Source of the DNA: Microbacterium sp.
GTDB taxonomy: Bacteria > Actinomycetota > Actinomycetes > Actinomycetales > Microbacteriaceae
Reading direction: 5' to 3'
DNA: 64,000 nucleotides
Assembly (NCBI RefSeq): GCF_017305435.1
Contig: NZ_JAFKIP010000006.1
Span: 186,001 to 250,000, forward strand
Position numbers and translations under genes: made by a program
Shown: piece after piece, positions 1 through 64,000 of the stretch
How positions within the stretch are numbered: the stretch's first letter is position 1
How the letters are laid out: every line of letters begins with the position of its first letter
Notes under the pieces: model-generated
Database searches by the model: none
What the model was told of the DNA's origin: nothing
The model's input: only the letters and a program-made list of their open reading frames with translations

Positions 1-1492
1 ATCCGGTCGCCGGGCTGCCGATGAACTCCTTCTCGTTCGTGTGGAACTCACCGTCCCGCGGGTACACGAACTGCGTCTCGGTGCGCCCGCCCGGGCGACT
101 GTCCCAGAAGGCGGCGCCCGATCCGTCCCCGCCGAGGCTCCCGTAGGAGTCGGAGTACCGGTACGTGGCGACGTAGCCGTCACCCGTCGTCGAGGCGCCG
201 GTCATCGTGAACTCGATCCCTTCGGAGGTCTCCGAGAGTTGACCCCAGTCCATGAAGGAGGCGTCGAGATCCAGCACGAGATCGTTCGGCAGCGTCGATC
301 CCGCCCACGGCGTGTAGACGCCCGCGGAGCGCCACAGCGTCGCACCCGGCGCCGCGATCCGCTCCCAGTCGCGGAAGGTGGGACTCGACGGCGAGAGCCC
401 GGTCGCGGGCCACTGCGTATCGCGGGCGGGGAGCGAGAAGACGACGTCGGCGGGATCGTGGGCGACGGCGCGACCGCGATCCGATGTGACGACGTCGAGA
501 CGGATGCCGTCCCGGTCCTCGCGCGTCGACAGCAGCGCGACCCCCGCGTCGATCACGGTAGACCCAGGCGCAGCCTGCTCGGGTTCCGGCGCGTACACCG
601 GGAACTCCGCGGGTGGCGCGCAGGGCTCGATCGTCGCCGCATGCGCGTCGCCCACGGCGACCGTCAGCGTCAGATCGGCGTTCAGGAACGCGCCGTCTGA
701 GCGCTGGAAATGCGTGGCCAGGGGAACGCAGACCCGACCCGGCTCGAGGAACGCGAGGCTCACCGGCAGCAGTCCGCCCTCGCCGCCGGTCGTCCGGAAC
801 CATGGTTGGCCGGCCTGACGCTGCGTCGTACCGCCGAACTCGACACCGCCGGGGAGCAGCGCGGCGACCGGGTCGCCCGGCGCGAGGCCCAGTCGCGTGT
901 AGATCGGGCCGAGCCAGCCGAACGGGTCGAAGGCCGCGTCCTCGGGGACCGCCGAGGTGTCGACGACGAGCGACAGCGGGTTGGTCTCAGCCCCACCGCC
1001 GGCGGTCCGGTAGACATCGCCGTGCGACGGGTCGATGCGCTCCCACGTGTCGCCTCCGTCCGCGTCGCCGGGCCACGGCTCGGCGTGCGGTACGCGCAGC
1101 ACCGTGGTCGCGGGGTCGAGGCGTGCACCGGACTCGTCGAGGAGGTAGTGGACGAGGCGGTCGTCCTCGATGGCGCTCACGATGCGCACCTCCCCCTCCG
1201 AGATGACAGTGCGTCCGTCTTCGGCGGCCCCCTCGGCGCGAGCCGCCGGCGGCGTCTCGAGGGTTGCCGCGGCATCCGCCTCGTGTACCGGGGGCACGGG
1301 CTGCTCCGGGGTGGTGGTCGGTTCCTCCGTCGGCGTCGGCGTCGCGGCGGGCGTTGCGCTCGGCACGGCTGCGGGGGTCGCGGTGGCAACGGGATCCACG
1401 GCGTCGGGCTCGGCCGCCTGCACGGGGGCCAGCGAAACCAGCACGAGGGCGGCGGCCAGCACGGACGCGGTGAGGGAGGGAAGCGTGCGCAT
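1..1492 (-). CDS. secreted cell-surface protein, possibly choice-of-anchor M type (3' end outside window)
   Basis: Reads leftward and runs off the window, so the C-terminus is missing; 497 codons are visible. The ATG at 1492 begins a clear Sec signal peptide (Arg near the start, then an Ala/Val/Leu core ending VQA-AEP around residue 26). A Pro/Thr/Ala-rich linker follows at about residues 30-65, then a folded domain starting near VHYLLDESGARLDP and a second beta-rich segment after a Val-Tyr-Ala-Pro linker. The stretch resembles the actinobacterial surface-anchored repeat proteins that accompany metal ABC transporters, but that match is from memory and weak. It follows another exported protein by 72 bp and probably shares its promoter, which has a Fur/Zur-like box. 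An ABC transporter just beyond the left edge would support the idea. Confidence 0.6.
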   Translation of the reverse strand, partial: MRTLPSLTASVLAAALVLVSLAPVQAAEPDAVDPVATATPAAVPSATPAATPTPTEEPTTTPEQPVPPVHEADAAATLETPPAARAEGAAEDGRTVISEGEVRIVSAIEDDRLVHYLLDESGARLDPATTVLRVPHAEPWPGDADGGDTWERIDPSHGDVYRTAGGGAETNPLSLVVDTSAVPEDAAFDPFGWLGPIYTRLGLAPGDPVAALLPGGVEFGGTTQRQAGQPWFRTTGGEGGLLPVSLAFLEPGRVCVPLATHFQRSDGAFLNADLTLTVAVGDAHAATIEPCAPPAEFPVYAPEPEQAAPGSTVIDAGVALLSTREDRDGIRLDVVTSDRGRAVAHDPADVVFSLPARDTQWPATGLSPSSPTFRDWERIAAPGATLWRSAGVYTPWAGSTLPNDLVLDLDASFMDWGQLSETSEGIEFTMTGASTTGDGYVATYRYSDSYGSLGGDGSGAAFWDSRPGGRTETQFVYPRDGEFHTNEKEFIGSPATG

Positions 1493-1520
1493 GAGGACTT
1501 TAGAGATCGAGAGGGAGGTG

Positions 1521-1556
1521 CGGGTGGGGCCGGCGCGATCGCCCCGGCCCCACCCG
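1521..1556 (-). other. stem-loop between the two exported-protein genes
   Basis: Perfect 13-bp inverted repeat (1521-1533 and 1544-1556) with a 10-nt loop in the 72-bp gap. No T-run follows on the minus strand, so it looks more like an mRNA-processing or partial attenuation element that would keep the upstream gene more abundant than the downstream one. That role is inferred. Confidence 0.5.
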
Positions 1557-1564
1557 CGACGGGA

Positions 1565-2170
1565 TCAGAACGTGAACCGGTAGGTGGTCGACGCGGAGAA
1601 GCCGCCGCTGCCCGGGACGGAGACCGAGACGCCGATGTTCGCGGCGCTGGAGGTGCCCGAGCCCGAGAACGTCCAGGTCAGGTGCTCGTGCCACGTCGCA
1701 CCCGCGGCAACCGACGGGGTGGTCCACGTCACCGTGCGGGCTGCGGCTGTCGCGGGGCTGTTGACGACGGTGAGCGTCCCGTTCGAGATGTTCAGGCCGA
1801 CGTTCGCCGGGATGCGGAAGGTGAAGGTCGCCGCGCGTGCGCCGGACGCGGTGTTCTGGAAGCGGATGCCGCCGCCGGCGACCGGCGTGGTCGCCGTCTC
1901 CGACTCGTCGATGACCTTGCCGCTGCCGACGGCGAACCAGGCGTCCGGCGACGTGACCGTGTCCCAGGACTCGTTCTCGTGGTCGTAGCTCTGCAGGCGA
2001 GGCGACTGCGCCGCGGAGGCGGCGACGACGTCCCACTCGCCGGTCTGCGCGCCGGTGGAGGCAGAAGCAGGAAGAGCGGGGGCGAGGCCGATGGCGACGG
2101 CAGCCGCGAGGGCCAGCAGCGTGCGGGCGAAGAGGGGGCGCCGCGGGGGCGCGGAGGTGGTCGTGCTCAT
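1565..2170 (-). CDS. small exported beta-rich protein of unknown function
   Basis: 201 residues from the ATG at 2170, preceded by a GAGAA-type ribosome site. A longer in-frame reading exists upstream, but the signal peptide starts here: Arg-rich start, hydrophobic core, and a PASA-S cleavage site near residue 38. The mature part (about 160 residues) is Thr/Ser/Ala/Val-rich and ends in Thr-Tyr-Arg-Phe-Thr-Phe, as in secreted beta-sandwich proteins. It has no cysteines, no catalytic motif and no sortase signal. It is the first gene of a unit whose second gene is the larger surface protein at the left edge. The family was not recognised. The Fur/Zur-like box about 290 bp upstream suggests metal-responsive expression. 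Confidence 0.65.
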   Translation of the reverse strand: MSTTTSAPPRRPLFARTLLALAAAVAIGLAPALPASASTGAQTGEWDVVAASAAQSPRLQSYDHENESWDTVTSPDAWFAVGSGKVIDESETATTPVAGGGIRFQNTASGARAATFTFRIPANVGLNISNGTLTVVNSPATAAARTVTWTTPSVAAGATWHEHLTWTFSGSGTSSAANIGVSVSVPGSGGFSASTTYRFTF

Positions 2171-2551
2171 GGGGGTTCTCGTTTCACGGATCGATATGAC
2201 AGTGGGGGATGTGACGCGACCGTTCCGGGTATGGGGCTCGCCCGTCGCCGGAACGGTCAGCGCATTCGATCGGAGTAGACGAGGGTGGCGCGCATCCAGC
2301 CCACGAGCCTTCGGCGCACGGGCATCCACGTGCGTCGAGGGGCGCCCACGCCGAACCGTGCCGCCGGAGGGCGGAGAGCCGTCGCCGGGCATCCACAGAC
2401 CGGAACGCCATGAGACCTGAGGTGATCTCGGGAGTGTGCATGCGGCATGACATTGACAGTTCTAAATGATAATCGTTATCTCTAACTGAGAAACACCATC
2501 ACAGCAGATTCGGCATCCCGCCGTCAACTCGCGCGTCGGCGGTACCGCCGG
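2171..2551. other. 381-bp intergenic stretch, leader of the exported-protein unit
   Basis: No convincing gene. It contains an 11-bp inverted repeat (2218-2228 with 2248-2258, 19-nt loop) just upstream of the exported-protein start, and the AT-rich metal-box segment at 2455-2490. A minus-strand reading frame of 89 codons (2453 to 2184) has poor third-position G+C and is probably not translated. Confidence 0.5.
2462..2480. promoter_or_regulatory. Fur/Zur-like operator
   Basis: By eye, 15 of 19 positions match the classical Fur box consensus (9-1-9, GATAATGAT-A-ATCATTATC). The core AATGATAATCGTTATC is strikingly AT-rich in a 70% G+C genome. In actinobacteria such sites are bound by Zur or FurA. 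The nearest downstream target on the minus strand is the exported-protein pair. Zinc or iron control is inferred. Confidence 0.6.
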
Positions 2552-3196
2552 TCAGTCGGACGCGGGAGCCTGCCGGGCATCGAAACGGCGGCTCGACTCC
2601 ACCTGCTGTGCGAGCCGCCGGAGGGTCACGAGCAGCGGCTCGGCGAGGACGACGCCGACGGCGACGTAGGCGATCGCGTCGGCCGTCGAGGTCGACGTGG
2701 AGGTGGACGGCACGTGGGCGACCTCGGCTTGGGCGATCGTCCGGGCGGCATCCAGATAGGTGCCGATGAGGGCGTCGGGGAAGGCGACGCCGCTCTCCTG
2801 CAGCTGCCTGTACGCGACGGCGACCGCGTCGATCGCGGCGGTGTCGACGGCCGCCAGATCCCACCCGTCGGCCTCGAGGAGCGCCCTGACGGCCGCCTGA
2901 TCCTCCGCGGCGGCATCCGCCGGCGGGCTCACGGCGCGGTGCGCGATGCCGAGCAGGTCGTGCGTGCTCTCCGGCGGATCGTCGACGGCGGAGAGGATCT
3001 CCCGCGTCGCTGCGAGGCTCAACCCGGCGTGGGTGCCGAGCGCCCGGATGAGCCGGAGCCGCGCGACGTGCTCCTCGTCGTACTCCGCCTGCGTGGCGCC
3101 GGTGCGCTCGCCCGCCGGGAGGAGCCCTTCCCGCAGGTAGAACTTGATCGTCGGCACGGGAACGCCGGCCGCCCGCGACAGCTCCGACATGCGCAT
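2552..3196 (-). CDS. MerR-family transcriptional regulator
   Basis: 214 residues from the ATG at 3196; the frame stays open to 3286, but the MerR domain begins MRMSELSRAAGVPVPTIKFY, so the internal start fits. The N-terminal winged helix-turn-helix (residues 1-70) is standard, including LREGLLPAGERTGATQAEYD and the following Arg-Leu-Arg-Leu-Ile helix. The C-terminal 130 residues are helical with no cysteine cluster, so a metal sensor of the MerR/ZntR kind is unlikely; a small organic ligand or regulation by partner protein is more likely. It is divergent from the DUF4188 gene, and two tandem inverted repeats lie between them, so it probably controls that gene and itself. Confidence 0.88.
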   Translation of the reverse strand: MRMSELSRAAGVPVPTIKFYLREGLLPAGERTGATQAEYDEEHVARLRLIRALGTHAGLSLAATREILSAVDDPPESTHDLLGIAHRAVSPPADAAAEDQAAVRALLEADGWDLAAVDTAAIDAVAVAYRQLQESGVAFPDALIGTYLDAARTIAQAEVAHVPSTSTSTSTADAIAYVAVGVVLAEPLLVTLRRLAQQVESSRRFDARQAPASD

Positions 3197-3244
3197 GCGC
3201 GTGGCCTCCCGTATCGATGACCGCTCACCGCGGCGGATTGACAT

Positions 3245-3284
3245 GGATACTATCGCTATCCAATACTGGATACTGAAACTATCC
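3245..3284. promoter_or_regulatory. tandem dyad operators between MerR and DUF4188 genes
   Basis: Two copies of GGATA-N7-TATCC, at 3245-3261 and 3268-3284, 23 bp centre to centre, fill the divergent promoter region. The TATCC of the first and GGATA of the second also form a third dyad. They overlap the space where MerR proteins bind between -35 and -10. Assignment to this MerR is inferred from position. Confidence 0.65.
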
Positions 3285-3297
3285 AAGGGAGCGGATG

Positions 3298-3789
3298 ATG
3301 GCGAAGGTGTTCCCCGGGCGCATGACGCACCGGCACGACGGCGACCTGGTCGTCTTTCTCATCGGGATGCGCATCAACAGGTTCTGGCGCCCCGACAAGT
3401 GGATTCCGGCCGCTCTCGCGATGGGTCCGATGCTCGCCGAGCTGCTGCGCGACCCCGACTCCGGCCTTCTCGGTTGGCGCATGGGCATCGGCCCCCGCGG
3501 CCCCCTCCTCGTGCAGTACTGGGAGAGTCACGAGAAGCTCTACGCGTACGCGGGTGACGCCGGGCGCGCGCATCGCCCCGCCTGGCTCGCCTACTATCGC
3601 CGGGCCCGCAACGCGCGCGGCGCGGTGGGCGTCTGGCACGAGACCTATGCCGTCGCCCACGCGGAGAGCATGTACGTCGCGATGCCCGCGTCGGGCCTCG
3701 CCGCCGCGACATCACACGTTCCGGTGGCGGCGAGCGCGACTCACGCCCGCGACCGGCTGGCGGACGGGCGGGTCGGCGCGCGCGACTGA
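3298..3789 (+). CDS. DUF4188 family protein (monooxygenase-like)
   Basis: 163 residues. Two ATG codons lie in tandem (3295, 3298); the second has the better distance from the AAGGGAG ribosome site. The sequence matches the DUF4188 family: HDGDLVVFLIGMRINRF near the N-terminus, then KWIPAALAMGPML and a WHETYAVAHAESMYV segment near the end. The family has a ferredoxin-like fold related to small antibiotic-monooxygenase domains; members are often annotated as monooxygenases without biochemical proof. It is the likely target of the divergent MerR regulator, so it may belong to a response to a toxic small molecule. Confidence 0.8.
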   Translation: MAKVFPGRMTHRHDGDLVVFLIGMRINRFWRPDKWIPAALAMGPMLAELLRDPDSGLLGWRMGIGPRGPLLVQYWESHEKLYAYAGDAGRAHRPAWLAYYRRARNARGAVGVWHETYAVAHAESMYVAMPASGLAAATSHVPVAASATHARDRLADGRVGARD

Positions 3790-3820
3790 GAGCGCGGCGG
3801 GGCATCACCCCCGCGCGGCG

Positions 3821-5308
3821 TCACGCACGCGGGGCGTGCGCGTCCAGGAACTCGTACAGGTCGGTCGTGTCGACCCCGGGGAAGGCGCCGGTCGGCAGCG
3901 TCGCGAGGAGGGTCCGCGGCGTGCGCACGTTCGGCCACGCCTGGTCGCGCCACTGCCCCTCGAGCTCGGCCGGGGGCCGGCGGCAGCACACCTCGACGGC
4001 GTGCCGCGAGACGCTGCGGTTCGCGGTCTCCCGCCCGACGAACCACTTCGTGTCGTCGAAACGCACGCCCACCGAGACCGAGTGGGCTCCCTCGCTCGAC
4101 CCTTCGACACGCGCCGTGCACCAATACGTCCCGTTCCCGGTATCGGTGTACTGGTAGTACGGATTGAACTTGTCGGGGATGTCGAAGACGACGCGGCTCG
4201 TCCACCGCCGGCAGCACAGCTGCCCCTCGATCGCCCCGAGCCGGTCGGCGGGGAAGTTCACGTCGTCGTTCTCGTAGGCCTTCGTGATCGTGCCCGACTC
4301 GTGCACCTTGAGGAAGTGCACCCGGATGCCGAGGTGCCGCGTCGCAAGGTTCGTGAACCTGTGCGCGGCCGTCTCGTACGACACCGAATAGGCGTCACGC
4401 AGATCCTCGATCGAGATGGCGCGACGCGCCTTGGCATCCTGCAGCACCGGCGCCGCGTGGTCCTCCGGGATCAGGAGCGCCCCGGTCAGGTAGTTCGTCT
4501 CGACGCGCTGGCGCAGGAACTCGGCGTACGAGCGCGGCTCGCTGTGCCCCAGGATGCGACTCGCGAGCGCCTGCAGCACGGCGGTGCGGGAGTCGCCCTT
4601 CGCGGGCACCGTGCTCGACAGGTACAGCCGGCCGTTGCGGATGTCCGCGACGGAGCGCGTGGATGCCGGGAGGTCGGCCACGTAGTGCAGCGAGAACCCG
4701 AGATGGGCCGCGATGTCGGAGGCCGTCCGCTGCGTGACCGGGCCGCCGGGGTGGTCGACGGCGCGCAGGATGCCGCGGGCGTGCTCCTCGAGCTCGGCGA
4801 AGTAGTTGTCCTGCCGGCGCATGAGGTGACGGAGCTCGACGTTGGCGCGCCGCGCCTCTTCGGGGGTCGCCGACCGCTCGTCCCCGAGGCGCTCGATCTC
4901 ACCGTGGAGCGCGAGCATCGCGCGCAGCGCGTCGTCGGGGAGCGTCTTGCCGATGCGGAAGGCGTCGATCCCGAGCGCCTGGAAGGTCGGCCCCTTCATG
5001 GCACGCTCGAGGGCGATCTCGAGCGTCGCACGCTCGTCGAGCGTCTCGGCCTCGAGCAGCTGGTCGACCGTCGCGCCGAGCGCCTTGGCGATCGCGCGCA
5101 GGAGGGTCAGCTTCGGCTCGCGCTTGCCCGTCTCGATCATCGACAGCTGGCTCGGGGCACGCTCCACGGCGGTCGCGAGCTCCTCGAGCGTCATGCCGCG
5201 TGCCGAACGCAGCTGCCGGATGCGCCGGCCGATCGTGAGCGCGTCGGCGCCGTCGGGCTCGTCGGCGATCTCGGTGGCGGCGGGGGCGTGCAACGTCATG
5301 AGCGGCAT
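3821..5308 (-). CDS. ramB: RamB-type short-chain fatty acyl transcriptional regulator
   Basis: About 495 residues from the ATG at 5308; another in-frame ATG lies at 5299 and neither has a good ribosome site. An XRE-type helix-turn-helix occupies about residues 15-75 (RIRQLRSARGMTLEELA ... SQLSMIETGKREP), followed by a long helical linker and a C-terminal ImmA/IrrE-like region with a Cys-Cys-Arg-Arg cluster. This is the layout of RamB/ScfR regulators, which in Corynebacterium glutamicum repress acetate and glyoxylate-cycle genes. It is divergent from malate synthase, the expected target. The length is slightly above the usual 470-480 residues. Confidence 0.88.
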   Translation of the reverse strand: MPLMTLHAPAATEIADEPDGADALTIGRRIRQLRSARGMTLEELATAVERAPSQLSMIETGKREPKLTLLRAIAKALGATVDQLLEAETLDERATLEIALERAMKGPTFQALGIDAFRIGKTLPDDALRAMLALHGEIERLGDERSATPEEARRANVELRHLMRRQDNYFAELEEHARGILRAVDHPGGPVTQRTASDIAAHLGFSLHYVADLPASTRSVADIRNGRLYLSSTVPAKGDSRTAVLQALASRILGHSEPRSYAEFLRQRVETNYLTGALLIPEDHAAPVLQDAKARRAISIEDLRDAYSVSYETAAHRFTNLATRHLGIRVHFLKVHESGTITKAYENDDVNFPADRLGAIEGQLCCRRWTSRVVFDIPDKFNPYYQYTDTGNGTYWCTARVEGSSEGAHSVSVGVRFDDTKWFVGRETANRSVSRHAVEVCCRRPPAELEGQWRDQAWPNVRTPRTLLATLPTGAFPGVDTTDLYEFLDAHAPRA

Positions 5309-5321
5309 TCTGTCACAGAAG

Positions 5322-5381
5322 GTGAATTTCCATGAAACTTCACTGAGCATTTGGTCGCCAGCGGTGCGAATCTTCACTCAG
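5322..5381. promoter_or_regulatory. candidate RamB sites in ramB-aceB promoter region
   Basis: The region holds a dyad GTGAA-N12-TTCAC (5322-5326, 5339-5343) and a direct repeat CTTCACTGAG / CTTCACTCAG (5338-5347, 5372-5381). It is more AT-rich than its surroundings. The sites do not closely match the Corynebacterium RamB motif, so binding is inferred from position. Confidence 0.4.
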
Positions 5382-5471
5382 AGTGGTGTCACGGCCAGAC
5401 GAGCCGCACTGCAGGACACCCCGCACGACACCGAACGACCAACCGCACGACCGAGACAGAGAGACAGGGCC

Positions 5472-7139
5472 ATGACTCCCACCGCCACGGGCATCGAGCC
5501 TGAAACGACCACTCGCCCCACGACGGGGCCCATCCCGACGTCGGCGATCGTCGTCACGGGCCCGATCCGCGACCGGTACGAGGAGATCCTCACGCCCGAA
5601 GCGCTCGCGTTCCTCTCCGAGCTGCACGCGCGCTTCGCGGGACGGCGCCACGACCGTCTCGCCGACCGCATGCGGCGCCGCTTCGAGATCGGCAACGGCC
5701 ACGACCCCCAGTTCCGGTCGGACACCGCGCACATCCGCGAGGATGCCGAGTGGCGCGTCGCCGGCGCGGGCCCCGGGCTCGAGGACCGCCGCGTCGAGAT
5801 CACCGGCCCGACCGACCCGAAGATGACGATCAACGCGTTGAACTCCGGTGCGCGGGTGTGGCTCGCCGACCAGGAGGACGCGACGAGCCCGACCTGGCGC
5901 AACGTCATCGAGGGCCAGCTGTCGCTGCTCGACGCGATCCGCGGGCAGCTGTCGTACACGTCCCCGGAGGGGAAGGTCTACGAAGTGACCGCGGAGCGCA
6001 CGCCGACGATCGTGATGCGCCCGCGTGGCTGGCACCTCACCGAGAAGCACATCGAGTTCACCGACCGCGCCGGGCGCAGCCTCGCGACCTCCGGCTCGCT
6101 CGTCGACTTCGGCCTGTACTTCTTCCACAACGCGAAGCGCCTCATCGAGAACGGGGTGGGGCCGTACTTCTACCTGCCGAAGATCGAGTCGTCCGAAGAG
6201 GCGAAGCTGTGGGACGACGTCTTCACGTTCAGCGAGGACTACGTCGGCATCCCGCACGGCACGATCCGCGCGACGGTGCTGATCGAGACGCTGCCCGCCG
6301 CGTTCGAGATGGAGGAGATCCTCTTCGAGCTGCGCGATCACATCGCGGGCCTGAACGCGGGACGCTGGGACTACATCTTCTCGATGATCAAGAACTACCG
6401 TGGGCGCGGCGCCCGGTTCGTGCTGCCCGACCGCAGCCAGGTCACGATGACGGTGCCGTTCATGCGGGCCTACACCGAGCTCCTCGTGCAGACGTGCCAC
6501 AAGCGCGGTGCCTTCGCGATCGGCGGTATGAGCGCGTTCATCCCGAACCGTCGCGACCCCGAAGTGACGGCCCAGGCATTCGAGAAGGTGTCGGCCGACA
6601 AGAAGCGCGAGGCCGGCGACGGCTTCGACGGCACCTGGGTGGCCCACCCCGACCTGATCCCGGTGGCCCAGGCGGAGTTCGACGCCGTGCTCGGCGAGCG
6701 CCCGAACCAGGTCGACCGTCAGCGCCCCGAGGTGTCGGTGCGCGCCGAGCAGCTCATCGACGTGCACATCGGCCTGCCGATCACGACCGCGGGCGTGTAC
6801 GCGAACGTGTCCGTCGGCATCCGCTACATCGAGGCGTGGCTGCGCGGGCTCGGGGCCGTCGCGATCGACAACCTGATGGAGGATGCCGCGACTGCGGAGA
6901 TCTCGCGCTCCCAGGTGTGGCAGTGGATCCACCAGGACCGCTCGACCGAGGACGGCACGAAGATCACTCGCGAGTACATCGAGCAGCTCATCACGCGCAC
7001 CCTCGAGGAGGTCACACGCTTCGAGGGAGATCGCTTCGACGACGCCGCGAGCATCTTCGAGCAGGTCGCCCTCGGGGAGGACTTTCCGACGTTCCTGACG
7101 CTCGTCGCCTACGCGGACTACCTGACCGACGAGGACTGA
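5472..7139 (+). CDS. aceB: malate synthase A
   Basis: 555 residues from the ATG at 5472 with a GACAGGG ribosome site. It condenses glyoxylate and acetyl-CoA to malate in the glyoxylate shunt, allowing growth on acetate and fatty acids. Family hallmarks are present: NALNSGARVWLADQEDATSP, GSLVDFGLYFFHN, the TVLIETLPAAFEMEEILFEL helix, RWDYIFSMIKNYR, and AFAIGGMSAFIPNR. The length is normal for the A isoform. It is divergent from ramB, which probably represses it on sugars. No isocitrate lyase gene lies in the window, so aceA is elsewhere. Its 3' end overlaps the convergent membrane-protein gene by 22 bp. Confidence 0.97.
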   Translation: MTPTATGIEPETTTRPTTGPIPTSAIVVTGPIRDRYEEILTPEALAFLSELHARFAGRRHDRLADRMRRRFEIGNGHDPQFRSDTAHIREDAEWRVAGAGPGLEDRRVEITGPTDPKMTINALNSGARVWLADQEDATSPTWRNVIEGQLSLLDAIRGQLSYTSPEGKVYEVTAERTPTIVMRPRGWHLTEKHIEFTDRAGRSLATSGSLVDFGLYFFHNAKRLIENGVGPYFYLPKIESSEEAKLWDDVFTFSEDYVGIPHGTIRATVLIETLPAAFEMEEILFELRDHIAGLNAGRWDYIFSMIKNYRGRGARFVLPDRSQVTMTVPFMRAYTELLVQTCHKRGAFAIGGMSAFIPNRRDPEVTAQAFEKVSADKKREAGDGFDGTWVAHPDLIPVAQAEFDAVLGERPNQVDRQRPEVSVRAEQLIDVHIGLPITTAGVYANVSVGIRYIEAWLRGLGAVAIDNLMEDAATAEISRSQVWQWIHQDRSTEDGTKITREYIEQLITRTLEEVTRFEGDRFDDAASIFEQVALGEDFPTFLTLVAYADYLTDED

Positions 7140-7786
7140 TCGCGGGGCGAGGACGATGAGGGGTCGGATGCCGCGGCATCCGGCCCCTTCGCCGTCGACG
7201 CGCGACGCGCGAGCCGCCCGTCGATCCAGACCGCGAGCCACACCGCGCCGAGACCGACGACGGCGACGATCCCCTGCGAGATGAGCGCGATCGCGCTCGA
7301 GGGGAAGGAGTGCTCGACGAGGATCGGCGTCACGAGCGCGGGGATGATCGCGAGGATCACGACCGTCCACGACCACGGATGCCGCCCGCGTGCGATGACC
7401 CATCCCCCGACCGCCGCCAGGAGGACGACCGCCCCCTGGTCGAGGACGAACCGCCAGAAGGTGACGGGGTGCACGACGTTGCCCGCCGCGTGCTGCAGCC
7501 CGAAGGTCACCCAGAGGAAGAGCACGACGCAGACGAGCGTGAAGGCGCCGAGGCGCCGCCAGCCCGATGTGGGCAGGAGCACGACGGCGGCGAGCATCGA
7601 ACCGAGGACGAGCAGGAACTGCGCGATGCTCAGCAGAGGGGCATCCGAGGCGATCGTCCCCGCGTAGACCTCGGACTGCACGATCGAGGAGAAGTCGGTC
7701 GCGACGCCGAGATAGCCGCCGACGAGCATGGCGACGATGGCGGCCCCGTAGCGGGCGGATCGGTCGAACGCGAGGGTGGGCGCCAT
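7118..7786 (-). CDS. multi-pass membrane protein of unknown function
   Basis: 222 residues from the ATG at 7786. The long open frame continuing upstream is antisense to the phosphoesterase gene and is not used. There are six or so hydrophobic helices (for example IVAMLVGGYLGVATDF, LLVLGSMLAAVVLLP, AFTLVCVVLFLWVTFG, SWTVVILAIIPALVTP). The C-terminal 30 residues are a Ser/Asp-rich cytoplasmic tail that overlaps the end of aceB. The N-terminus is MAPTLAFDRSARYG. The family was not identified; such proteins are widespread in Microbacteriaceae. It is convergent with aceB and divergent from the phosphoesterase gene, with no sign of an operon. Confidence 0.75.
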   Translation of the reverse strand: MAPTLAFDRSARYGAAIVAMLVGGYLGVATDFSSIVQSEVYAGTIASDAPLLSIAQFLLVLGSMLAAVVLLPTSGWRRLGAFTLVCVVLFLWVTFGLQHAAGNVVHPVTFWRFVLDQGAVVLLAAVGGWVIARGRHPWSWTVVILAIIPALVTPILVEHSFPSSAIALISQGIVAVVGLGAVWLAVWIDGRLARRASTAKGPDAAASDPSSSSPRDQSSSVR

Positions 7787-7837
7787 GCGCCGAGAGTAGC
7801 GGATACTGTCAGAGACCGGCCCGAGCGAGGAGGTGCG

Positions 7838-9568
7838 ATGACCGGATCGGACGACGACACCCGGACGAGCCGTCGGGAGTTCCTTCGTCGCACCGGCATC
7901 GGCGCGGCGGGCCTCGCGATCGGCGGTTCGGCGACCGCCGCGATCACGACCGCCGCGACGGTGCATCCGCCGGAGTTCGCGCCGCTCACACCGCGTCACG
8001 CGCCCGGCTTCGACCATGTCGTCGTGCTCATGTTCGAGAACCGCAGCTTCGACAACGTGCTCGGCCACCTGTACTCGACTGCAGAGAAGTCGGCGGCGGA
8101 CTTCGACGGGATACCCCAGGGGTCGTACGCGAACGCGGCGCCCGACGGCAAGCCGATCGTGCCCTTCATCTACCAGGGCACGACCGACCAGATCATGCAG
8201 CAGCCGCAGCCCGACCCGGGCGAGACGTACCCGCACGTGAACACGCAGCTGTTCGGCATCATCGATCCCCCGACGAACGCGCAGCTGCTGCAGCATCCGA
8301 TGTCGGCGCCGTTCAACAATCCGCAGCCCGAACAGATGCCGACGAACGCCGGTTTCGTGCACGACTACATCGTCAACTACCGGCTGTCGAAGCGGCGCGA
8401 GCCGACTCCCGAGGAGTACCGCGTGGCGATGGGCGGCTTCAGCCCCGACATGCTGCCGGTGCTCTCGACGCTCGCGCGCGAGTTCGCCGTCTACGACAGG
8501 TGGTTCGCGGGGGTGCCGTCGCAGACGTTCTGCAACCGGTCGTTCTTCCACGCGTCGACCTCGCACGGATACGTCACCAATCACAACGGCGACGACTACG
8601 AGAAGTGGATAAACGCCCCCGCGACGCCCACGATCTTCAATCGCCTCGAAGAGGCCGGCATCCCCTGGCGCGTCTACTACGACCCGACTCAGCTCGTCTC
8701 GATGACCGGCATGCTGCACGCGTCGGTGCTGCGCCAGTACTGGAAGACGCACTTCCGTGACATGACGCAGTTCTACGACGACGTCGAAAACGGCAACCTC
8801 CCGGCGTACGCGTTCGTCGAGCCGCGGATGATCTTCAACCACAACGACATGCACCCGCCGTGGGGCGAGCTGCGCGACGGCGAGATCACGCTCGACGACG
8901 GCTCCACGCTGCAGCTCGACAACAGCGCCTACTCCGACGTCCGAGCGGGCGACAAGCTGCTGCAGGACATCTACGACGCGATCCGCACCTCGACCAGCGC
9001 GCAGGGCTCGAACGCGATGAACACGGCCCTCGTCGTGACGTTCGACGAACACGGCGGCACCTTCGATCACGTGCCGCCGCCATCGGCGACGCCCCCGACG
9101 ACGGGAGACGAGGGCGAGATGGGCTTCGCCTTCGACCGGCTCGGCGTCCGCGTCCCCGCGATCGTCGTGAGCGCCTACACGGCGGCGGGCAGCGTCATCC
9201 ACGACGAGATGCACCATGGCGCGATCATCAACACGCTGTGCCGGCAGCACGGGCTGAAGCCCTTGAACGCGCGGGATGCCGGGGCGAACCCGATCTACAA
9301 CGCCATCAACTCGGCGACGCCGCGCCAGCCGTACACCTGGCCGCGCCCGACCTCCCTGTGGAAGCCGCCGAACCCGGAAGCGATCGCCGAGCACACGACG
9401 AAGACCCACAAGCGGCGCCCGCTGACCTCCCCCGCACGCGGACTGCTGGGCCTGCTGATGTCGCAGTTCGACCGCGACGCGCACATCCCCAAGACGTACG
9501 GCGAAGCCTATGAAGCGCTGACGAAGTACGGCACGGGACTTTTCGGGACCAGGGACGACGCGGCCTGA
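7838..9568 (+). CDS. Tat-exported phosphoesterase (phospholipase C-like)
   Basis: 576 residues from the ATG at 7838 with a strong GAGGAGGTG ribosome site. The N-terminus has a twin-arginine signal (SRREFLRR then a Gly/Ala-rich core), so the enzyme is exported folded. It belongs to the phosphoesterase family PF04185 (non-haemolytic phospholipase C, acid phosphatase AcpA): the metal and nucleophile motif [16 protein letters not shown] near residue 65 and the C-terminal metal motif [12 protein letters not shown] are both intact. Likely roles are phospholipid or phosphate-ester hydrolysis at the cell surface for phosphate supply; the exact substrate cannot be read from the sequence. It stands alone, 16 bp upstream of the aminotransferase. 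Confidence 0.9.
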
Positions 9569-9584
9569 CGGCTACGCTGTTCGT

Positions 9585-10784
9585 GTGACCGAACGCGCAC
9601 CGCTCTCCCGCAAACTCTCCGCCATCGCCGAGTCCGCGACCCTCAAGGTCGATGCGAAGGCGAAAGCGCTGAAGGCCGAGGGCAAGCCCGTCATCTCGTA
9701 TGCCGCCGGCGAGCCCGACTTCGCGACCCCGCAGTTCATCGTGGATGCCGCGGCCGAAGCCCTGCGCGACCCGGCGAACTTCCGCTACACCCCCGCCGCG
9801 GGCCTGCCCGTGCTGCGCGAGGCGATCGCCGCGAAGACCCTGCACGACTCGGGCCTCGAGGTCTCGCCCGCGCAGGTCATCGTCACCAACGGGGGCAAGC
9901 AGGCCGTGTACCAGGCGTTCCAGGCGGTGGTGAACCCCGGGGACGAGGTGCTGCTGCCGGCGCCGTACTGGACGACGTACCCCGAGGCGATCGCTCTGGC
10001 CGACGGCATCCCGGTGGAGGTCTTCGCCGGGGCGGACCAGGAGTACAAGGTCACCGTCGAGCAGCTCGAAGCCGCCCGCACCGAGAAGACGACGGTGCTC
10101 GTGTTCGTCTCGCCGTCGAACCCCACCGGGTCGGTGTACACGCCCGAGGAGACGCGGGCGATCGGCGAGTGGGCGCTCGAGCACGGCATCTGGGTGATCA
10201 GCGACGAGATCTACCAGAACCTCGTCTACGAGGGCGCGCGCGCCGCGTCGATCGTCGAGGCGGTCCCGGAGCTGGCCGGGCAGACGATCCTCGTCAACGG
10301 CGTCGCCAAGACCTACGCCATGACCGGCTGGCGTGTGGGCTGGATGGTCGGCCCCGCCGACGCGATCAAGGTCGCCGGCAACCTCCAGTCGCACCTGTCG
10401 TCGAACGTGAACAACATCGCGCAGCGCGCGGCGCTCGCAGCGCTCACGGGGCCGCAGACCGAAGCAGAGCAGATGCGCCAGGCGTTCGACCGGCGCCGCA
10501 AGGTGATCGTGGCGGAGCTCGCCAAGATCCCCGGTGTGACGGTGCCGAACCCGCTCGGCGCGTTCTACGTCTATCCCGACGTGACGGGCCTGCTCGGCCG
10601 CGAGTGGGCGGGTCGCCGGGTGACGTCGTCGCTCGAACTCGCCGACCTCATCCTCGACGAGGCGGAGGTCGCGGTCGTGCCGGGCGAGGCGTTCGGCCCG
10701 TCGGGCTACCTGCGTCTGTCGTACGCGCTCGGCGACGACCAGCTGCTCGAAGGCGTACAGCGCCTCCAGCACCTGTTCGCCTGA
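9585..10784 (+). CDS. aspC: pyridoxal-phosphate aminotransferase (aspartate aminotransferase type)
   Basis: 399 residues from a GTG at 9585. Fold-type I class I/II aminotransferase: [15 protein letters not shown] at the N-terminus, [12 protein letters not shown] in the middle, the lysine motif [16 protein letters not shown] whose Lys forms the internal aldimine, and the C-terminal [13 protein letters not shown] with the substrate-carboxylate arginine. The length and motifs match the broad aspartate/aromatic aminotransferase group in actinobacteria. The likely reaction is aspartate plus 2-oxoglutarate to oxaloacetate plus glutamate in the cytosol; side activity with other amino acids is possible. 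Confidence 0.92.
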
Positions 10785-10826
10785 GCGCGGGCCGACGCGC
10801 TCGCCCGCTCGCCCCTCTCCCGCTCG

Positions 10827-11975
10827 CTACAGGTCGACGCCGACGAGGACCGGCTCGGGCTGCGGGATGAGACCGAACTCGCTCTGCACCCGCTGCTGGA
10901 TGTAGCGGGCGAGCTCGGCGATCTCCTCGGCCGTCGCGGCTCCGCGGTTGGTCAGCGCGAGAGCGTGCTTCGTGGACAGCCCGGCGCGCGAGCGCGGCAG
11001 GTGGAACCCCTTGCGGAGCCCGGAATGCTCGATGAGCCACGCCGCGCTGACCTTCACGTCGGGCTGCACGGACACCGGGGGCGGGACGTACCCGTCGTAG
11101 GACGCGAGCGGAATCACTCGGTCGGCGGCCTCGAGCGGCGCCGCAGTGGTCGAGACCGGCCAGCGCGGACACTCCGGCGGCAGCGTTCGAGCGAAGGATG
11201 CCGAGACGATGGCGTTCTGGAAGAACGAGCCCGCGCTGAACGTGTCCGGATCGGCGTCGTCGAGCACCATGCCCTTCCGGGCGCGGGTCGCCAGCACCGT
11301 CTCGCGCACCCAGGCGAGCGTCACTCCCTCACCCTCCGCGACGCCGAGCGCCTGCCGCAGCTGCGCACCGGAGAGAGCGAACGGACCGTGGCCGACCTCG
11401 CGCAGCTCGAGCGTCACCGACAGCACAACCGCCCGGCGCACCGCGACCGACCCGTAGTGGTTCTTCAGGACCGACGTGCGAAAGCCGAGGCCGAGCTCCG
11501 CGGCGGACACGACGGAGACATCCCCCGTGGACTCGTCGATCAGCTCGACCTCGACGAGCGTCTCGACGATCTCCTGCCCGTATGCACCGATGTTCTGCAC
11601 GGGCGCAGCTCCCACCGTCCCGGGGATTCCGGACATCGCGACGATCCCCGACAGGCCCTCCGAAGCCGCGTACGCGACGAGGTCGTCCCAGCCGTGACCG
11701 GCCTCGACGCGGAGGCGCACCCAGCCCTCGCGCGGCGAGGGCAGCCGCTCGATACCGCTCGTGCGGACGAGCACGACGGTGCCGTCGAACTCCTCGTCGC
11801 CGACGAGCAGGTTCGAGCCGCCGCCGACGACCAGCCAGTCGTCGCCGCTCGCCCAGGTATCGCGCAGCGCGGCGACGAGATCGTCCCGCGTCCGCGCCTC
11901 GATCATCCGGCGTGGCCGGCCGCCGACGCGCAGCGTCGTGAGCTCGGCGAGCGGGATCGGAGCGATCTCGGGCAC
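10827..11975 (-). CDS. murB: UDP-N-acetylmuramate dehydrogenase
   Basis: 382 residues. It reduces UDP-GlcNAc-enolpyruvate to UDP-MurNAc with NADPH and FAD in peptidoglycan precursor synthesis. The FAD-binding segment VVGGGSNLLVGDEEFDG and the GLSGIVAMSGIPGTVGAAP loop are typical, as is NIGAYGQEI. The catalytic serine segment is FSAGSFFQNA and the C-terminus has AAWLIEHSGLRKGF. It is the last gene of a minus-strand run, one base after the hadB-like gene, so the three are almost certainly co-transcribed; hadA-hadB-murB is a recurring actinobacterial arrangement. Confidence 0.97.
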   Translation of the reverse strand: MPEIAPIPLAELTTLRVGGRPRRMIEARTRDDLVAALRDTWASGDDWLVVGGGSNLLVGDEEFDGTVVLVRTSGIERLPSPREGWVRLRVEAGHGWDDLVAYAASEGLSGIVAMSGIPGTVGAAPVQNIGAYGQEIVETLVEVELIDESTGDVSVVSAAELGLGFRTSVLKNHYGSVAVRRAVVLSVTLELREVGHGPFALSGAQLRQALGVAEGEGVTLAWVRETVLATRARKGMVLDDADPDTFSAGSFFQNAIVSASFARTLPPECPRWPVSTTAAPLEAADRVIPLASYDGYVPPPVSVQPDVKVSAAWLIEHSGLRKGFHLPRSRAGLSTKHALALTNRGAATAEEIAELARYIQQRVQSEFGLIPQPEPVLVGVDL

Positions 11976-11976
11976 G

Positions 11977-12399
11977 TCAGCCGTCCAGGCGGACGCGCAC
12001 CTGAGCCTTGCCGAGCACGGTCGTCTCGGCCGCCGTCACGGTGAGGTCGATGCGGGCCTCGGCATCCGTCACGGCGCCGACGGTCGCGACGATCGTGAGG
12101 TCGGCGCCGTCCTCGGCATCCACGACGACGGGCCGCGTGAAGCGGACGCCGTACTCGAGAATGCGTCCGGCGTCGCCGAGCCAGGGCACGATCGTCTCGA
12201 CCGCGAGGCCCATCGTCAGCATGCCGTGCGCGAGGACGCCCGGGAGCCCCACCGCCGCAGCGATGTCGTCGCGGTAGTGGATCGGGTTGAAGTCGCCCGA
12301 TGCTCCCGCGTACCGCACGAGCGCCTCGCGGGTGAGGTGGACGGACCGCTCGGCGACGACGTCGCCGACGGAGAGGGAAGCCGCGGTGAGGGCGCTCAC
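11977..12399 (-). CDS. MaoC-family (3R)-hydroxyacyl dehydratase, HadB-like
   Basis: 140 residues from a GTG at 12399. Single hot-dog domain with the hydratase-2 motif YAGASGDFNPIHYRDD, where Asp and His are the catalytic pair, followed by GVLAHGMLTMGL. The stop of the preceding gene overlaps this start (GTGA), as expected for two chains of one enzyme translated together. In mycobacteria HadAB dehydrates 3-hydroxyacyl intermediates of FAS-II; in Microbacteriaceae, which lack mycolic acids, the partner pathway is less clear and may be ordinary fatty-acid modification. Confidence 0.9.
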   Translation of the reverse strand: MSALTAASLSVGDVVAERSVHLTREALVRYAGASGDFNPIHYRDDIAAAVGLPGVLAHGMLTMGLAVETIVPWLGDAGRILEYGVRFTRPVVVDAEDGADLTIVATVGAVTDAEARIDLTVTAAETTVLGKAQVRVRLDG

Positions 12400-12845
12400 G
12401 CCACCTCACCTCCGATCAGCAGCACGGAAGTCGCGGTGACGACGTGCGCTCCCGAGGCATCCGTGATCTCGGTCTCGCTCGTGACCATCGCACCCTTGCC
12501 GAACGGGCGCACCTTCGTCACGCGCAGCTCCCCGACGAGCTCATCGCCCGCGACGATCGGGCGCGAGTAGTGGAAGCGCTGCTCAGCGTGCACCGTCTGC
12601 TCCAGCGCGATGCCGGAGTCGGGCTCGGCGAGCAGCTGCTGCAGGGTGAGGTCCTGGATGACCATCGCGAAGGTCGGCGGCGCGACGACGTCGGCGTACC
12701 CGAGCTGCTGTGCGGCGGCGGGATCGACGTGCTGCGGGTCGGTCGCGAAGACGGCACGCGCGAACTCGCGCACCTTCTCACGCCCGACGAGGTAGGGGGC
12801 GGTCGGGGCGAAGGCGCGGCCGACCAGCTCGGGGTTCACGGACAC
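12396..12845 (-). CDS. FAS1-like/HadA-type dehydratase subunit
   Basis: 149 residues from a GTG at 12845. It matches the N-terminal MaoC-like (FAS1 dehydratase) family: LVGREKVREFARAVFATDPQ near the start, VVAPPTFAMVIQDL, and EQRFHYSRPIVAGDELVGEL in the core helix and sheet. HadA proteins lack the Asp/His pair and provide substrate binding for HadB. It overlaps the HadB-like gene by four bases. The upstream gap to the TauE/SafE gene is only 40 bp, so it may belong to a longer transcript. Confidence 0.9.
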   Translation of the reverse strand: MSVNPELVGRAFAPTAPYLVGREKVREFARAVFATDPQHVDPAAAQQLGYADVVAPPTFAMVIQDLTLQQLLAEPDSGIALEQTVHAEQRFHYSRPIVAGDELVGELRVTKVRPFGKGAMVTSETEITDASGAHVVTATSVLLIGGEVA

Positions 12846-12885
12846 CTGTCAATCCTACCGAGCCGGGCCGGACGTCACTTCTCGG

Positions 12886-13686
12886 CTACTTCGCGGTGCG
12901 CCGGGAGCGGAGCGCCCGCACCGCCATCTGCGTCGCGATGAAGACGATGAACACCGCGAAGAGGATGTTGGCCGCGAGCGGGTCGAGGAGCGTCGCGATC
13001 CACGCTCCGAGCGCCGTCGTCGTACAGGCGGCGACGCCGATCAGGGCGGCAGCGGGCAGGTCGACGTTGCTGCGGCGGAGGTTCCCGATCGTGCCCGAGA
13101 TCGCGGTCGGGATCATCATGAGCAGCGACGTCCCCTTCGCGATGAGATCGCTCGTGCCGAACAGCAGGATGAGCGCCGGGACGACGACGATCCCCCCGCC
13201 GACACCGAGAAGGCCCGAGAGGATGCCGGTGATGAGACCCAGGACGACCAGCCCGGGCCCCGTGATCCAGGTGACCTCGAGGCTCGCGTTCCGCGAGGGG
13301 ATGACGATGAAGAGCATCACGACGACGACGGCGAGGAAGGCGATGAAGCCCCATCGGATCACGGCGACGGGCAGCTTGTGCAGCAGCCACGTGCCGATCT
13401 GTGCCCCCGCCACGGAGCCGATCGCGAGGATCAGCGCCGGGATCCAGGCGACCGAGTCGTGCACGGCGTACGAGATCACGCCGACGGCCGCCGTCGGCAC
13501 GATCGCGGCGAGCGACGTGCCGGAGGCGAGCTTCTGACCGAACGCGAGGATCAGCACGAGCATCGGCACGATGACGGTGCCGCCGCCGACCCCGAAGAGC
13601 CCCGAGAGGAGACCCGCCGCGAGGCCGACACCGATGCACGAGAGGACGAACCGGGGTGTGCGGCGTCCGGCCGGAGCAGCGTTCAC
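12886..13686 (-). CDS. TauE/SafE (TSUP) family membrane permease
   Basis: 266 residues from a GTG at 13686, overlapping the ABC gene stop by four bases. It has eight predicted membrane helices in two halves, each opening with the family's glycine-rich motif: GLLSGLFGVGGGTVIVPMLV and later GILSGLLGVGGGIVVVPALI. TSUP proteins export sulfite, sulfoacetate or related organic anions, or import them. The substrate cannot be predicted here. Tight coupling to the ABC exporter genes suggests shared expression, perhaps in a stress-export unit, though chance adjacency is possible. Confidence 0.92.
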   Translation of the reverse strand: MNAAPAGRRTPRFVLSCIGVGLAAGLLSGLFGVGGGTVIVPMLVLILAFGQKLASGTSLAAIVPTAAVGVISYAVHDSVAWIPALILAIGSVAGAQIGTWLLHKLPVAVIRWGFIAFLAVVVVMLFIVIPSRNASLEVTWITGPGLVVLGLITGILSGLLGVGGGIVVVPALILLFGTSDLIAKGTSLLMMIPTAISGTIGNLRRSNVDLPAAALIGVAACTTTALGAWIATLLDPLAANILFAVFIVFIATQMAVRALRSRRTAK

Positions 13687-15746
13687 TCCCGAACCTCCGT
13701 GGCACCGGCGTCCGCGACACCGGCATCCGTGGCACCGGCCTCGACGGATTCCTCCTCCGTCGCCGCGCGCTCGAACTGCGCGCGGTAGAGGCGCCAGTAT
13801 GCGCCCTCGGCGGCGATGAGCTCCTCGTGCGTGCCCTTCTCGACGATATCGCCGTGCTCCATCACGAGGATGAGGTCGGCGTCGCGGATCGTCGAGAGGC
13901 GATGCGCGATGACGAACGATGTGCGCCCCTCGCGCAGCGCCGCCATCGCGTGCTGCAGGAGGAGTTCGGTACGGGTGTCGACAGAGCTCGTCGCCTCATC
14001 GAGGATGAGCACGCTCGGGGATGCCACGAACGCACGCGCGATCGTCAGCAGCTGCTTCTCCCCGGCGGAGACGTTCGCCGCATCCTCGTCGAGGACCGTG
14101 TCGTACCCGTCCGGGAGCGTGTGGACGAACCGGTCGACGCGCGTCGCGACGGCGGCTTCATAGATCTCGACGTCGGAGGCGGCCTCGTTGCCATAGCGGA
14201 TGTTCTCCCGGATGGTGCCGGCGAACAGCCACGGGTCCTGCAGCACCATGCCGGTGCGCGAGCGGACATCGTCGCGCGTCAGTTCGGCGATGTCCTGCCC
14301 GTCGAGGAGGATCCGCCCGCCGTCGAGCTCGTAGAACCGCATGAGCAGGTTCACGAGCGTCGTCTTCCCGGCGCCGGTGGGGCCGACGATCGCGACCGTC
14401 TGGCCCGGCTCGACGCGGAACGACAGGTCGCGGATGAGCGGCTTGTCGGGCGCGTAGCCGAAGGCGACGTGCTCGAACTCGATGACGCCGGGGCCGTCCT
14501 CGAGCGCGGGCGCGCCCTCGGCATCCGGCTCCTGCTCCGGCTCGTCGAGCAGCTCGAAGACGCGCTCGGCCGACGCCGTGCCGGACTGCACGACCGCCGC
14601 CATGCCGCCCAGCTCGCTCAGCGGCTGCGTGAACTGCTGCGAGTACTGGATGAAGGCCTGCACATCGCCCAGACGCAACTGGCCGGATGCGACCATGAGG
14701 CCGCCGAGCACGGCGATGCCGACGTAGCTGAGTGAACCGATGAACATCATCGCGGGCATCATGAGCCCGGAGAGGAACTGCGCCTTGAACGCCGCCTGGT
14801 AGAGCTCCTCGTTCTCCTCCTGGAACTTCGCGCGCGAGTCCTCCTCGCGGCCGAAGACGCGCACGAGCGCGTGACCCGAGAAGGACTCCTCCACGCGTGC
14901 GTTGAGCCGGCCGACCTTGCGCCACTGCGCCGAGAAGGCCTTCTGCGACTTCGGCCCGATGATGCCGAACACGACCGCCATGAGCGGCAGGGCGACGAGT
15001 GCGACGATCGCCAGCTGCCACGAGATCGAGAACATCATGACGAGGACGCCGACGACGGTCAGGATGTTCGTGACGGCCGTCGACAGCGACTGCTGCATCG
15101 TCTGGGTGATGTTGTCGATGTCGTTCGTGACCCGCGAGATGAGCTCGCCGCGCTGCACACGGTCGAAGTACGACAGGGGCAGTCGGTTGATCTTCGCCTC
15201 GACGTCCTCGCGCAGACGCCACATCGTACGGACCATGATGATGTTGATGACGTACCCCTGCAGCCACGTCAGCACCGCCGAGACGATGTAGATCGCCATG
15301 ACGGCGATGAGCACCCACTTGAGCCGCTCGAAGTCGACGCCCGCACCGACCTGGAAGTTCTGCATCGCCGCGACGATGTTCGCGATGTCGTTCTGGCCCG
15401 CCGCGCGCAGGGCGTCGACGACCTGAGCCTGCGTCGTGCCGGCGGGGAACTGCCCGCCGAGGGCCGCGGAGACGACGCCCTCGAAGATGACGTTCGTCGC
15501 CTCGCCGAGCACCTTCGGGGCGATCACGGCGAGGACGACGCCGATCGCGCCCAGCACCGAGACGAAGGCGAACCACCACTTGTACGGCCCGAGGAGGCCG
15601 ATCATGCGGGCGAAGCTCTGCCGGAAGTTCGCGGCCTTGCCCGGCGCGACCGAGTCCCAGTCGCCCGAGTTCTGCCGGGCCTGCTCGGCGAGTTCGAGTT
15701 CGTAGCGCTCCTCTTCGGAGAGGGCGGCGGTGTTGGGGGCGCTCAT
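13683..15746 (-). CDS. ABC exporter half-transporter, consensus-site subunit
   Basis: 687 residues. Six-helix exporter domain (residues about 60-400) followed by a nucleotide-binding domain with Walker A GPTGAGKTTLVNLL, Q-loop VLQDPWLFAGTIREN, signature NVSAGEKQLLTIARAF, and Walker B VLILDEATSSVD with the catalytic Glu. It pairs with the next upstream gene, whose Walker B has Asp instead of Glu. That asymmetry is the mark of heterodimeric type IV exporters such as TM287/288 and LmrCD, which expel drugs or lipids. The C-terminus carries an extra Ala/Glu-rich tail of about 40 residues. It overlaps both neighbours by four bases. Confidence 0.93.
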   Translation of the reverse strand: MSAPNTAALSEEERYELELAEQARQNSGDWDSVAPGKAANFRQSFARMIGLLGPYKWWFAFVSVLGAIGVVLAVIAPKVLGEATNVIFEGVVSAALGGQFPAGTTQAQVVDALRAAGQNDIANIVAAMQNFQVGAGVDFERLKWVLIAVMAIYIVSAVLTWLQGYVINIIMVRTMWRLREDVEAKINRLPLSYFDRVQRGELISRVTNDIDNITQTMQQSLSTAVTNILTVVGVLVMMFSISWQLAIVALVALPLMAVVFGIIGPKSQKAFSAQWRKVGRLNARVEESFSGHALVRVFGREEDSRAKFQEENEELYQAAFKAQFLSGLMMPAMMFIGSLSYVGIAVLGGLMVASGQLRLGDVQAFIQYSQQFTQPLSELGGMAAVVQSGTASAERVFELLDEPEQEPDAEGAPALEDGPGVIEFEHVAFGYAPDKPLIRDLSFRVEPGQTVAIVGPTGAGKTTLVNLLMRFYELDGGRILLDGQDIAELTRDDVRSRTGMVLQDPWLFAGTIRENIRYGNEAASDVEIYEAAVATRVDRFVHTLPDGYDTVLDEDAANVSAGEKQLLTIARAFVASPSVLILDEATSSVDTRTELLLQHAMAALREGRTSFVIAHRLSTIRDADLILVMEHGDIVEKGTHEELIAAEGAYWRLYRAQFERAATEEESVEAGATDAGVADAGATEVRE

Positions 15747-17470
15747 GCGTCTACTCCGAGCTGCGACTCGACGATCTCACGGTAGGTGTCGCTCGTGGCG
15801 AGGAGCTCGGCGTGCGTACCCGCGCCGACCATGTGCCCGTCATCGAGCACGATGATGCGGTCGGCGTCGACGACCGTCGAGATACGCTGTGCGACGACGA
15901 TCTTGGTCACCTCGGGCAGTTCCCGCCAGAGCGCCTGACGGAGCCGGGCATCGGTCGCGACGTCGAGCGCCGAGAACGAGTCGTCGAAGACGAGGATGTC
16001 GGGGCGGTGCACGATCGCGCGCGCGATCGACAGCCGCTGCCGCTGACCGCCGGAGACGTTCGTGCCGCCCTGCGCGATGCGCGCGTCGAGCCCGCCGGGC
16101 ATCTCCGCGACGAAGTCCTTGCCCTGGGCGATCTCGAGCGCCCGCCACAGCTCGTCATCGGTGGCGTCCTCACGCCCGAAGCGCAGATTGGATGCCACGG
16201 TGCCGGTGAACAGGAACGCCTTCTGCGGAACGTAGCCGATCCCCTGCCACATGCGGTCGAGGTCCGCATCGCGCACGTCGACGCCGCCGACGCGGACGAC
16301 TCCTCCCGTCACGTCGAACAGGCGCGGGATGAGGGAGACGAGCGTCGTCTTGCCCGCGCCGGTCGACCCGACGATCGCGACCGTCTCGCCGGCATCCGCG
16401 CGGAAGGAGACGCCCGCGAGGACAGGGGCCTCCGCGCCCGGGTAGGTGAAGGACACATCGTCGAAGACGACGGTGCCGGGTGCCGGGAACCGCGTGACGG
16501 GATCGGCGGGGCGTGCGAGCGCGTCTGTCGACTCGAGCACTTCGCCGATGCGGTCGGCCGAGACGGCGGCGCGCGGGATCATGATCGTCATGAAGGTCGC
16601 CATCAGCACGCCCATGAGGATCTGACCGACGTACTGCATGAACGCGAAGAGCGTGCCGATCTGGACGTGCCCGGCATCGACCTGGATGCCGCCGAACCAG
16701 ATGACGCCCACGACGGTGATGTTCAGCACGAGCATCGCGAGCGGGAACATGATGACGAACAGCGACCCGACCTTGCGCCCGACGATCATGATGTCGGTGT
16801 TCGCGACGCGGAAGCGGGCCTCCTCGATGCGCTCGCGCACGAACGCGCGGACGACCCGCACTCCCGTGAGCTGCTCGCGCATCACCCGGTTCACGCCGTC
16901 GAGCTTGCCCTGGTACTGACGGAAGAGCGGCACCATGCGACTGATGATGGCGACGGCGATGATCAGGAGCACGGGCACCGCGACCGCGATGAGCCAGCTG
17001 AGCCCGACGTCCTGCTGCAGCGCCATGATGATGCCGCCGATCGCGAGCAGGGGCGCGGTGACGAGCATCGTCGCGCCCATCATCGCGAGCATCTGCACCT
17101 GCTGGACGTCGTTCGTGTTGCGCGTGATGAGCGTCCCCGCACCGAAGGTCGACACCTCCCGCTCGGAGAATCCGCTCACCTTCTCGTAGACGTCGCGGCG
17201 GATGTCACGCCCGACGCTCATCGCGGCCCGCGCGGCGAAGTACGTCGCGATGACGGATGCCACGATCTGCCCGAGGGCGATCGCGAGCATGAACACGCCG
17301 CGCGACCAGATGTAGCCGGTGTCGCCGGCGGCGACGCCGTGGTCGATGATGTCGGCGTTCAGCCGCGGCAGGTAGAGGGAGGCCATGGCGGAGGCGAACT
17401 GGAAGACCAGCACCCCCGCGAGCCACCACGGGTACGTCCGCAGATAGCGGACGAGGATCTTTCCGAGCAT
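15743..17470 (-). CDS. ABC exporter half-transporter, degenerate-site subunit
   Basis: 575 residues from the ATG at 17470 with a CGGAGAA ribosome site. It has a six-helix membrane domain, then a nucleotide-binding domain with Walker A GSTGAGKTTLVSLIPRLFDV, signature NVSGGQRQRLSIARAIVHRP, and Walker B DILVFDDSFSALD. The residue after the Walker B Asp is Asp, not Glu, so this chain contributes the non-hydrolysing site of a heterodimer. First gene of an apparent run down to murB. The substrate is unknown; the closest characterised relatives export drugs and lipid-like molecules. Confidence 0.93.
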   Translation of the reverse strand: MLGKILVRYLRTYPWWLAGVLVFQFASAMASLYLPRLNADIIDHGVAAGDTGYIWSRGVFMLAIALGQIVASVIATYFAARAAMSVGRDIRRDVYEKVSGFSEREVSTFGAGTLITRNTNDVQQVQMLAMMGATMLVTAPLLAIGGIIMALQQDVGLSWLIAVAVPVLLIIAVAIISRMVPLFRQYQGKLDGVNRVMREQLTGVRVVRAFVRERIEEARFRVANTDIMIVGRKVGSLFVIMFPLAMLVLNITVVGVIWFGGIQVDAGHVQIGTLFAFMQYVGQILMGVLMATFMTIMIPRAAVSADRIGEVLESTDALARPADPVTRFPAPGTVVFDDVSFTYPGAEAPVLAGVSFRADAGETVAIVGSTGAGKTTLVSLIPRLFDVTGGVVRVGGVDVRDADLDRMWQGIGYVPQKAFLFTGTVASNLRFGREDATDDELWRALEIAQGKDFVAEMPGGLDARIAQGGTNVSGGQRQRLSIARAIVHRPDILVFDDSFSALDVATDARLRQALWRELPEVTKIVVAQRISTVVDADRIIVLDDGHMVGAGTHAELLATSDTYREIVESQLGVDA

Positions 17471-17569
17471 GCGCGTTCTCCGGTGGAGGTGGAGTGGGAA
17501 CGGTCCATGCTATCGCCGGGCTCCGACATGACGTGTGGCGGGGTCGCCCGCGGCGGGGGCTGCGGGCGG

Positions 17570-19711
17570 TCAGCGACCGGCCACGAGTTCGATCCCCGCT
17601 CCCGCGAACTGCCGCAGCGTGGCATCCGGCAGGAAGGCGCGCGTGAGCGCGGCCGCGATCCGCGCGATGTCCGCCTCGTCGCGGTAGAGGAGGTACATCG
17701 TCTCGTAGCGGGGGTTGAACTTCTCCTTGAATCGATGCAGCGACGCGAAGCCGTAGACGGGCTCGAGGCTGTCGCCGAGCCGGTCGGCGAGGACGGCGAT
17801 GACCCCGGCATCCTCGGGATAGTCGTGCGCGAGGGGCGCGCCGGACAGCGACATGATGCGCGCACCCTCGTCGGAGAACTGCCGAGCGGACGATCCGATG
17901 AGAAACTCCATCACCGAGCCGAAGCCGCCCTCTCGCCGGCGCATGAGGTCGAGGGTCCACCCCTCGACGAGGCCGCCCCCGCCGTAGACCGGCAGCCAGG
18001 AGAGGAAGCCGTCGACGTCTCCCGCGGGAGACAGGGCGAGCGCGAGGCGGACCTCCGGATCGGCGGCCTCGGTCAGCGAGCCGAGGGTGAACCCCATTTC
18101 GGGCAGGCCCTTGTCGCCGACCCACATCTCCGAGATCGCCCTGATCTGTGCCTGAACACCCCAGGGCTCGTCCTTGAACCGCGTCAGCCGGAACGTGATC
18201 TCCTCGCGCCCGGCCTTGTTCATCGCCGTGCGCACGTTGTTCCAGCGCTTGCCGGTGAACTGCAGGCCCTCGAGGTCCACGATCGAATCGTCCGCCACGA
18301 CGAGGCTGCGCCACCCCTCCGGCAGCGCGTCGCGTGTCGCCTCGCTCGCGCTGAAGAACGCGGGGATGAGACCGGCGTGCTGCGCGGCATCCACGAACTC
18401 GACGACCGACTCCGCGCGGCCTGCGACCGGGCCGAGCGGATCGGCGAGCGCGATCGCGACGCCCGCGTGCCGCTGGTAGGGCACGATGCCCGACGACGTG
18501 CGCAGGTAGTCGTTGCCGTCCCACGTGGCCATCCAGGAGAGCGTGCCTCCGCCGGTGGCGCGGATGAGGTCCTTCACGTCGTCGACGGTGGGCTGCGCAG
18601 CGGAGTGGCTGACGCCGAGCGGGTGGCGCGGGCGCGCCCGGAAGACGCCGCGCACGAGCACGAGATAGACGAGGTAGATCGCCCAGATGACGGCGGTCGC
18701 GAGCGCCAGCCCCACCGAGCCGTCGTTGGCGGTGTCGGTGACATCGTCCCAGCCGAGGACGCCGACGGCGACGAGGATGACGAATCCGACGAAGATGTTG
18801 AGGGATGCCACGACGATGCTGACGACCCAGGCCCAGCGCCGCCCGCGTCGCAGGCCGTTGGCGACGAGCAGGATCGCGACGGCGCTGATCGCGGTCGTCA
18901 CCCACCCGGCATCCGCTTCATCGACGACCGTCTCTCCGAAGGGGCCGTAAGTCGGGACGATCTGGGTGACGATCGTGAGGGCCCCGAGCATGAGCGTGCC
19001 GATGAAGACGATCAGTCGCTGCTCGCGCACCGTCGAACGCTGCGGCCGCAGCGAACGGTCGATCACGAGGACAAGGAGCACCGCGAGCAGATGCTCGAGG
19101 TCGTCGATCGAGCCCCAGAACATCATGTTGACGATGACGAACGCGAGCACGACGAGCCATCCGCGCAGACGCCACGGTGAGGGCATGACCGTGATCGCTG
19201 CGGCGATGCACGCGAACAGGCCGCCGCTGGGTCCCACGTCGACGGACGCCGCCTCCTTCGCGGCCCACGCCCAGTCGGGCGCGAGCGTCGTCGCGCTCCA
19301 CAGCAGGAACGCGGCGCCGAGGATCGCGAACAGCTGCCCGCCGAAGAAATAGGCGAGCGCGACGCGGGTGCCGCGTTTCCACTCGAGGTACGCCATCCCC
19401 CAGAAGCCCAGGATGATGATCGGGTACGCGATCGGCGTGTCGAGGAGGAACGTGCCGCTGAGCGGCGTCCACCACTTGCCCTTCTCGAAGGAGGGCAGCC
19501 CGTAGGCGAGGTGCTCATAGAACGGGTGCCCGGCGATCGGCCGCCAGAGGGCGCCCGTGATGAGCCCCGCGCCCAGCAGGACGCCGATCAGCAACCACGT
19601 GGCGGGAACGCGCGAGAGCACCGTGCGCACGAACCGGAGCGCTCGCCCCCGGCGGGTGGGGGCAGCGTGTTCGATCGACTCGGCGTGTTCGGCGGGCTGT
19701 GCGTCGGTCAT
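17570..19711 (-). CDS. rhomboid-like membrane domain fused to MprF-type DUF2156 transferase
   Basis: 713 residues from the ATG at 19711 with a GAGGAGCGAAG ribosome site. The first 400 residues hold two helix bundles; the first resembles rhomboid folds but lacks a clear Gly-x-Ser-Gly catalytic motif. The C-terminal 300 residues are the DUF2156 (GNAT-like) domain of MprF: GFLSWLPVYGGGGLVEGW, LDLMRRREGG, SVMEFLIGSSARQFSDEGA and FNPRYETMYLLY. MprF transfers lysine or alanine from tRNA to phosphatidylglycerol and flips the product, lowering surface charge and giving resistance to cationic peptides. Substrate not determined. No partner gene is nearby. Confidence 0.85.
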   Translation of the reverse strand: MTDAQPAEHAESIEHAAPTRRGRALRFVRTVLSRVPATWLLIGVLLGAGLITGALWRPIAGHPFYEHLAYGLPSFEKGKWWTPLSGTFLLDTPIAYPIIILGFWGMAYLEWKRGTRVALAYFFGGQLFAILGAAFLLWSATTLAPDWAWAAKEAASVDVGPSGGLFACIAAAITVMPSPWRLRGWLVVLAFVIVNMMFWGSIDDLEHLLAVLLVLVIDRSLRPQRSTVREQRLIVFIGTLMLGALTIVTQIVPTYGPFGETVVDEADAGWVTTAISAVAILLVANGLRRGRRWAWVVSIVVASLNIFVGFVILVAVGVLGWDDVTDTANDGSVGLALATAVIWAIYLVYLVLVRGVFRARPRHPLGVSHSAAQPTVDDVKDLIRATGGGTLSWMATWDGNDYLRTSSGIVPYQRHAGVAIALADPLGPVAGRAESVVEFVDAAQHAGLIPAFFSASEATRDALPEGWRSLVVADDSIVDLEGLQFTGKRWNNVRTAMNKAGREEITFRLTRFKDEPWGVQAQIRAISEMWVGDKGLPEMGFTLGSLTEAADPEVRLALALSPAGDVDGFLSWLPVYGGGGLVEGWTLDLMRRREGGFGSVMEFLIGSSARQFSDEGARIMSLSGAPLAHDYPEDAGVIAVLADRLGDSLEPVYGFASLHRFKEKFNPRYETMYLLYRDEADIARIAAALTRAFLPDATLRQFAGAGIELVAGR

Positions 19712-19765
19712 GCTTCGCTCCTCGTCGGCTGGGCACCTCCGACGATAGCGGCGCGCGGCGCCGGA

Positions 19766-19803
19766 ATCACGAAACCCTCGGCCGCGGCCGAGGGTTTCGT
19801 GAT
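19766..19803. repeat. 38-bp perfect palindrome at left island edge
   Basis: Each half is 19 bp and the match is exact, with no loop. It could form a very stable hairpin on either strand. No T-run follows on the minus strand, and on the plus strand only GATGACTT follows. It may be a bidirectional terminator for the divergent surroundings or a mark of the insertion boundary; sequence to its right is clearly lower in G+C. Confidence 0.7.
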
Positions 19804-20211
19804 GACTTCGGTAGGCACAGTACACGACAACTCGAATAAGTCAGCCCTGCTGCCGCCACCCCTGATGGAGCTGCGGAAACTATCTAGTCTCGCGCCGAAT
19901 CGACCGCATCAAGCTCACTCTCTGGGCAGATGCCTCGCCCCCTGCGTCGTCGGCTCGAGCCAGCCCTCATCGCTGAGATAGTCGAGAAGTAGCTGAGATC
20001 GTCGAGAAGTACCAGTCTGGCACCACGACGCAGTCTCTCTGTGACCAGTACAACCTCTCGAAGGGCGGCCTACTGAAGCTGCTGCGCGACGAAGGCGTCC
20101 AGCTCCGCGGTCAGCCGCGGCTCCGACAGCTTGCCGCACCGAAGCGCTGGAAAGGATGCCCGCGGGAGATGTCAACTCATTCACCGAGTCCCGCACGACC
20201 AACCACCGATG
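19804..20211. other. degraded intergenic segment at left end of island
   Basis: About 400 bp of lower G+C sequence with no intact gene. It contains the broken helix-turn-helix ORF listed separately. A short stretch around 19890-19935 may be further recombinase debris, but I cannot place it in a family. Confidence 0.4.
19930..20123 (+). pseudogene. broken recombinase-type helix-turn-helix ORF
   Basis: From the ATG at 19930 the frame reads MPRPLRRRLEPALIAEIVEK and hits a stop at 19990. The same 20 bp (19972-19991) is repeated once in tandem (19992-20011, one mismatch), and the reading continues in another frame as IVEKYQSGTTTQSLCDQYNL then SKGGLLKLLRDEGVQLRGQP. Removing one copy restores a continuous HTH protein of the type often found as the DNA-binding tail of serine recombinases or as small ORFs beside integrases. 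So a 20-bp duplication killed it by frameshift. Confidence 0.65.
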
Positions 20212-22617
20212 CTAGGCGCCCAGACGCGCGAGCACCTCGATCTTGACGGGGAATGGCGCGACCTTTGCACCCTCGCGCTCGAAGTGCTTTACGTCCGTAC
20301 TGCTCCACGCTTCCATCGTCGTCGCGAAGACAATCCGGTTCGCCCGCAGCGCCTTCGCGACTTGCAGCATCTTCTCCGCATGATCCTCACGGTTCGCTTT
20401 CCCATTGAACTTCCCGTTCGACTTGCCCTCCACGAGCACGACCTCCCTGTTCACACTCGCAATCACGTCAATCTCTGCCACTGTCCTCCCTGTCTGAAGC
20501 TCGTAGAACTCAAGCTCCGGCGAGTCGATATAGGACCTGCTCGAGCCGCGCAGTGCTGCAGCGCCGAGGAGTACAGTGTCGCCGTTAGCGCCAAGGAGCT
20601 CGCGAAATGCGGCATATAGGTTATAGAACCATCGCGGCTCCGACCGCTTCTCCTTCCAGCGGGCGGAGACAAGGGCATTCATTGCCGCGCAGCGCGAACA
20701 CTCGTACACCTGGGCGACGCGGTCAGCGTCGACGAACGAGGGGCGACCGCACTCTGTGCAATCGAGAATGAGCCCACGGCGAAGTAGCCGGGAGACGGTT
20801 AGGCGATCAACGAGCGACGTCGTCGCGTCCGCATCGCCGCCGAACAGTGTCCGCATCGCCTCGAAGGTAAGGAATGGGTCGAGATCGTCGAGAACGACTG
20901 TCTCCGGATCAGCCTTCCGCTCATCGCTGGTAGGCCCCTTCTCACGCGGAATGAACGCGCGCAGCATTCCTACGTTCTCTGGCGTCATTAGGTCCAGGAG
21001 CGCAGCGCGGGACCCTAGCCGTCTCCGGATCAGCTCCGCCTGGCGCCCGGGACGTGATAGGCGCACGCCGAGCCCTTCCGGCCCTGCCATCGCCTCCACC
21101 CACGCCATCATTGACAGCCCCCGGAGGCGTGGTCGACCGATGCGGCCCGGCAGGAACGACCCCGCCATGACCAGCCCCATCGAATGTGGGTCGATCGTCA
21201 CAGACTCGCGGCTTGCACGGAGACTAACGGACGGAAGCGGCCCCTCGTCCGCGACGAGCGCGTGGGCGGGAATGTCCCGTCCGCGCGGCATCTTGTCGCC
21301 GAACCACGCAATGTCCACGTACCAGTACGGCACCCACCCAGAGTTGAGCGGATAAAGCAGTTCGGACGGCGTAGGCGTCTCAAGGCCTGAGATCGCCTCG
21401 CTCGACCCGTTCTCATTCGTCCGCACCGGGATCGACTTCGAGGCCCCGATGTGCTCGTCCACAACGTACTCGAGATAGCCGCCATCAATGATTGGCGGCC
21501 CGACGCGTACCGTCTCCTCGCGTCGGTCTCGCACGGATTGCAGGCCCGGCGGCAGCGGGGAATCAACGATCCGCGGCGCCACCTTGTTGAGATAAAGGGT
21601 TGGCTCAGATGATGAGCTGACGGACATATGTGCGCCGCCGCCTTCGAGATCCGTCGCCAACATCCATGTCGCTCGTTGTACCTGGTCACGGAAAGCCTCG
21701 CCGTCGTCAATGAGCGCGCGGGGGAGCCAGATGCCACTTCCGACGAGGCGGTCGTAGGCGACGGCGAGGGCGAAGTCGATGGCGGTGTCGCCGATGACCA
21801 CGGCTGCGCGGTCCTCGATATAGCCATTCGATACCTGGAGCAGCCGTTGGTCGGCAAGGAACCAATTCTCAAGACCCGCCGAGGCCTTGGTCTCGATCGT
21901 CGTGGAGTTCCAGATGAGCGAGGCCGGGGCATCGTCAACCGATCGGATCAACCAACCGAGGTCGTCCGCTGTCGGCTCCGGTCGCGCACCGGTGGCACTC
22001 TCGCTCTGCGCGACACCGACCCGCATGGCGGCCATGAGGCCAAAGTCGGATCGCCAGCCACTCGAGGCGGCGAGACGCGCCTGCAATGGGTCCGCCGGCG
22101 GCGGCGAGGGTGCTAGACCTCGATTGAAGTGAGCATTGAGGTCGCGCGCGCGGAGCCTGGTCAGCTGCTCCCTCTGCCTCGCCGGATCATCTCGGAACCG
22201 GACGGAACGCATGGGCGAGCACCAGGAGACAACCTCGTCGCGTGCCTCATCGGACTCGCGCACCGTCGTGTGTTGGTGATGGTTGGCAATCATCCGGCGA
22301 CGCTCCACGTCATCGGCAACCCCATTGATGCGGATGTGGCCGGGATACCACTCCTCGAAAAGCTGCCAGTGAAGGTCGATCGAGACGACATGATCGGGGT
22401 CATAGGCTCGCACGATCTCGGCGAACTCAGACGCCGGCCGAGAGGACCTGATGTCAAACGGCACGAGGATCCAGCTGCCTCCGCCCCAGTAGCCCGAGGC
22501 GATAGTCAACGCGGTCATCACCCAATCGCGCCAATGCTCGTCGTCTGCCACAAGGATCGCGATCCGCGGGGGTCGGAGAGCGACGGAGGCCGAGATGAAG
22601 TCAACTTCCGATGCCAT
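20212..22617 (-). CDS. large protein with zinc ribbon and PD-(D/E)XK nuclease domain (candidate defence effector)
   Basis: 801 residues from the ATG at 22617. Family not recognised. Visible parts: an N-terminal Rossmann-like domain (residues about 17-80: IAILVADDEHWRDWV, YWGGGSWILVPFD, YDPDHVVSIDLHW); a long central region of 500 residues; a C-terminal zinc ribbon (Cys620, 623, 640, 643, in DCTECG and YECSRC); and a restriction-endonuclease fold at about 700-800 with EIDVIASVNREVVLVEGKS, giving the triad Asp717, Glu730, Lys732. Codon use and G+C are unlike the flanking genome. It is divergent from a KAP NTPase gene across 143 bp, so I infer a two-gene module in which the N-terminus senses and the nuclease acts on DNA. 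Confidence 0.75.
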   Translation of the reverse strand: MASEVDFISASVALRPPRIAILVADDEHWRDWVMTALTIASGYWGGGSWILVPFDIRSSRPASEFAEIVRAYDPDHVVSIDLHWQLFEEWYPGHIRINGVADDVERRRMIANHHQHTTVRESDEARDEVVSWCSPMRSVRFRDDPARQREQLTRLRARDLNAHFNRGLAPSPPPADPLQARLAASSGWRSDFGLMAAMRVGVAQSESATGARPEPTADDLGWLIRSVDDAPASLIWNSTTIETKASAGLENWFLADQRLLQVSNGYIEDRAAVVIGDTAIDFALAVAYDRLVGSGIWLPRALIDDGEAFRDQVQRATWMLATDLEGGGAHMSVSSSSEPTLYLNKVAPRIVDSPLPPGLQSVRDRREETVRVGPPIIDGGYLEYVVDEHIGASKSIPVRTNENGSSEAISGLETPTPSELLYPLNSGWVPYWYVDIAWFGDKMPRGRDIPAHALVADEGPLPSVSLRASRESVTIDPHSMGLVMAGSFLPGRIGRPRLRGLSMMAWVEAMAGPEGLGVRLSRPGRQAELIRRRLGSRAALLDLMTPENVGMLRAFIPREKGPTSDERKADPETVVLDDLDPFLTFEAMRTLFGGDADATTSLVDRLTVSRLLRRGLILDCTECGRPSFVDADRVAQVYECSRCAAMNALVSARWKEKRSEPRWFYNLYAAFRELLGANGDTVLLGAAALRGSSRSYIDSPELEFYELQTGRTVAEIDVIASVNREVVLVEGKSNGKFNGKANREDHAEKMLQVAKALRANRIVFATTMEAWSSTDVKHFEREGAKVAPFPVKIEVLARLGA

Positions 22618-22760
22618 AAGAGCATCTAAGCGCAGGGTATCGACAACCCTCGATCACAACCGGGCCGTGAACGCGAACGTTTCGTTCTCTGACCGAAGCT
22701 GTGACTGTTCACCTGACGAGTCATGCGCTATCCGTACGCTCAGCTTCTACCCTTGAATCG
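22618..22760. promoter_or_regulatory. shared divergent promoter region of nuclease and KAP NTPase genes
   Basis: 143 bp separates the two starts. It includes an imperfect dyad with arms GAACG (22669-22673) and CGTTC (22683-22687). No regulator gene is adjacent. Shared control of both genes is inferred. Confidence 0.35.
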
Positions 22761-24608
22761 ATGGGGGTAGGCAGCGTACAGGGAGTGGACCAGTTGAACG
22801 AGACGACATGGTTCTCAGATGATGCCGCAGCTGATGTGGCCGGCGGACTTGGGCGACAGGATTTCGTCGAGCGTGTCTGGGACGTGATCCGAGAATCTCA
22901 CTCGCTAAAGTCGTCGACGGTCTTCAGCCTCGTCGGACCGTGGGGAACCGGGAAGACCTCGATCCTCGATTGGCTCGCCCGTCGCGCACTAGCCGATGAA
23001 CGCAAGCCTCGCTGGGTGACGGTCAAGTTCAACCCGTGGGACTATGCCGACCCCTCGTCATTGCAGCTCGGATTCTTCAACGAGCTCGCGGCCGCCTTTC
23101 AGAGGAAAGCGAGTCTGATCAAGGTCCGTTCTCGCGTCGCGGCTTTCGGACGAGCGGTTGCTCCACTCGGGGTCATAGGAGCCCTCGGGGGTGCGAACAT
23201 GACGGAAGCCATCGCGGCGGCAGCTGATCTTGTCGACCCAGATTCAAGCGCCGCTGCGAGCCGTGCGAAGCTCGAGAAGGCACTGGTGTCTGCCGCCACG
23301 CCCATTCTTGTCGTTATCGACGATCTCGACCGCGTGACCGCTGAGGAGTTGCTCCTCACGCTCAAGCTCGTGCGCCAGCTCGGGCGGCTGCCTCACGTGC
23401 ACTACTTGCTGTCTTACGACGAGTCCACCGTCCTAGATGTTCTCAGCCGAACCAGCTTGGTCGGCAAGCACTCTCTCTCGAGAGCGAGAGAGTATATGGA
23501 GAAGGTCGTACAGGTCCGCTTCGATATTCCTCACTTGCGTCCTAACGATGCGTTGCGTCTCACGAACCGCGGCTTGGAGGAACTCGCCGACCACGGCGGA
23601 TTGTCGCTAAGTGTGCCCGATACGGAGCGGTTCTCAACTGCGTATTTCTCGTTCCTGGCCGAGCGATTCAACACCCCGCGAGCGCTGAAGAGGTTCTTCA
23701 CCCAGCTGCGGCTTCTTTCTGCATCGATGTCCGACGAGTTGGACCTTCCTGACTTCTTCGTTCTGACGTGGCTGCGCACGCTCGAACCCGGCGTTTACGC
23801 GTTGCTTCAGGCGCATCGCGGAGAGTTGACTGGCAGCGACTTACCCCGCGCGCTTGCGCGCTCAGACGCAAACATAGAGCAGCTGCGCGCTCGTGCTGAC
23901 GAGTGGCGGACGAGCTTCAAGCAGGCAGGTACCCGCGATAAGGACCTCGAAGGCGTCGCATCAGCAGTTGGCTACTTGTTCCCCGCGTTCGCAAGCGTCT
24001 GGTCTGGGTCGAGCGCGTCAAGTGGCGCCCGACCGCGCGGAGTGGCGAACGAAAAGTACTTCGATCGCTACTTCAGCTTCGGCCTCACCGAAGATGACGT
24101 AGCGGACGCGACGGTCAGGGCGAGTATCGAGGCGCATCAGGCGGGCCAGAACGCGGACGAAACGGACGCCGAGATCCGTCGAGTGATAGCTGTCGAACCC
24201 GCATTGGTCCTGGACAAGGTCGCGAGAGAGTTGGAGCCGGTCAGTCGGTCGTCGTTAAGCCTCATTGAGTGGTTGGCGTCCCTTCACTCTGCTGTCCCGG
24301 AACACAACGACATCATCGATCCCGCTCGACGCTTTGAGGCAATCCTCGCGCTGCAGATGCGACTTCTCGACGTGGCCGACACCGCCGCCAGCGTGCGAGC
24401 GCTCGCCGAGCAGGACGCGACCCTTATGTCGATAGTGGTGGAACGGGCCTGCCGGGAGTACGACGGCGAGCCCAGCTCACCCATGCTCCTTGACGATCCC
24501 GCGCGAGGTGCATTCCGAACAGCACTGAACACATACCTGTCCGACACAAACCCCGCCACAATGGGACAACCGCGAGAGGACGGCGGCCTGGCGATGGTTC
24601 TTCGTTGA
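22761..24608 (+). CDS. KAP-family P-loop NTPase, apparently frameshifted near the 3' end
   Basis: 615 residues from the ATG at 22761; GTG codons at 22701 and 22786 are alternatives and no site has a convincing ribosome signal. Walker A is GPWGTGKTS (about residues 59-67), followed by the KAP hallmark VKFNPWDY at 88-95 and Walker B PILVVIDDLDR at 181-191. Between them lies a weakly hydrophobic segment where KAP proteins usually insert membrane helices. KAP NTPases include PifA, which blocks phage T7, and QatA of the QatABCD defence system. The frame ends 20 codons after a C-run at 24551-24554, beyond which coding continues in the next frame, so the intact protein would be about 714 residues. 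It is paired with the divergent nuclease gene. Confidence 0.85.
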   Translation: MGVGSVQGVDQLNETTWFSDDAAADVAGGLGRQDFVERVWDVIRESHSLKSSTVFSLVGPWGTGKTSILDWLARRALADERKPRWVTVKFNPWDYADPSSLQLGFFNELAAAFQRKASLIKVRSRVAAFGRAVAPLGVIGALGGANMTEAIAAAADLVDPDSSAAASRAKLEKALVSAATPILVVIDDLDRVTAEELLLTLKLVRQLGRLPHVHYLLSYDESTVLDVLSRTSLVGKHSLSRAREYMEKVVQVRFDIPHLRPNDALRLTNRGLEELADHGGLSLSVPDTERFSTAYFSFLAERFNTPRALKRFFTQLRLLSASMSDELDLPDFFVLTWLRTLEPGVYALLQAHRGELTGSDLPRALARSDANIEQLRARADEWRTSFKQAGTRDKDLEGVASAVGYLFPAFASVWSGSSASSGARPRGVANEKYFDRYFSFGLTEDDVADATVRASIEAHQAGQNADETDAEIRRVIAVEPALVLDKVARELEPVSRSSLSLIEWLASLHSAVPEHNDIIDPARRFEAILALQMRLLDVADTAASVRALAEQDATLMSIVVERACREYDGEPSSPMLLDDPARGAFRTALNTYLSDTNPATMGQPREDGGLAMVLR

Positions 24609-24906
24609 CCTACCGGGCTTCCAGCTTTGGTTCCAGGATCTCAGAGAACGGGTCGGTGACATCGACGCAATGTGCCTGTTCGTCAACATCTCCACGTCGA
24701 TAGGCACGCGCACGCCCATCTCGCGCGTGAGGGGCTTTGACCACGACAACGCTTCGAAGCTCCTCGATCTCGCGGAAGTCCGATCTGCGCATGAAGGCAA
24801 ACTCATTGACGCGGAAGTGCCGAAAGGCATGTTTCGCGATGACCCAACGGACTCTGCCGATAACCGGCGACACGCCGTTTATGGGTGGCTACGCGAGGGC
24901 GAGTAG
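24555..24906 (+). pseudogene. displaced C-terminal part of the KAP NTPase
   Basis: About 117 codons open in the +1 frame relative to the KAP gene. It begins PPQWDNRERTAAWRWFFVDL, then LPGFQLWFQDLRERV, CLFVNISTSIGTRTPISRV and HAVYGWLREGE before TAG at 24904. It has no start codon of its own at the beginning, reads smoothly on from the KAP sequence if one C is removed from the CCCC run, and has sensible codon use. A mutation, a sequencing error or programmed slippage are all possible; the last would be unusual at CCCC. Confidence 0.65.
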
Positions 24907-25038
24907 CCCTCTCCCCCGGGAGCATCGACGTGTGGACGGTCGCGCCCTCACGTCGTCATCCAAGCTCATCCAATCCGCCCCGAGTCCTCGACAACGGCAG
25001 GATCGCACCGCATGCTGCTCGTGATCGAAGGACGGCGC
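24907..25038. other. short intergenic stretch in the island
   Basis: 132 bp between the KAP remnant and the integrase remnant. No gene, repeat or regulatory pattern recognised. Confidence 0.4.
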
Positions 25039-25204
25039 ATGGGCACGATCGAGCGCCGCCGACAACGACACCACGAGAGGTCGTCGCTATCGCGCGTGGT
25101 ATCGGACGCCGACCAAGCGACAAACCGATAAGCGCGGCTTTCGCACGAAGCGGGAGGCAGCGGAGTTCCGTCCGCCCGTTGCCCCGCTTACGGTGGATGA
25201 GTGA
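25039..25204 (+). pseudogene. truncated, frameshifted tyrosine integrase N-terminus
   Basis: The ATG at 25039 starts MGTIER, then one extra base shifts the frame; the correct frame reads DNDTTRGRRYRAWYRTPT and RQTDKRGFRTKREAAEF, the arm-DNA-binding domain that opens actinobacterial phage and ICE integrases. It then runs into VAPLTVDE and a stop, with about 15 codons of the usual linker missing and no core-binding or catalytic domain. So only about 55 codons remain of a gene that is normally 350-420 codons long. It marks the end of a decayed mobile element next to tRNA-Met. Confidence 0.75.
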
Positions 25205-25737
25205 CCTTCCGCCCCGCTGACCGCGTCTACGTCGACGAGTCCAAGGCGCGAGGCTACTACGTCGTCGCGACCGCCTCCGTGGCCGGAGACGTTCGAGCGT
25301 CTGATCGGGCACTGCGAGATCTCCTCAAGCCTGGTCAGCGCCGCATCCACTTCAAGAGTGAGAGTGACAGTCGCCGTCGCCAGATCCTCTCCTGCATGTG
25401 CACTCTCGATGTGCGGGTGTCCGTCTGGATCGTCAAACAGCGCTCCGACAAGGAAGCGCGACCGCTGTCCCTTGGCGCGCTCACAGCAGAGGCGGTCCGC
25501 GCTGGCGTGACGCAGTTGATCATCGAACGAGACGAATCACTCGAGCGCGCCGACCGCCGACTAATCGCCGACGCGATCCGCCGTGCTGGATCCTCCGAGA
25601 TGCAGTATCGGCACGTCGCGCCGCACGAGCATCCGCTGCTGTGGGTGAGCGATGCCGTCGCCTGGTGCTATTCGAATGGCGGCGACTGGATCCGTCGCGT
25701 CAATGCGATCGTCGAGTCCCGAGTCACCCGGCTGTAG
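25201..25737 (+). CDS. DUF3800-like protein
   Basis: 178 residues from a GTG at 25201, overlapping the stop of the integrase wreck. The N-terminal VYVDESKARGYYVVATASVA resembles DUF3800, a family with an RNase H-like fold whose first acidic residues (here Asp12, Glu13) open the active site. A second acidic cluster (IIERDESLERADRRLIADAI) and a last Asp in HPLLWVSDAVAWCY fit the pattern. DUF3800 proteins are common cargo of mobile elements; their activity is mostly untested. It could be a third part of the defence cargo or an independent passenger. Confidence 0.6.
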   Translation: MTFRPADRVYVDESKARGYYVVATASVAGDVRASDRALRDLLKPGQRRIHFKSESDSRRRQILSCMCTLDVRVSVWIVKQRSDKEARPLSLGALTAEAVRAGVTQLIIERDESLERADRRLIADAIRRAGSSEMQYRHVAPHEHPLLWVSDAVAWCYSNGGDWIRRVNAIVESRVTRL

Positions 25738-25745
25738 AAAAACGT

Positions 25746-25785
25746 GAGCCTGGCTCGTCATACCGTCCGGAAGACTGCCAGGCTC
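25746..25785 (+). terminator. inverted repeat after the DUF3800-like gene
   Basis: Nine-base arms (25746-25754, 25777-25785) separated by 22 nt, directly after the stop codon. No T-run. A second inverted repeat with seven-base arms follows at 25798-25827. They probably serve as transcription stops between island and tRNA genes. Confidence 0.4.
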
Positions 25786-25927
25786 CGAGGGCTACTGCCC
25801 GCCGTGCTACAAGTGTACCTCGGCGGGTCCGCGACCGGCCAGTGCGATGTGTTCTCGACGACTCAACCGGCACAAAACCGGCACAGCCCCTCCCCCACGC
25901 CCCTCTACCCATCGTCCCAATAACGAC

Positions 25928-25953
25928 AAAACCCCCGGAAGTCCGGGGGGTTG
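25928..25953 (-). terminator. Rho-independent terminator of the tRNA-Thr/tRNA-Met unit
   Basis: Eight-base arms CCCCCGGA / TCCGGGGG (25932-25939, 25942-25949) with the A-run at 25928-25931 reading as TTTT on the minus strand. It lies 8 bp past the tRNA-Met 3' end, as expected. Confidence 0.85.
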
Positions 25954-25960
25954 TTGTCTG

Positions 25961-26034
25961 TAGCAGGAGCGGGGCTTGAACCCGCGACCTCACGATTATG
26001 AGTCGTGCGCTCTCACCAACTGAGCTACCCTGCC
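25961..26034 (-). tRNA. tRNA-Met (CAT), elongator type
   Basis: Read on the minus strand it folds into a full cloverleaf: acceptor GGCAGGG with wobble pairs at both ends, D arm GCTCAGTTGGTGAGAGC, anticodon stem CACGA/TCGTG around CTCATAA, and T arm GCGGGTTCAAGCCCCGC. CCA is not encoded. It lacks the three G-C pairs of the anticodon stem of initiator tRNA, so it is elongator Met; a lysidine-modified Ile tRNA is less likely. The foreign island lies directly beyond its 3' end. Confidence 0.93.
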
Positions 26035-26066
26035 GCGATTGCCCCGGCGTGAACCGGGGCGATGCG

Positions 26067-26138
26067 AGCCCCGAGTCAGGATTGAACTGACGACCCCTTC
26101 CTTACCATGGAAGTGCTCTGCCACTGAGCTATCGGGGC
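26067..26138 (-). tRNA. tRNA-Thr (GGT)
   Basis: Minus-strand cloverleaf: acceptor GCCCCGA with TCGGGGC, anticodon stem CTTCC/GGAAG around ATGGTAA, T arm GTCAGTTCAATCCTGAC. CCA is not encoded. It lies 32 bp upstream of tRNA-Met; the gap holds a small CCCCGG/CCGGGG hairpin, and the two are probably one transcript. Confidence 0.95.
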
Positions 26139-26199
26139 GTTGAACCTGCGAGCAGGCAACTAGAAGAGGATACCAGAGCCGCGGCATCCCGCCGAACCG

Positions 26200-27516
26200 T
26201 CAGCCGACGGTGTGGGTACCCGTCGTGTGCTCGTAGAGCCACGGCATCGGGTCGGTGGTGGTCGTGCCGTTGAGCAGCACTTCGAGGTGCAGGTGGGGGC
26301 CCGTGGCCTTGCCGGTCTGGCCCACCTTGCCGATGATCTGGCCGGCCGTGACCTTCTGCCCCTGCGTCACCTGGAGCGAGCCGTACTGCATGTGGCCATA
26401 CCGGGTGGAGACGAGCTGGCCGTCGATGATGTGGTCGATCACGACGGTGACGCCGTAGTCGCCGCCCGCCTCGGTGGCGATCCGCACGGTGCCGGCCGCG
26501 ACCGCGTGGATCTCGGCACCATCGCCGGGTGTGAGGTCGGTGCCGCTGTGCGCGGAGGAGAACTCGGCGAGGTAGGACGACGAGCCGTACGCGGCCGAGA
26601 TCGGCACGCCGACGGGGAACGGCCATTGGATCGCGGCCGACGGGTTGTTGACCCACGTGCCCTGGCCCGCGCTCGCGAAGATCGTGACGCCCGACTCGGC
26701 GGCGAGGTCGGACATCGAGGCGACGCCGTAGCCTTCGGGTCGGTCGAGGGCTGCGGGCTGGCCGGCGTCGCTCGCGACGAACGCCTGGATCTCGCCGCTG
26801 TCGCGCTTGGCGCTCGTCGATCCGGCGGCCGTGAGGTCGGCCGTGGTGACCGACGTCGGCGCCAGCGCCTCGGCGGGCGTCGTCGTGCCGACGGCGAGGA
26901 GCCCCACGATCGACATCACGCCGATGGAGAAGGATGCCGCGGCGACACGCTGGAACGCCACGACACCTCGGCGCGGGCGACGCTGGGCGACATCGACGAT
27001 CGGCGCGGCTGCGCGCGGCGCGGCGTCGGGGGGCGTGTCGGCGTCGGCGGGCCGCTGAACGGGCGTCTCCCCCGTGAAGGAGAACAGCTTGGCGGCGAAA
27101 TCGAACTCATCCTGGCCGCACTCGGCAGCCGAAGAGCGGATGAACGCCTCGCCGGACGCGCCCGATGCCGGAGCGGCGTCCGCGGGGGCGGACGCCGAGG
27201 CGACGACCTCGTACGGGGCGGCCTCCTGGGGCGCGGCGACGTGCGCGAAGACCTCCTGGGCGGCCTGACGGAGCCGGCGACGCGCGCTCGCGTTGGGGGT
27301 CGCGCCGACCGACTCGGCGACGATGGCCGCGGCGACGTCGGCGACGACCGTCTCGACGATGGTCGGCTCGGTGGCCGGGGCCTCCTGGGATGGCTCCTGC
27401 GCGGCTGCCGCACGTCGCCGCAGCTCAGCGCGGGTCAGCGGAACGCCCTCCTCCGCCGGCGCGGGCGCGGCGGGTCGGCGGCTGGAGCGTCGCGTCGGGG
27501 GCGCGTCGTCAACCAT
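26200..27516 (-). CDS. M23 family peptidoglycan metallopeptidase
   Basis: 438 residues from the ATG at 27516; a TTG six codons upstream is an alternative. The first 190 residues are Ala/Pro/Glu-rich and probably disordered in the cytoplasm. A single membrane anchor follows at about 195-215 (SIGVMSIVGLLAVGTTTPAE), then a linker and a C-terminal LytM domain. Zinc ligands are visible in AHSGTDLTPGDG and ATGPHLHLEV, with GQKVTAGQIIGKVGQTGKA between. It should cleave peptidoglycan cross-bridges outside the membrane in growth or division. I looked for a c-di-AMP riboswitch upstream, as such genes often have one, and saw none. Confidence 0.9.
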   Translation of the reverse strand: MVDDAPPTRRSSRRPAAPAPAEEGVPLTRAELRRRAAAAQEPSQEAPATEPTIVETVVADVAAAIVAESVGATPNASARRRLRQAAQEVFAHVAAPQEAAPYEVVASASAPADAAPASGASGEAFIRSSAAECGQDEFDFAAKLFSFTGETPVQRPADADTPPDAAPRAAAPIVDVAQRRPRRGVVAFQRVAAASFSIGVMSIVGLLAVGTTTPAEALAPTSVTTADLTAAGSTSAKRDSGEIQAFVASDAGQPAALDRPEGYGVASMSDLAAESGVTIFASAGQGTWVNNPSAAIQWPFPVGVPISAAYGSSSYLAEFSSAHSGTDLTPGDGAEIHAVAAGTVRIATEAGGDYGVTVVIDHIIDGQLVSTRYGHMQYGSLQVTQGQKVTAGQIIGKVGQTGKATGPHLHLEVLLNGTTTTDPMPWLYEHTTGTHTVG

Positions 27517-27666
27517 GGAGGCTTCGAAGGTCAAATCGCAGAACTCTCGTCCGGCCGCGCGGGGGAACGCGGCACGTCGTCGGGTGGCGATCGGTCTCGC
27601 CGTTCGGGCGGCGAAAGTAACGATCGGGTAAACACTACAGCCGACCGGCTGAGAATGCGATGAACG

Positions 27667-28458
27667 CTAGCGGTATATCGCCGATGAGAGTCGCGCGGCG
27701 AGGTCCGCACCCGCCGCGATCGTCATCTCGCGCCCGGGCCGACCGTCTGGCGCGCCCGTCACGACGCCGCCCGCTTCGGTGACGAGCAGCGCTCCGGCCG
27801 CGTGATCCCATGGCCACAGCCCACGCTCGAAATAGCCGTCCAGGCGCGCGGCGGCGACGTAAGCGAGGTCGAGAGACGCGGCGCCGGCCCGGCGGAGATC
27901 GCGCGCGAGCGGCATGACACGACGCACGCGCTCGAGGTCACCGGCGTGCGTCGCCGGGTCGTAGCCGAACCCGGTGGCGAGAAGGGCACCGGCATCCGCG
28001 GCCGTCGACACGGCCAGTCGCTGGGAGCCGAGCCAGGCACCACCACCGCGGGTCGCGTGGAAGAGCTCGCCGACCACGGGGGTGTACACGACACCGGCCT
28101 CGGCGGTCCACGCCTCCGGCGTCGGTTCGCCGGTGACGGCGGCGATCGAGACGGCGTAATGCGGGATGCCGTAGGCGTAGTTGACCGTCCCGTCGATCGG
28201 GTCGACGACCCACGTCACACCGCTCGTGCCGCGCTCTGCCCCCGACTCCTCCCCGAGGAAGCCGTCGCCCGGGCGCGCCTGCGCGAGGCGCGCGCGGATC
28301 AGCTGCTCGACCTCGCGGTCGGCATCGGTGACGATGTCGGCGAGCGCCGATTTCGTCGCAGCGATGCGCACTCCTTCTTCGCGGCGGCGCCGCGCGAGGG
28401 CGCCCGCTTCCCGGGCGATCTCGGTGGCGAGGGGCAGAAGTCCGTCGGCATCCACCAC
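27667..28458 (-). CDS. inositol monophosphatase family protein
   Basis: 263 residues from a GTG (two in tandem, 28458 and 28455). All metal-binding motifs are present: SALADIVTDADREVE, GFLGEESG, the signature WVVDPIDGTVNYAYGIP and LWPWDHAAGALLVTEAGG. It is a magnesium-dependent phosphatase of inositol-1-phosphate, or of related sugar phosphates such as fructose-1,6-bisphosphate, histidinol phosphate or PAP; sequence alone does not decide. The stop of the membrane-protein gene upstream is 3 bp from this start, so the two are co-transcribed. Confidence 0.93.
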   Translation of the reverse strand: MVDADGLLPLATEIAREAGALARRRREEGVRIAATKSALADIVTDADREVEQLIRARLAQARPGDGFLGEESGAERGTSGVTWVVDPIDGTVNYAYGIPHYAVSIAAVTGEPTPEAWTAEAGVVYTPVVGELFHATRGGGAWLGSQRLAVSTAADAGALLATGFGYDPATHAGDLERVRRVMPLARDLRRAGAASLDLAYVAAARLDGYFERGLWPWDHAAGALLVTEAGGVVTGAPDGRPGREMTIAAGADLAARLSSAIYR

Positions 28459-28461
28459 CCG

Positions 28462-29445
28462 TCAGCCCTGCGACTGCGGGTCGTGTGCCTGCGGCGGTAC
28501 GGGAGGCGGCGGCGGGTAGCCCTGATACCACGGCGCGGCGGGCGACTCAGCGGTCGGCGCGGCGGAGGCGGGCGTCGGCGCGCCCTGCTGCGGGTGGCTC
28601 GGAACGCCGGTGTAGTACGCGTTCCAGTCGGGCGTGCCGTCGGGGAGCACGGGCAGCGGCGTCACACCGTCGACGAAGGTCGGCCAGGGCAGGAGCGGCG
28701 CCTGCGGCGCCGGTCCACCGTAAGGGTGGGGTGCGACCTGGCCGTACGGCTGGGGTGCATGGCCGCCGTAGGGCGACGGGGCGATCGCGCCATAGGGCGC
28801 GTACGGGGTCGCCGGCACGGGCGGCCGCGGTCGCTTGGGCGCGAGCAGCGCGTTCACGAGCGGCACGAGTGCCGTCCCGACCGCGGCGAGAATCGCGAGC
28901 GCGACGACCACGCGCCAGTACAGCGGGCGGAAGTCGACGACCTCTTCGGTGACGAGCGGCAGAACGAGCATGACGGCGAGGATCCCGACGAGGCCGATAG
29001 TCACGTAGGTCACGACCGTCGTGAAGGTCGTCTGATGGCGGGCGGATGCCGTGAGGAACAGCCGCACGTGCAGCAGCGCGCCCTGGATGATCAGCACGAT
29101 CAGCACGAATCGGAAGAACCGTTCGGCGCCGACTCCGAAGGCGCCGCTCGTCGGCATCCAGATGAGGAACGCGCCGATCAGGAGGGTCAGCACCCATGCG
29201 ACCATGCTCGCGAGGGCGAGCCACGCCGGACGGCGGGAGGCGAGCTGCGCTTCGATGATCGCGACGCCGGCGAAACCGGCGAGGAGGAGGATCGTGAGGA
29301 AGGCCTTGCCGATGATGCCGTTGTCGTCGCCGATGAGCACCCACACGACGCACACGAGCGCCGCCGCGATCAGCGCCCCGATCGCGACCCAGAGCGATGC
29401 GCGCAGGATCTTGCTGGACTCGGGTGAGGTGATCGGTTGTGACAT
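28462..29445 (-). CDS. membrane protein with Pro/Tyr-rich cytoplasmic tail
   Basis: 327 residues from the ATG at 29445 (ribosome site GAAGGGAAC); the longer upstream frame crosses a repeat array and is not used. There are six hydrophobic helices in the first 200 residues (for example LWVAIGALIAAALVCVVWVL, WLALASMVAWVLTLLIGAFL). The C-terminal 120 residues are low-complexity, with repeated PYG motifs (APYGA, SPYGGH, QPYGQ, HPYGG) and a run of prolines. The family is unrecognised; such tails often mediate protein interaction in actinobacterial envelope proteins. Upstream lies a four-copy tandem repeat. Confidence 0.75.
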   Translation of the reverse strand: MSQPITSPESSKILRASLWVAIGALIAAALVCVVWVLIGDDNGIIGKAFLTILLLAGFAGVAIIEAQLASRRPAWLALASMVAWVLTLLIGAFLIWMPTSGAFGVGAERFFRFVLIVLIIQGALLHVRLFLTASARHQTTFTTVVTYVTIGLVGILAVMLVLPLVTEEVVDFRPLYWRVVVALAILAAVGTALVPLVNALLAPKRPRPPVPATPYAPYGAIAPSPYGGHAPQPYGQVAPHPYGGPAPQAPLLPWPTFVDGVTPLPVLPDGTPDWNAYYTGVPSHPQQGAPTPASAAPTAESPAAPWYQGYPPPPPVPPQAHDPQSQG

Positions 29446-29483
29446 GACGTTCCCTTCGCCGGGTGGCATCGCCTCCATCCTGA

Positions 29484-29559
29484 CAGAGATGTCCTCTCCA
29501 GGCAGAGATGTCCTCTCCGGGCGGAGATGTCCTCTCTGGGCGGAGATGTCCTCTCCGCG
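29484..29559. repeat. four tandem copies of a 19-bp unit
   Basis: Copies at 29484-29502, 29503-29521, 29522-29540 and 29541-29559 differ at only two to four positions. Each contains GAGATGTCCTCTC with a weak internal dyad (GAGA...TCTC). The array sits in the leader of the membrane-protein gene, 9 bp from the end of the oxidoreductase gene. There are no spacers, so this is not CRISPR. Confidence 0.9.
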
Positions 29560-29567
29560 CAGATGGA

Positions 29568-30515
29568 TCATCGATCCTCGTCGATCTCGATGCCGTCGAC
29601 CGAGACGAGGTCCGCCGGTGTGAGGACATCGGCCATCGTCACCACGCCCGTGACACCGCCCTCGGCGATCCGCAGCGCGGCGCGTGCCGCCAAACGGCCC
29701 GTCGCGACGGATTGCCCTCGGCCGGACGCCAGTCGCGTGTGGCCGGTGCGCCGGTTGGACACGCGCACACGCCAGCGGTCCGAACCGAGGTGTGGCGCGT
29801 GTCGCAGCATCGGAGCCAGCGGAGGGACGAGGCCGACCAGGGCGAGGGCATTCGTCGCGAGTGCGCTGTCCAGAGCGAGCCAAGAACGGACGCGCAACCC
29901 CCGAGGCCGTCCGATGAGTGCGTCGTCCGGGAAGTCGGCGCGCAGGAACCGGCGGTCGCGGCCGCCGTCCGGAAAACGCCGCGTTGTCCGCAAGTTGCGT
30001 ATTTTCCCTCCGACGGCATCCGTCTCCGGGGCAGCGAAGACCGTCGTCCCCGCCAAGCGCGCGGTCCATTCGACGGCGGCCGCGCCGTGCGCCTCTCCGG
30101 CGCCGAGGAGCACGGCGACATCGATGTCGTCGCCCGGCGCGACGTCGAGAGCTGCGATGAGGACGCTGCTCGCCCCCGGCGCGATCCCTGCGCCCAGCAG
30201 CACCGTGCTGCCGGCGGGAGCGGCGGCTGCGAGGCGGGTGAGGTGCGAGGCGGTCGCCGAGATGTCGATGAGCGGCGTCGTCCCGATCGCTCGCTGGAGG
30301 TCGAGGCGCTCCAGGCCGCTGGCATCGATGACCGCGTCAACGTCGCGCGCCGCCGCCCCGATCCGCTTGAGGCCTTCAGATGACGTCGCATCGGCTGCGA
30401 TGCCACCAGGCACAGAGGTCCGCCCGACCTGAATCGGATCGTGCCCGAGGTCACGCACCTCGGCAGTGACCGCCGCCCCCACGGCACCTCTTGCCCCCAC
30501 CACCAGAATCTTCAC
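29568..30515 (-). CDS. NAD(P)-binding Rossmann oxidoreductase (saccharopine dehydrogenase-like)
   Basis: 315 residues from the GTG at 30515 with a GGAG ribosome site seven bases upstream. The N-terminal KILVVGARGAVGAAV is a nucleotide-binding loop of the saccharopine dehydrogenase-like kind, followed by RDVDAVIDASGLERLDLQRA and the LLGAGIAPGASSVL segment typical of that group. The C-terminal half differs from characterised enzymes, so the substrate is unknown. It is divergent from a TetR gene with paired operators between them, and is very likely its regulated target, perhaps for detoxifying or processing a small compound. Confidence 0.8.
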   Translation of the reverse strand: MKILVVGARGAVGAAVTAEVRDLGHDPIQVGRTSVPGGIAADATSSEGLKRIGAAARDVDAVIDASGLERLDLQRAIGTTPLIDISATASHLTRLAAAAPAGSTVLLGAGIAPGASSVLIAALDVAPGDDIDVAVLLGAGEAHGAAAVEWTARLAGTTVFAAPETDAVGGKIRNLRTTRRFPDGGRDRRFLRADFPDDALIGRPRGLRVRSWLALDSALATNALALVGLVPPLAPMLRHAPHLGSDRWRVRVSNRRTGHTRLASGRGQSVATGRLAARAALRIAEGGVTGVVTMADVLTPADLVSVDGIEIDEDR

Positions 30516-30523
30516 AAGAATCT

Positions 30524-30575
30524 CCAACCACTCAGTTGGGGATGACGATATCAGCAAATCCAACTGTTCGGTTGG
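30524..30575. promoter_or_regulatory. paired TetR operators
   Basis: Two copies of CCAAC-N6-GTTGG at 30524-30539 and 30560-30575, 36 bp centre to centre, lie between the oxidoreductase and TetR genes. The first overlaps the oxidoreductase ribosome site region. The spacing is near three and a half helical turns. Binding by the adjacent TetR protein is inferred. Confidence 0.75.
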
Positions 30576-30607
30576 GGTAACCTGTTCGGATGGCTTGGAG
30601 TACCGAG

Positions 30608-31165
30608 ATGACTCGTCGTCGCCTCCTCGACGCGGCCATCGAGCAGTTCGCCGCGCACGGATTTTCTGGGGCGCGTGTCGATGTCATCGGACGCCGCGCG
30701 GGCGTCAACAAGGAGAGGATCTATCAGTACTTCGGCGATAAGGCCGGCCTGTTCGACGCCGTCCTCGAATCCGAGGTCGAAGGCCTCCTGAGCGGCGTGA
30801 CGCTGGACGGGCGGGGGCCCGAGGCTGCGGCCGCGTTCGCCTCCGCCCTCTTCGATCGCACCGTCGAGCGCCCGCACCTCGCGCGGCTGCTTGCCTGGGA
30901 GAGTCTGGAGCTCGATCGCCCGGTCTCAGCCGCGACACGAGCGGCCGGCTGTCGTGCGATCGTCACGGCGCTCGCAGACGCGGTTCCCATGACTGAGCTG
31001 GATGCCGCACAACTGGTGCTCTCAATCGTGGCCATCGCCACGGTCGACAGGTGTCTGCCGCACCTCGCGGCACTCATCGTGGGCGCAGAGAGCACCGCCG
31101 CGCGACGCTCTGCCGTTCGCGCGCAGGCACTCGCACTCGCGGGGTCCGCAGCATCCGCGACCTGA
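30608..31165 (+). CDS. TetR-family transcriptional regulator
   Basis: 185 residues from the ATG at 30608, chosen for its GGAG ribosome site seven bases before; an ATG at 30590 adds six residues. The N-terminal helix-turn-helix reads RRRLLDAAIEQFAAHGFSGA, then VDVIGRRAGVNKERIYQYFG and DKAGLFDAV. The C-terminal ligand domain is helical and carries two cysteines (CRAIVTAL, VDRCLPHL). The divergent oxidoreductase gene and the two dyads between them suggest autorepression and control of that gene. Confidence 0.92.
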   Translation: MTRRRLLDAAIEQFAAHGFSGARVDVIGRRAGVNKERIYQYFGDKAGLFDAVLESEVEGLLSGVTLDGRGPEAAAAFASALFDRTVERPHLARLLAWESLELDRPVSAATRAAGCRAIVTALADAVPMTELDAAQLVLSIVAIATVDRCLPHLAALIVGAESTAARRSAVRAQALALAGSAASAT

Positions 31166-31180
31166 CTCATACTCGAACGA

Positions 31181-31213
31181 AAATGGGCCCCGCTCTCATC
31201 GAGCCGGGCCCAT
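31181..31213 (-). terminator. Rho-independent terminator of tRNA-Tyr
   Basis: On the minus strand a GGGCCC/GGGCCC plus GCTC/GAGC stem is followed by ATTTTCG. It begins about 11 bp past the tRNA-Tyr 3' end. It may also stop transcription of the TetR gene from the other side. Confidence 0.8.
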
Positions 31214-31223
31214 CATCACAACG

Positions 31224-31305
31224 TGGCGAGTGAGGGATTCGAACCCCCGAAGTCGAAGACGGCTGATTTACAGTCAGATCCCTTTGGCCGCTTGGGTAAC
31301 TCGCC
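31224..31305 (-). tRNA. tRNA-Tyr (GTA)
   Basis: Minus-strand type II tRNA: acceptor GGCGAGT with ACTCGCC, anticodon loop CTGTAAA in stem CTGA/TCAG, a long variable arm (CCGTCTTCGACTTCGG), and T arm GGGGGTTCGAATCCCTC. CCA is not encoded. Confidence 0.95.
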
Positions 31306-31413
31306 AAGTGCGCACCCGACCGGCTTGTTCAGTCGAGCGGAGGCGCGATCACCTATCTTAGCCCGACGCGCGCCGCTCGAAAAATCACCGAGGCGCGCGG
31401 GCGCGGCGACCCC

Positions 31414-31899
31414 CTATTCCGGGGCGACGACCCGCTCGACGAAGGCCTCGACACGGCGACGCGTGCCGTCGATGCGGCGGTCGACGCTCGCGCGCATCTC
31501 ACTCGGGGCGAGCGGCGCCGCAAGCCGCACGTTCTCGTGGCATCCGAGGTCTGCGCACACATACGTGCCGACGCTGTCGCCCCGTTCCCCCGCGTCGCCG
31601 GCACGCCGCGCAGTGAACAGGGCCACCTGGTTGCCGGGCTGCATCGTGTGGCAGAGGTTGCAGATCGCGGCCCGCGGCCGGGCGCCGGATGCCGCACGCA
31701 GCACGACGCCCGTCGGCACACCCGCGCGCTCCACGACGACGTACCCGCGACCGCGATTATCGGGGTCGGGCCACGCGAAGAAGTCGAGGTGGTCCCAGTC
31801 GGCGAGCACGAACGACATCGGCACGGAGAGCCGGTCGCGCTCCTCGGGCGACGCATTGACGAGCGCCGCGCGGACCTGGTCTTCGGTCAGCGCCTGCAT
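31414..31899 (-). CDS. FBP-domain protein (EF-G-binding, FusB-like zinc finger)
   Basis: 161 residues from the ATG at 31899. It matches the FBP C-terminal treble-clef zinc-finger family: ADWDHLDFFAWPDP near residue 35, and four metal ligands in AAICNLCHTMQPGNQ and VCADLGCHENVRLA. FusB/FBP proteins of Firmicutes bind elongation factor G and free it from fusidic-acid-stalled ribosomes; actinobacterial versions are short and are thought to act on EF-G during stress. It stands alone between tRNA-Tyr and the first repeat element. It has no visible operon partner. Confidence 0.85.
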   Translation of the reverse strand: MQALTEDQVRAALVNASPEERDRLSVPMSFVLADWDHLDFFAWPDPDNRGRGYVVVERAGVPTGVVLRAASGARPRAAICNLCHTMQPGNQVALFTARRAGDAGERGDSVGTYVCADLGCHENVRLAAPLAPSEMRASVDRRIDGTRRRVEAFVERVVAPE

Positions 31900-31966
31900 C
31901 CGACCAGTCTAGGAGCGCGGCGGCACGCGGGCGCTGTGTCGTCCCGCGCGGTGGCATCCGGGGCGA

Positions 31967-32032
31967 CGCGAGAACGCGCGATAGCACCGCCCAGCCGCCC
32001 CGACGCGTGCTGTCGTGCGTTCTCGCGGGCGG
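31967..32032 (+). repeat. 66-bp palindromic dispersed repeat, copy 1
   Basis: Arms of about 21 bp (starting CGCGAGAACGC and ending GCGTTCTCGCG) with a variable centre. A second copy in the same orientation lies at 34107-34172; they agree at roughly 58 of 66 positions. It sits directly upstream of the acetyltransferase at 32052. Confidence 0.85.
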
Positions 32033-32051
32033 CGCCGCCTACGATCGGGGG

Positions 32052-32654
32052 ATGTCGCCCTTCGCCCTCGAGACCGCTCGCCTCACGTTGGATCAGCCGA
32101 GGGATGCCGACGTCGACGCGATCGCGCGCTACTGCACGGACCCCGTGTTCGAGCGCTTCATGCTGACGCCCTGGCCCTACCGCCGCGAAGACGCCGTCGG
32201 GTTCGTCGACGGATATGTGCCGGACGGCTGGGCGGATGACTCCGAGTGGACGTGGGCGATCCGCGAACGCGGTGCGGCGCCGCTCCTCGGCGTCATCGGC
32301 GTACGCATGCGCGGCGGGATGGTCGGGTACTGGCTCGGGGCGGAGTTCCGTGGCCGCGGCATCCTGCCCGAAGCGCTCAGCGCGGTCATCGATGCGGTGT
32401 TCGCGCGCACCGACCTCGACCGTGTGCGCTGGGAGTGCACCCTCGGCAACGTCGCGTCGATGCGCGTCGCCGCGAAGACCGGCTTCCGCTTCACGGGAGC
32501 GCAGACGGGACTCCTCCCCAACCGTGACGGCAGCCCGATCCTCGCCTGGACGGGCGAGCTGCTGCGCGCCGACGACCGGTCTGAGAAGCCCGGTTGGCCG
32601 CCCGCGGGGGAGCCCACTAACGGGATACTGGCGGCGCGGCATCCCAGGAGATGA
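32052..32654 (+). CDS. GNAT-family N-acetyltransferase (RimJ/RimL type)
   Basis: 200 residues from the ATG at 32052; a start 15 codons earlier would lie inside the repeat. RimJ-like fold: ETARLTLDQPRDADVDAIAR at the start, the acetyl-CoA loop segment GYWLGAEFRGRGILPEAL, and WECTLGNVASMRVAAKTGFR near the end. Likely acetylates the N-terminus of a protein or a small amine using acetyl-CoA. The final 25 residues are disordered and overlap the convergent gene by 38 bp. No substrate can be named. Confidence 0.88.
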   Translation: MSPFALETARLTLDQPRDADVDAIARYCTDPVFERFMLTPWPYRREDAVGFVDGYVPDGWADDSEWTWAIRERGAAPLLGVIGVRMRGGMVGYWLGAEFRGRGILPEALSAVIDAVFARTDLDRVRWECTLGNVASMRVAAKTGFRFTGAQTGLLPNRDGSPILAWTGELLRADDRSEKPGWPPAGEPTNGILAARHPRR

Positions 32655-33186
32655 GTCGCGCGCCCTTGAGCGGGACCGGCCCTGCAGTGAGCACATGCGG
32701 GATGCCGTGGAAATACGCCCCCCGGAGCCCTCCCGCGGCCAGCTTCGCCAGCCACGCACGATTGGCGGCGGTCGTCTGCAGTGCGGTGCGGAAGCGCTCG
32801 GCGTCGAACCGCACCAGCTCTGCCAGGTCGATCGGATCGCCAACCGCGCTTACGGTTCGGTCGAGAATTACGGCATCGTCCGGGAGCAGCTCGACCGGGA
32901 TCTCCCAGAATTCAGCACGCGGAAGCGGAGAGCCCGACACGTCGAGCCAGGTTTGCCAGATCGCGCGCGGATGAACGGGCGAGAGGAAGACGACCTCAGT
33001 CCACGCGCGATCGATCAACGGTATCCGCGTCGTCGCGAGCCGGCGGCGCTCGGGCGTATCGTCGTACTTTCTCATAGCACTCCGGTATGCACGATCATCG
33101 ATGTCGCGGAGCGCCGAGGCCGACAGAAGAGCCGTCGTGCCGGGCAGTAGATCTACGACACGGTGGTAGACAAATCGACCGGTCAC
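32617..33186 (-). CDS. conserved hypothetical protein
   Basis: 189 residues from a GTG at 33186. The amino-acid composition and G+C by codon position fit a real soluble protein. It has no signal peptide or membrane helix. Recognisable blocks are FVYHRVVDLLPGTTALLSAS, AWTEVVFLSPVHPRAIWQTW and AKLAAGGLRGAYFHGIPHV, without a motif I can tie to a function. It overlaps the 3' end of the convergent acetyltransferase and its start is 39 bp from the start of the divergent acetyltransferase. Confidence 0.65.
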   Translation of the reverse strand: MTGRFVYHRVVDLLPGTTALLSASALRDIDDRAYRSAMRKYDDTPERRRLATTRIPLIDRAWTEVVFLSPVHPRAIWQTWLDVSGSPLPRAEFWEIPVELLPDDAVILDRTVSAVGDPIDLAELVRFDAERFRTALQTTAANRAWLAKLAAGGLRGAYFHGIPHVLTAGPVPLKGARLISWDAAPPVSR

Positions 33187-33225
33187 CTACGAAGCGTAGC
33201 CAGCGAGTGTGGCAGGTTGGAAGGC

Positions 33226-34086
33226 GTGGAGTTCGCGGCGCTCACCCAAACCGACATCGACTCCGCAGCCGACTGGATGCGCGAGATCCCGTTGCGCGCC
33301 GACCGCTGGCGTGACAACGACACGAGATCGGTGATCGCGACCGAGTCCGGCGCAACGATCGCGGCCGGGATCATGTGGACCACGCGCGTGCACGGCGACA
33401 GGTATTGGTGCGAGATCGCGGTGGCACCGGGGCACCGGCGCCGCGGAGTCGGACGCGCCGTGTTCGACCACCTCAGAACACGGCGCGCACGCGACCTGGG
33501 TTTCATGGCTCGCGGGTATGTCGGTGACGACCACGTGGCGTTCGCGCGTGCGCTGGGCGCCCACACGATCCAGGTAGTTCCGCCTTCCGCGGTCGCCGTC
33601 GCGCACCGCACGTTGCTTTCACCGCATCCCTCGGTGGCCAGCGCCGCGGAGCGTTCGTGGGGCGAGCTCGCCGCGCACAACGCCGAGGTGTACGCCTGGA
33701 CGCACGCCGCCTGGAGTCCCGTCGGTCCTGGCTTCGCTGATGCCCTCAATGCGGACTTGATCGATGAACTCGACGTCGAGGCATCCTCGGTCGCCATTGT
33801 GCGCGACCGCATCGTCGCCAATTGTCTCGTCTATCGGGATTCCTCCCGACCCGTCGTCACCGCCGAGACCGCCGCAGCGAGCACGCCCGATGGCGAACGA
33901 CTCGTCGAAGGGTGCGTTCGCCGCTCGCTCGATGTGCTCGCGGGGCGCGGGATCACCGAAGCCGAGTTCGACGGACATGTGAGCGACCCGCATTTCCTGC
34001 CCGTCTGGACCCGCCTCTCGCCAACTGGGCGCTGGTTCCATCTTCTGGAGATTCCCGCGCAGCGAGCTGCTCCGTTCCGGACGTGA
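33226..34086 (+). CDS. GNAT acetyltransferase, two-domain
   Basis: 286 residues from the GTG at 33226 with a GGTTGGAAGG ribosome site; a GTG 21 codons earlier would overlap the divergent gene. The N-terminal half has the acetyl-CoA motif WCEIAVAPGHRRRGVGRAVF (V-x-P-x-x-R-x-x-G-x-G). The C-terminal half resembles a second, degenerate GNAT domain, as in mycothiol synthase-like and antibiotic-modifying relatives. It is too short and motif-poor to be called MshD. Bracketed with its two neighbours by 66-bp repeats. Confidence 0.82.
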   Translation: MEFAALTQTDIDSAADWMREIPLRADRWRDNDTRSVIATESGATIAAGIMWTTRVHGDRYWCEIAVAPGHRRRGVGRAVFDHLRTRRARDLGFMARGYVGDDHVAFARALGAHTIQVVPPSAVAVAHRTLLSPHPSVASAAERSWGELAAHNAEVYAWTHAAWSPVGPGFADALNADLIDELDVEASSVAIVRDRIVANCLVYRDSSRPVVTAETAAASTPDGERLVEGCVRRSLDVLAGRGITEAEFDGHVSDPHFLPVWTRLSPTGRWFHLLEIPAQRAAPFRT

Positions 34087-34106
34087 GCGGGTGCCCGCGG
34101 GTGCAA

Positions 34107-34172
34107 CGCGAGAACGCACGATAGCACCGCCCGACGGCTCCAACGCGTGCTGTTGTGCGTTCTCGCGGGCGG
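34107..34172 (+). repeat. 66-bp palindromic dispersed repeat, copy 2
   Basis: Same element as at 31967-32032, same orientation and length; stem arms of 21 bp with two mismatches. It ends 28 bp before the YajQ start and its transcript hairpin could terminate the acetyltransferase message. Confidence 0.85.
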
Positions 34173-34200
34173 ACGGTTGGGCCGGGGTAGATTTGTCGCC

Positions 34201-34689
34201 ATGGCTGACAGCTCATTCGACATCGTCTCCAAGATCGACCGCCAAGAGGCGGACAACGCCCTCAACCAGGCGCGCAAGGAGGTCGAGCAGCGCTACGACT
34301 TCAAGGGCACGGATGCCTCGATCGACTGGTCGGGTGAGTCGATCCTCATCAAGGCGAACAGCGAGGAGCGCGCGAAGGCCGTGCTGGACGTCTTCCAGTC
34401 GAAGCTCATCAAGCGCGGCATCTCGCTGAAGTCGCTCGACTCAGGCGACGCGCAGGCATCCGGCAAGGAGTACCGCATCACCTCGACGCTCAAGGAGGGG
34501 ATCTCGTCAGAGGACGCGAAGAAGATCTCCAAGATGATCCGCGACGAGGGACCGAAGTCGGTCAAGTCGCAGATCCAGGGCGACGAGCTGCGGGTGCAGT
34601 CGAAGTCGCGTGACGACCTGCAGGAGATCCAGCGACTGCTCAAGGCCGCCGACCTCGACGTCGACCTCCAGTTCGTCAACTACCGCTGA
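34201..34689 (+). CDS. yajQ: YajQ-family nucleotide-binding protein
   Basis: 162 residues from the ATG at 34201. It matches the whole YajQ family: [20 protein letters not shown] at the N-terminus, [24 protein letters not shown], and the end [20 protein letters not shown]. The fold is two ferredoxin-like domains. Members bind nucleotides, RNA or cyclic di-GMP; a c-di-GMP receptor role is shown in Xanthomonas but not in actinobacteria. Highly conserved, monocistronic. Confidence 0.95.
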
Positions 34690-34707
34690 GGCCGCGGTCG
34701 GCAGCCC

Positions 34708-35583
34708 TCACCCCCGGCCGAGACCGGGCACGAGAACCGGCGTGCGCGTCTTGTACTCGCGGTACGCGGGCTCGTCGCCCCAGCGCGCGTCGGCGCGCTT
34801 CTCCAGAAGCGGTATGCCGCTGACACGCGTGAGCAGCAGCACGACGAACACCGGCGAGACGACCGTGACCCACTGCCATCCCTGGGCGACGGGGAGCGCG
34901 ACGATCGCGACACCGATCCAGACGAGGATCTCGCCGAAGTAATTCGGATGCCGAGACCAGGCCCAGACCCCCGAGGTGATGAACCGGCCCTCGTTGGACG
35001 GGTCGCGGCGGAACGCCGCCTTCTGCGCGTCGGCGACGATCTCGATCACGAGACCCACCAGCCACACCGCGCCACCGACGGCGACCCAGGCGTCGAAGCC
35101 CGATCCGTCGATCGCGGTGATCCCGACCCATGCGGCGGACGAGGTCACCGCGACCCAGAGACCCTGGATGACCCACACCCGCAAGAACGCGAGCGGGTTC
35201 GTCTTGATCTCGTCGAATCGTCCGTCCGAGCCCTGCGCGCGCACGCGCACGGCGAGGAACACGGACAGCCGGACTCCCCAGACGACGATCATCGCGACGA
35301 GCACCCAGGCTCGCGCTCCGGCCGGAGCGACGGCGACGAGCAGTCCCCCCGCGACGAGGGCGAAGGTGAGCCCGCCGGTGAGGTCGAAGAACTTCTCGGT
35401 GCGCAGCAGCACCGCCGGGATGTAGGCGATGATCTGGATCGCGAAGGCGGCGACAACGGCGACGGCGAACAGCGGGATGTCGCCGAGCCGCTGCCCGGCA
35501 CTCCCGCCCGCGACGGCGAGCCCGGCTCCGATGCCGAGCGCGACGACGATCGTGATGATGATGGCGCCGGGGCGCTGTGACAT
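34708..35583 (-). CDS. DUF1295 membrane protein (steroid 5-alpha-reductase fold)
   Basis: 291 residues from the ATG at 35583. It has seven or so hydrophobic helices and the DUF1295 signatures: VWGVRLSVFLAVRVRAQGSD, the long ELE-like segment GRFITSGVWAWSRHPNYFGE with HPNYFGE, and the final YREYKTRTPVLVPG. The fold is that of isoprenylcysteine methyltransferases and 3-oxo-5-alpha-steroid reductases, using NADPH or S-adenosylmethionine at the membrane face. Natural substrate unknown in actinobacteria. It is 65 bp downstream of the acyl-CoA synthetase gene on the same strand; co-transcription is possible. Confidence 0.88.
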   Translation of the reverse strand: MSQRPGAIIITIVVALGIGAGLAVAGGSAGQRLGDIPLFAVAVVAAFAIQIIAYIPAVLLRTEKFFDLTGGLTFALVAGGLLVAVAPAGARAWVLVAMIVVWGVRLSVFLAVRVRAQGSDGRFDEIKTNPLAFLRVWVIQGLWVAVTSSAAWVGITAIDGSGFDAWVAVGGAVWLVGLVIEIVADAQKAAFRRDPSNEGRFITSGVWAWSRHPNYFGEILVWIGVAIVALPVAQGWQWVTVVSPVFVVLLLTRVSGIPLLEKRADARWGDEPAYREYKTRTPVLVPGLGRG

Positions 35584-35648
35584 GGGGATCTCCTCGGGTG
35601 ACGAGCGGAGTGGATGGGTCGGGGACGGACGGGGTCGGGGAACGGGCG

Positions 35649-37397
35649 TCAGAGATAGAGCGCGTCGATCGTGCCCGCCTCGCGGTGGAGCAGTTCACGT
35701 CGGCGGATCTTGAGTGTCGGCGTCACGATCTCGCGGTCCTCGGCATCCGCGAAGACGAGCGCGAAACGACGCACCTGCTCGCTGCGCGCGACGAGCGCGT
35801 TGGCCGCATCGACCGCGCGCTCGATGTCCGCGCGCAGCTCGGCGTCATCGACGGTGACATCGCGACCGTCGCGCGCGGCGGTGACGGCCTCACGATCGAC
35901 GATGAGGAGAGCGGCGAGGTAGGGCCTTCCCTCCCCCACGGTGACCGCCGACGCGACGAAGCGGTGCTCCTCCATCGCCGCCTCCCACCGGGCGGGGGCG
36001 ACGGTCTTCCCCCCGGAGGTCGTCACGACATCCTTCACGCGACCCTCGAGCACCAGCCGGCCGCGATCGTCGAGCCTGCCGAGGTCGCCGGTGCGGAAGA
36101 AGCCGTCGACGAACGCCTCCCGATCGTCGTCCGGATCGCGGTAGCCGGCGAACACCCCGACACCTTTCGCGAGGACCTCTCCGTCCTCGGAGATCCGCAC
36201 CGTGGAGCCGGGGAGCGGGACGCCGACCGTCCCCGATCGGATGCGCCCGGGCAGGTTGCCGGTGAGGGGCGCGGTGGTCTCCGTGAGCCCGTAGCCTTCG
36301 ATCACGGGGACGCCCATGCCGCGGAACAGCAGCGACAGCCGCGGCGGCAAGCTTGCCCCGCCTGAGAGGACGTAGCCGATCCTCCCGCCCATGAGCGCGC
36401 GGATCCGCCGGTAGAAGAGGGCGTCGAAGACCCGGCGGCGCAGCGGCAGGCTCCACGAGGATGCCGCGGCCTCACCATCGTCGATCCGCTCCGCGCGTCG
36501 GGCCGCCTCGATCGCGGTGCTCACCGCGGCCGCCCACACCCGCCCGAGCCGCTTCTCGGTCGCCTTCGCCTCGGCTGCCGCGGCGATCTTCTCCAGGACG
36601 CGGGGCACGACCACGAGGAAGGTGGGCTGCAGGTCGGCGAGCGACGCGACGACCTCCGAAGGCTCCGAGAGGTGCGCGATCCGCATGCCGCCGGCGAGAC
36701 AGATCAACTGCAGACCGCGGGCGAGGACGTGCGCGAGAGGAAGGAAGATGACCGTGCTGCCGTCGGGGCGCACGATGTCCGCGTAGGCGGCGGCGACATT
36801 GAGCACCTGGCCGAGGAAGTTCTCGTGGCTGAGCACGACGCCCTTGGGCGTGCCGCTCGTTCCCGACGTGTAGACGATCGTCGCCGGAGAGGCCGGCCCG
36901 GCGTGCGTGCGAGCGCTCTCCAGCGCGGCATCCTCGACGTCGACGCCGCGCTCCGCGAGGCCGGCCAGCCCGTCGGCGAGGGAGATCACGGCGGGGACGC
37001 CTGCGGCATCCAGCGCCGCGCGCGAACTCTCGTCTCCGGAGAACGCCACCCGCACGTCCGCATCCGCGACGATCGTCGCGACCTGACCGGGGGCCGAAGA
37101 GTCGTACACCGGGACGACGACGCCGCCTGCGAACCAGATGGCGAGGTCTGCGACGGCCCATTCGTACCGCGTCGACGCCATGATCGCGACCGCGTCACCG
37201 CGCCGCAGGCCATCGGCGACGAGTCCCTTGGCGACCGCGCGCACCTTCGCGCCGAACGCCGCCGTCGACACGGGATGCCACTGCCCGCCCTCACGCACGT
37301 CGAAGGCGGGGTGGTCGGGGGCCTCCTGGATGCGCCGCATCAGGAGATCCGTGACGTTGCGGTACTCCGACAGGTCGGCGAGCGGGGGCGTCGACAT
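35649..37397 (-). CDS. long-chain fatty acid-CoA ligase
   Basis: 582 residues from the ATG at 37397, preceded by GAGAG; a GTG three codons earlier is possible. AMP-binding superfamily with all core motifs: P-loop IVYTSGTSGTPKGVVLSH, IEGYGLTETTAPLTG, TGDLGRLDDRGRLVLEGRVK and VVTTSGGKTVAPARWE. It activates fatty acids to acyl-adenylate and then acyl-CoA for beta-oxidation or lipid synthesis. In sequence it resembles the bacterial FadD15-like group. Transcribed toward the DUF1295 gene. Confidence 0.92.
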   Translation of the reverse strand: MSTPPLADLSEYRNVTDLLMRRIQEAPDHPAFDVREGGQWHPVSTAAFGAKVRAVAKGLVADGLRRGDAVAIMASTRYEWAVADLAIWFAGGVVVPVYDSSAPGQVATIVADADVRVAFSGDESSRAALDAAGVPAVISLADGLAGLAERGVDVEDAALESARTHAGPASPATIVYTSGTSGTPKGVVLSHENFLGQVLNVAAAYADIVRPDGSTVIFLPLAHVLARGLQLICLAGGMRIAHLSEPSEVVASLADLQPTFLVVVPRVLEKIAAAAEAKATEKRLGRVWAAAVSTAIEAARRAERIDDGEAAASSWSLPLRRRVFDALFYRRIRALMGGRIGYVLSGGASLPPRLSLLFRGMGVPVIEGYGLTETTAPLTGNLPGRIRSGTVGVPLPGSTVRISEDGEVLAKGVGVFAGYRDPDDDREAFVDGFFRTGDLGRLDDRGRLVLEGRVKDVVTTSGGKTVAPARWEAAMEEHRFVASAVTVGEGRPYLAALLIVDREAVTAARDGRDVTVDDAELRADIERAVDAANALVARSEQVRRFALVFADAEDREIVTPTLKIRRRELLHREAGTIDALYL

Positions 37398-37580
37398 CTC
37401 TCTCACGGGCAGAGCTCTCCTTCGGATCGGGCGTGGCTGCCATCTGTTCGGAGCCGTGGCCCGATCGGATCGGATGTCCGCCTCAGAAGTGTGCCACGAG
37501 CGCTTCCGCGGTGACGGAGGGTTGCCGACGGCCACCCCGACGCGGTATGCATGCCTCCCGCATCCGCCCCTGCGACCTCG

Positions 37581-38210
37581 TCAGTCCCCCGGTGTCGCGA
37601 GCCGACTCATTGCGTCGAGCTGAGCGCGGAAGACGGAGGCCGACAGGTCGACGTCGGCCTCGGCATCCTCCTGCACGGCGAAGACGGCGCCCATCGCCGT
37701 CATGCCGACACCGACGGCGAGCGACGCCTCCTCGATCGCGCTCACCTCGGGCAGCCGTCGGCACTCGGGGCGCGCCGACAGCCAGCCGCATAAGTAGGCA
37801 GTGAGCTGAGTGCTGATGCGCGCGTACTGGTTCTTGATCAGCTCGAGCGCACCGGGCTGCTCCATCGCGAGCCGGGCGCGCCCGCGCGCGACCGCCGGGT
37901 TCATCTGCGTGTGCCCGACTGAGGCGAGAAGCAGAACGTAGACGGCACTGACGGCGTCCGTCGTGGATGCCTCGGCGAGCGCCTGATCCGCGGCATCCGC
38001 ATCGATGAGTTCGATCGGCTTGCCGAAGATGGCGGCCTCCCGCGTCGGCATGTAGTTGAAGAACGTCGCGCGGGAGACCTCGGCGAGCGCGCAGATGTCG
38101 CGCACCGTCGCCGCCGCGAATCCATCGCGCAGAGCGATCCGCACGGCCGCCAGCTCGATGGCGTTCTCGGTCTGACGCTTCTTGCGCTCGCGCAGTCCTT
38201 CCTCTGCCAT
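37581..38210 (-). CDS. TetR-family transcriptional regulator
   Basis: 209 residues from the ATG at 38210. The helix-turn-helix is RKKRQTENAIELAAVRIALR then ATVRDICALAEVSRATFFNY, with the usual Tyr-Met-Pro-Thr ending instead of the common Phe. The C-terminal domain is helical with two cysteines. It is divergent from the DUF2236 oxygenase gene and a good operator lies between them, so it most likely represses that gene and itself. The ligand is unknown. Confidence 0.92.
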   Translation of the reverse strand: MAEEGLRERKKRQTENAIELAAVRIALRDGFAAATVRDICALAEVSRATFFNYMPTREAAIFGKPIELIDADAADQALAEASTTDAVSAVYVLLLASVGHTQMNPAVARGRARLAMEQPGALELIKNQYARISTQLTAYLCGWLSARPECRRLPEVSAIEEASLAVGVGMTAMGAVFAVQEDAEADVDLSASVFRAQLDAMSRLATPGD

Positions 38211-38218
38211 GCGACAAT

Positions 38219-38250
38219 GGTACAACTTAGAGTGAGTCCAAACTTGTACC
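38219..38250. promoter_or_regulatory. TetR operator
   Basis: Inverted repeat GGTACAA (38219-38225) and TTGTACC (38244-38250) spaced by 18 bp in the 63-bp divergent region. AT-rich centre and position overlapping both promoters fit TetR binding. Assigned to the adjacent TetR protein by position. Confidence 0.7.
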
Positions 38251-38273
38251 CTGTCCCTCTTTTTGGAGTACTC

Positions 38274-39149
38274 ATGAGCACGACCGACCTGCCGGTGGCG
38301 TCGACGACGACCCACGACGGCTACTTCTCCCCGGACAGCGTCTCGTGGCGCGTCTTCGCCGACCCGGCATCCAAGCTCGGCGGCATGGCCGCGCTGCTGC
38401 TGCAGGCGCTGAACCCGTTCATGATGCGCGTGTTCTACAACACGACCGTCTCGCACGAGGATGCCGCGGGGCGCGATGAGCGCACAGGGCGCTACTTCGA
38501 GACGGTCGTCTTCGGCGACAAAGCGCACGCCGACAAGGCGAGCGAGATCGTGCGCCGCATGCACGCGCATGCACGCTGGACCGACCCGAACACGGGCGAG
38601 GTGCTCGCGGCCGACAATCCGCAGTGGCTCGCGTGGACGCACAACACGTTCGTCTACGCCCTCGTGCGCGCGAGCCGCGAGTTCGGCGTGCCCCTGACGG
38701 ATGCCGAGGTCGAGCAGTTCGTCGTCGAGCAGCTCGTCGCGGGTCGGCTCATCGGCATCGAGGACGAGACGCTCCTCCCCCGCACCTGGGCGGACCTCGA
38801 GGCGTACATCGACGCGCAGACGTCGTGGCTCGCCCTCGGCGTCGAGGCCGCAGAGGTCACGCGCGGCCTGCGCAAGCCGGTGTTCCGCGGCAACCCCATC
38901 ACCGTCTGGACGACGATCATCGTGCAGGACGGAGTCCTCGGCATCCTTCCCGATTGGGCACGCCTGCTCTACGGCATCGACGGGCGGCCGATGAACCTGC
39001 GCTCGGCCGGCCGCACGACCGCTTGGCTCATGTCGCTCGCGCGCAGGTCGAAGCCGGGTGCCGCGCTCATCGCCGACGCCACGACGCGTGTGCAGGACCA
39101 CCCGTACCGGCGCCTACGGGGCGAAGGGACGCGCGCGCGGACCCCGTGA
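38274..39149 (+). CDS. oxygenase MpaB family (DUF2236) protein
   Basis: 291 residues from the ATG at 38274 with a GGAG ribosome site. It matches the DUF2236/MpaB family: YFSPDSVSWRVFADPASKLG, then ALLLQALNPFMMRVFYN, HARWTDPNTGEVLAADNPQW and LAWTHNTFVYALV, with His residues in the conserved positions. Fungal MpaB opens sesquiterpene chains and bacterial relatives include rubber oxygenase Lcp, which are haem enzymes; activity here is unknown. The likely target of the divergent TetR regulator. Confidence 0.88.
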   Translation: MSTTDLPVASTTTHDGYFSPDSVSWRVFADPASKLGGMAALLLQALNPFMMRVFYNTTVSHEDAAGRDERTGRYFETVVFGDKAHADKASEIVRRMHAHARWTDPNTGEVLAADNPQWLAWTHNTFVYALVRASREFGVPLTDAEVEQFVVEQLVAGRLIGIEDETLLPRTWADLEAYIDAQTSWLALGVEAAEVTRGLRKPVFRGNPITVWTTIIVQDGVLGILPDWARLLYGIDGRPMNLRSAGRTTAWLMSLARRSKPGAALIADATTRVQDHPYRRLRGEGTRARTP

Positions 39150-39171
39150 GGCATCGAGCCGGTGACGCGAC

Positions 39172-40170
39172 TCAGATCGCGCGCGGCAGGGCACCGTCCA
39201 GCAGCCAGGCCTCGAGCGCGGCGTAGGCGTCCGCCCGGGCGGCGCTGCCCGAGAGGAAGACGTCGTGGACCGCGTCGGGGATCCGCTGGATGCCGACGCG
39301 CCGGCCCAGCCGCGTCGCCGCGCGTGCGATGTCATCGACGACCAGCACGCTGTCCGTCGTGGTCATCGCCGGCGTCCACTGCAGCGGTGAGCTGTAGCCC
39401 GTCGAGAGCAGAGTGAGCACGGGCGCGTCGATGTCGACCCCGGCGGCGATCGCCCGGTGACCGGCCATCACCGCGAAGAGCCACCCCGGATGCGTCGGAA
39501 AGCCGCGTTCGGGGCGCCACCCTTCGGGGCTGTCCGGGAGGGTGCCGAGCTCGCGCTGCGCACGCGTGTAGAACCCGAGGTCGACGACCGGGTGCGTGCC
39601 GAGGGGGTCGAACCGCGCCCGTGCCGCGACGAGCGGTGCGATCGCCTGCCGGCCGATGGCCCCGGTCTGCAGCTCGAGCCACGGGCTGTTCAGCACGACC
39701 GCCGCCGCTTCGCCCGGATGACGCGCGGCCCACAGGCTGAGGGTCAGCCCGCCCGTCGAATGCCCCAGCATCACGAGGCGACGCGTGCGCCCGTGCAGAC
39801 GCCGGGGTGAGCGCGCGCGCATCGCGGCGAGCGCCGCCGCGATGTCGGCGTCGTAGTCGTCGAGGTCCGTGATGTAGCCCGGCGTCTGTCCGGGCCGCAG
39901 ACTCCGACCGTACTTGCGCAGGTCGAGGGCGTAGAACCGCGCACCGAGCCGGTTCCAGAAGCGGGCGAGGTCTTTCTGGAAGAAGTAGTCCGACCAGCCG
40001 TGCACGTAGAGCACGTCGACGTCGGCGAGCGGCGCGAGGACCGCGCCGCGTGGGCGCGACCGCACGAGCGTCGCGACGACGTCGCCCTCGGCATCCGTCC
40101 CGAGCGGCAGCGTGAGCCGTTCGAAGGGCGCACCCAGGATGTCGGGCGCCCACTTCTGCGCGTCGGCCAT
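39172..40170 (-). CDS. alpha/beta-hydrolase, lysophospholipase-like
   Basis: 332 residues from the ATG at 40170. Serine hydrolase with the nucleophile elbow VMLGHSTGGLTLSLWA, an oxyanion region VLYVHGWSDYFFQKDLA, the acid residue region SVLVVDDIARAAT and a C-terminal His in IPDAVHDVFLSG. The N-terminal 30 residues (ADAQKWAPDILGAPFERLT) are typical of actinobacterial lipase-like members. Probably an esterase or monoacylglycerol lipase in the cytoplasm; no signal peptide. It is convergent with the MpaB-like gene. Confidence 0.9.
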   Translation of the reverse strand: MADAQKWAPDILGAPFERLTLPLGTDAEGDVVATLVRSRPRGAVLAPLADVDVLYVHGWSDYFFQKDLARFWNRLGARFYALDLRKYGRSLRPGQTPGYITDLDDYDADIAAALAAMRARSPRRLHGRTRRLVMLGHSTGGLTLSLWAARHPGEAAAVVLNSPWLELQTGAIGRQAIAPLVAARARFDPLGTHPVVDLGFYTRAQRELGTLPDSPEGWRPERGFPTHPGWLFAVMAGHRAIAAGVDIDAPVLTLLSTGYSSPLQWTPAMTTTDSVLVVDDIARAATRLGRRVGIQRIPDAVHDVFLSGSAARADAYAALEAWLLDGALPRAI

Positions 40171-40236
40171 GCCGTCAGCCTAACCAGCCGCCCCGGCGCC
40201 CCGGGGCCCCGAGGGTGTCACCGCGACAACCCCGCC

Positions 40237-40311
40237 GTTCGGGCGGCTTTCTGCACTCAGGAGGGCGGATGCCGCTCAGGAGTCCTCCCGAATGCGGATC
40301 TCCTCCCGAAC
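40237..40311 (-). repeat. 75-bp dispersed repeat, copy 2 (inverted)
   Basis: The reverse complement matches 52521-52595 over the full 75 bp with about a dozen differences and no gaps. It contains two direct TTCGGGAGGA motifs and an inverted partner. It lies between the hydrolase and FprA genes. Confidence 0.85.
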
Positions 40312-40327
40312 GCAAGCCGACGGGGAC

Positions 40328-41701
40328 TCACTCGCCCCGCGAGACCCGCACCATCTCGTCACGATCGACGACCTTGATGCGCGCGCGTCCGGCGGGCTCG
40401 CCGAGGCCGATCTCGTGTTCGTCGAGGCGGTGCCAGCCGTCGAGGTCGGTCCAGACCACGCCGCGCTCCGCGAGGAGGGCCGGGATCGCTTCGGGCGACG
40501 GATCGGCCGGCTGCCACCACGAACCCTGGTCGTTGATCAGATGGCTGACCGTCTCCATGGCATCCGACTTCGTGTGCCCGATCAGACCGACGGGGCCGCG
40601 CTTGATCCAGCCGGTCGCGTACACGCCCGGCACGCGCTCGTTCGATTCCTTGCGCAGGACCTGGCCCTCATGATTGGGGATCACGCCGTGCTTCTTGTCG
40701 AACGGCACGCCCGGCAGCGGCGAGCCGAAGTAGCCGACCGCGCGATACAGCTGCTGCATCGGGATCTCGCGCAGCTCGCCCGTGCCCTCCACGCCGCCCT
40801 CTCCGTCGGGTCGGGTGCGTTCGTAGACGAGCGCCGCGACACGTCCGCTGTCGTCGGTGCGCACCTCCACGGGCTTCGCCCAGAAGTGCAGATGCAGCCG
40901 GCGCGATGCCGAGCCGCCCGCGTTGTTGACCGAGTCGCGCGTGCGCCACGACTGCAGCACACGGTCGATCACCATGACCTGCTTGTTGGAGGCGATGGCG
41001 GCCTTCGACGCTTCGTCGTAGTCGAAGTCCTCGTCGTAGACGACCATGTCGACATCGCGCAGCTCGCCGAGCTCGCGCAGCTCCAGCGGCGTGAACTTCA
41101 CCTGCGCGGGGCCGCGGCGCCCGAACACGTGCACGTCGGTGATGGGGGATGCCTCGAGCCCCGCCTGCACGTTCGCGGGGATCTCGGTCGGCACGAGGTC
41201 CTCCGCGTGCTTGGCGAGGATGCGCGCCACGTCGAGGGCGACGTTGCCGACCCCGACGACGCCGACGGACGCGGCATCCAGCGGCCACTCGCGCGGGAAG
41301 TCGGGGTGACCGTCGTACCAGCTGACGAAGTCGGCGGCGCCGTAGGAGCCGACGGCGTCGATGCCGGGGATGTCGAGCGCCGCATCGCGGATCGCGCCCG
41401 TCGCGAAGATGACGGCGTTGTAGTGCTGCTTGAGGTCGTCGAGCGTGATGTCCTCGCCGAACCGGACGTTCCCGAAGATGCGGATGTCGCCGCGGTCGAG
41501 CACATCGCGCAGGGCCGTGATGATGCCCTTGATGCGCGGGTGATCGGGCGCGACGCCGTAGCGCACGAGTCCGTACGGCGCGGGCAGGTGGTCGAACAGG
41601 TCGATCGACACGTCGAACTTGCGCTCCGCCTTCAGCAGGATGTCCGCGGCGTAGATGCCGGCAGGACCCGCGCCGACGATGGCCAGCCTGAGCTTGGTCA
41701 T
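40328..41701 (-). CDS. fprA: ferredoxin/adrenodoxin-NADP reductase
   Basis: 457 residues from the ATG at 41701. FAD loop RLAIVGAGPAGIYAADILLK at the N-terminus, LPAPYGLVRYGVAPDHP, the NADP-binding segment GVVGVGNVALDVARILAKHA, and the C-terminal FAD loop GVYATGWIKRGPVGLIGHTK. This is the full set of the adrenodoxin reductase (FprA) family, which passes electrons from NADPH to ferredoxins serving P450s and other oxygenases. Length is normal. The menaquinone genes downstream are on the same strand but separated by 61 bp. Confidence 0.95.
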   Translation of the reverse strand: MTKLRLAIVGAGPAGIYAADILLKAERKFDVSIDLFDHLPAPYGLVRYGVAPDHPRIKGIITALRDVLDRGDIRIFGNVRFGEDITLDDLKQHYNAVIFATGAIRDAALDIPGIDAVGSYGAADFVSWYDGHPDFPREWPLDAASVGVVGVGNVALDVARILAKHAEDLVPTEIPANVQAGLEASPITDVHVFGRRGPAQVKFTPLELRELGELRDVDMVVYDEDFDYDEASKAAIASNKQVMVIDRVLQSWRTRDSVNNAGGSASRRLHLHFWAKPVEVRTDDSGRVAALVYERTRPDGEGGVEGTGELREIPMQQLYRAVGYFGSPLPGVPFDKKHGVIPNHEGQVLRKESNERVPGVYATGWIKRGPVGLIGHTKSDAMETVSHLINDQGSWWQPADPSPEAIPALLAERGVVWTDLDGWHRLDEHEIGLGEPAGRARIKVVDRDEMVRVSRGE

Positions 41702-41762
41702 GGGTGTTCCTTCGTGTTCGTCCGGTCGTGGGGCGGGGCCGAGCGGCCCGAGTCGTTGCGCG

Positions 41763-42836
41763 TCAGCTGGAGCGGTCGACGATGACGTGCGAGAGCTTCA
41801 CGAGCGCGTCGCGCACCGCCCCCGCCGGGAGCGGGTCGAGGGCCGCGACCGCGGCATCCGCCCACGCGTACGCCTGCCGGCGCGTCTCCGCCGTCGCCGG
41901 GTGGTCGCGCAGCCGTGCGATCGCGTCGTCCAGGATCGCGGGATCGGCACCATCGGCGATGCGCAGCACGCCGTCGTCGATCGTGGCCTTGAGGGCGCGG
42001 GATGCCGGGTCGGATGCCCGCGCGAGCAGCAGCGACGGCATCGTCGGAACACCCGCGCGCAGGTCGGTTCCGGGCACCTTGCCGGTGGCCTCGGCGTCCG
42101 CCGACAGATCGATCACGTCGTCGAGCAGCTGGAAGGCGACGCCGACCCTCTCGCCGTAGTCGAGGACCGGCTGCACGTACTCTTCGGGCGCGTCGGAGAA
42201 GAGCACGCCCGCCTGAGCGGATGCCGCGATGAGCGAACCCGTCTTGTCGGAGAGTACCTGCAGGTAGAAATCGACCGGGTCGTCGCCCGCCTGCGGCCCG
42301 ACCGTCTCGTGCATCTGGCCGAGCACGAGGCGCTCGAACGTGTCGGCCTGCAGCCGGATCGCCCGCTCGCCGATCTGCGCCATGAGCTGGCTCGCGCGCG
42401 AGAAGAGGAGGTCGCCGGTGAGGATCGCGACGTTGTTGCCCCAGACGGCGTGCGCGCTCGGGACACCGCGGCGCACGTCCGCGCCGTCCATGACGTCGTC
42501 GTGATAGAGCGATCCGAGATGGGTCATCTCGAGCGCCGTGGCCCCCGCGATGACGTGCTCCGTCGTGCCCGTGCCGAGCTGCGCCGTGAGGACCGTGAGC
42601 ATCGGGCGCACGCGCTTGCCGCCGGCCTCGTAGAGGTAGCGGGTCGTGGCATCCGCCAGCGCGTCGGTGACCTTCAGCTCGCGCGCGAGAGACTGCTCGA
42701 CCTCATCGAGGCCGGCTTCGACGACGCCCAGGAGCTTCCGCAGGCGAGGGCCGGCGAGGACGCGCTCGGTCAGGCCCAGCTGGGCAGACAGGCGCTCGCC
42801 CGGAGCATGGGCACCGGCGGGAAGGCTCGCAGTCAC
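41763..42836 (-). CDS. polyprenyl diphosphate synthase (menaquinone side chain)
   Basis: 357 residues from the ATG at 42836. Trans-prenyl chain elongation family: first Asp-rich motif HDDVMDGADVRRG (magnesium binding), second LLDDVIDLSADAE, plus GGKRVRPMLTVL and LLFSRASQLMAQIGER. Adjacent to ubiE/menG and near menA, so it most likely makes the octa- or nonaprenyl diphosphate joined to menaquinone. Chain length cannot be read reliably from the sequence. Confidence 0.93.
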   Translation of the reverse strand: MTASLPAGAHAPGERLSAQLGLTERVLAGPRLRKLLGVVEAGLDEVEQSLARELKVTDALADATTRYLYEAGGKRVRPMLTVLTAQLGTGTTEHVIAGATALEMTHLGSLYHDDVMDGADVRRGVPSAHAVWGNNVAILTGDLLFSRASQLMAQIGERAIRLQADTFERLVLGQMHETVGPQAGDDPVDFYLQVLSDKTGSLIAASAQAGVLFSDAPEEYVQPVLDYGERVGVAFQLLDDVIDLSADAEATGKVPGTDLRAGVPTMPSLLLARASDPASRALKATIDDGVLRIADGADPAILDDAIARLRDHPATAETRRQAYAWADAAVAALDPLPAGAVRDALVKLSHVIVDRSS

Positions 42837-42865
42837 GCCGTCCAGCCTACCCGGGGTGGTTGCCG

Positions 42866-42919
42866 GTCAGGCGTGCGGCTTGGTGGCAGCGCCGCGCGTC
42901 AGGCGTGCGGCTTGGTGGC
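42866..42919. repeat. tandem duplication at the 3' end of ubiE
   Basis: A 22-bp sequence at 42866-42887 recurs at 42898-42919 with a 32-bp period. The second copy includes the stop and last codons of the methyltransferase gene; the first lies just past it and carries the same ghost codons. It is a small local duplication. Confidence 0.8.
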
Positions 42920-43612
42920 GCGGTGGAGCGCGACGATCCCGAACGTCAGGTCGCGGTGCGCGACCTGCGTCCACCCGGCATCCCGAATCCGGCTCGACAG
43001 CGCCACCTGATCGGGCCAGTCGCGGATCGACTCGTTGAGGTAGTCGTAGGCGTCGGCGTTGCTCGAGACGGTCTTCGCCACGATCGGCAGCACGCGGTCG
43101 TTGTAGAAGCCGTACAGCCCGGCGAACGCGGCGCTCTGCGGGTGCGAGAACTCGCACACGACGAGGCGCCCGCCGGGGGCGGTGACGCGCAGCATCTCAC
43201 GCAGGGCCAGCTGCGGGTCGTTGACGTTGCGGAGCCCGAACGAGATCGTGACGGTGTCGAAGCTGTCGTCCGCGAAGGGCAGGGCCATGGCATCCGCCTG
43301 CACGAAGGTCACGTTGGGGACGTGTCCGTGTCGGCGCCGGCCTTCGGCGATCATGCCGGGCGAGAAGTCACCGGCCGTCACCTCCGCACCCGAGCGCGCG
43401 AGCGCGACGGAGCTCGCGCCGGTGCCGGCGGCGAGGTCCAGGATGCGCTGACCGGGCTTGGGCGCGACGGCGCGCGTCGTCGCGATGCGCCACAGCTTGT
43501 CCTGCCCGAGGCTCAGCACCGTGTTGGTGCGGTCGTAGCCCGCGGCGACCTCGTCGAACATGCCGCTGACCCGCGAGGGATCCTTGCCGAGGTCTGCGCG
43601 GTGCTCAGTCAC
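42899..43612 (-). CDS. ubiE: demethylmenaquinone methyltransferase
   Basis: 237 residues from a GTG at 43612. S-adenosylmethionine methyltransferase: [20 protein letters not shown] (SAM motif I), [20 protein letters not shown] and [13 protein letters not shown], plus the N-terminal [17 protein letters not shown] and C-terminal [17 protein letters not shown] of UbiE/MenG. It methylates demethylmenaquinone, the last step of menaquinone synthesis. Members also act in ubiquinone synthesis, but no ubiquinone genes are expected here. Downstream gene is the prenyl synthase. Confidence 0.95.
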
Positions 43613-43632
43613 CGTTCGATCCTATGCGAGGG

Positions 43633-44208
43633 TCAGCGGTGCGCAGGGGCGAGGCGGTCGAGCTCCGACAGCCAGTGCGCCGCGGTCGGGCCATCGAACG
43701 GCACCGCCTCCTGCGTGACCTCGCGCTCGAGGTCCGTTGCGACCTGCTCGAGTCTCGCAACGACGCCCGGCGGATAGCCGTACGCGACGCGATGCTCGTC
43801 CCACTCGTCGCGGTCGTCGATCCAGATCCCCCGGCCGTCCCGCGCACGGACGACGTCGAGGTCCATGTCGATGCCGACCGGCGCCCCGGACTCCCAGTGC
43901 ACGTCCCACGCGATGTCGATGTAGATCGCGAGGCGCGGATGGGTCGCGTTGAACGTCGCCGCGTAGTCTCCCGACGGCGGGACGAGGGTCACGTTGTCGC
44001 CCTCGGCGTCGAAGGCGAGCCCCGGCCGCTCGCTGTGCCAGCCACCGCGCTGCCCGACCCAGTCGCCCCACCGATCGCTGCCGAGGTAGACGCAGTCGTG
44101 GACCCAGTGCGGTGAGCCGTCCCATTTGCGCCAGCGGAACGGCACGCGCGTGCCCGGCTCGGGGCGCCCGGAGTGCGCCGGGTGCCCGGACGGGGCGGCG
44201 GTGCTCAT
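43633..44208 (-). CDS. DUF402 domain protein
   Basis: 191 residues from the ATG at 44208. DUF402 (FomD-like) beta-barrel: GTRVPFRWRKWDGSPHWVHD at the N-terminus, then YIDIAWDVHWESGAPVGIDM and LDVVRARDGRGIWIDDRDEW, with the acidic residues of the metal-dependent nucleotidase site. FomD hydrolyses CMP-bonded phosphonate intermediates; related proteins hydrolyse nucleotides. Role here unknown. Divergent from menF across 187 bp. Confidence 0.85.
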   Translation of the reverse strand: MSTAAPSGHPAHSGRPEPGTRVPFRWRKWDGSPHWVHDCVYLGSDRWGDWVGQRGGWHSERPGLAFDAEGDNVTLVPPSGDYAATFNATHPRLAIYIDIAWDVHWESGAPVGIDMDLDVVRARDGRGIWIDDRDEWDEHRVAYGYPPGVVARLEQVATDLEREVTQEAVPFDGPTAAHWLSELDRLAPAHR

Positions 44209-44395
44209 GTCCGTGAGCCTACGCGTTCGGTATTCAGTCCGGACGAGCATCTGCCAGCGGGCGGGCCCCGGGATTGCGGGGGCGACGGGCGCCGCGCGCG
44301 TCGCGGAGACTGAATTGTGAACGCGGAGGGAGTGGCAACCGCACCCGCTCCGAGTGGGAGGCGGCGGACGAGCGGGCCGGATTAGGCTGGAGCGT

Positions 44396-45655
44396 GTGAG
44401 CACCCCGACCCGCAGCCCCGTCCGGCTGCGCGTCGTGACCCGTGCGATCGCCCCCCTCGGCGACCTGCTGGAGTACGCCGACCCCGCGAACCCGCTCGTC
44501 TGGGCGCGCCGCGGCGCCTGGCTCGTCGGCGTGGGCACGGCCGTCCACATCGAGGCGAGGGATGCCGAGGAGCTCGCCGCGCGCTGGCGCGAGCTCGCCA
44601 CCGTCGCCGAGGTCGATGACCACGTCGGCGCGCCGGGCACGGGTCTCGTCGCTTTCGGCGCGCTGCCGTTCGACGTCCGCTCCGCTGCGACCGCCGCGCT
44701 CACCGTGCCGCAGCTCACGATCGGGCACCGCGACGGGCTTACATGGGCGACGTGGATCCTGCCCGACACGGGCGAACCCGAGCCCGACGAGCCGCAGGCG
44801 GTACCCTTCGGGCCGCACTGGTCGGCCGCGGTCGGCCCCGGCGCCCTCACCCCGGAGGGCTATCAGACCGCCGTCCGCGCCGGCCTCGACGCGATCGCCG
44901 CCGGCGAGGTCAGCAAGGTCGTCCTCGCGCGCGACCTCGTCGGCACCGTCCCCGCCGGGGCCGACCTCCGCCGCCTCGTGCGCTCGCTCGCAACCGGCTA
45001 CCCCGACACGTGGGTCTACGCCGTCGACGGCCTCATCGGCGCGAGCCCGGAGACCCTCGTCACCGTCGCAGGCGGCACCGTGACGGCCCGCGTTCTCGCG
45101 GGCACCGTCGCGCGCGGCGCCGATCCCGACTCGGATCACGAGGCCGCCGGAGCACTGGCATCCAGCGTCAAGGACCTCACCGAGCACGGCTTCGCCGTCC
45201 GCAGTCTCGTCGACGCGCTCACGCCGCTCACGAGCGCGCTCGCCGCGAGCGAGCAGCCCTTCACGCTGGCGCTCCCGAACGTCTGGCACCTCGCGACGGA
45301 TGTCGAGGCGACCGTCGCAGGCGAGACGTCGGCCCTCGACCTGCTGGGCGTCCTCCACCCGACCGCGGCCGTCGCGGGTACTCCGACGGATGCCGCGGTC
45401 GCCGCGATCGCCCGCATCGAGCCCTTCGACCGGGGCCGCTACGCGGGGCCGGTCGGCTGGATCGATGCGCACGGCGACGGTGAGTGGGCGATCGCGCTGC
45501 GCGGCGCGCAGTTCGACCTCACCGCTGCGGCGGCGGGTGCCGACATCCCGTTCACAGCACATGCGGGCGCGGGCATCGTCGCCGGCAGCGACCCCGAGGC
45601 GGAGCTGCTCGAGACGCGCGTGAAGTTCCGCCCGATCGTCGACGCGCTCGCGTAG
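44396..45655 (+). CDS. menF: isochorismate synthase
   Basis: 419 residues from the GTG at 44396, with GGCTGGAGC upstream. Chorismate-binding fold: EVSKVVLARDLVGTVPAGA, GASPETLVTVAGGTVTARVL, LAGTVARGADPDSDHEAAG, and a C-terminal FDRGRYAGPVGWIDAHGDGE with HAGAGIVAGSDPEAE. It converts chorismate to isochorismate, the committed step of menaquinone synthesis. Other possibilities are an EntC-type enzyme for siderophores, but no siderophore genes are near and the menaquinone set is. Confidence 0.93.
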   Translation: MSTPTRSPVRLRVVTRAIAPLGDLLEYADPANPLVWARRGAWLVGVGTAVHIEARDAEELAARWRELATVAEVDDHVGAPGTGLVAFGALPFDVRSAATAALTVPQLTIGHRDGLTWATWILPDTGEPEPDEPQAVPFGPHWSAAVGPGALTPEGYQTAVRAGLDAIAAGEVSKVVLARDLVGTVPAGADLRRLVRSLATGYPDTWVYAVDGLIGASPETLVTVAGGTVTARVLAGTVARGADPDSDHEAAGALASSVKDLTEHGFAVRSLVDALTPLTSALAASEQPFTLALPNVWHLATDVEATVAGETSALDLLGVLHPTAAVAGTPTDAAVAAIARIEPFDRGRYAGPVGWIDAHGDGEWAIALRGAQFDLTAAAAGADIPFTAHAGAGIVAGSDPEAELLETRVKFRPIVDALA

Positions 45656-45677
45656 GGGTCGACCGTCGGCTGAGGCC

Positions 45678-45718
45678 GGTTTCGATACGCCGCGCTGCGC
45701 GCGGCTACTCAACCACCG
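45678..45718. repeat. Microbacteriaceae-type intergenic hairpin repeat
   Basis: Starts GGTTTCGATACGC and ends CTACTCAACCACCG around a GC-rich hairpin (GCCGCGC/GCGCGGC). I recall this wording as a very common intergenic repeat in Microbacterium and relatives. It lies between the convergent menF and polyphosphate kinase genes and could act as their terminator. Confidence 0.65.
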
Positions 45719-45741
45719 AAGTGGGACGCCGCGCTGCGCGG

Positions 45742-46605
45742 TCAGGTCGCGGCGAGACGGGCCTTCTCGGCGGCGACGTCGAAGTCGGCGGCGGGCCACT
45801 GAGGATCGACGGCTTCCAGGGCCTCGAGGAGCAGGGCCTGGACGGCGAGACGTGCGTACCACTTGCTGTTCGCGGGGATGACATGCCACGGCGCGTACGG
45901 CGTCGAGGTGCGGTCGAACACCACCTGGTAGGCATCCATGTACGCGGGCCAGAGTTGGCGCTCGTCGACGTCGCCCGGGTTGTACTTCCAGTGTTTGTCG
46001 GGGCGATCGAGTCGCTCCATGAGCCGCGCCTTCTGCTCCTCCGGCGAGATGTGCAGCATGACCTTGACGATGCGCGTCCCGGCATCCGTCACACGCTTCT
46101 CGAAGTCGTTGATCGCACCGTAGCGGCGCTCGATCTCGTCGGCGGGGGCGAGCGCGCGCACGCGCCCGATCAGGACGTCTTCGTAGTGCGAGCGGTCGAA
46201 GACGCCGATGAACCCGGGCGGCGGGGTCTCCTTCTCGATGCGCCAGAGGAAGTCGTGCGCGCGCTCCTCGGCGCTCGGGGCCTTGAACGCCTTCAGGCGC
46301 ACGCCCTGCGGATCGACGGCCCCGATCACGTGCCGGACGATCCCGCCCTTCCCCGCCGAGTCCATCGCCTGCAGCACGAGGAGCACCGACGGCGCCCCCT
46401 CGACGACCCGGCTCTGCGCGTAGAGGCGTTCCTGCAGCTCGTCGAGCTCGTCCACGCCGTCGGCGAGGTCGGCCTGCCCCTGCTTCTTGCCTCCGTCGAA
46501 GCCCGGGGTGGAGTCGGGGTCGACGTCGGCGAGACGGAACCCCTCCCCCACGCGCAGCAGGTCGGCGGGCTCGCCCGTCCAGCGGGTCTGGCTCTTCGCG
46601 GTCAT
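45742..46605 (-). CDS. polyphosphate kinase 2 family protein
   Basis: 287 residues from the ATG at 46605. PPK2 fold: Walker A LLVLQAMDSAGKGGIVRHVI, FLWRIEKETPPPGFIGVFDR (with the lid Arg region), DRSHYEDVLIGRV, and HISPEEQKARLMERLD followed by WKYNPGDVDER. Uses polyphosphate to phosphorylate nucleoside mono- or diphosphates, or the reverse. The exact class (I, II or III) is not decidable here, though the length and motifs look like a one-domain enzyme. Transcribed alone, 25 bp after menD end on the same strand side. Confidence 0.93.
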   Translation of the reverse strand: MTAKSQTRWTGEPADLLRVGEGFRLADVDPDSTPGFDGGKKQGQADLADGVDELDELQERLYAQSRVVEGAPSVLLVLQAMDSAGKGGIVRHVIGAVDPQGVRLKAFKAPSAEERAHDFLWRIEKETPPPGFIGVFDRSHYEDVLIGRVRALAPADEIERRYGAINDFEKRVTDAGTRIVKVMLHISPEEQKARLMERLDRPDKHWKYNPGDVDERQLWPAYMDAYQVVFDRTSTPYAPWHVIPANSKWYARLAVQALLLEALEAVDPQWPAADFDVAAEKARLAAT

Positions 46606-46630
46606 GCTGCCATCCTGGGGGATGCCGGGG

Positions 46631-48436
46631 TCAGCGCGCGAGTGCCACCTCGATGATCTGGCGGCCCACCGCGGCCGACGTGAGGGCCTGGTCGAGTTCG
46701 GTGCGGGTGCGCGCCGACACGTACTCCCACCCGTATGCGGAGGCGAGGTCGGCCACGGCGACCTCCTGCGGCGTGTACAGCACGCGCGCCATCGCTGCGG
46801 GGGACGCGATGGCCGCGACTTCGAGCGCGTCGAAGATGGTCCCCCCGCCGTCGTTACCGACGATCACCTGCACGCGGGGGGCCGCCTCGCCGGCCGGCAG
46901 CAGCAGCGCGCCGACGTCGTGCAGCAGCGCGAGATCCCCGATCACGAGTCGCGTCACGCCGGGCGTGCCGGCCGCCTGACTCGCGATCGCGACGCCGATC
47001 GCGGTCGCGATCGTCCCGTCGATGCCCGCGAGGCCGCGGTTGGCGTGGACGGGCACCTTCTTGCCGCCGAGCAGCTCGTCGGCGACGCGCACGAGCCGGG
47101 ACGACGCGAAGACGAGCCGGTCGTGCGGCCAGCTCGCGCGCCACGCGGCATCCACCAGGGCGGCGCGGTCGATCGGCGCACGCGCGACCTCCAGCTCGGC
47201 CGCGATCGCTCCGAGTCGTTCGCGCGGCACCGCCGAGGCGAGGCCGTCGGCATCCGGAGCCGCGGGCGTGAGGTCGACCGCGGCCGCGCGGGACGCGCGC
47301 ATCCACGCGCCGAACCAGTCCCGATCGACGTCGCCGACCGCCGCGACGACAGCGTCGACGGCGGTCGTCGCCCCGTTGAGGTTGAGCGGTTCGCCCGGGC
47401 CGCGGACGGCGAGCACCTCGACGTCGTCGCGCGAGAGGAGCGCCGTGACTTCGCGGCTGAGGGTCGGATGCCCGAACACGATCGCCCGTTCGACGCGCCC
47501 GCCGAGCTCCGCCTCGCGCAGCAGGGCACGGTACCCGTGCACCAGGTTGCGCCCGTAACGGGACCCCGACACGATCTCCGCGATGAGCGGCCAGCCGCCC
47601 GCGTGGGCGAGGGCTTCGGCGGCGGGCCCGGCATCCGCGCCCGCGACAACGACGGTACGCGGGCCGCGCTCGAGCACGTGCGGATCGACCTCGGGGTCGG
47701 CTGGGTGGTTCGCCTCGCCGATGCCGCCGCCGCCCTGGTACAGCGCGCCGGACGGGTCGGGCGCCGGGGCGGCGTCCTCGACGGGGAGGGCGTCGGGACC
47801 GGACGGCAGGGGCTCGAGGTCCACCGCGGGCGTCCCGAGCCACTCGGGCAGGGCGCCGGCGAGGGGCTCACGGTAGGGCAGGTTCAGGTGGACCGGGCCG
47901 GGCTGTCGCGTGCCGGCGCCGAGCGCCGCCGCGACGGCGTCCTCCGCGACGCGGCGGAGCATCGCCGACTGCTCGCCGGTGCCGTCGTCGTCGACCTGAT
48001 CGGGCACCGGCAGGTCGGCCTCGAGCCGCACGCTCGGGGAGAAGAGGCCCGGCTGACGTGTCGTCTGGTTCGCGCCGACGCCGCGCAGCTCCGGAGGGCG
48101 ATCTGCGGTCAGGAGGATCATCGGCACGCCCGCGTGGTGAGCCTCGAGCGCGGCCGGCAGAAGGTTCGCGACCGCCGTACCGGACGTGCAGACGACCGCG
48201 GCCGGCATCCCGCTCTCGCGGCCGATGCCCAGGGCGGTGAACCCCGCGACGCGCTCATCGATGCGCACGTGCACGGATGCCGCGCCGCGGGCCTCGAGCT
48301 CCGCGGCGACCAGAGCGAGCGCCTGCGACCGCGAGCCGGGGCTCACGACGATGTGCCGCACCCCGAGCTCGATCAGCCGGCCGAGGAGGGCGGCCGCGGC
48401 ATCCGTCGCCGGAGCCGCCGTGTCGGCGCGCGTCAT
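46631..48436 (-). CDS. menD: SEPHCHC synthase (2-succinyl-5-enolpyruvyl-6-hydroxy-3-cyclohexene-1-carboxylate)
   Basis: 601 residues from the ATG at 48436; an ATG six codons upstream is possible but overlaps the neighbour. Thiamine-diphosphate enzyme with the MenD signature: HIVVSPGSRSQALALVAAEL, RIDERVAGFTALGIGRESG, VCTSGTAVANLLPAALEAHH, ILLTADRPPELRGVGANQTT, and the cofactor-binding segment NRGLAGIDGTIATAIGVA ... IGDLALLHDVGALLLP. Joins isochorismate and 2-oxoglutarate. The downstream menH hydrolase is not seen. Confidence 0.95.
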   Translation of the reverse strand: MTRADTAAPATDAAAALLGRLIELGVRHIVVSPGSRSQALALVAAELEARGAASVHVRIDERVAGFTALGIGRESGMPAAVVCTSGTAVANLLPAALEAHHAGVPMILLTADRPPELRGVGANQTTRQPGLFSPSVRLEADLPVPDQVDDDGTGEQSAMLRRVAEDAVAAALGAGTRQPGPVHLNLPYREPLAGALPEWLGTPAVDLEPLPSGPDALPVEDAAPAPDPSGALYQGGGGIGEANHPADPEVDPHVLERGPRTVVVAGADAGPAAEALAHAGGWPLIAEIVSGSRYGRNLVHGYRALLREAELGGRVERAIVFGHPTLSREVTALLSRDDVEVLAVRGPGEPLNLNGATTAVDAVVAAVGDVDRDWFGAWMRASRAAAVDLTPAAPDADGLASAVPRERLGAIAAELEVARAPIDRAALVDAAWRASWPHDRLVFASSRLVRVADELLGGKKVPVHANRGLAGIDGTIATAIGVAIASQAAGTPGVTRLVIGDLALLHDVGALLLPAGEAAPRVQVIVGNDGGGTIFDALEVAAIASPAAMARVLYTPQEVAVADLASAYGWEYVSARTRTELDQALTSAAVGRQIIEVALAR

Positions 48437-48437
48437 G

Positions 48438-48899
48438 TCAGGCGCGCGGTCCATGCGGCCCGCGCGGGTCGGCGTCGTCATCGGGAGGTGAGGGAGGCGC
48501 GGCGGGGCCCGCCGCGCCAGGCCGGTGGGGCTCTGGGTCGCGCGGGTCGCGCGGGCCGGGGCCGTCGGGGTCGAGCCCGGCGAGATCCTCCAGGTCGAGC
48601 GCGGCGAGCTCGGCCTCGAGGCGGCGGATCCGCTCGTCCTGATCGCTGATCGAGCCGATCGTGCCGAGGAACGCGGCGTCGTCGTCGGGGGCCTGCGGCA
48701 CGACCGGCGGTCGCGCACGACCGCGGCCCACGACGAACCAGAGGATGCCGCCGAGGACCGGCAGGAGGACCACGATGAGGAGCCACACGGGCTTGCTCAC
48801 GCCGCGATGGCGCGTCGGCTGGAGCAGGGCGCAGTCGACGATGCTGTAGACCCAGAACGCGATCAGCAGCAGCACCGCCGGCAGGAGTATGCGCACCAC
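48438..48899 (-). CDS. PLDc_N-domain membrane protein
   Basis: 153 residues from a GTG at 48899. Two membrane helices in the first 60 residues (PAVLLLIAFWVYSIVDCALL and VWLLIVVLLPVLGGILWFVV) form the phospholipase D-nuclease N-terminal domain, found alone in many actinobacteria. The rest is an Asp/Glu/Pro-rich cytoplasmic tail with a coiled segment ISDQDERIRRLEAELAALDL. Function unknown. The stop lies one base from the menD start, so it is probably the first gene of the menD transcript. Confidence 0.85.
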   Translation of the reverse strand: MVRILLPAVLLLIAFWVYSIVDCALLQPTRHRGVSKPVWLLIVVLLPVLGGILWFVVGRGRARPPVVPQAPDDDAAFLGTIGSISDQDERIRRLEAELAALDLEDLAGLDPDGPGPRDPRDPEPHRPGAAGPAAPPSPPDDDADPRGPHGPRA

Positions 48900-48974
48900 C
48901 CTCCCATCCTAAGCGGCGAGATCGTGGGGGTGACGGCGTGGGAAGCCGCCGCGCAGGCGCGTAAACTCGGTGAC

Positions 48975-49286
48975 ATGCGTGCTCGCTCGGCCCTCGTCTA
49001 CACCGTGCTGCGACTGGCCGCCTTCCTCGTGCCCTTCGGTCTCATGATGCTGTTGCCGATCATGCGCGAGTTCTACTGGCTGTCGGCGATCTTCGCGGCG
49101 CTCATCGGGCTGAGCCTGTCGATGCTGTTCCTGCGCCGGCCGCTCGGCGATCTCAGCGCCGGCATCGCGTCGGGCGCCGACGCGCGCCGCGCGCGCAAGG
49201 TGACCGACGAAGACGTCGAGGATGCCGCGACGGATGCCTCCGCGGACGACATCGCCATCGAGCCGCCCTCCACAACCGAACGCTGA
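48975..49286 (+). CDS. DUF4229 membrane protein
   Basis: 103 residues from the ATG at 48975. Two helices, VYTVLRLAAFLVPFGLMMLL and YWLSAIFAALIGLSLSMLFL, then an acidic tail that starts at DLSAGIASGADARRARKVT. This is the small actinobacterial DUF4229 family, usually located next to menA or the menaquinone genes as it is here. No known activity. Convergent with menA. Confidence 0.88.
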   Translation: MRARSALVYTVLRLAAFLVPFGLMMLLPIMREFYWLSAIFAALIGLSLSMLFLRRPLGDLSAGIASGADARRARKVTDEDVEDAATDASADDIAIEPPSTTER

Positions 49287-49339
49287 GGGCGACCGAGCGC
49301 TGAAGAACTCTGCGCCGCAGCCGCTCGCCGCGGCATCCG

Positions 49340-50323
49340 TCAGCCGACGAAGGCCCAGCAGAGCAGGCCCGCGAGGGCGAGCGAGGTCAGCGACGTGAGA
49401 CTGAGGGCGACGACGAGCTCGCGCGGCTGCCGGTACGTCCAGACGATGAGGATGGCGCAGGCGCCGGGGATGAGTGCGAGGAGGCCCAGCCAGGCGAGCG
49501 GGTAGACGAGCGCGAGGAACGCCGTGATGGCGAACGCCCCCAGGACGAACACCGTGAAGACGATCTGCGTCGCGCGCCGCCCGATGCGCACGGTCAGGGT
49601 GCGCTTGCCGGCGAGGCGGTCCTGGTCGAGGTCGCGCAGGTTGTTCGCAAGAAGCACGGCGCAGGCGAGCAGGCCCGCCGCGACGGCACCGAACCACGCC
49701 TCCTGCGGCACCGACCCCGCCTGCACGAATGTCGTGCCGACCGTGGCGACGAGACCGAAGAAGACGAACACGAACAGCTCGCCGAGCCCCGCGTACCCGT
49801 ACGGGTGCTTTCCGCCCGTGTAGAACCAGGCCGCGACGAGGCAGGCGGCGCCGACGAGCAGCATCCACCAGTGCCCTGTGCGCACGACGATCGCGATGCC
49901 CGCGATCGCGGCGATGCCGAAGAAGACGAGGGCGGCGGTCAGCACGGCGCGCGGCGACGCCTTGCGGCTCGCCGTCAGACGCGCGGGGCCGACGCGATGG
50001 TCGTCGGTGCCGCGGATGCCGTCGCTGTAGTCGTTCGCGTAGTTGACGCCGATCTGGATCGCGACGGCGAGCACGAGGCAGCACAGAGCGATGACCCAGT
50101 GGAACTCGGTCTTCGCGATGAGCGCGGCGCCGGTTCCGATGACGACCGGGGAGACGGCGAGAGGAAGCGTCCGCAGTCGCGCGGCGCCGATCCAGTCGCC
50201 CAGGGTCGCGGGGGCGACGTGCGCCGGGTCGCGCGAGATGTGCGCGCACTGGGGGTTGCCGTGCGTCTTCTTCTTGGCGCTGTTCGCGCCGTGCGCGCGC
50301 TTCTTCCGGGTGCTGCCTGCCAC
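49340..50323 (-). CDS. menA: 1,4-dihydroxy-2-naphthoate polyprenyltransferase
   Basis: 327 residues from the ATG at 50323. UbiA-type membrane prenyltransferase with eight to nine helices; the first Asp-rich motif is NYANDYSDGIRGTDDHRVGP and the second LANNLRDLDQDRLAGKRTL. It joins polyprenyl diphosphate to dihydroxynaphthoate, releasing CO2, in the membrane. A Lys/Arg/His-rich 25-residue N-terminal extension precedes the first helix. It starts 10 bp after the menE end and belongs to the menB-menE-menA run. Confidence 0.95.
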   Translation of the reverse strand: MAGSTRKKRAHGANSAKKKTHGNPQCAHISRDPAHVAPATLGDWIGAARLRTLPLAVSPVVIGTGAALIAKTEFHWVIALCCLVLAVAIQIGVNYANDYSDGIRGTDDHRVGPARLTASRKASPRAVLTAALVFFGIAAIAGIAIVVRTGHWWMLLVGAACLVAAWFYTGGKHPYGYAGLGELFVFVFFGLVATVGTTFVQAGSVPQEAWFGAVAAGLLACAVLLANNLRDLDQDRLAGKRTLTVRIGRRATQIVFTVFVLGAFAITAFLALVYPLAWLGLLALIPGACAILIVWTYRQPRELVVALSLTSLTSLALAGLLCWAFVG

Positions 50324-50332
50324 CCCAGAATC

Positions 50333-51565
50333 CTACGTCGCCGCCGGAGGTCGCCCGTCGTCGGGGCTGAGCGCGGTCCCCAGGGCCTCCAGCCGCGCGG
50401 CGGCGCGGTCGGGTTTGCCGCTCGGCAGCAGCGGAATCCGGGCCACCGCGCGCACCTCACGGGGGCGGGCGGGCTTGCCGACCTCGGCCGCGACGGCGGT
50501 CCGCACGGCCTCCAGCGCGCCCGCGTCACGAGCGGCCGGGGAGTCCGCGACGACGACCGACGCCTGCCCCCACCGCTCGTCGGGAACGGGCACGACGACG
50601 GCGCCCTCGAAGCCCGGGACGGTGCGGACGGCACGCTCGACACGGTCGAGGGAGACGTTGATGCCGCCCGAAACGATGACGTTGTCGGCCCGCCCCGTGA
50701 CGGCGAGGCGTCCGCCGTCGAACGTCCCGAGGTCGCCCGTGCGGTACCAGCGGGTGCCCGTCTCGTCGCGCACGAAGACGGTGTCCGTCTGCGCCGGATC
50801 GCCCAGGTAGCCGTCGGCGAGGGTCGGACCCGACAGCTGCACCTCGCCGCCGTCGATGCGCACGCCGGTGCCGGTCAGGGGGATGCCGTCGTAGACGCAG
50901 CCTCCGGAGGTCTCACTCGACCCGTAGGTGCGGACGATCCGGGCGCCGACGGCGCGGGCGCGTTCGGCGAGCGCCGGCGCGAGCGCCTGGCCCCCGACGA
51001 GGATCGCCTCGAAGCTGACAAGGGCGCGCTCGGCGCCCTTGTCTCCCCCCTCGATCGCGTCGAGCACGGTCTGCAGCTGGGCCGGGACGAGCGAGGTGTA
51101 CGTCGGCACGCGGACACCGCCCTCGCTTGATGCCATGGCGGATGCCGCGGCGGCGAAGGCATGCGCGGAGAACGCGCCGGTGAGGATCGCGGGCTCGCGC
51201 CCCGCGACGAGCGCCCGCACCAGCACCTGGACGCCCGCGATGTACCCCGGCGGCAGGGCGAGGAGCCACGCCCCCTCGCCGACCCGCTCGGCCGTCGCGA
51301 GCGCGGACGCCGTGAGCGCCGAGCGGCTGAGCGCGACGGATTTCGGATGCCCCGTCGACCCCGACGTCCGCACGACGACGGCCGTTCCCGCCGGGACCTC
51401 GGTCGGGAGGCTCCCCGAGGCGACGAGCTGGCCGTCCCGCGCCCGTCCGAGTGCGTGGCCGGGGCCTGCGCCGAGCGCGATCGCCGGCCCCGCCCCGAGC
51501 ACCGCTCCGCGGAGCCCCCGCAGCACGGCGCGCGCGTCCGAGGCATCCACCCCTTCGAGCTTCAC
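50333..51565 (-). CDS. menE: o-succinylbenzoate-CoA ligase
   Basis: 410 residues from a GTG at 51565. AMP-binding enzyme: VVVRTSGSTGHPKSVALSRS, RIVRTYGSSETSGGCVYDGI, WYRTGDLGTFDGGRLAVTGR and NVIVSGGINVSLDRVERAVR, and a shorter C-terminal domain with PLLPSGKPDRAAA. Shorter than most MenE proteins but complete. It activates o-succinylbenzoate to its CoA ester. Positioned between menB and menA on the same strand. Confidence 0.93.
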   Translation of the reverse strand: MKLEGVDASDARAVLRGLRGAVLGAGPAIALGAGPGHALGRARDGQLVASGSLPTEVPAGTAVVVRTSGSTGHPKSVALSRSALTASALATAERVGEGAWLLALPPGYIAGVQVLVRALVAGREPAILTGAFSAHAFAAAASAMASSEGGVRVPTYTSLVPAQLQTVLDAIEGGDKGAERALVSFEAILVGGQALAPALAERARAVGARIVRTYGSSETSGGCVYDGIPLTGTGVRIDGGEVQLSGPTLADGYLGDPAQTDTVFVRDETGTRWYRTGDLGTFDGGRLAVTGRADNVIVSGGINVSLDRVERAVRTVPGFEGAVVVPVPDERWGQASVVVADSPAARDAGALEAVRTAVAAEVGKPARPREVRAVARIPLLPSGKPDRAAARLEALGTALSPDDGRPPAAT

Positions 51566-51577
51566 GTGCCGCCTGTC

Positions 51578-52489
51578 TCAGTAGTGGTACGGGTAGGGCG
51601 ACCAGTCGGGGTCACGCTTCTCGAGGAAGGCGTCGCGGCCCTCGACCGCCTCGTCGGTGCCGTACGCGAGACGCGTCGCCTCGCCGGCGAACACCTGCTG
51701 ACCGACCATGCCGTCGTCGATCGCGTTGAACGCGAACTTCAGCATGCGGATCGCGGTCGGGCTCTTGCCGAGGATCGTGCGCGCCATCGCGATCGCCTCG
51801 CGCTCGAGCTCGGGGTGCGGCACGACGCGATTGACGGAGCCCATCTCGTACGCGCGCTGCGCCGAATACTCCTCCGCGAGGAAGAACACTTCGCGGGCGA
51901 CCTTCTGCCCCACCTGGCGGGCCATGTATGCCGACCCGTAGCCGGCGTCGAAGCTGCCGACATCGGCATCCGTCTGCTTGAATCTGCCGTGCTCGGCGCT
52001 CGCGAGCGACAGGTCGCACACGATGTGCAGCGAATGACCGCCGCCGGCCGCCCACCCGGGGATCACGGCGATGACGACCTTCGGCATGAACCGGATGAGC
52101 CGCTGCACCTCGAGGATGTGCAGACGCCCCGCGCGCGCACTGTCCGGCGCGGTCGCGTCGTCGGCGGCATACGTGTAGCCGTCGCGCCCGCGGATGCGCT
52201 GGTCGCCGCCGGAGCAGAACGCCCAGCCGCCGTCCTTCGGGCTCGGGCCGTTGCCGGTGAGGAGGACGACGCCGACCTTCGGGTCCTGCCGGGCGATGTC
52301 GAGGGCGCGGTACAGCTCGTCGACCGTGTGCGGTCGGAAGGCGTTGCGCACCTCGGGACGGTCGAACGCGATGCGCGCGATCCGCCCGTCACGGCTGAGG
52401 TGCGCCGTGATGTCCGTGTAGTCGGATGCCCCGGGCGCGAGCTCCCACTCGGCCGGGTCGAACAGTTCGGAGACGAAGCGGTCGGTCAC
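51578..52489 (-). CDS. menB: 1,4-dihydroxy-2-naphthoyl-CoA synthase
   Basis: 303 residues from a GTG at 52489. Crotonase fold with the MenB loop DGGWAFCSGGDQRIRGRDGY, IAVIPGWAAGGGHSLHIVCD for the oxyanion hole, and DVGSFDAGYGSAYMARQVG. The C-terminal segment ends AFLEKRDPDWSPYPYHY, typical of the family. It cyclises the CoA ester to DHNA-CoA. First gene of menB-menE-menA. Confidence 0.97.
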   Translation of the reverse strand: MTDRFVSELFDPAEWELAPGASDYTDITAHLSRDGRIARIAFDRPEVRNAFRPHTVDELYRALDIARQDPKVGVVLLTGNGPSPKDGGWAFCSGGDQRIRGRDGYTYAADDATAPDSARAGRLHILEVQRLIRFMPKVVIAVIPGWAAGGGHSLHIVCDLSLASAEHGRFKQTDADVGSFDAGYGSAYMARQVGQKVAREVFFLAEEYSAQRAYEMGSVNRVVPHPELEREAIAMARTILGKSPTAIRMLKFAFNAIDDGMVGQQVFAGEATRLAYGTDEAVEGRDAFLEKRDPDWSPYPYHY

Positions 52490-52520
52490 CCGCCCAGCCT
52501 ACGCGCGGGGCGCCTCCGTC

Positions 52521-52595
52521 GTTCGGGAGGAGATCGGCGTTCGGGAGGACTCCCCACGGGAATCCGCCCTCCCGAGTGCAGAAGTCCTCCCGGAC
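52521..52595 (+). repeat. 75-bp dispersed repeat, copy 1
   Basis: Same length as the inverted copy at 40237-40311 and about 84% identical by eye. It has two direct TTCGGGAGGA motifs and a complementary TCCTCCCGGA. It lies in the 219-bp gap upstream of menB and the zinc-ribbon gene. Confidence 0.85.
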
Positions 52596-52708
52596 GAGGA
52601 CGCACGGAGTCGGTCCAGGCGTCGGCGACCCGATCCGACGTGGGAGAATGAACCACGGCGACTCCTCACCCGGCGGGGGCTGCCCGGAAGGCGCGCGGTG
52701 ATGTCACG

Positions 52709-53101
52709 ATGAAGATCAGGAACTCCTCCGACTGGCGTGACGGCCTCCCCTTCGAGATCCCCGTCGCGGCCGCCGAGGCCGTGCCGGGCGACGCTACGCG
52801 GTGCTCCGGCTGCGGCCCGGACAGCGAGCCCTGGCCGCGCGAAGCGCTGTGGGTCGTGAAGCACCGGCATCCGACGAACCCGGCCGGCTTCGTGCGGTAC
52901 TACTGCGCCGACCACAAGCCGAAACCGAAGCTCGCTCCGCCCGTCTCCGCCCCCGAACGCGCACGCCGCGCCGCGTCGCCCAGCCCCCGCAAGGCCGCGG
53001 CGCCGACCATTCCGGAGCGCCCCGCCGTGATGTGCCCGGACTGCTTCGTGCAGGTGCCCGCGACCGGTGTGTGCGGCATGTGCGGGCAGCGGGTGGCGTG
53101 A
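52709..53101 (+). CDS. small zinc-ribbon protein of unknown function
   Basis: 130 residues from the ATG at 52709. It has cysteine pairs: CSGCGP near residue 33 and YYCADHKPKP at 70, then at the C-terminus VMCPDCFVQVPATGVCGMCG, four Cys that likely bind zinc. The middle is Ala/Pro/Arg-rich. No enzyme motif. Such small proteins occur in Microbacteriaceae but are uncharacterised. The stop overlaps the start of the following acetyltransferase, so the two are translated together. Confidence 0.75.
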   Translation: MKIRNSSDWRDGLPFEIPVAAAEAVPGDATRCSGCGPDSEPWPREALWVVKHRHPTNPAGFVRYYCADHKPKPKLAPPVSAPERARRAASPSPRKAAAPTIPERPAVMCPDCFVQVPATGVCGMCGQRVA

Positions 53102-53514
53102 CGCGCGTGCCCGTCTTCTCCGCCGATCCCGCGCGCATCGACCGCGCTCGCGTCCACCACTGGCTGAGCGAGCAGTCCTACTGGGCGCGCGGGCGCACGC
53201 GGGAGGTGCAAGACGCCGCGATCGACGGCTCGCGCGCCTACGGCGTGTACGACGACGCGTCCGGCGAGCAGCTCGCTTTCGCCCGCGTCGTCACCGACAC
53301 GGTGACCTTCGCGTGGCTGTGCGACGTCTTCGTCGACGAGGCCGCGCGCGGTCGCGGGATCGGGAAGCTCCTCGTCGAAGGCGTCGTCGCCGACCTCGAG
53401 CCGCTCGGGTTGCGGCGCATCACGCTCTCCACCGCCGATGCGCACGGGCTGTATGCGCAGTTCGGATTCGCGCCGCTTCCGACACCGGAGCGGTGGATGA
53501 CGCGCGGCACCTGA
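53098..53514 (+). CDS. GNAT-family acetyltransferase
   Basis: 138 residues from a GTG at 53098, overlapping the previous stop by four bases (GTGA). Compact GNAT domain: AFARVVTDTVTFAWLCDVFV, the acetyl-CoA motif DEAARGRGIGKLLVEGVVA, and RITLSTADAHGLYAQFGF at the end. This resembles the small YjdJ/ElaA-type single-domain enzymes. Substrate unknown. Co-translated with the zinc-ribbon protein, suggesting that one may modify the other. Confidence 0.88.
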   Translation: MTRVPVFSADPARIDRARVHHWLSEQSYWARGRTREVQDAAIDGSRAYGVYDDASGEQLAFARVVTDTVTFAWLCDVFVDEAARGRGIGKLLVEGVVADLEPLGLRRITLSTADAHGLYAQFGFAPLPTPERWMTRGT

Positions 53515-53553
53515 TCCGCACGCCGTCCGTGCTCCGACATCGGGGCTCCCTGC

Positions 53554-54498
53554 TCAGCGGCGTGCCTTGCGGAACCCGTCCACGATGTCCCACAGCGAGA
53601 CGCAGACGATCGACACAGCGACGATCGCGCCCAGCACCCGAGTCAGGTCCGCATCCGCCCCCGAGGAGATCGCGAGATCGATGAGCGCGGGGTTCACCAG
53701 CATCCCCCCGCCCAGCAGCCAGAGGAGAACGGATGCCGAGACGACGGCGAGCGCCGCATTCATGGCCGCGAGAGGCATCGTCCACCGCCCGACGCGGAAC
53801 GCGGACGTCGTCAGCGCGACCTCGACGAGGATGAGGACGACGAGGACGACCACCCACCCGGGCCACAGCGCGGGGTTGAGGAACGGGATCCATGCGCCGT
53901 CGACGAACGCGAAGCCGCGGAGGAGATCCCACACGAGTGCACCCGCGAGCAGGGCGAGGAAGACGAGCCCGCCGACGAGGTCGGACAGTCGCGCACCCGA
54001 GACGCGAACGTCCGGCAGGCTGTCCGGCGTCCACGGCGTCGTGTCGAGCAGCTGGTGTCCCGTCCGCTCGATCACGGCGAAGACGAGCGTCACCCAGAAG
54101 CAGACGTGCACGATGACGCTGATCACGACGGGGACGATCGCGCCGATGAGCTCGCCGACCCCCGCTCCCGAGATCAGTTCGGCGGTGCCGACGCCGACCG
54201 CCGCGCACGCCGGCACGATCCACAGGAGCAGCACGAGCAGCCGCTTCCACGCGAGGTAGGAGCGCGGGCCGATGAGGTGCAGGGGACGATCGGCGTAGCC
54301 CGCGGCCAGGCGGTCGGGGTCGCCGAGGTCGATGAGGACGCGGCGCTCCGCGGCATCCGCCGGCTCGCCGGATTCGATCCGTGCGTCGAGCTGATCGGCG
54401 ATCGCGGCGCCGAGTTCCTGGGCGACGTCGGCGCGCTGTCGCTCGGGGAGCGTGCGGATGACCGCGTCGATGTAACGGTCGGTGAGGGTGGCGGTCAT
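53554..54498 (-). CDS. permease-prefix/HAAS-type membrane protein
   Basis: 314 residues from the ATG at 54498. The first 75 residues form the HAAS-like domain: LTDRYIDAVIRTLPERQRAD and VLIDLGDPDRLAAGYADRP. Then six or so hydrophobic helices. HAAS-domain proteins are usually encoded with PadR regulators and act as membrane sensors of envelope stress. It starts two bases before the PadR stop, so the pair is one transcript. Confidence 0.85.
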   Translation of the reverse strand: MTATLTDRYIDAVIRTLPERQRADVAQELGAAIADQLDARIESGEPADAAERRVLIDLGDPDRLAAGYADRPLHLIGPRSYLAWKRLLVLLLWIVPACAAVGVGTAELISGAGVGELIGAIVPVVISVIVHVCFWVTLVFAVIERTGHQLLDTTPWTPDSLPDVRVSGARLSDLVGGLVFLALLAGALVWDLLRGFAFVDGAWIPFLNPALWPGWVVVLVVLILVEVALTTSAFRVGRWTMPLAAMNAALAVVSASVLLWLLGGGMLVNPALIDLAISSGADADLTRVLGAIVAVSIVCVSLWDIVDGFRKARR

Positions 54499-54500
54499 GA

Positions 54501-54836
54501 TCAGTCCTTCGTGGGCAGGGCGTCGATCGCGTGCGCGAGCGCGTGGAAGTCGGCAGTGAGCACCGCGGCGAGGCGGTCGCCGGCGGCGGAGGTGCGGTAG
54601 AACTTGCGCGGACGGGCCTCGTCCGTGTTCCACGCGCTCGTGAGGTGCCCCTGCTTCTCGAGGCGCCGCAGCAGGGGATACAGCGTGTTCGCGTCGGTGT
54701 CGAAGCCGCGCTGCTGCAGCTGTTCCAGGAGCCCGTAGCCGTAACCGGGCTCGGCGAGCAGACGCAGACACGCGAGCACCACCGTGCCGCGCCGCAGCTC
54801 CTGCAGGTGGGTGTCGAGGGCCTCGGTTTCGCTCAC
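54501..54836 (-). CDS. PadR-family transcriptional regulator
   Basis: 111 residues from a GTG at 54836. Winged helix of the PadR family: LRRGTVVLACLRLLAEPGYG, YGLLEQLQQRGFDTDANTLY, PLLRRLEKQGHL and the wing RPRKFYRTSAAGDRLA. Short C-terminal dimer helix, as in the subfamily-2 members. It represses its own operon in response to a ligand or, with a HAAS protein, to membrane stress. First gene of a PadR-HAAS pair, with a dyad over its promoter. Confidence 0.93.
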   Translation of the reverse strand: MSETEALDTHLQELRRGTVVLACLRLLAEPGYGYGLLEQLQQRGFDTDANTLYPLLRRLEKQGHLTSAWNTDEARPRKFYRTSAAGDRLAAVLTADFHALAHAIDALPTKD

Positions 54837-54838
54837 GC

Positions 54839-54864
54839 ATCACACGTTACTGTGTGATACACAC
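54839..54864. promoter_or_regulatory. PadR operator
   Basis: Overlapping dyads: ATCACAC-N6-GTGTGAT (54839-54858) and GTGTG-ATA-CACAC (54852-54864), immediately upstream of the padR-type start. The GTGT/ACAC pattern is the usual PadR box type. Autoregulation inferred from position. Confidence 0.7.
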
Positions 54865-54918
54865 TATCGTCAACCACACACCTGCATGAGGGAGGCCGAG
54901 CGCGGCAGGATGGATGCC

Positions 54919-55911
54919 ATGACCGGCACCACCCAGCCCTCGCTCGACGACCTCCGAGGGAACGCGCACGTGGTCTCCCTCCCCCTCGTGACCCGCTTCC
55001 GCGGCGTCGATCACCGCGAGGCGCTCCTGGTCGAAGGGCCCGAGGGGTGGACGGAGTTCTCCCCGTTCCTCGAGTACGACGATGCGGAGGCCGCGACCTG
55101 GCTCGCGGCGGCCATCGACTTCGGCTGGCGTCCGCAGCCGGCCCCGGTGCGAAGCAGCGTGCGCGTCAACGCGACCGTGCCCGCCGTCGCGGCGGCGGAC
55201 GTGCCGGGCGTGCTCGCACACTTCGACGGATGCCGCACGGCGAAGGTCAAGGTCGCCGAGCGCGGCCAGACGCTCTCCGACGACGTCGCCCGCGTCCGCG
55301 CGGTGCGCGCGGCGATGGGCCCGGAAGGACGTGTCCGCCTCGACGCGAACGGCGGGTGGAACGTCGACGAGGCCGAGCACGCCCTCCACGCCCTCGCGGA
55401 GTTCGACCTCGAGTATCTCGAGCAGCCGTGTGCGACCGTCGCGGAGCTCGCCGAGCTGCGCGAGCGGATCGCCGACTGGGACATCCCGATCGCAGCGGAC
55501 GAGAGCGTGCGCAAGGCATCCGACCCGCTCGCGGTCGCCCGCGCGGGGGCCGCCGATCTCATCGTCGTGAAGGCGCAGCCGCTCGGCGGGGTCAGCCGGG
55601 CGATGGCGATCGTCGCGGATGCGGGGCTTCCGGCGGTCGTCTCGAGCGCGCTCGACACGTCGGTCGGACTGTCGATGGGCCTCGCCCTCGCGGCGGCCCT
55701 GCCGGATCTCCCCTACGACTGCGGCCTGGGCACGGCGTCGCTGCTCGCCGCCGACGTCACGCGCGCACCGCTCCGCCCGCACGGCGGCACGCTGCCGGTC
55801 GGACGGGTCGAGGTGGATGCCGCGCTGCTGCGCGCGCACGCCGCGTCGCCCGAACGACGGGAGTGGTGGCTCGCGCGGCTGGAGCGGTGCTTCGCCCTCA
55901 TCGAGGACTGA
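54919..55911 (+). CDS. menC: o-succinylbenzoate synthase
   Basis: 330 residues from the ATG at 54919, chosen over an ATG at 54910 for the spacing to AGGATGG. Enolase-superfamily enzyme: TAKVKVAERGQTLSDDVARV with the catalytic Lys pair region, VRLDANGGWNVDEAEHALHA, LEYLEQPCATVAELAELRER, IPIAADESVRKASDPL and DLIVVKAQPLGGVSRAM. Dehydrates SHCHC to o-succinylbenzoate. It lies apart from menB-menE but within the menaquinone region. Confidence 0.93.
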   Translation: MTGTTQPSLDDLRGNAHVVSLPLVTRFRGVDHREALLVEGPEGWTEFSPFLEYDDAEAATWLAAAIDFGWRPQPAPVRSSVRVNATVPAVAAADVPGVLAHFDGCRTAKVKVAERGQTLSDDVARVRAVRAAMGPEGRVRLDANGGWNVDEAEHALHALAEFDLEYLEQPCATVAELAELRERIADWDIPIAADESVRKASDPLAVARAGAADLIVVKAQPLGGVSRAMAIVADAGLPAVVSSALDTSVGLSMGLALAAALPDLPYDCGLGTASLLAADVTRAPLRPHGGTLPVGRVEVDAALLRAHAASPERREWWLARLERCFALIED

Positions 55912-56530
55912 GCTCGACGAGGAGGCCGACCATGCGCTCGAGGCGGGCGTTCATGAGCTCGGTGACCTCCTCGGCGGGGCGGCCCTCCAGCGTCGCGCGC
56001 GTGCACGTGTCGTCCGACACGTCGACGAGGAGTCGCGCGGCCTCGGCGATCGGCAGGCGCAGGCGCAGGTCGTAGGCATCCACGACGTAGTCGATGATCC
56101 CCTCGACGCGCGCCGCCATCGCGTCCTGCCAGGCGAGGTACGCGCTCGCGAGCGCGGGGTCGCGGAGCGCCTGCGTGCGGATCTCGCTGAACAGCTGCGG
56201 TTCCATGCGTTCGCCGAGCGACGCACCGACCACCTGACGAACGAGCCCACGCGAATCCGCGACCGCATCGACCGGCAGCTCGCGCACGCGCCCGGCGACC
56301 TCATCGAGCTTCGCCTCGGCGAGCTGCGTGATGAGCGCGAGGAACAGCTCGTTCTTCGAGTCGAAGTTGGAGTAGAACGCTCCCCGCGTGAAGCCGGCGC
56401 GCTCGCAGATCATCTCGACGGATGCGGCATCCATGCCGACCTCGGCGAACACCTCGTGCGCCGCGTCGAGAAGCCGCGCACGGGTCTGCTCGCGGCGTCG
56501 CGTGCCCGAGCGGGGCAGGACATCGGCCAC
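55898..56530 (-). CDS. TetR-family regulator of the MMPL/YhgE operon
   Basis: 210 residues from a GTG at 56530, which has a perfect AAGGAGG ribosome site; an earlier open frame exists but is not preferred. The helix-turn-helix is RARLLDAAHEVFAEVGMDAA then SVEMICERAGFTRGAFYSNF. It is divergent from the MMPL gene and has two strong dyads before that gene, so it should repress the transporter and release it on a ligand. Overlaps the menC 3' end by 14 bp. Confidence 0.93.
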   Translation of the reverse strand: MADVLPRSGTRRREQTRARLLDAAHEVFAEVGMDAASVEMICERAGFTRGAFYSNFDSKNELFLALITQLAEAKLDEVAGRVRELPVDAVADSRGLVRQVVGASLGERMEPQLFSEIRTQALRDPALASAYLAWQDAMAARVEGIIDYVVDAYDLRLRLPIAEAARLLVDVSDDTCTRATLEGRPAEEVTELMNARLERMVGLLVELSPR

Positions 56531-56593
56531 GGCGCCTCCTTCGGATCGATTCTCACATCTACTCCCCAGAATCACGGGGAGCAACCCTTCTAG

Positions 56594-56626
56594 GATACAA
56601 CCATGTATCCGATACAGTTTTGTATC
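56594..56626. promoter_or_regulatory. paired TetR operators upstream of MMPL gene
   Basis: Two exact-arm dyads GATACA-N4-TGTATC at 56594-56609 and 56611-56626, 17 bp apart. Such strong AT-rich palindromes stand out in this genome and lie just upstream of the MMPL start and at the divergent TetR promoter. Confidence 0.85.
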
Positions 56627-56660
56627 GTCCCCCGCTGAACCGTCGTCCTCCGGAGCGCCC

Positions 56661-59528
56661 GTGTCCACACTCCTGTCCTCCCTCGGTCGCTGGTCGTACC
56701 GTCACCCGTGGCGCGTCCTCGTCGCGTGGCTGCTGCTGCTCGGCATCGTCGGCGGATCGGTCGGCCTCGGCATGGCCACCGGCGCGATCAAAGGCTTCGA
56801 CAACTCCTTCTCGATCCCCGGCACGGAAGGCCAGGAGGGCATCGAGCTGCTGAACCGCACGTTCCCGCAGGCGAGCGGTACGAGCGCGCAGTTCATCGTG
56901 GTCGCCGCTCCCGGCGACCACGTCGAGGACTCCCCCTACCGCGACGAGATCGCGGCGACCGTGAAGGACCTCGGCACGCTCGACGGCGTCCTCGCCGTGA
57001 CCGATCCGTTCGGGGACATGGTCTCGGGCACGGTGTCGGACGACGGCGAGGCGGCGCTCATCCGTCTGCAGTTCGAAGGCACCGTGACGGATGTGCCGGC
57101 TGCCACGAAGACCGCGCTCGAGGATGCCTCGGCATCCCTCGGCGCGGCGCTGCCGGCCGGGTCGCAGGTCGTCGTCGGCGGGGACCTCTTCTCGACGTCC
57201 CTTCCGGCGCTCTCCCTCGTGGAGATCGTCGGCGTGCTCGTGGCCCTGTTCGTCCTGATCGTGACGTTCCGCTCGCTCGCCGTCGCGTGGTTCCCGCTCG
57301 TGAGCGCGCTGATCGGCGTGGCGCTGGCGATCGCGCTGATCTTCGCGTCCACCGCCTTCGCGACGGTGTCCTCGACGACGCCGATGCTCGCGATCATGCT
57401 CGGCCTCGCGGTCGGCATCGACTACGCCCTCTTCATCGTCGCGCGACATCAGGACCAGGTGCGCGCGGGCGTTCCCCCCGAGGAATCCGCCTCGCGCGCG
57501 ACCGGCACGGCCGGGTCGGCCGTCGTGTTCGCGGGTGTGACGGTGCTCATCGCGCTCATCGGGCTCGGCTTCGCCGGCATCCCGTTCCTCACGACGATGG
57601 GCATCGCCGCGGCCGGCGCCGTCGCGGTGGCCGTGCTCGTGGCGGTGACGCTGACGCCGGCGCTCCTCGGCTTCGCGAAGGGCCGCGTCGCGGGCTGGCC
57701 CCGCAGGCGCGCCGCGTCGACGTCGACGTCGACGGCGGCGTCCGAGCCCGCGCCGACTGCGCCGCCGAAACAGCCCAAGAAGGTCACGCAGCCCAAGAAG
57801 GTCAACCGGTGGGTCATGCTCGTCACGCGGCATCCGATCGTCACGACGATCGCCGTCGTCGTGACCCTCGGCGTCGTCGCGATCCCCGCGGCGAGCCTGC
57901 AGCTGGCCCTCCCCAACGCCGGCATGCAGCCGAGCTCGAGCGAGGCGCGGCAGACCTACGACCTCACCGCCGAGCACTTCGGCCCGGGCGCGAACGGCCC
58001 GCTCATCCTCACCGGGACGATCGTCACCTCGACCGACCCGCTCGGGCTCATGGCCGACCTCAAGACCGCAGTGGAGAAGATCGCCGGTGTCAAGGAGGTC
58101 GCCCTCGCGACGCCGAACGAGACCGCCGACACGGGCCTCATCCAGGTCGTGCCCACGACCGCACCCGACGACCCGGCGACGGCCGACCTCGTCCGCGAGC
58201 TCCGCGCCCACCACGACGAATGGCTCGAGACCTACGGCGTCGACCTCAAGGTGACCGGCTTCACGGCGATCGCGATCGACATCTCCGACCGCCTCGGCGC
58301 GGCTCTGCTCCCCTTCGGCCTGTTCGTCGTCGGACTGTCGTTCATCCTGCTGATGATCGTGTTCCGCTCGATCTGGGTGCCGCTCAAGGCGACCGTGGGC
58401 TACCTGCTGTCGATCCTCGCGTCCTTCGGCGTCGTCGCGGCCGTCTTCGAATGGGGATGGCTCGCCGATGCGCTGCACGTCACCCGGACGGGGCCGGTCA
58501 TCTCGTTCATGCCGATCATCCTCATGGGCGTCCTCTTCGGGCTCGCGATGGACTACGAGGTCTTCCTCGTCTCGCGTATGCGCGAGGACTACGTGCACAC
58601 CCGCCGAGCGCGGTCCGGCCGCGCCGACCGCCACACCGCGGTCGGGGCCGTACGCAGCGGGTTCACCGCCTCCGCGCGGGTGGTGAGTGCGGCCGCCGTG
58701 ATCATGTTCGCCGTCTTCGCCGCGTTCGTGCCCGAGGGCGACACCTCGATCAAACCGATCGCCCTCGGGCTCGCCGTCGGCATCGCCGTGGACGCGTTCC
58801 TCGTGCGCATGACGCTCGGCCCCGCGATCATGGCGCTCCTCGGCGAGAAGGCGTGGTGGATGCCGCGCTGGCTCGACCGCGCGCTGCCACACTTCGACAT
58901 CGAGGGTGAGGCCGTCGAGCGCGAGCTCGCCCTCGCCGACTGGCCCGAGCCCGGCTCGCGCGCTCCGCTCGCGGGCGAGGACGTCGCGGTGCGCGTCGAG
59001 GGCGGCCGTGGCGTGGGAGAGGTCGAGCTCTTCTCCGGAGCCACCTTCCGCCTGAACCACGGCGGCACGCTGCTCGTCACCGCCCCCGATCCCCGCGCCG
59101 CCCGCGCGTTCGTCCTCATGACGGCGGGGCGGATCGATCCGAGCGAAGGTCGCCTGCGCGTTGCGGGGCACCTGCTCCCCGGCCGCGGGGCCTGGGTGCG
59201 CGCGCACGTCGGCGTGGCTCTCCTCGCCGGCGCCGCCGATCCGCTGCGAGAGCTCCGCCGCGCCCTGCGCGGCGGCACCACGCTCGTCGCGATCGACGGG
59301 CTCGACACCCTCGCGGGCGCCGAACGCGATCAGGCGGCGGCGCTGCTGCGCGACGCCGCGACCGCCGTGAAGGAGCGGCGCGGCGATGCCGGATCGCCCC
59401 TCACGATCGTCGCCTCGGCCCGCCACGACGGGCCTGCGCTCGGACTCCTCGCCGACGCACACCGCCCGAGCGTGACCTCCCTCGACCTCGCTTCCCTGAC
59501 TCCTTCGACCCAGGTGATCTCCTCATGA
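56661..59528 (+). CDS. MMPL-family transporter with degenerate ABC-ATPase-like tail
   Basis: 955 residues from the GTG at 56661 (GGAG upstream). RND/MMPL architecture with two repeats of membrane bundle; the family's Asp motifs are LGLAVGIDYALFIVARHQ and LFGLAMDYEVFLVSRMR. A Lys/Ala/Pro linker separates the halves. After the last helix, residues about 760-955 look like an ABC ATPase: TFRLNHGGTLLVTAPDP in place of a P-loop, MTAGRIDPSEGRLRVAGHLL, and LVAIDGLDTLAGAERDQAA for Walker B, without a functional GxxGxGKS. The tail probably lost ATPase function and now binds a partner. Overlaps the YhgE/Pip gene by four bases. Confidence 0.88.
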   Translation: MSTLLSSLGRWSYRHPWRVLVAWLLLLGIVGGSVGLGMATGAIKGFDNSFSIPGTEGQEGIELLNRTFPQASGTSAQFIVVAAPGDHVEDSPYRDEIAATVKDLGTLDGVLAVTDPFGDMVSGTVSDDGEAALIRLQFEGTVTDVPAATKTALEDASASLGAALPAGSQVVVGGDLFSTSLPALSLVEIVGVLVALFVLIVTFRSLAVAWFPLVSALIGVALAIALIFASTAFATVSSTTPMLAIMLGLAVGIDYALFIVARHQDQVRAGVPPEESASRATGTAGSAVVFAGVTVLIALIGLGFAGIPFLTTMGIAAAGAVAVAVLVAVTLTPALLGFAKGRVAGWPRRRAASTSTSTAASEPAPTAPPKQPKKVTQPKKVNRWVMLVTRHPIVTTIAVVVTLGVVAIPAASLQLALPNAGMQPSSSEARQTYDLTAEHFGPGANGPLILTGTIVTSTDPLGLMADLKTAVEKIAGVKEVALATPNETADTGLIQVVPTTAPDDPATADLVRELRAHHDEWLETYGVDLKVTGFTAIAIDISDRLGAALLPFGLFVVGLSFILLMIVFRSIWVPLKATVGYLLSILASFGVVAAVFEWGWLADALHVTRTGPVISFMPIILMGVLFGLAMDYEVFLVSRMREDYVHTRRARSGRADRHTAVGAVRSGFTASARVVSAAAVIMFAVFAAFVPEGDTSIKPIALGLAVGIAVDAFLVRMTLGPAIMALLGEKAWWMPRWLDRALPHFDIEGEAVERELALADWPEPGSRAPLAGEDVAVRVEGGRGVGEVELFSGATFRLNHGGTLLVTAPDPRAARAFVLMTAGRIDPSEGRLRVAGHLLPGRGAWVRAHVGVALLAGAADPLRELRRALRGGTTLVAIDGLDTLAGAERDQAAALLRDAATAVKERRGDAGSPLTIVASARHDGPALGLLADAHRPSVTSLDLASLTPSTQVISS

Positions 59529-61612
59529 CTCTCCCCCTCGAGCGCGCACGCTCGCGCCGCCCCGTGACCTGGCTGACCCTGATCGGCGTCCTCCTCCTGC
59601 CCGTCGTCATCGGCGGCATCCTCGTCGCCGCGCTCTACAACCCCGTCGAGCGCCTCGACGGCATGCGCGCCGCGATCGTGAACGACGACGAGCCCGTCAC
59701 CGTCAACGGGCAGTACGTGCCCCTCGGGCGTCAGCTGACGGCGGGGCTCGTGAAGGGGTCGGACGACCTGCCGTCGAACCTCGACTGGACGATCTCCAAC
59801 ACCGAGGATGCCGCGACGGGCCTCGCCGACGGGACGTACGACGCGGTCATCACGATCCCGGCGAACTTCTCCGCCGCGGCGACCTCGACGGCGCCCGGCG
59901 GAACGCCGGAGAAGGCGACGATCACGGCGCAGACCTCGCCCGACGGCCGCATCGTCGACGAGGCGATCACGACGCAGGTGGCCCAGGCCGCGGCATCCGT
60001 CCTCGGCCAGCAGCTGTCGACCGTGTACCTCGAGAACGTATTCCTCGGGTTCACGACGCTCGGCGATCAGCTCGGCACCGCCGCCGACGGCGCGCACCAG
60101 CTCGCCGACGGCGCAGCACAGTCGCAGGCGGGCGCGGTCTCGCTCGCCGACGGCGTCCGCCAGCTGGCATCCGGGACGGGCACGCTCGCGAGCGGGCTCG
60201 GCCAGCTCTCCTCGGGCGCGACGCAGTACGCGACGGGCGTGCAGGCCTATGCCGCCGGTGCGCACCGCTCGGCGAACGGGCTGGCGCAGCTCTCCGGCGG
60301 CCTCGACCAGCTCGTGCAGCCGAGCGCCGACGTCGCAGCGGGCATGCAGCAGCTCGCTGCTCAGGCGCAGGGCATCAGTGTGCCGCAGCAGGTGATCGAC
60401 GCCGCGCAGGGCGTCGCCGACAACAGCGCCGCCGTGCAGGAGAGCGCCGCCGCGACGGTCGCGCAGCTGCAGCAGCTCGCCGCCGACTGCACGACGAACG
60501 GCTACCCGGCCGACTTCTGCGCGGGGCTGACGCAGGCCGCGCAGCAGGCCGAGGCGAGCCTGCCGACGGTGAACGACCTGATCGGGAACGCGCAGCAGAT
60601 CGCCGACGGCCTCGGCCAGATCAACCAGCTGCCCGCCGCGACCGCACAGCTCGCCGCCGGGACGGCCGGGATCTCGCAGGGCATCGCCGGGCTCGCGGGG
60701 GGCCTCTCCCAGGCCGCCGCGGGCGCCGGCGACCTCGCGACCGGCGCCGACGGTCTCGCCACCGGGGCGCAGACCATCGCGTCGGGCGTCGGGCAGTCCG
60801 CCTCCGGCGCCACTCAGCTCGCGACCGGCGCGACCACGGCGGCCGACGGCGGCGACGCACTCGCCGCAGGACTCGGGAAGCTGTCGACCGGGACAGGCTC
60901 GCTCGCGGACGGGCTCAGCACCGCGGCATCCAGCCTGCCGTCGTACACCGACCAGCAGGCGACCGACCTCGCGTCGGTCGTGACCGAACCGGTCACGGCG
61001 CAGGGCACCTCGACGACGCTGTTCGGCGCGTCGGCGATCCCGCTCCTCGCGATGCTCGCGCTCTGGTTCGGCGGGCTCGCGTCGTTCATCGCCCTCCAGG
61101 CCGTGCCGCGCCACGCGCTGAGCTCGCGCCGCCCGTCGGTGCTGCTGGCCCTCCGCAGCCTCGCACCGGCCGCCGCGATCGGGGCCGGTCAGGGCCTGCT
61201 CGTCGCCGCGATCGTGCAGCTCGCCGCCGGGTACGACGCCGGCACGTGGTGGACCTTCGCGGGGCTCGCGGTCGTCGCGGGCGTCGCCTTCGCGGCCGTC
61301 AACCAGGCGCTCGTCGCGGTGTTCGGCGGCGCCGGCCGCTGGATCGCGGCGCTCGTGGGGGTGCTCGCCGTGGCGACCGGGATCGTCTCGACGGTTCCCG
61401 GCATCCTGACGCAGATCGCGGCCCTCATGCCGACGACCCCCGCCTATGGCGCGTTCCTCGCGGCGCTCACCTCGGCTGGCGGGCTCGGCGCCGGTCTCGT
61501 CGGGATGATCATCTGGGCCGCGCTCGCGTTCGTCGTGACGATCATCGCCGTCGCTCGGCGCCGCACCGCGAAGGCGTCGGCGCTGCTGGAGCCCGCGCCC
61601 GCCCTCGCGTAG
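59525..61612 (+). CDS. YhgE/Pip-type membrane protein
   Basis: 695 residues from the ATG at 59525. N-terminal membrane helix (TWLTLIGVLLLPVVIGGILV), an extracellular domain of about 450 residues, and five or six C-terminal helices as in YhgE/Pip family and ABC-2 permeases. The outside part has many five-residue repeats of the form L-A-x-G (QLASGTGTLASGLGQLSSGA) that form long helices. In Gram-positive bacteria YhgE/Pip serves as phage receptor and in type VII-like systems. Translated with the MMPL gene and under the divergent TetR regulator. Confidence 0.92.
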   Translation: MTLPLERARSRRPVTWLTLIGVLLLPVVIGGILVAALYNPVERLDGMRAAIVNDDEPVTVNGQYVPLGRQLTAGLVKGSDDLPSNLDWTISNTEDAATGLADGTYDAVITIPANFSAAATSTAPGGTPEKATITAQTSPDGRIVDEAITTQVAQAAASVLGQQLSTVYLENVFLGFTTLGDQLGTAADGAHQLADGAAQSQAGAVSLADGVRQLASGTGTLASGLGQLSSGATQYATGVQAYAAGAHRSANGLAQLSGGLDQLVQPSADVAAGMQQLAAQAQGISVPQQVIDAAQGVADNSAAVQESAAATVAQLQQLAADCTTNGYPADFCAGLTQAAQQAEASLPTVNDLIGNAQQIADGLGQINQLPAATAQLAAGTAGISQGIAGLAGGLSQAAAGAGDLATGADGLATGAQTIASGVGQSASGATQLATGATTAADGGDALAAGLGKLSTGTGSLADGLSTAASSLPSYTDQQATDLASVVTEPVTAQGTSTTLFGASAIPLLAMLALWFGGLASFIALQAVPRHALSSRRPSVLLALRSLAPAAAIGAGQGLLVAAIVQLAAGYDAGTWWTFAGLAVVAGVAFAAVNQALVAVFGGAGRWIAALVGVLAVATGIVSTVPGILTQIAALMPTTPAYGAFLAALTSAGGLGAGLVGMIIWAALAFVVTIIAVARRRTAKASALLEPAPALA

Positions 61613-61645
61613 GCCCGCGCGGCGCGCCCGCCGCGCCCGGCCTTT

Positions 61646-61709
61646 CGCCGAGTGTCCAAAGCACGCGGACATGCCCCGCGCATCCTCCGCGTGTCTTGGA
61701 CACTCGGCG
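61646..61709. repeat. 64-bp palindromic repeat, copy 1
   Basis: Arms of about 23 bp (CGCCGAGTGTCCAA... and ...TTGGACACTCGGCG) around a variable centre. Identical-length relatives lie at 62744-62807 and 62840-62903. It lies between the YhgE/Pip gene and the DUF559-like gene. Confidence 0.9.
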
Positions 61710-61841
61710 CCGGGTGCGCAAGGGGCAGAGACATCGTTCGGCGGGCGGCGGGATTTCTCCACAGGCGGCGAATCGGCGGATCCATCCACAGATCGGGTCC
61801 TGACGGCGCCGGCGGGATGCCGAGCGGGGTCGAATGGCTGC

Positions 61842-62735
61842 GTGTACCGCATCCCGCTCCCCGAGGAGTTCGCCGCGACGGCGTTCGCGGTGTCCGAGGC
61901 ACGCGCTGACGGCATCCCGGCCAATCGGCTCCGATCGCGACGGCTCGCTCGACCGTTTCACGGCATCCGCTCACCGAACCCGCCGGAGGAGGGCGTCCTC
62001 GCGCGGTGCGCCCAGCTCGCTCCGCGCCTCCGCGGCCACCAGATCTTCAGTCACCTCTCCGCCGCGGCGATCTGGGAGCTCCCCCTCCCGGCGTGGTGCG
62101 CGTACCGCCCGCTCGAGGTCTGCGCTCTCTGGGGCGCTCGCGAGCCGCGCACCGAGGGAGTGATCGGTCATCGCCATACGTTCGATGCGACCGAGGTCAC
62201 GCTGGTTCACGGGATGCCGGTGCCTCCACCCGCTCTCGTCTGGGCGCAATGCGCGGAGCACCTCGCCCTCGAGGACCTCATCGCCATGGCAGATGCCATC
62301 CTCAGCCGGGGAATGGCCGCGCCGGATGAACTCGCGGCATCCATCCGCCGCGGCCACCGCGGTGCCGTGACGGCACGGGCAGCGCTGGCGGAGGCCCGCG
62401 CCGGCTCCGAATCGCCGCGCGAAACCTTCACGCGGCTTGCGCTCGTTCGTGCGGGGCTTCCCGAGCCGGAGCTCAACATCGACCTCCGCCGCTCCGACGG
62501 CCGGTTCGTCGCACGTCTCGATCTCGCCTACCGACGGTGGAAGGTGTGCGTCGAGTACGACGGACGCCAGCACAGCACGGGCCTGCAGTTCGCGCGCGAC
62601 GCCGACCGCTGGTCGGATATCGCCGCCGAGGGCTGGCTCATCGTGCGCGTCCTCGCGCACCACTTCGACGATCCCAATCACGGAATCGTCGCGCGCACCC
62701 GCGCGGCACTCGCCTCTCGCGGCTACCCCGATTGA
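61842..62735 (+). CDS. DUF559-like (VSR/PD-(D/E)XK-type) protein
   Basis: About 297 residues from a GTG at 61842; the frame is open upstream to 61671 inside a repeat and the start is uncertain. The last 100 residues are a very-short-patch-repair/DUF559-type nuclease fold: VARLDLAYRRWKVCVEYDGR, then HSTGLQFARDADRWSDIAAE and GWLIVRVLAHH, with Asp and Glu in the expected places. The N-terminal 190 residues resemble the HTH-plus-linker part of AbiEi-type proteins. Function unknown. Flanked by copies of the 64-bp repeat on both sides. Confidence 0.75.
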   Translation: MYRIPLPEEFAATAFAVSEARADGIPANRLRSRRLARPFHGIRSPNPPEEGVLARCAQLAPRLRGHQIFSHLSAAAIWELPLPAWCAYRPLEVCALWGAREPRTEGVIGHRHTFDATEVTLVHGMPVPPPALVWAQCAEHLALEDLIAMADAILSRGMAAPDELAASIRRGHRGAVTARAALAEARAGSESPRETFTRLALVRAGLPEPELNIDLRRSDGRFVARLDLAYRRWKVCVEYDGRQHSTGLQFARDADRWSDIAAEGWLIVRVLAHHFDDPNHGIVARTRAALASRGYPD

Positions 62736-62743
62736 CCCCGGGA

Positions 62744-62807
62744 CGCCGAGTGTCCAAGAAACGCGGTACCGCCCCCGTCGGCATCCGCGTGTTGTGGACA
62801 CTCAGCG
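62744..62807. repeat. 64-bp palindromic repeat, copy 2
   Basis: Same element as copies at 61646-61709 and 62840-62903, the most diverged of the three. It begins right after the stop of the DUF559-like gene. Confidence 0.85.
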
Positions 62808-62839
62808 GGGAGGCGGGGGGCGCCGCGCGCCGACCGGGG

Positions 62840-62903
62840 TGCCGAGTGTCCAAGACACGCGGAGGGCGCGCGGGGCATGTCCGCGTGTCTTGGACACTCG
62901 ACG
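62840..62903. repeat. 64-bp palindromic repeat, copy 3
   Basis: Nearly perfect hairpin, 32 bp after copy 2, in the gap before the ccsB 3' end; it may also terminate ccsB transcription. Confidence 0.9.
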
Positions 62904-62935
62904 GAGGGGTGGAGGCGGGGGCGGGGCCGTGCGCC

Positions 62936-64000
62936 TCAGCTCAGGCCGCTGTAGACGTGCAGGCCCTTGAAGAACATGTTCACGATCGTGAAGTTGAACA
63001 TGACGGCCGAGAAGCCCACGATCGACAGCCACGCCGACCGTGTGCCGCGCCAGCCGCGCGTCGCACGCGCGTGGATGTAGCCGGCGTAGAGGACCCAGAT
63101 GACGAAGGTCCAGACTTCCTTCGTGTCGAAGCCCCAGTAGCGGCCCCACGCGTCGTTCGCCCAGATCGAGCCCGCGATGAGCGTGAACGTCCAGAAGATG
63201 AAGCCGATGATCGCGAACCGGTAGGCGAGCGACTCCAGGGCGTCCGCGGAGGGCAGCGTCCGCAGGAAGCGCGGCCCGGTCTTCGCGGGGGCCGCGGGAG
63301 CCGCGGCGGTGGATGCCTCGGCATCCGTCGCCTCCGATGAGCCCGCCTCCTCCGCGGCGACGGCGAGGCGTTCACGCCGGGCCTGCAGCAACTGCACGAC
63401 CGAGAGGGCGAAGGCCAGCGCGAACAGCGCCGTCGCGAGAGACGCGACGAACACGTGGATGACGAGCCACACGCTCTTGAGCGGATCCGACAACGGCACG
63501 ACCGTCGTGTAGAACCAGATCGCCGTGCCGCCGAGGAGCACCGTCACGAGGCCCGTGATGAAGGTTCCGAGGAACCGGAGGTCGTAGCGGAACAGCACGA
63601 GGAGATAGACCGCGACGATCAGCATCGTGCCGGTGAGGGCGAACTCATACATGTTCGACCACGGCACGCGCCCGGCGGCGATGCCGCGCGTGATGTCGGC
63701 GCCGACGTGGAAGAGGAAGCCGAGAACCGTCAGCGACGTGCCGATGCGGGCCCAGACGTAGCGCGGACGTGCCGCGGGGCGCGCCTCGACGGCCTCCAGC
63801 GCCGCGGCCTCCTCCGCCCGGAGCTGCGCGACCGACGACGGCGCGACGCCGGCGGCACCGGATGCCGAGCCGCCGGATGCCGAGGCGCCCGCGCCGACGA
63901 GGGCGCCCGCCGTCACGGCCTGAGCCCTGGCATCCTGCGTCTTCACGTCCTGGGCCTTCACGGCGAGGTCGGAGCGACGCGCGAGGTCGACCGCGTACGC
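62936..64000 (-). CDS. ccsB: cytochrome c biogenesis protein CcsB/ResC (5' end outside window)
   Basis: At least 355 residues; the start lies beyond the right edge because the frame is still open there and reads AYAVDLARRSDLA, the end of the usual first membrane helix. The downstream ATG-like positions are internal. Membrane helices and the CcsB haem-handling motif WANDAWGRYWGFDTKEVW (tryptophan-rich WGxxW..D) are present, and conserved histidines occur in GFLFHVGADITRG and LVIHVFVASLATAL. With ResB it transports and attaches haem to apocytochrome c outside the membrane (system II). Confidence 0.93.
   Translation of the reverse strand, partial: AYAVDLARRSDLAVKAQDVKTQDARAQAVTAGALVGAGASASGGSASGAAGVAPSSVAQLRAEEAAALEAVEARPAARPRYVWARIGTSLTVLGFLFHVGADITRGIAAGRVPWSNMYEFALTGTMLIVAVYLLVLFRYDLRFLGTFITGLVTVLLGGTAIWFYTTVVPLSDPLKSVWLVIHVFVASLATALFALAFALSVVQLLQARRERLAVAAEEAGSSEATDAEASTAAAPAAPAKTGPRFLRTLPSADALESLAYRFAIIGFIFWTFTLIAGSIWANDAWGRYWGFDTKEVWTFVIWVLYAGYIHARATRGWRGTRSAWLSIVGFSAVMFNFTIVNMFFKGLHVYSGLS

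What the first reader, a model, noticed from the sequence alone, without database searches (positions are those of the whole stretch)
20212..24906. Candidate undescribed defence module: zinc-ribbon/PD-(D/E)XK nuclease divergent from a KAP NTPase
Sequence: an 801-residue protein with a Rossmann-like N-terminus, four-Cys zinc ribbon (620/623/640/643) and nuclease triad Asp717-Glu730-x-Lys732, head to head with a KAP NTPase (Walker A, FNPWDY, Walker B intact). Established: KAP NTPases PifA and QatA act in phage exclusion. Inference: the pair forms a defence system distinct from QatABCD because QatB, QatC and QatD homologues are absent. The pair sits in a low-G+C island next to a tRNA.
Basis: partly seen in the sequence, partly recalled or inferred. 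Interest (0 to 1): 0.85.

Follow-up and report, generated by a model that had tools for sequence, protein, structure and literature searches.

The report
Solo Can1-like nuclease beside KAP ATPase
An actinobacterium carries on a small mobile DNA island an intact gene from an unnamed protein family, a large nuclease built like the CRISPR-helper enzymes Can1 and Can2 but apparently working without CRISPR, next to a phage-exclusion-type ATPase that is probably a neighbour rather than a partner.

Summary
The anatomy is real: an intact 801-aa gene (20212-22617, -) lies head to head with an intact PifA-like KAP NTPase (22701-24608, +) in a 6.2-kb low-G+C island beside tRNA-Met that the nearest relative lacks. 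The proposed two-gene module is not conserved. Of 32 neighbourhoods holding a relative of the 801-aa gene, only the window has an intact KAP; one distant relative has a broken head-to-head KAP of another subtype; 30 show none. None of 16 other KAP neighbourhoods holds the nuclease.

The 801-aa protein is the interesting part. It has no library match, yet relatives are scattered through Actinobacteria: on plasmids, in chromosomes, at the end of a type I restriction operon, inside a phage head-gene block. Its predicted fold ranks CARF nucleases (VC1899, Cdn1, Can2, Card1) first, and the Can1 catalytic quartet E-x-D...E-x-K is kept in 27-29 of 29 members, with a four-Cys zinc ribbon in 29 of 29. 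No Cas10 or SMODS match was found in the host genome.

Best reading: an autonomous, mobile, probably signal-gated anti-invader nuclease, a CRISPR-free variant of the Can1/Can2 kind. Sensor fold, ligand and antiviral role are unproven.

The parts
20212..22617 (-). Intact 801-aa protein of an unnamed family: two Rossmann-like units, winged helix, zinc ribbon, PD-(D/E)XK nuclease
   Evidence: ORF; no match in Pfam, PADLOC or PHROGs, one chance-level NCBIfam row E 0.17; 31 other loci with relatives
22333..22566 (-). Residues 18-95: first Rossmann-like unit; W44 G45 G46 and D75 mostly conserved
   Evidence: pLDDT 41-77; W44 27, G45 25, G46 24, D75 24 of 29
21538..21825 (-). Residues 265-360: second Rossmann-like unit, loops GDxxxDF and SxS; candidate CARF-like sensor
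   Evidence: two VIA-align rows lay it on the CARF domain of Can2 and Cdn1 at rmsd 18.6 and 8.4 A; D281 28, S335 25, S337 24 of 29
20785..21117 (-). Residues 501-611: winged-helix-like region
20638..20784 (-). Residues 612-660: four-Cys zinc ribbon (620, 623, 640, 643)
   Evidence: 29 of 29 members keep all four Cys
20215..20637 (-). Residues 661-801: PD-(D/E)XK nuclease, E715-x-D717...E730-x-K732
   Evidence: block pLDDT 81-94 over 661-800; PDB matches; conservation
22618..22700 (.). 83-bp gap between the two divergent starts
   Evidence: no sigma-70-like site found in 20100-25900
22701..24608 (+). Intact PifA-like KAP NTPase; neighbour, probably not partner
   Evidence: Pfam KAP 2.7e-44, PADLOC PifA 1.5e-48; relatives in 12 of 248 genomes of the order, own included
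19783..25939 (.). Strain-variable island
   Evidence: G676 is collinear up to 19782 and again from 25940, with other contents between; 62.7% G+C
25201..25737 (+). DUF3800-like gene in the island, not tied to the finding
   Evidence: Pfam DUF3800 E 0.0036, 18.5 bits, below cut-off 21
19983..20126 (+). Fragment of a DNA-binding (recombinase-type, recalled) protein at the left end of the island
   Evidence: phrog_1303 DNA binding protein 5.2e-6
25052..25165 (+). Possible N-terminal fragment of a tyrosine integrase
   Evidence: by eye from the translation, recalled resemblance; no PHROG match
25960..26034 (-). tRNA-Met, integration hotspot of the genus
   Evidence: second partial copies nearby in at least 9 of 58 relatives

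Best explanation
The 801-aa gene is a self-contained, horizontally mobile anti-invader nuclease. Its C-terminal part (winged helix, zinc ribbon, PD-(D/E)XK with the Can1-type E-x-D...E-x-K quartet) is the effector; the two Rossmann-like units upstream most likely form a sensor that binds a small ligand, perhaps a nucleotide signal made during infection, and unlocks the nuclease on invading or total nucleic acid, as cA4 does for Can1 and Can2. It works without a type III CRISPR complex and does not need the KAP protein. The KAP gene beside it is most likely a second, separate PifA-like exclusion gene stacked at the same tRNA hotspot. Shown here: intact gene, nuclease fold and quartet, conservation, mobility, no conserved KAP partner, no Cas10 or SMODS match in the host. 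Inferred: ligand gating, substrate, antiviral role.
Confidence: 0.5

Rival explanations
1. A restriction-like nuclease without a second messenger: winged helix and zinc ribbon read DNA (a modification or a structure), the Rossmann-like units are scaffold or bind a metabolite, and the protein cuts foreign DNA directly, in the manner of Mrr-type enzymes.
Against: CARF nucleases stand at the top of both fold lists, and conserved loops in the second Rossmann-like unit suggest a binding site. Most members have no methylase among the named neighbours that I saw, though neighbours were not scanned systematically.
Confidence: 0.25
2. One reading: nuclease and KAP NTPase form one two-gene defence system, the KAP sensing or driving and the nuclease executing.
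For: Intact head-to-head pair with 83 bp between starts. A second head-to-head case with a broken KAP in L089, on a distant branch: more than random placement would be expected to give.
Against: 30 of 32 nuclease neighbourhoods show no KAP, including the closest relative L007 with about 8 kb on each side; 16 of 16 KAP neighbourhoods show no nuclease. The L089 KAP is of another subtype and decayed while its nuclease frame stays open.
Confidence: 0.12
3. A transposition nuclease (TnsA-like) that works with a TnsB-like transposase and a TnsC-like ATPase.
For: In L005 the gene is followed in the same direction by a Mu-transposase-C gene and an ATP-binding gene; L006 has related genes beside its broken copy. 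The TnsABC resemblance is recalled.
Against: Only those 2 of the 15 neighbourhoods compared share these genes (the other 17 were not compared). A KAP neighbourhood, L050, has similar annotated genes without the nuclease. The domain order is unlike TnsA as I recall it.
Confidence: 0.05

Closest known systems
Can1 (CRISPR ancillary nuclease 1, PDB 6sce; PMC6981274, passages seen)
   Same: Two Rossmann-type units on one long chain, helix-turn-helix near the nuclease, PD-(D/E)XK with the same E-x-D...E-x-K quartet
   Different: Can1 alternates CARF and nuclease-like domains and is fed cA4 by type III CRISPR; here there is a four-Cys zinc ribbon, no Cas10 match in the host and no sequence link; the sensor fold is unproven
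Can2 / Card1 / Cdn1 and VC1899 (DUF1887, PF09002; PMC7969007, passages seen)
   Same: Best fold matches; PMC7969007 calls VC1899 an orphan CARF protein without type III CRISPR
   Different: About 340-440 aa and one CARF domain against about 800 aa and two Rossmann-like units plus zinc ribbon; profile comparison finds no homology
PifA (KAP NTPase; T7 exclusion by the F plasmid, recalled)
   Same: The KAP protein scores PADLOC PifA 1.5e-48 over residues 68-497
   Different: Match covers part of the profile (36-474 of 720); no phage test; concerns only the neighbour gene
QatABCD
   Same: A KAP-type ATPase (QatA) is one part (recalled)
   Different: QatA score 41 bits against a cut-off of 600; the other two intact island proteins match no Qat model

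Membership tests
Can1/Can2/Card1 CARF nucleases | PD-(D/E)XK nuclease with E-x-D...E-x-K active site | tested here: met
   Fold; E715 28, D717 29, E730 29, K732 27 of 29; Can1 residues from PMC6981274
Can1/Can2/Card1 CARF nucleases | CARF domain upstream | tested here: inconclusive
   Two structural rows put residues 268-360 on CARF, rmsd 18.6 and 8.4 A; second model of residues 1-407 failed, pLDDT 33; TGGTK not in the window's protein
Can1/Can2/Card1 CARF nucleases | Sequence membership (PF09002, or profile link to Can2-type proteins) | tested here: not met
   No PF09002 row for the window's protein, for the 8 members of A5 or for 10 more members; hhalign probability 0.1 and 0.3% against only 3 Can2-type sequences
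Can1/Can2/Card1 CARF nucleases | Activation by cA4 or another cyclic oligoadenylate | not testable with these tools
   Needs a biochemical assay
Type III CRISPR ancillary effector | Cas10 in the host | tested here: not met
   No PF22335 match in the window's genome; over cut-off in 1 of 16 genomes or records with a family member (G495), one more below cut-off (G326); controls rang in 5 of 14
CBASS effector | SMODS cyclase in the host | tested here: not met
   None in the window's genome; over cut-off in 2 of 16 (G495, G690), one below. Other cyclase clades were not searched
Conserved KAP-nuclease module | KAP gene beside relatives of the nuclease | tested here: not met
   Intact in the window only, broken in L089, not seen in 30 of 32
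PifA-like KAP NTPase (neighbour gene) | KAP P-loop domain with Walker A and B | tested here: met
   Pfam 2.7e-44, PADLOC PifA 1.5e-48, motifs in place
PifA-like KAP NTPase (neighbour gene) | Phage exclusion activity | not testable with these tools
   Needs plating assays
QatABCD | QatA over the curated cut-off, with QatB, QatC and QatD beside it | tested here: not met
   41 bits against 600; no QatB-D row for the other two intact island proteins; the rest of the genome was not searched

The most novel reading that the evidence does not exclude
An undescribed family of about 800-aa, CRISPR-free, signal-gated nucleases of Actinobacteria: a Can1-like chain with two diverged CARF-type sensor units, a zinc-ribbon and winged-helix nucleic-acid grip and a PD-(D/E)XK cutter, carried by plasmids, chromosomal islands and even a phage, answering a second messenger made by a synthase not yet known.
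Probability: 0.3. Interest if true: 0.75.

Novelty: new variant of a known kind. Interest (0 to 1): 0.5.

Why it matters
If right, the architecture of CARF nucleases extends beyond type III CRISPR into a solo, mobile family with no entry in the libraries searched. That makes testable what gates orphan CARF-type nucleases such as VC1899, which PMC7969007 found not to be regulated by cA4. A copy inside a phage head-gene block suggests use in phage-phage competition. The case also shows that head-to-head neighbours in a mobile island need not be partners.

Tried and rejected
KAP-nuclease module: rejected as a conserved unit. My gene-called pass over L084-L096 found no KAP; a six-frame pass then showed the broken KAP in L089, which counts against my reading and is reported.

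QatABCD: rejected. CRISPR or CBASS effector: not supported in this host.

Sequence link to Can2/Card1: PF09002 in 149 genomes gave one sub-cut-off match; profile comparison with three Can2-type proteins gave no link, a weak test with so few sequences. PDB sequence searches of the nuclease gave nothing useful; for the KAP one row at 0.055.

Viral structure library: no match under 1e-3. Viral contigs: three scans gave one relative, L053, found again as L070. Phage records: no match. Left attachment site: no second copy of the tRNA end in the window beyond chance-level matches. Promoter scan: none found.

My second structure job went in as a single sequence by mistake and was wasted (pLDDT 33), so the N-terminal sensor was never folded alone with an alignment.

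Papers: passages found by word search in PMC7969007, PMC11229360, PMC4012209, PMC12669027 and PMC6981274; PMC12825302 gave no passage; all others were seen in listings only. The 2020 CARF classification (DOI 10.1093/nar/gkaa635) is not held. I met no description of this family in these, but no search was made by its sequence features beyond them.

Full report
WHAT IS THERE. The two genes are as described: an 801-aa protein on the minus strand (20212-22617) and a 635-aa KAP NTPase on the plus strand (22701-24608), with 83 bp between their starts. All named residues are in place. The KAP protein is PifA-like (PADLOC 1.5e-48; Pfam KAP 2.7e-44) and not QatA (41 bits against 600). The 801-aa protein matched nothing in Pfam, PADLOC or PHROGs up to the E-values asked, only a chance-level NCBIfam row (E 0.17), and nothing in the PDB by sequence.

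THE ISLAND. The nearest relative found by the right flank, G676, is collinear with the window up to 19782 and again from 25940, with other contents between. The island is 62.7% G+C against 71.0% around it and ends at tRNA-Met. In at least 9 of the 58 other genomes a partial second copy of the tRNA 3' end lies within 60 kb on the same contig (my count from a list that the tool cut short), as an integration hotspot would show; the window itself has no second copy. A DNA-binding fragment (phrog_1303, 5.2e-6) and, by eye only, an integrase-like fragment lie near the ends. A third gene is DUF3800-like, below the cut-off.

THE FAMILY. Relatives are sparse. By single sequence: 2 of 248 genomes of the order, own included. 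By profile, own included: 5 of 396 of the phylum and 14 of 394 of the class. Around other centres: 4 of 35, all four already known, and 4 of 200, three of them new. Also 4 plasmid records, 6 genome contigs, one of them the genome behind G246, 1 phage contig, and none in 50,697 phage records. In 29 aligned members the four zinc cysteines, D717 and E730 are invariant; E715 is kept in 28, K732 in 27, D281 in 28, E701 in 20, K749 in 21. This set leaves out three broken copies (L006, L096, L104). The nearest member, L007 (Rhodoglobus MAG), is 51% identical; the next is 33%.

IS THE KAP A PARTNER? I examined 32 neighbourhoods: the window, L003-L012, L020-L023, L053, L084-L096 and L103-L105. Flanks were mostly about 8 kb, but under 4 kb on one side in ten (L005, L008-L011, L021, L023, L053, L091, L093; 735-3780 bp). 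On the upstream side, where a head-to-head partner would lie, at least 3.0 kb was seen in all but L023 (735 bp). Six-frame profile search found KAP in two: the window and L089, where a decayed KAP lies head to head with an open-framed nuclease gene. That KAP resembles the L045/L046 type; the window's own KAP protein did not match it at E 0.01. In reverse, 11 KAP neighbourhoods of the order and 5 of the 31 plasmid records with a match showed no nuclease relative; four of these sixteen end within 150 bp of the KAP on one side and one more within 400 bp. In the 248 genomes of the order, KAP relatives occur in 12 and the nuclease in 2, with only the window's genome in both lists. The two KAP-adjacent members need two separate events on the tree. 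L004 and L012 share a block and are not independent. So the pairing is not a conserved unit, though two head-to-head cases are more than random placement would be expected to give and would fit defence stacking.

HOW IT MAY WORK. No Cas10 or SMODS match was found in the window's genome, so no known source of cyclic oligonucleotides is evident; other cyclase clades were not searched. Of the 16 genomes or records with a family member, Cas10 passed its cut-off in 1 and SMODS in 2. VC1899, the closest fold match, is described as an orphan CARF protein without type III CRISPR (PMC7969007, passages), and the 2014 CARF survey notes CARF genes not linked to CRISPR (PMC4012209, passages). The likeliest mechanism is a solo nuclease gated by a ligand of its upstream units; gating, ligand and target are inference.

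CONFLICT SETTING. L093: the gene follows HsdM, HsdS and HsdR on the same strand with a 15-bp gap to HsdR, beside a type IV-like enzyme. L053: it lies inverted between phage major head and head-closure genes. L004: near an N6-methylase and a 1800-aa ATPase. Nine neighbours chosen by eye were scanned; eight matched PADLOC models at E up to 0.001, some weakly; there is no background control.

VERDICT. Observation confirmed; interpretation partly supported. The nuclease family is the finding; the KAP partnership is probably stacking of separate genes at a hotspot.

Noticed in passing
L053:3670-6285 (IMGVR_UViG_3300031456_000025): A family member sits inverted inside the head-gene block of an actinophage, between major head and head-closure genes, like a cargo gene.
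   Followed up: yes
L093:2369-10816 (G810): A family member follows HsdM-HsdS-HsdR on the same strand with a 15-bp gap, next to a DUF262/type IV-like enzyme gene.
   Followed up: partly
L089:7406-8043 (G1021): Broken KAP NTPase gene head to head with a distant family member: its N-terminal and C-terminal pieces remain and the middle is missing.
   Followed up: partly
L005:7284-12545 and L006:2281-6531: Mu-type transposase and ATP-binding genes lie beside two family members; related genes in both loci.
   Followed up: partly
L104:7785-11317 (G1165): Family gene split into two pieces about 0.9 kb apart; the intervening sequence was not examined.
   Followed up: no
window 25946-26002; relatives G676, G660, G038, G653, G650, G647, G634, G640, G069: The tRNA-Met 3' end is duplicated nearby in at least 9 of 58 congeners, a repeated integration hotspot whose cargo could be surveyed.
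   Followed up: partly
window 25201-25737: DUF3800-like gene (below the Pfam cut-off) at the tRNA end of the island, function unknown.
   Followed up: no
L048:5938-10721 (Streptomyces aurantiacus plasmid): A PifA-like KAP gene is followed on the same strand by a gene annotated as SecA, a possible other KAP neighbour.
   Followed up: no
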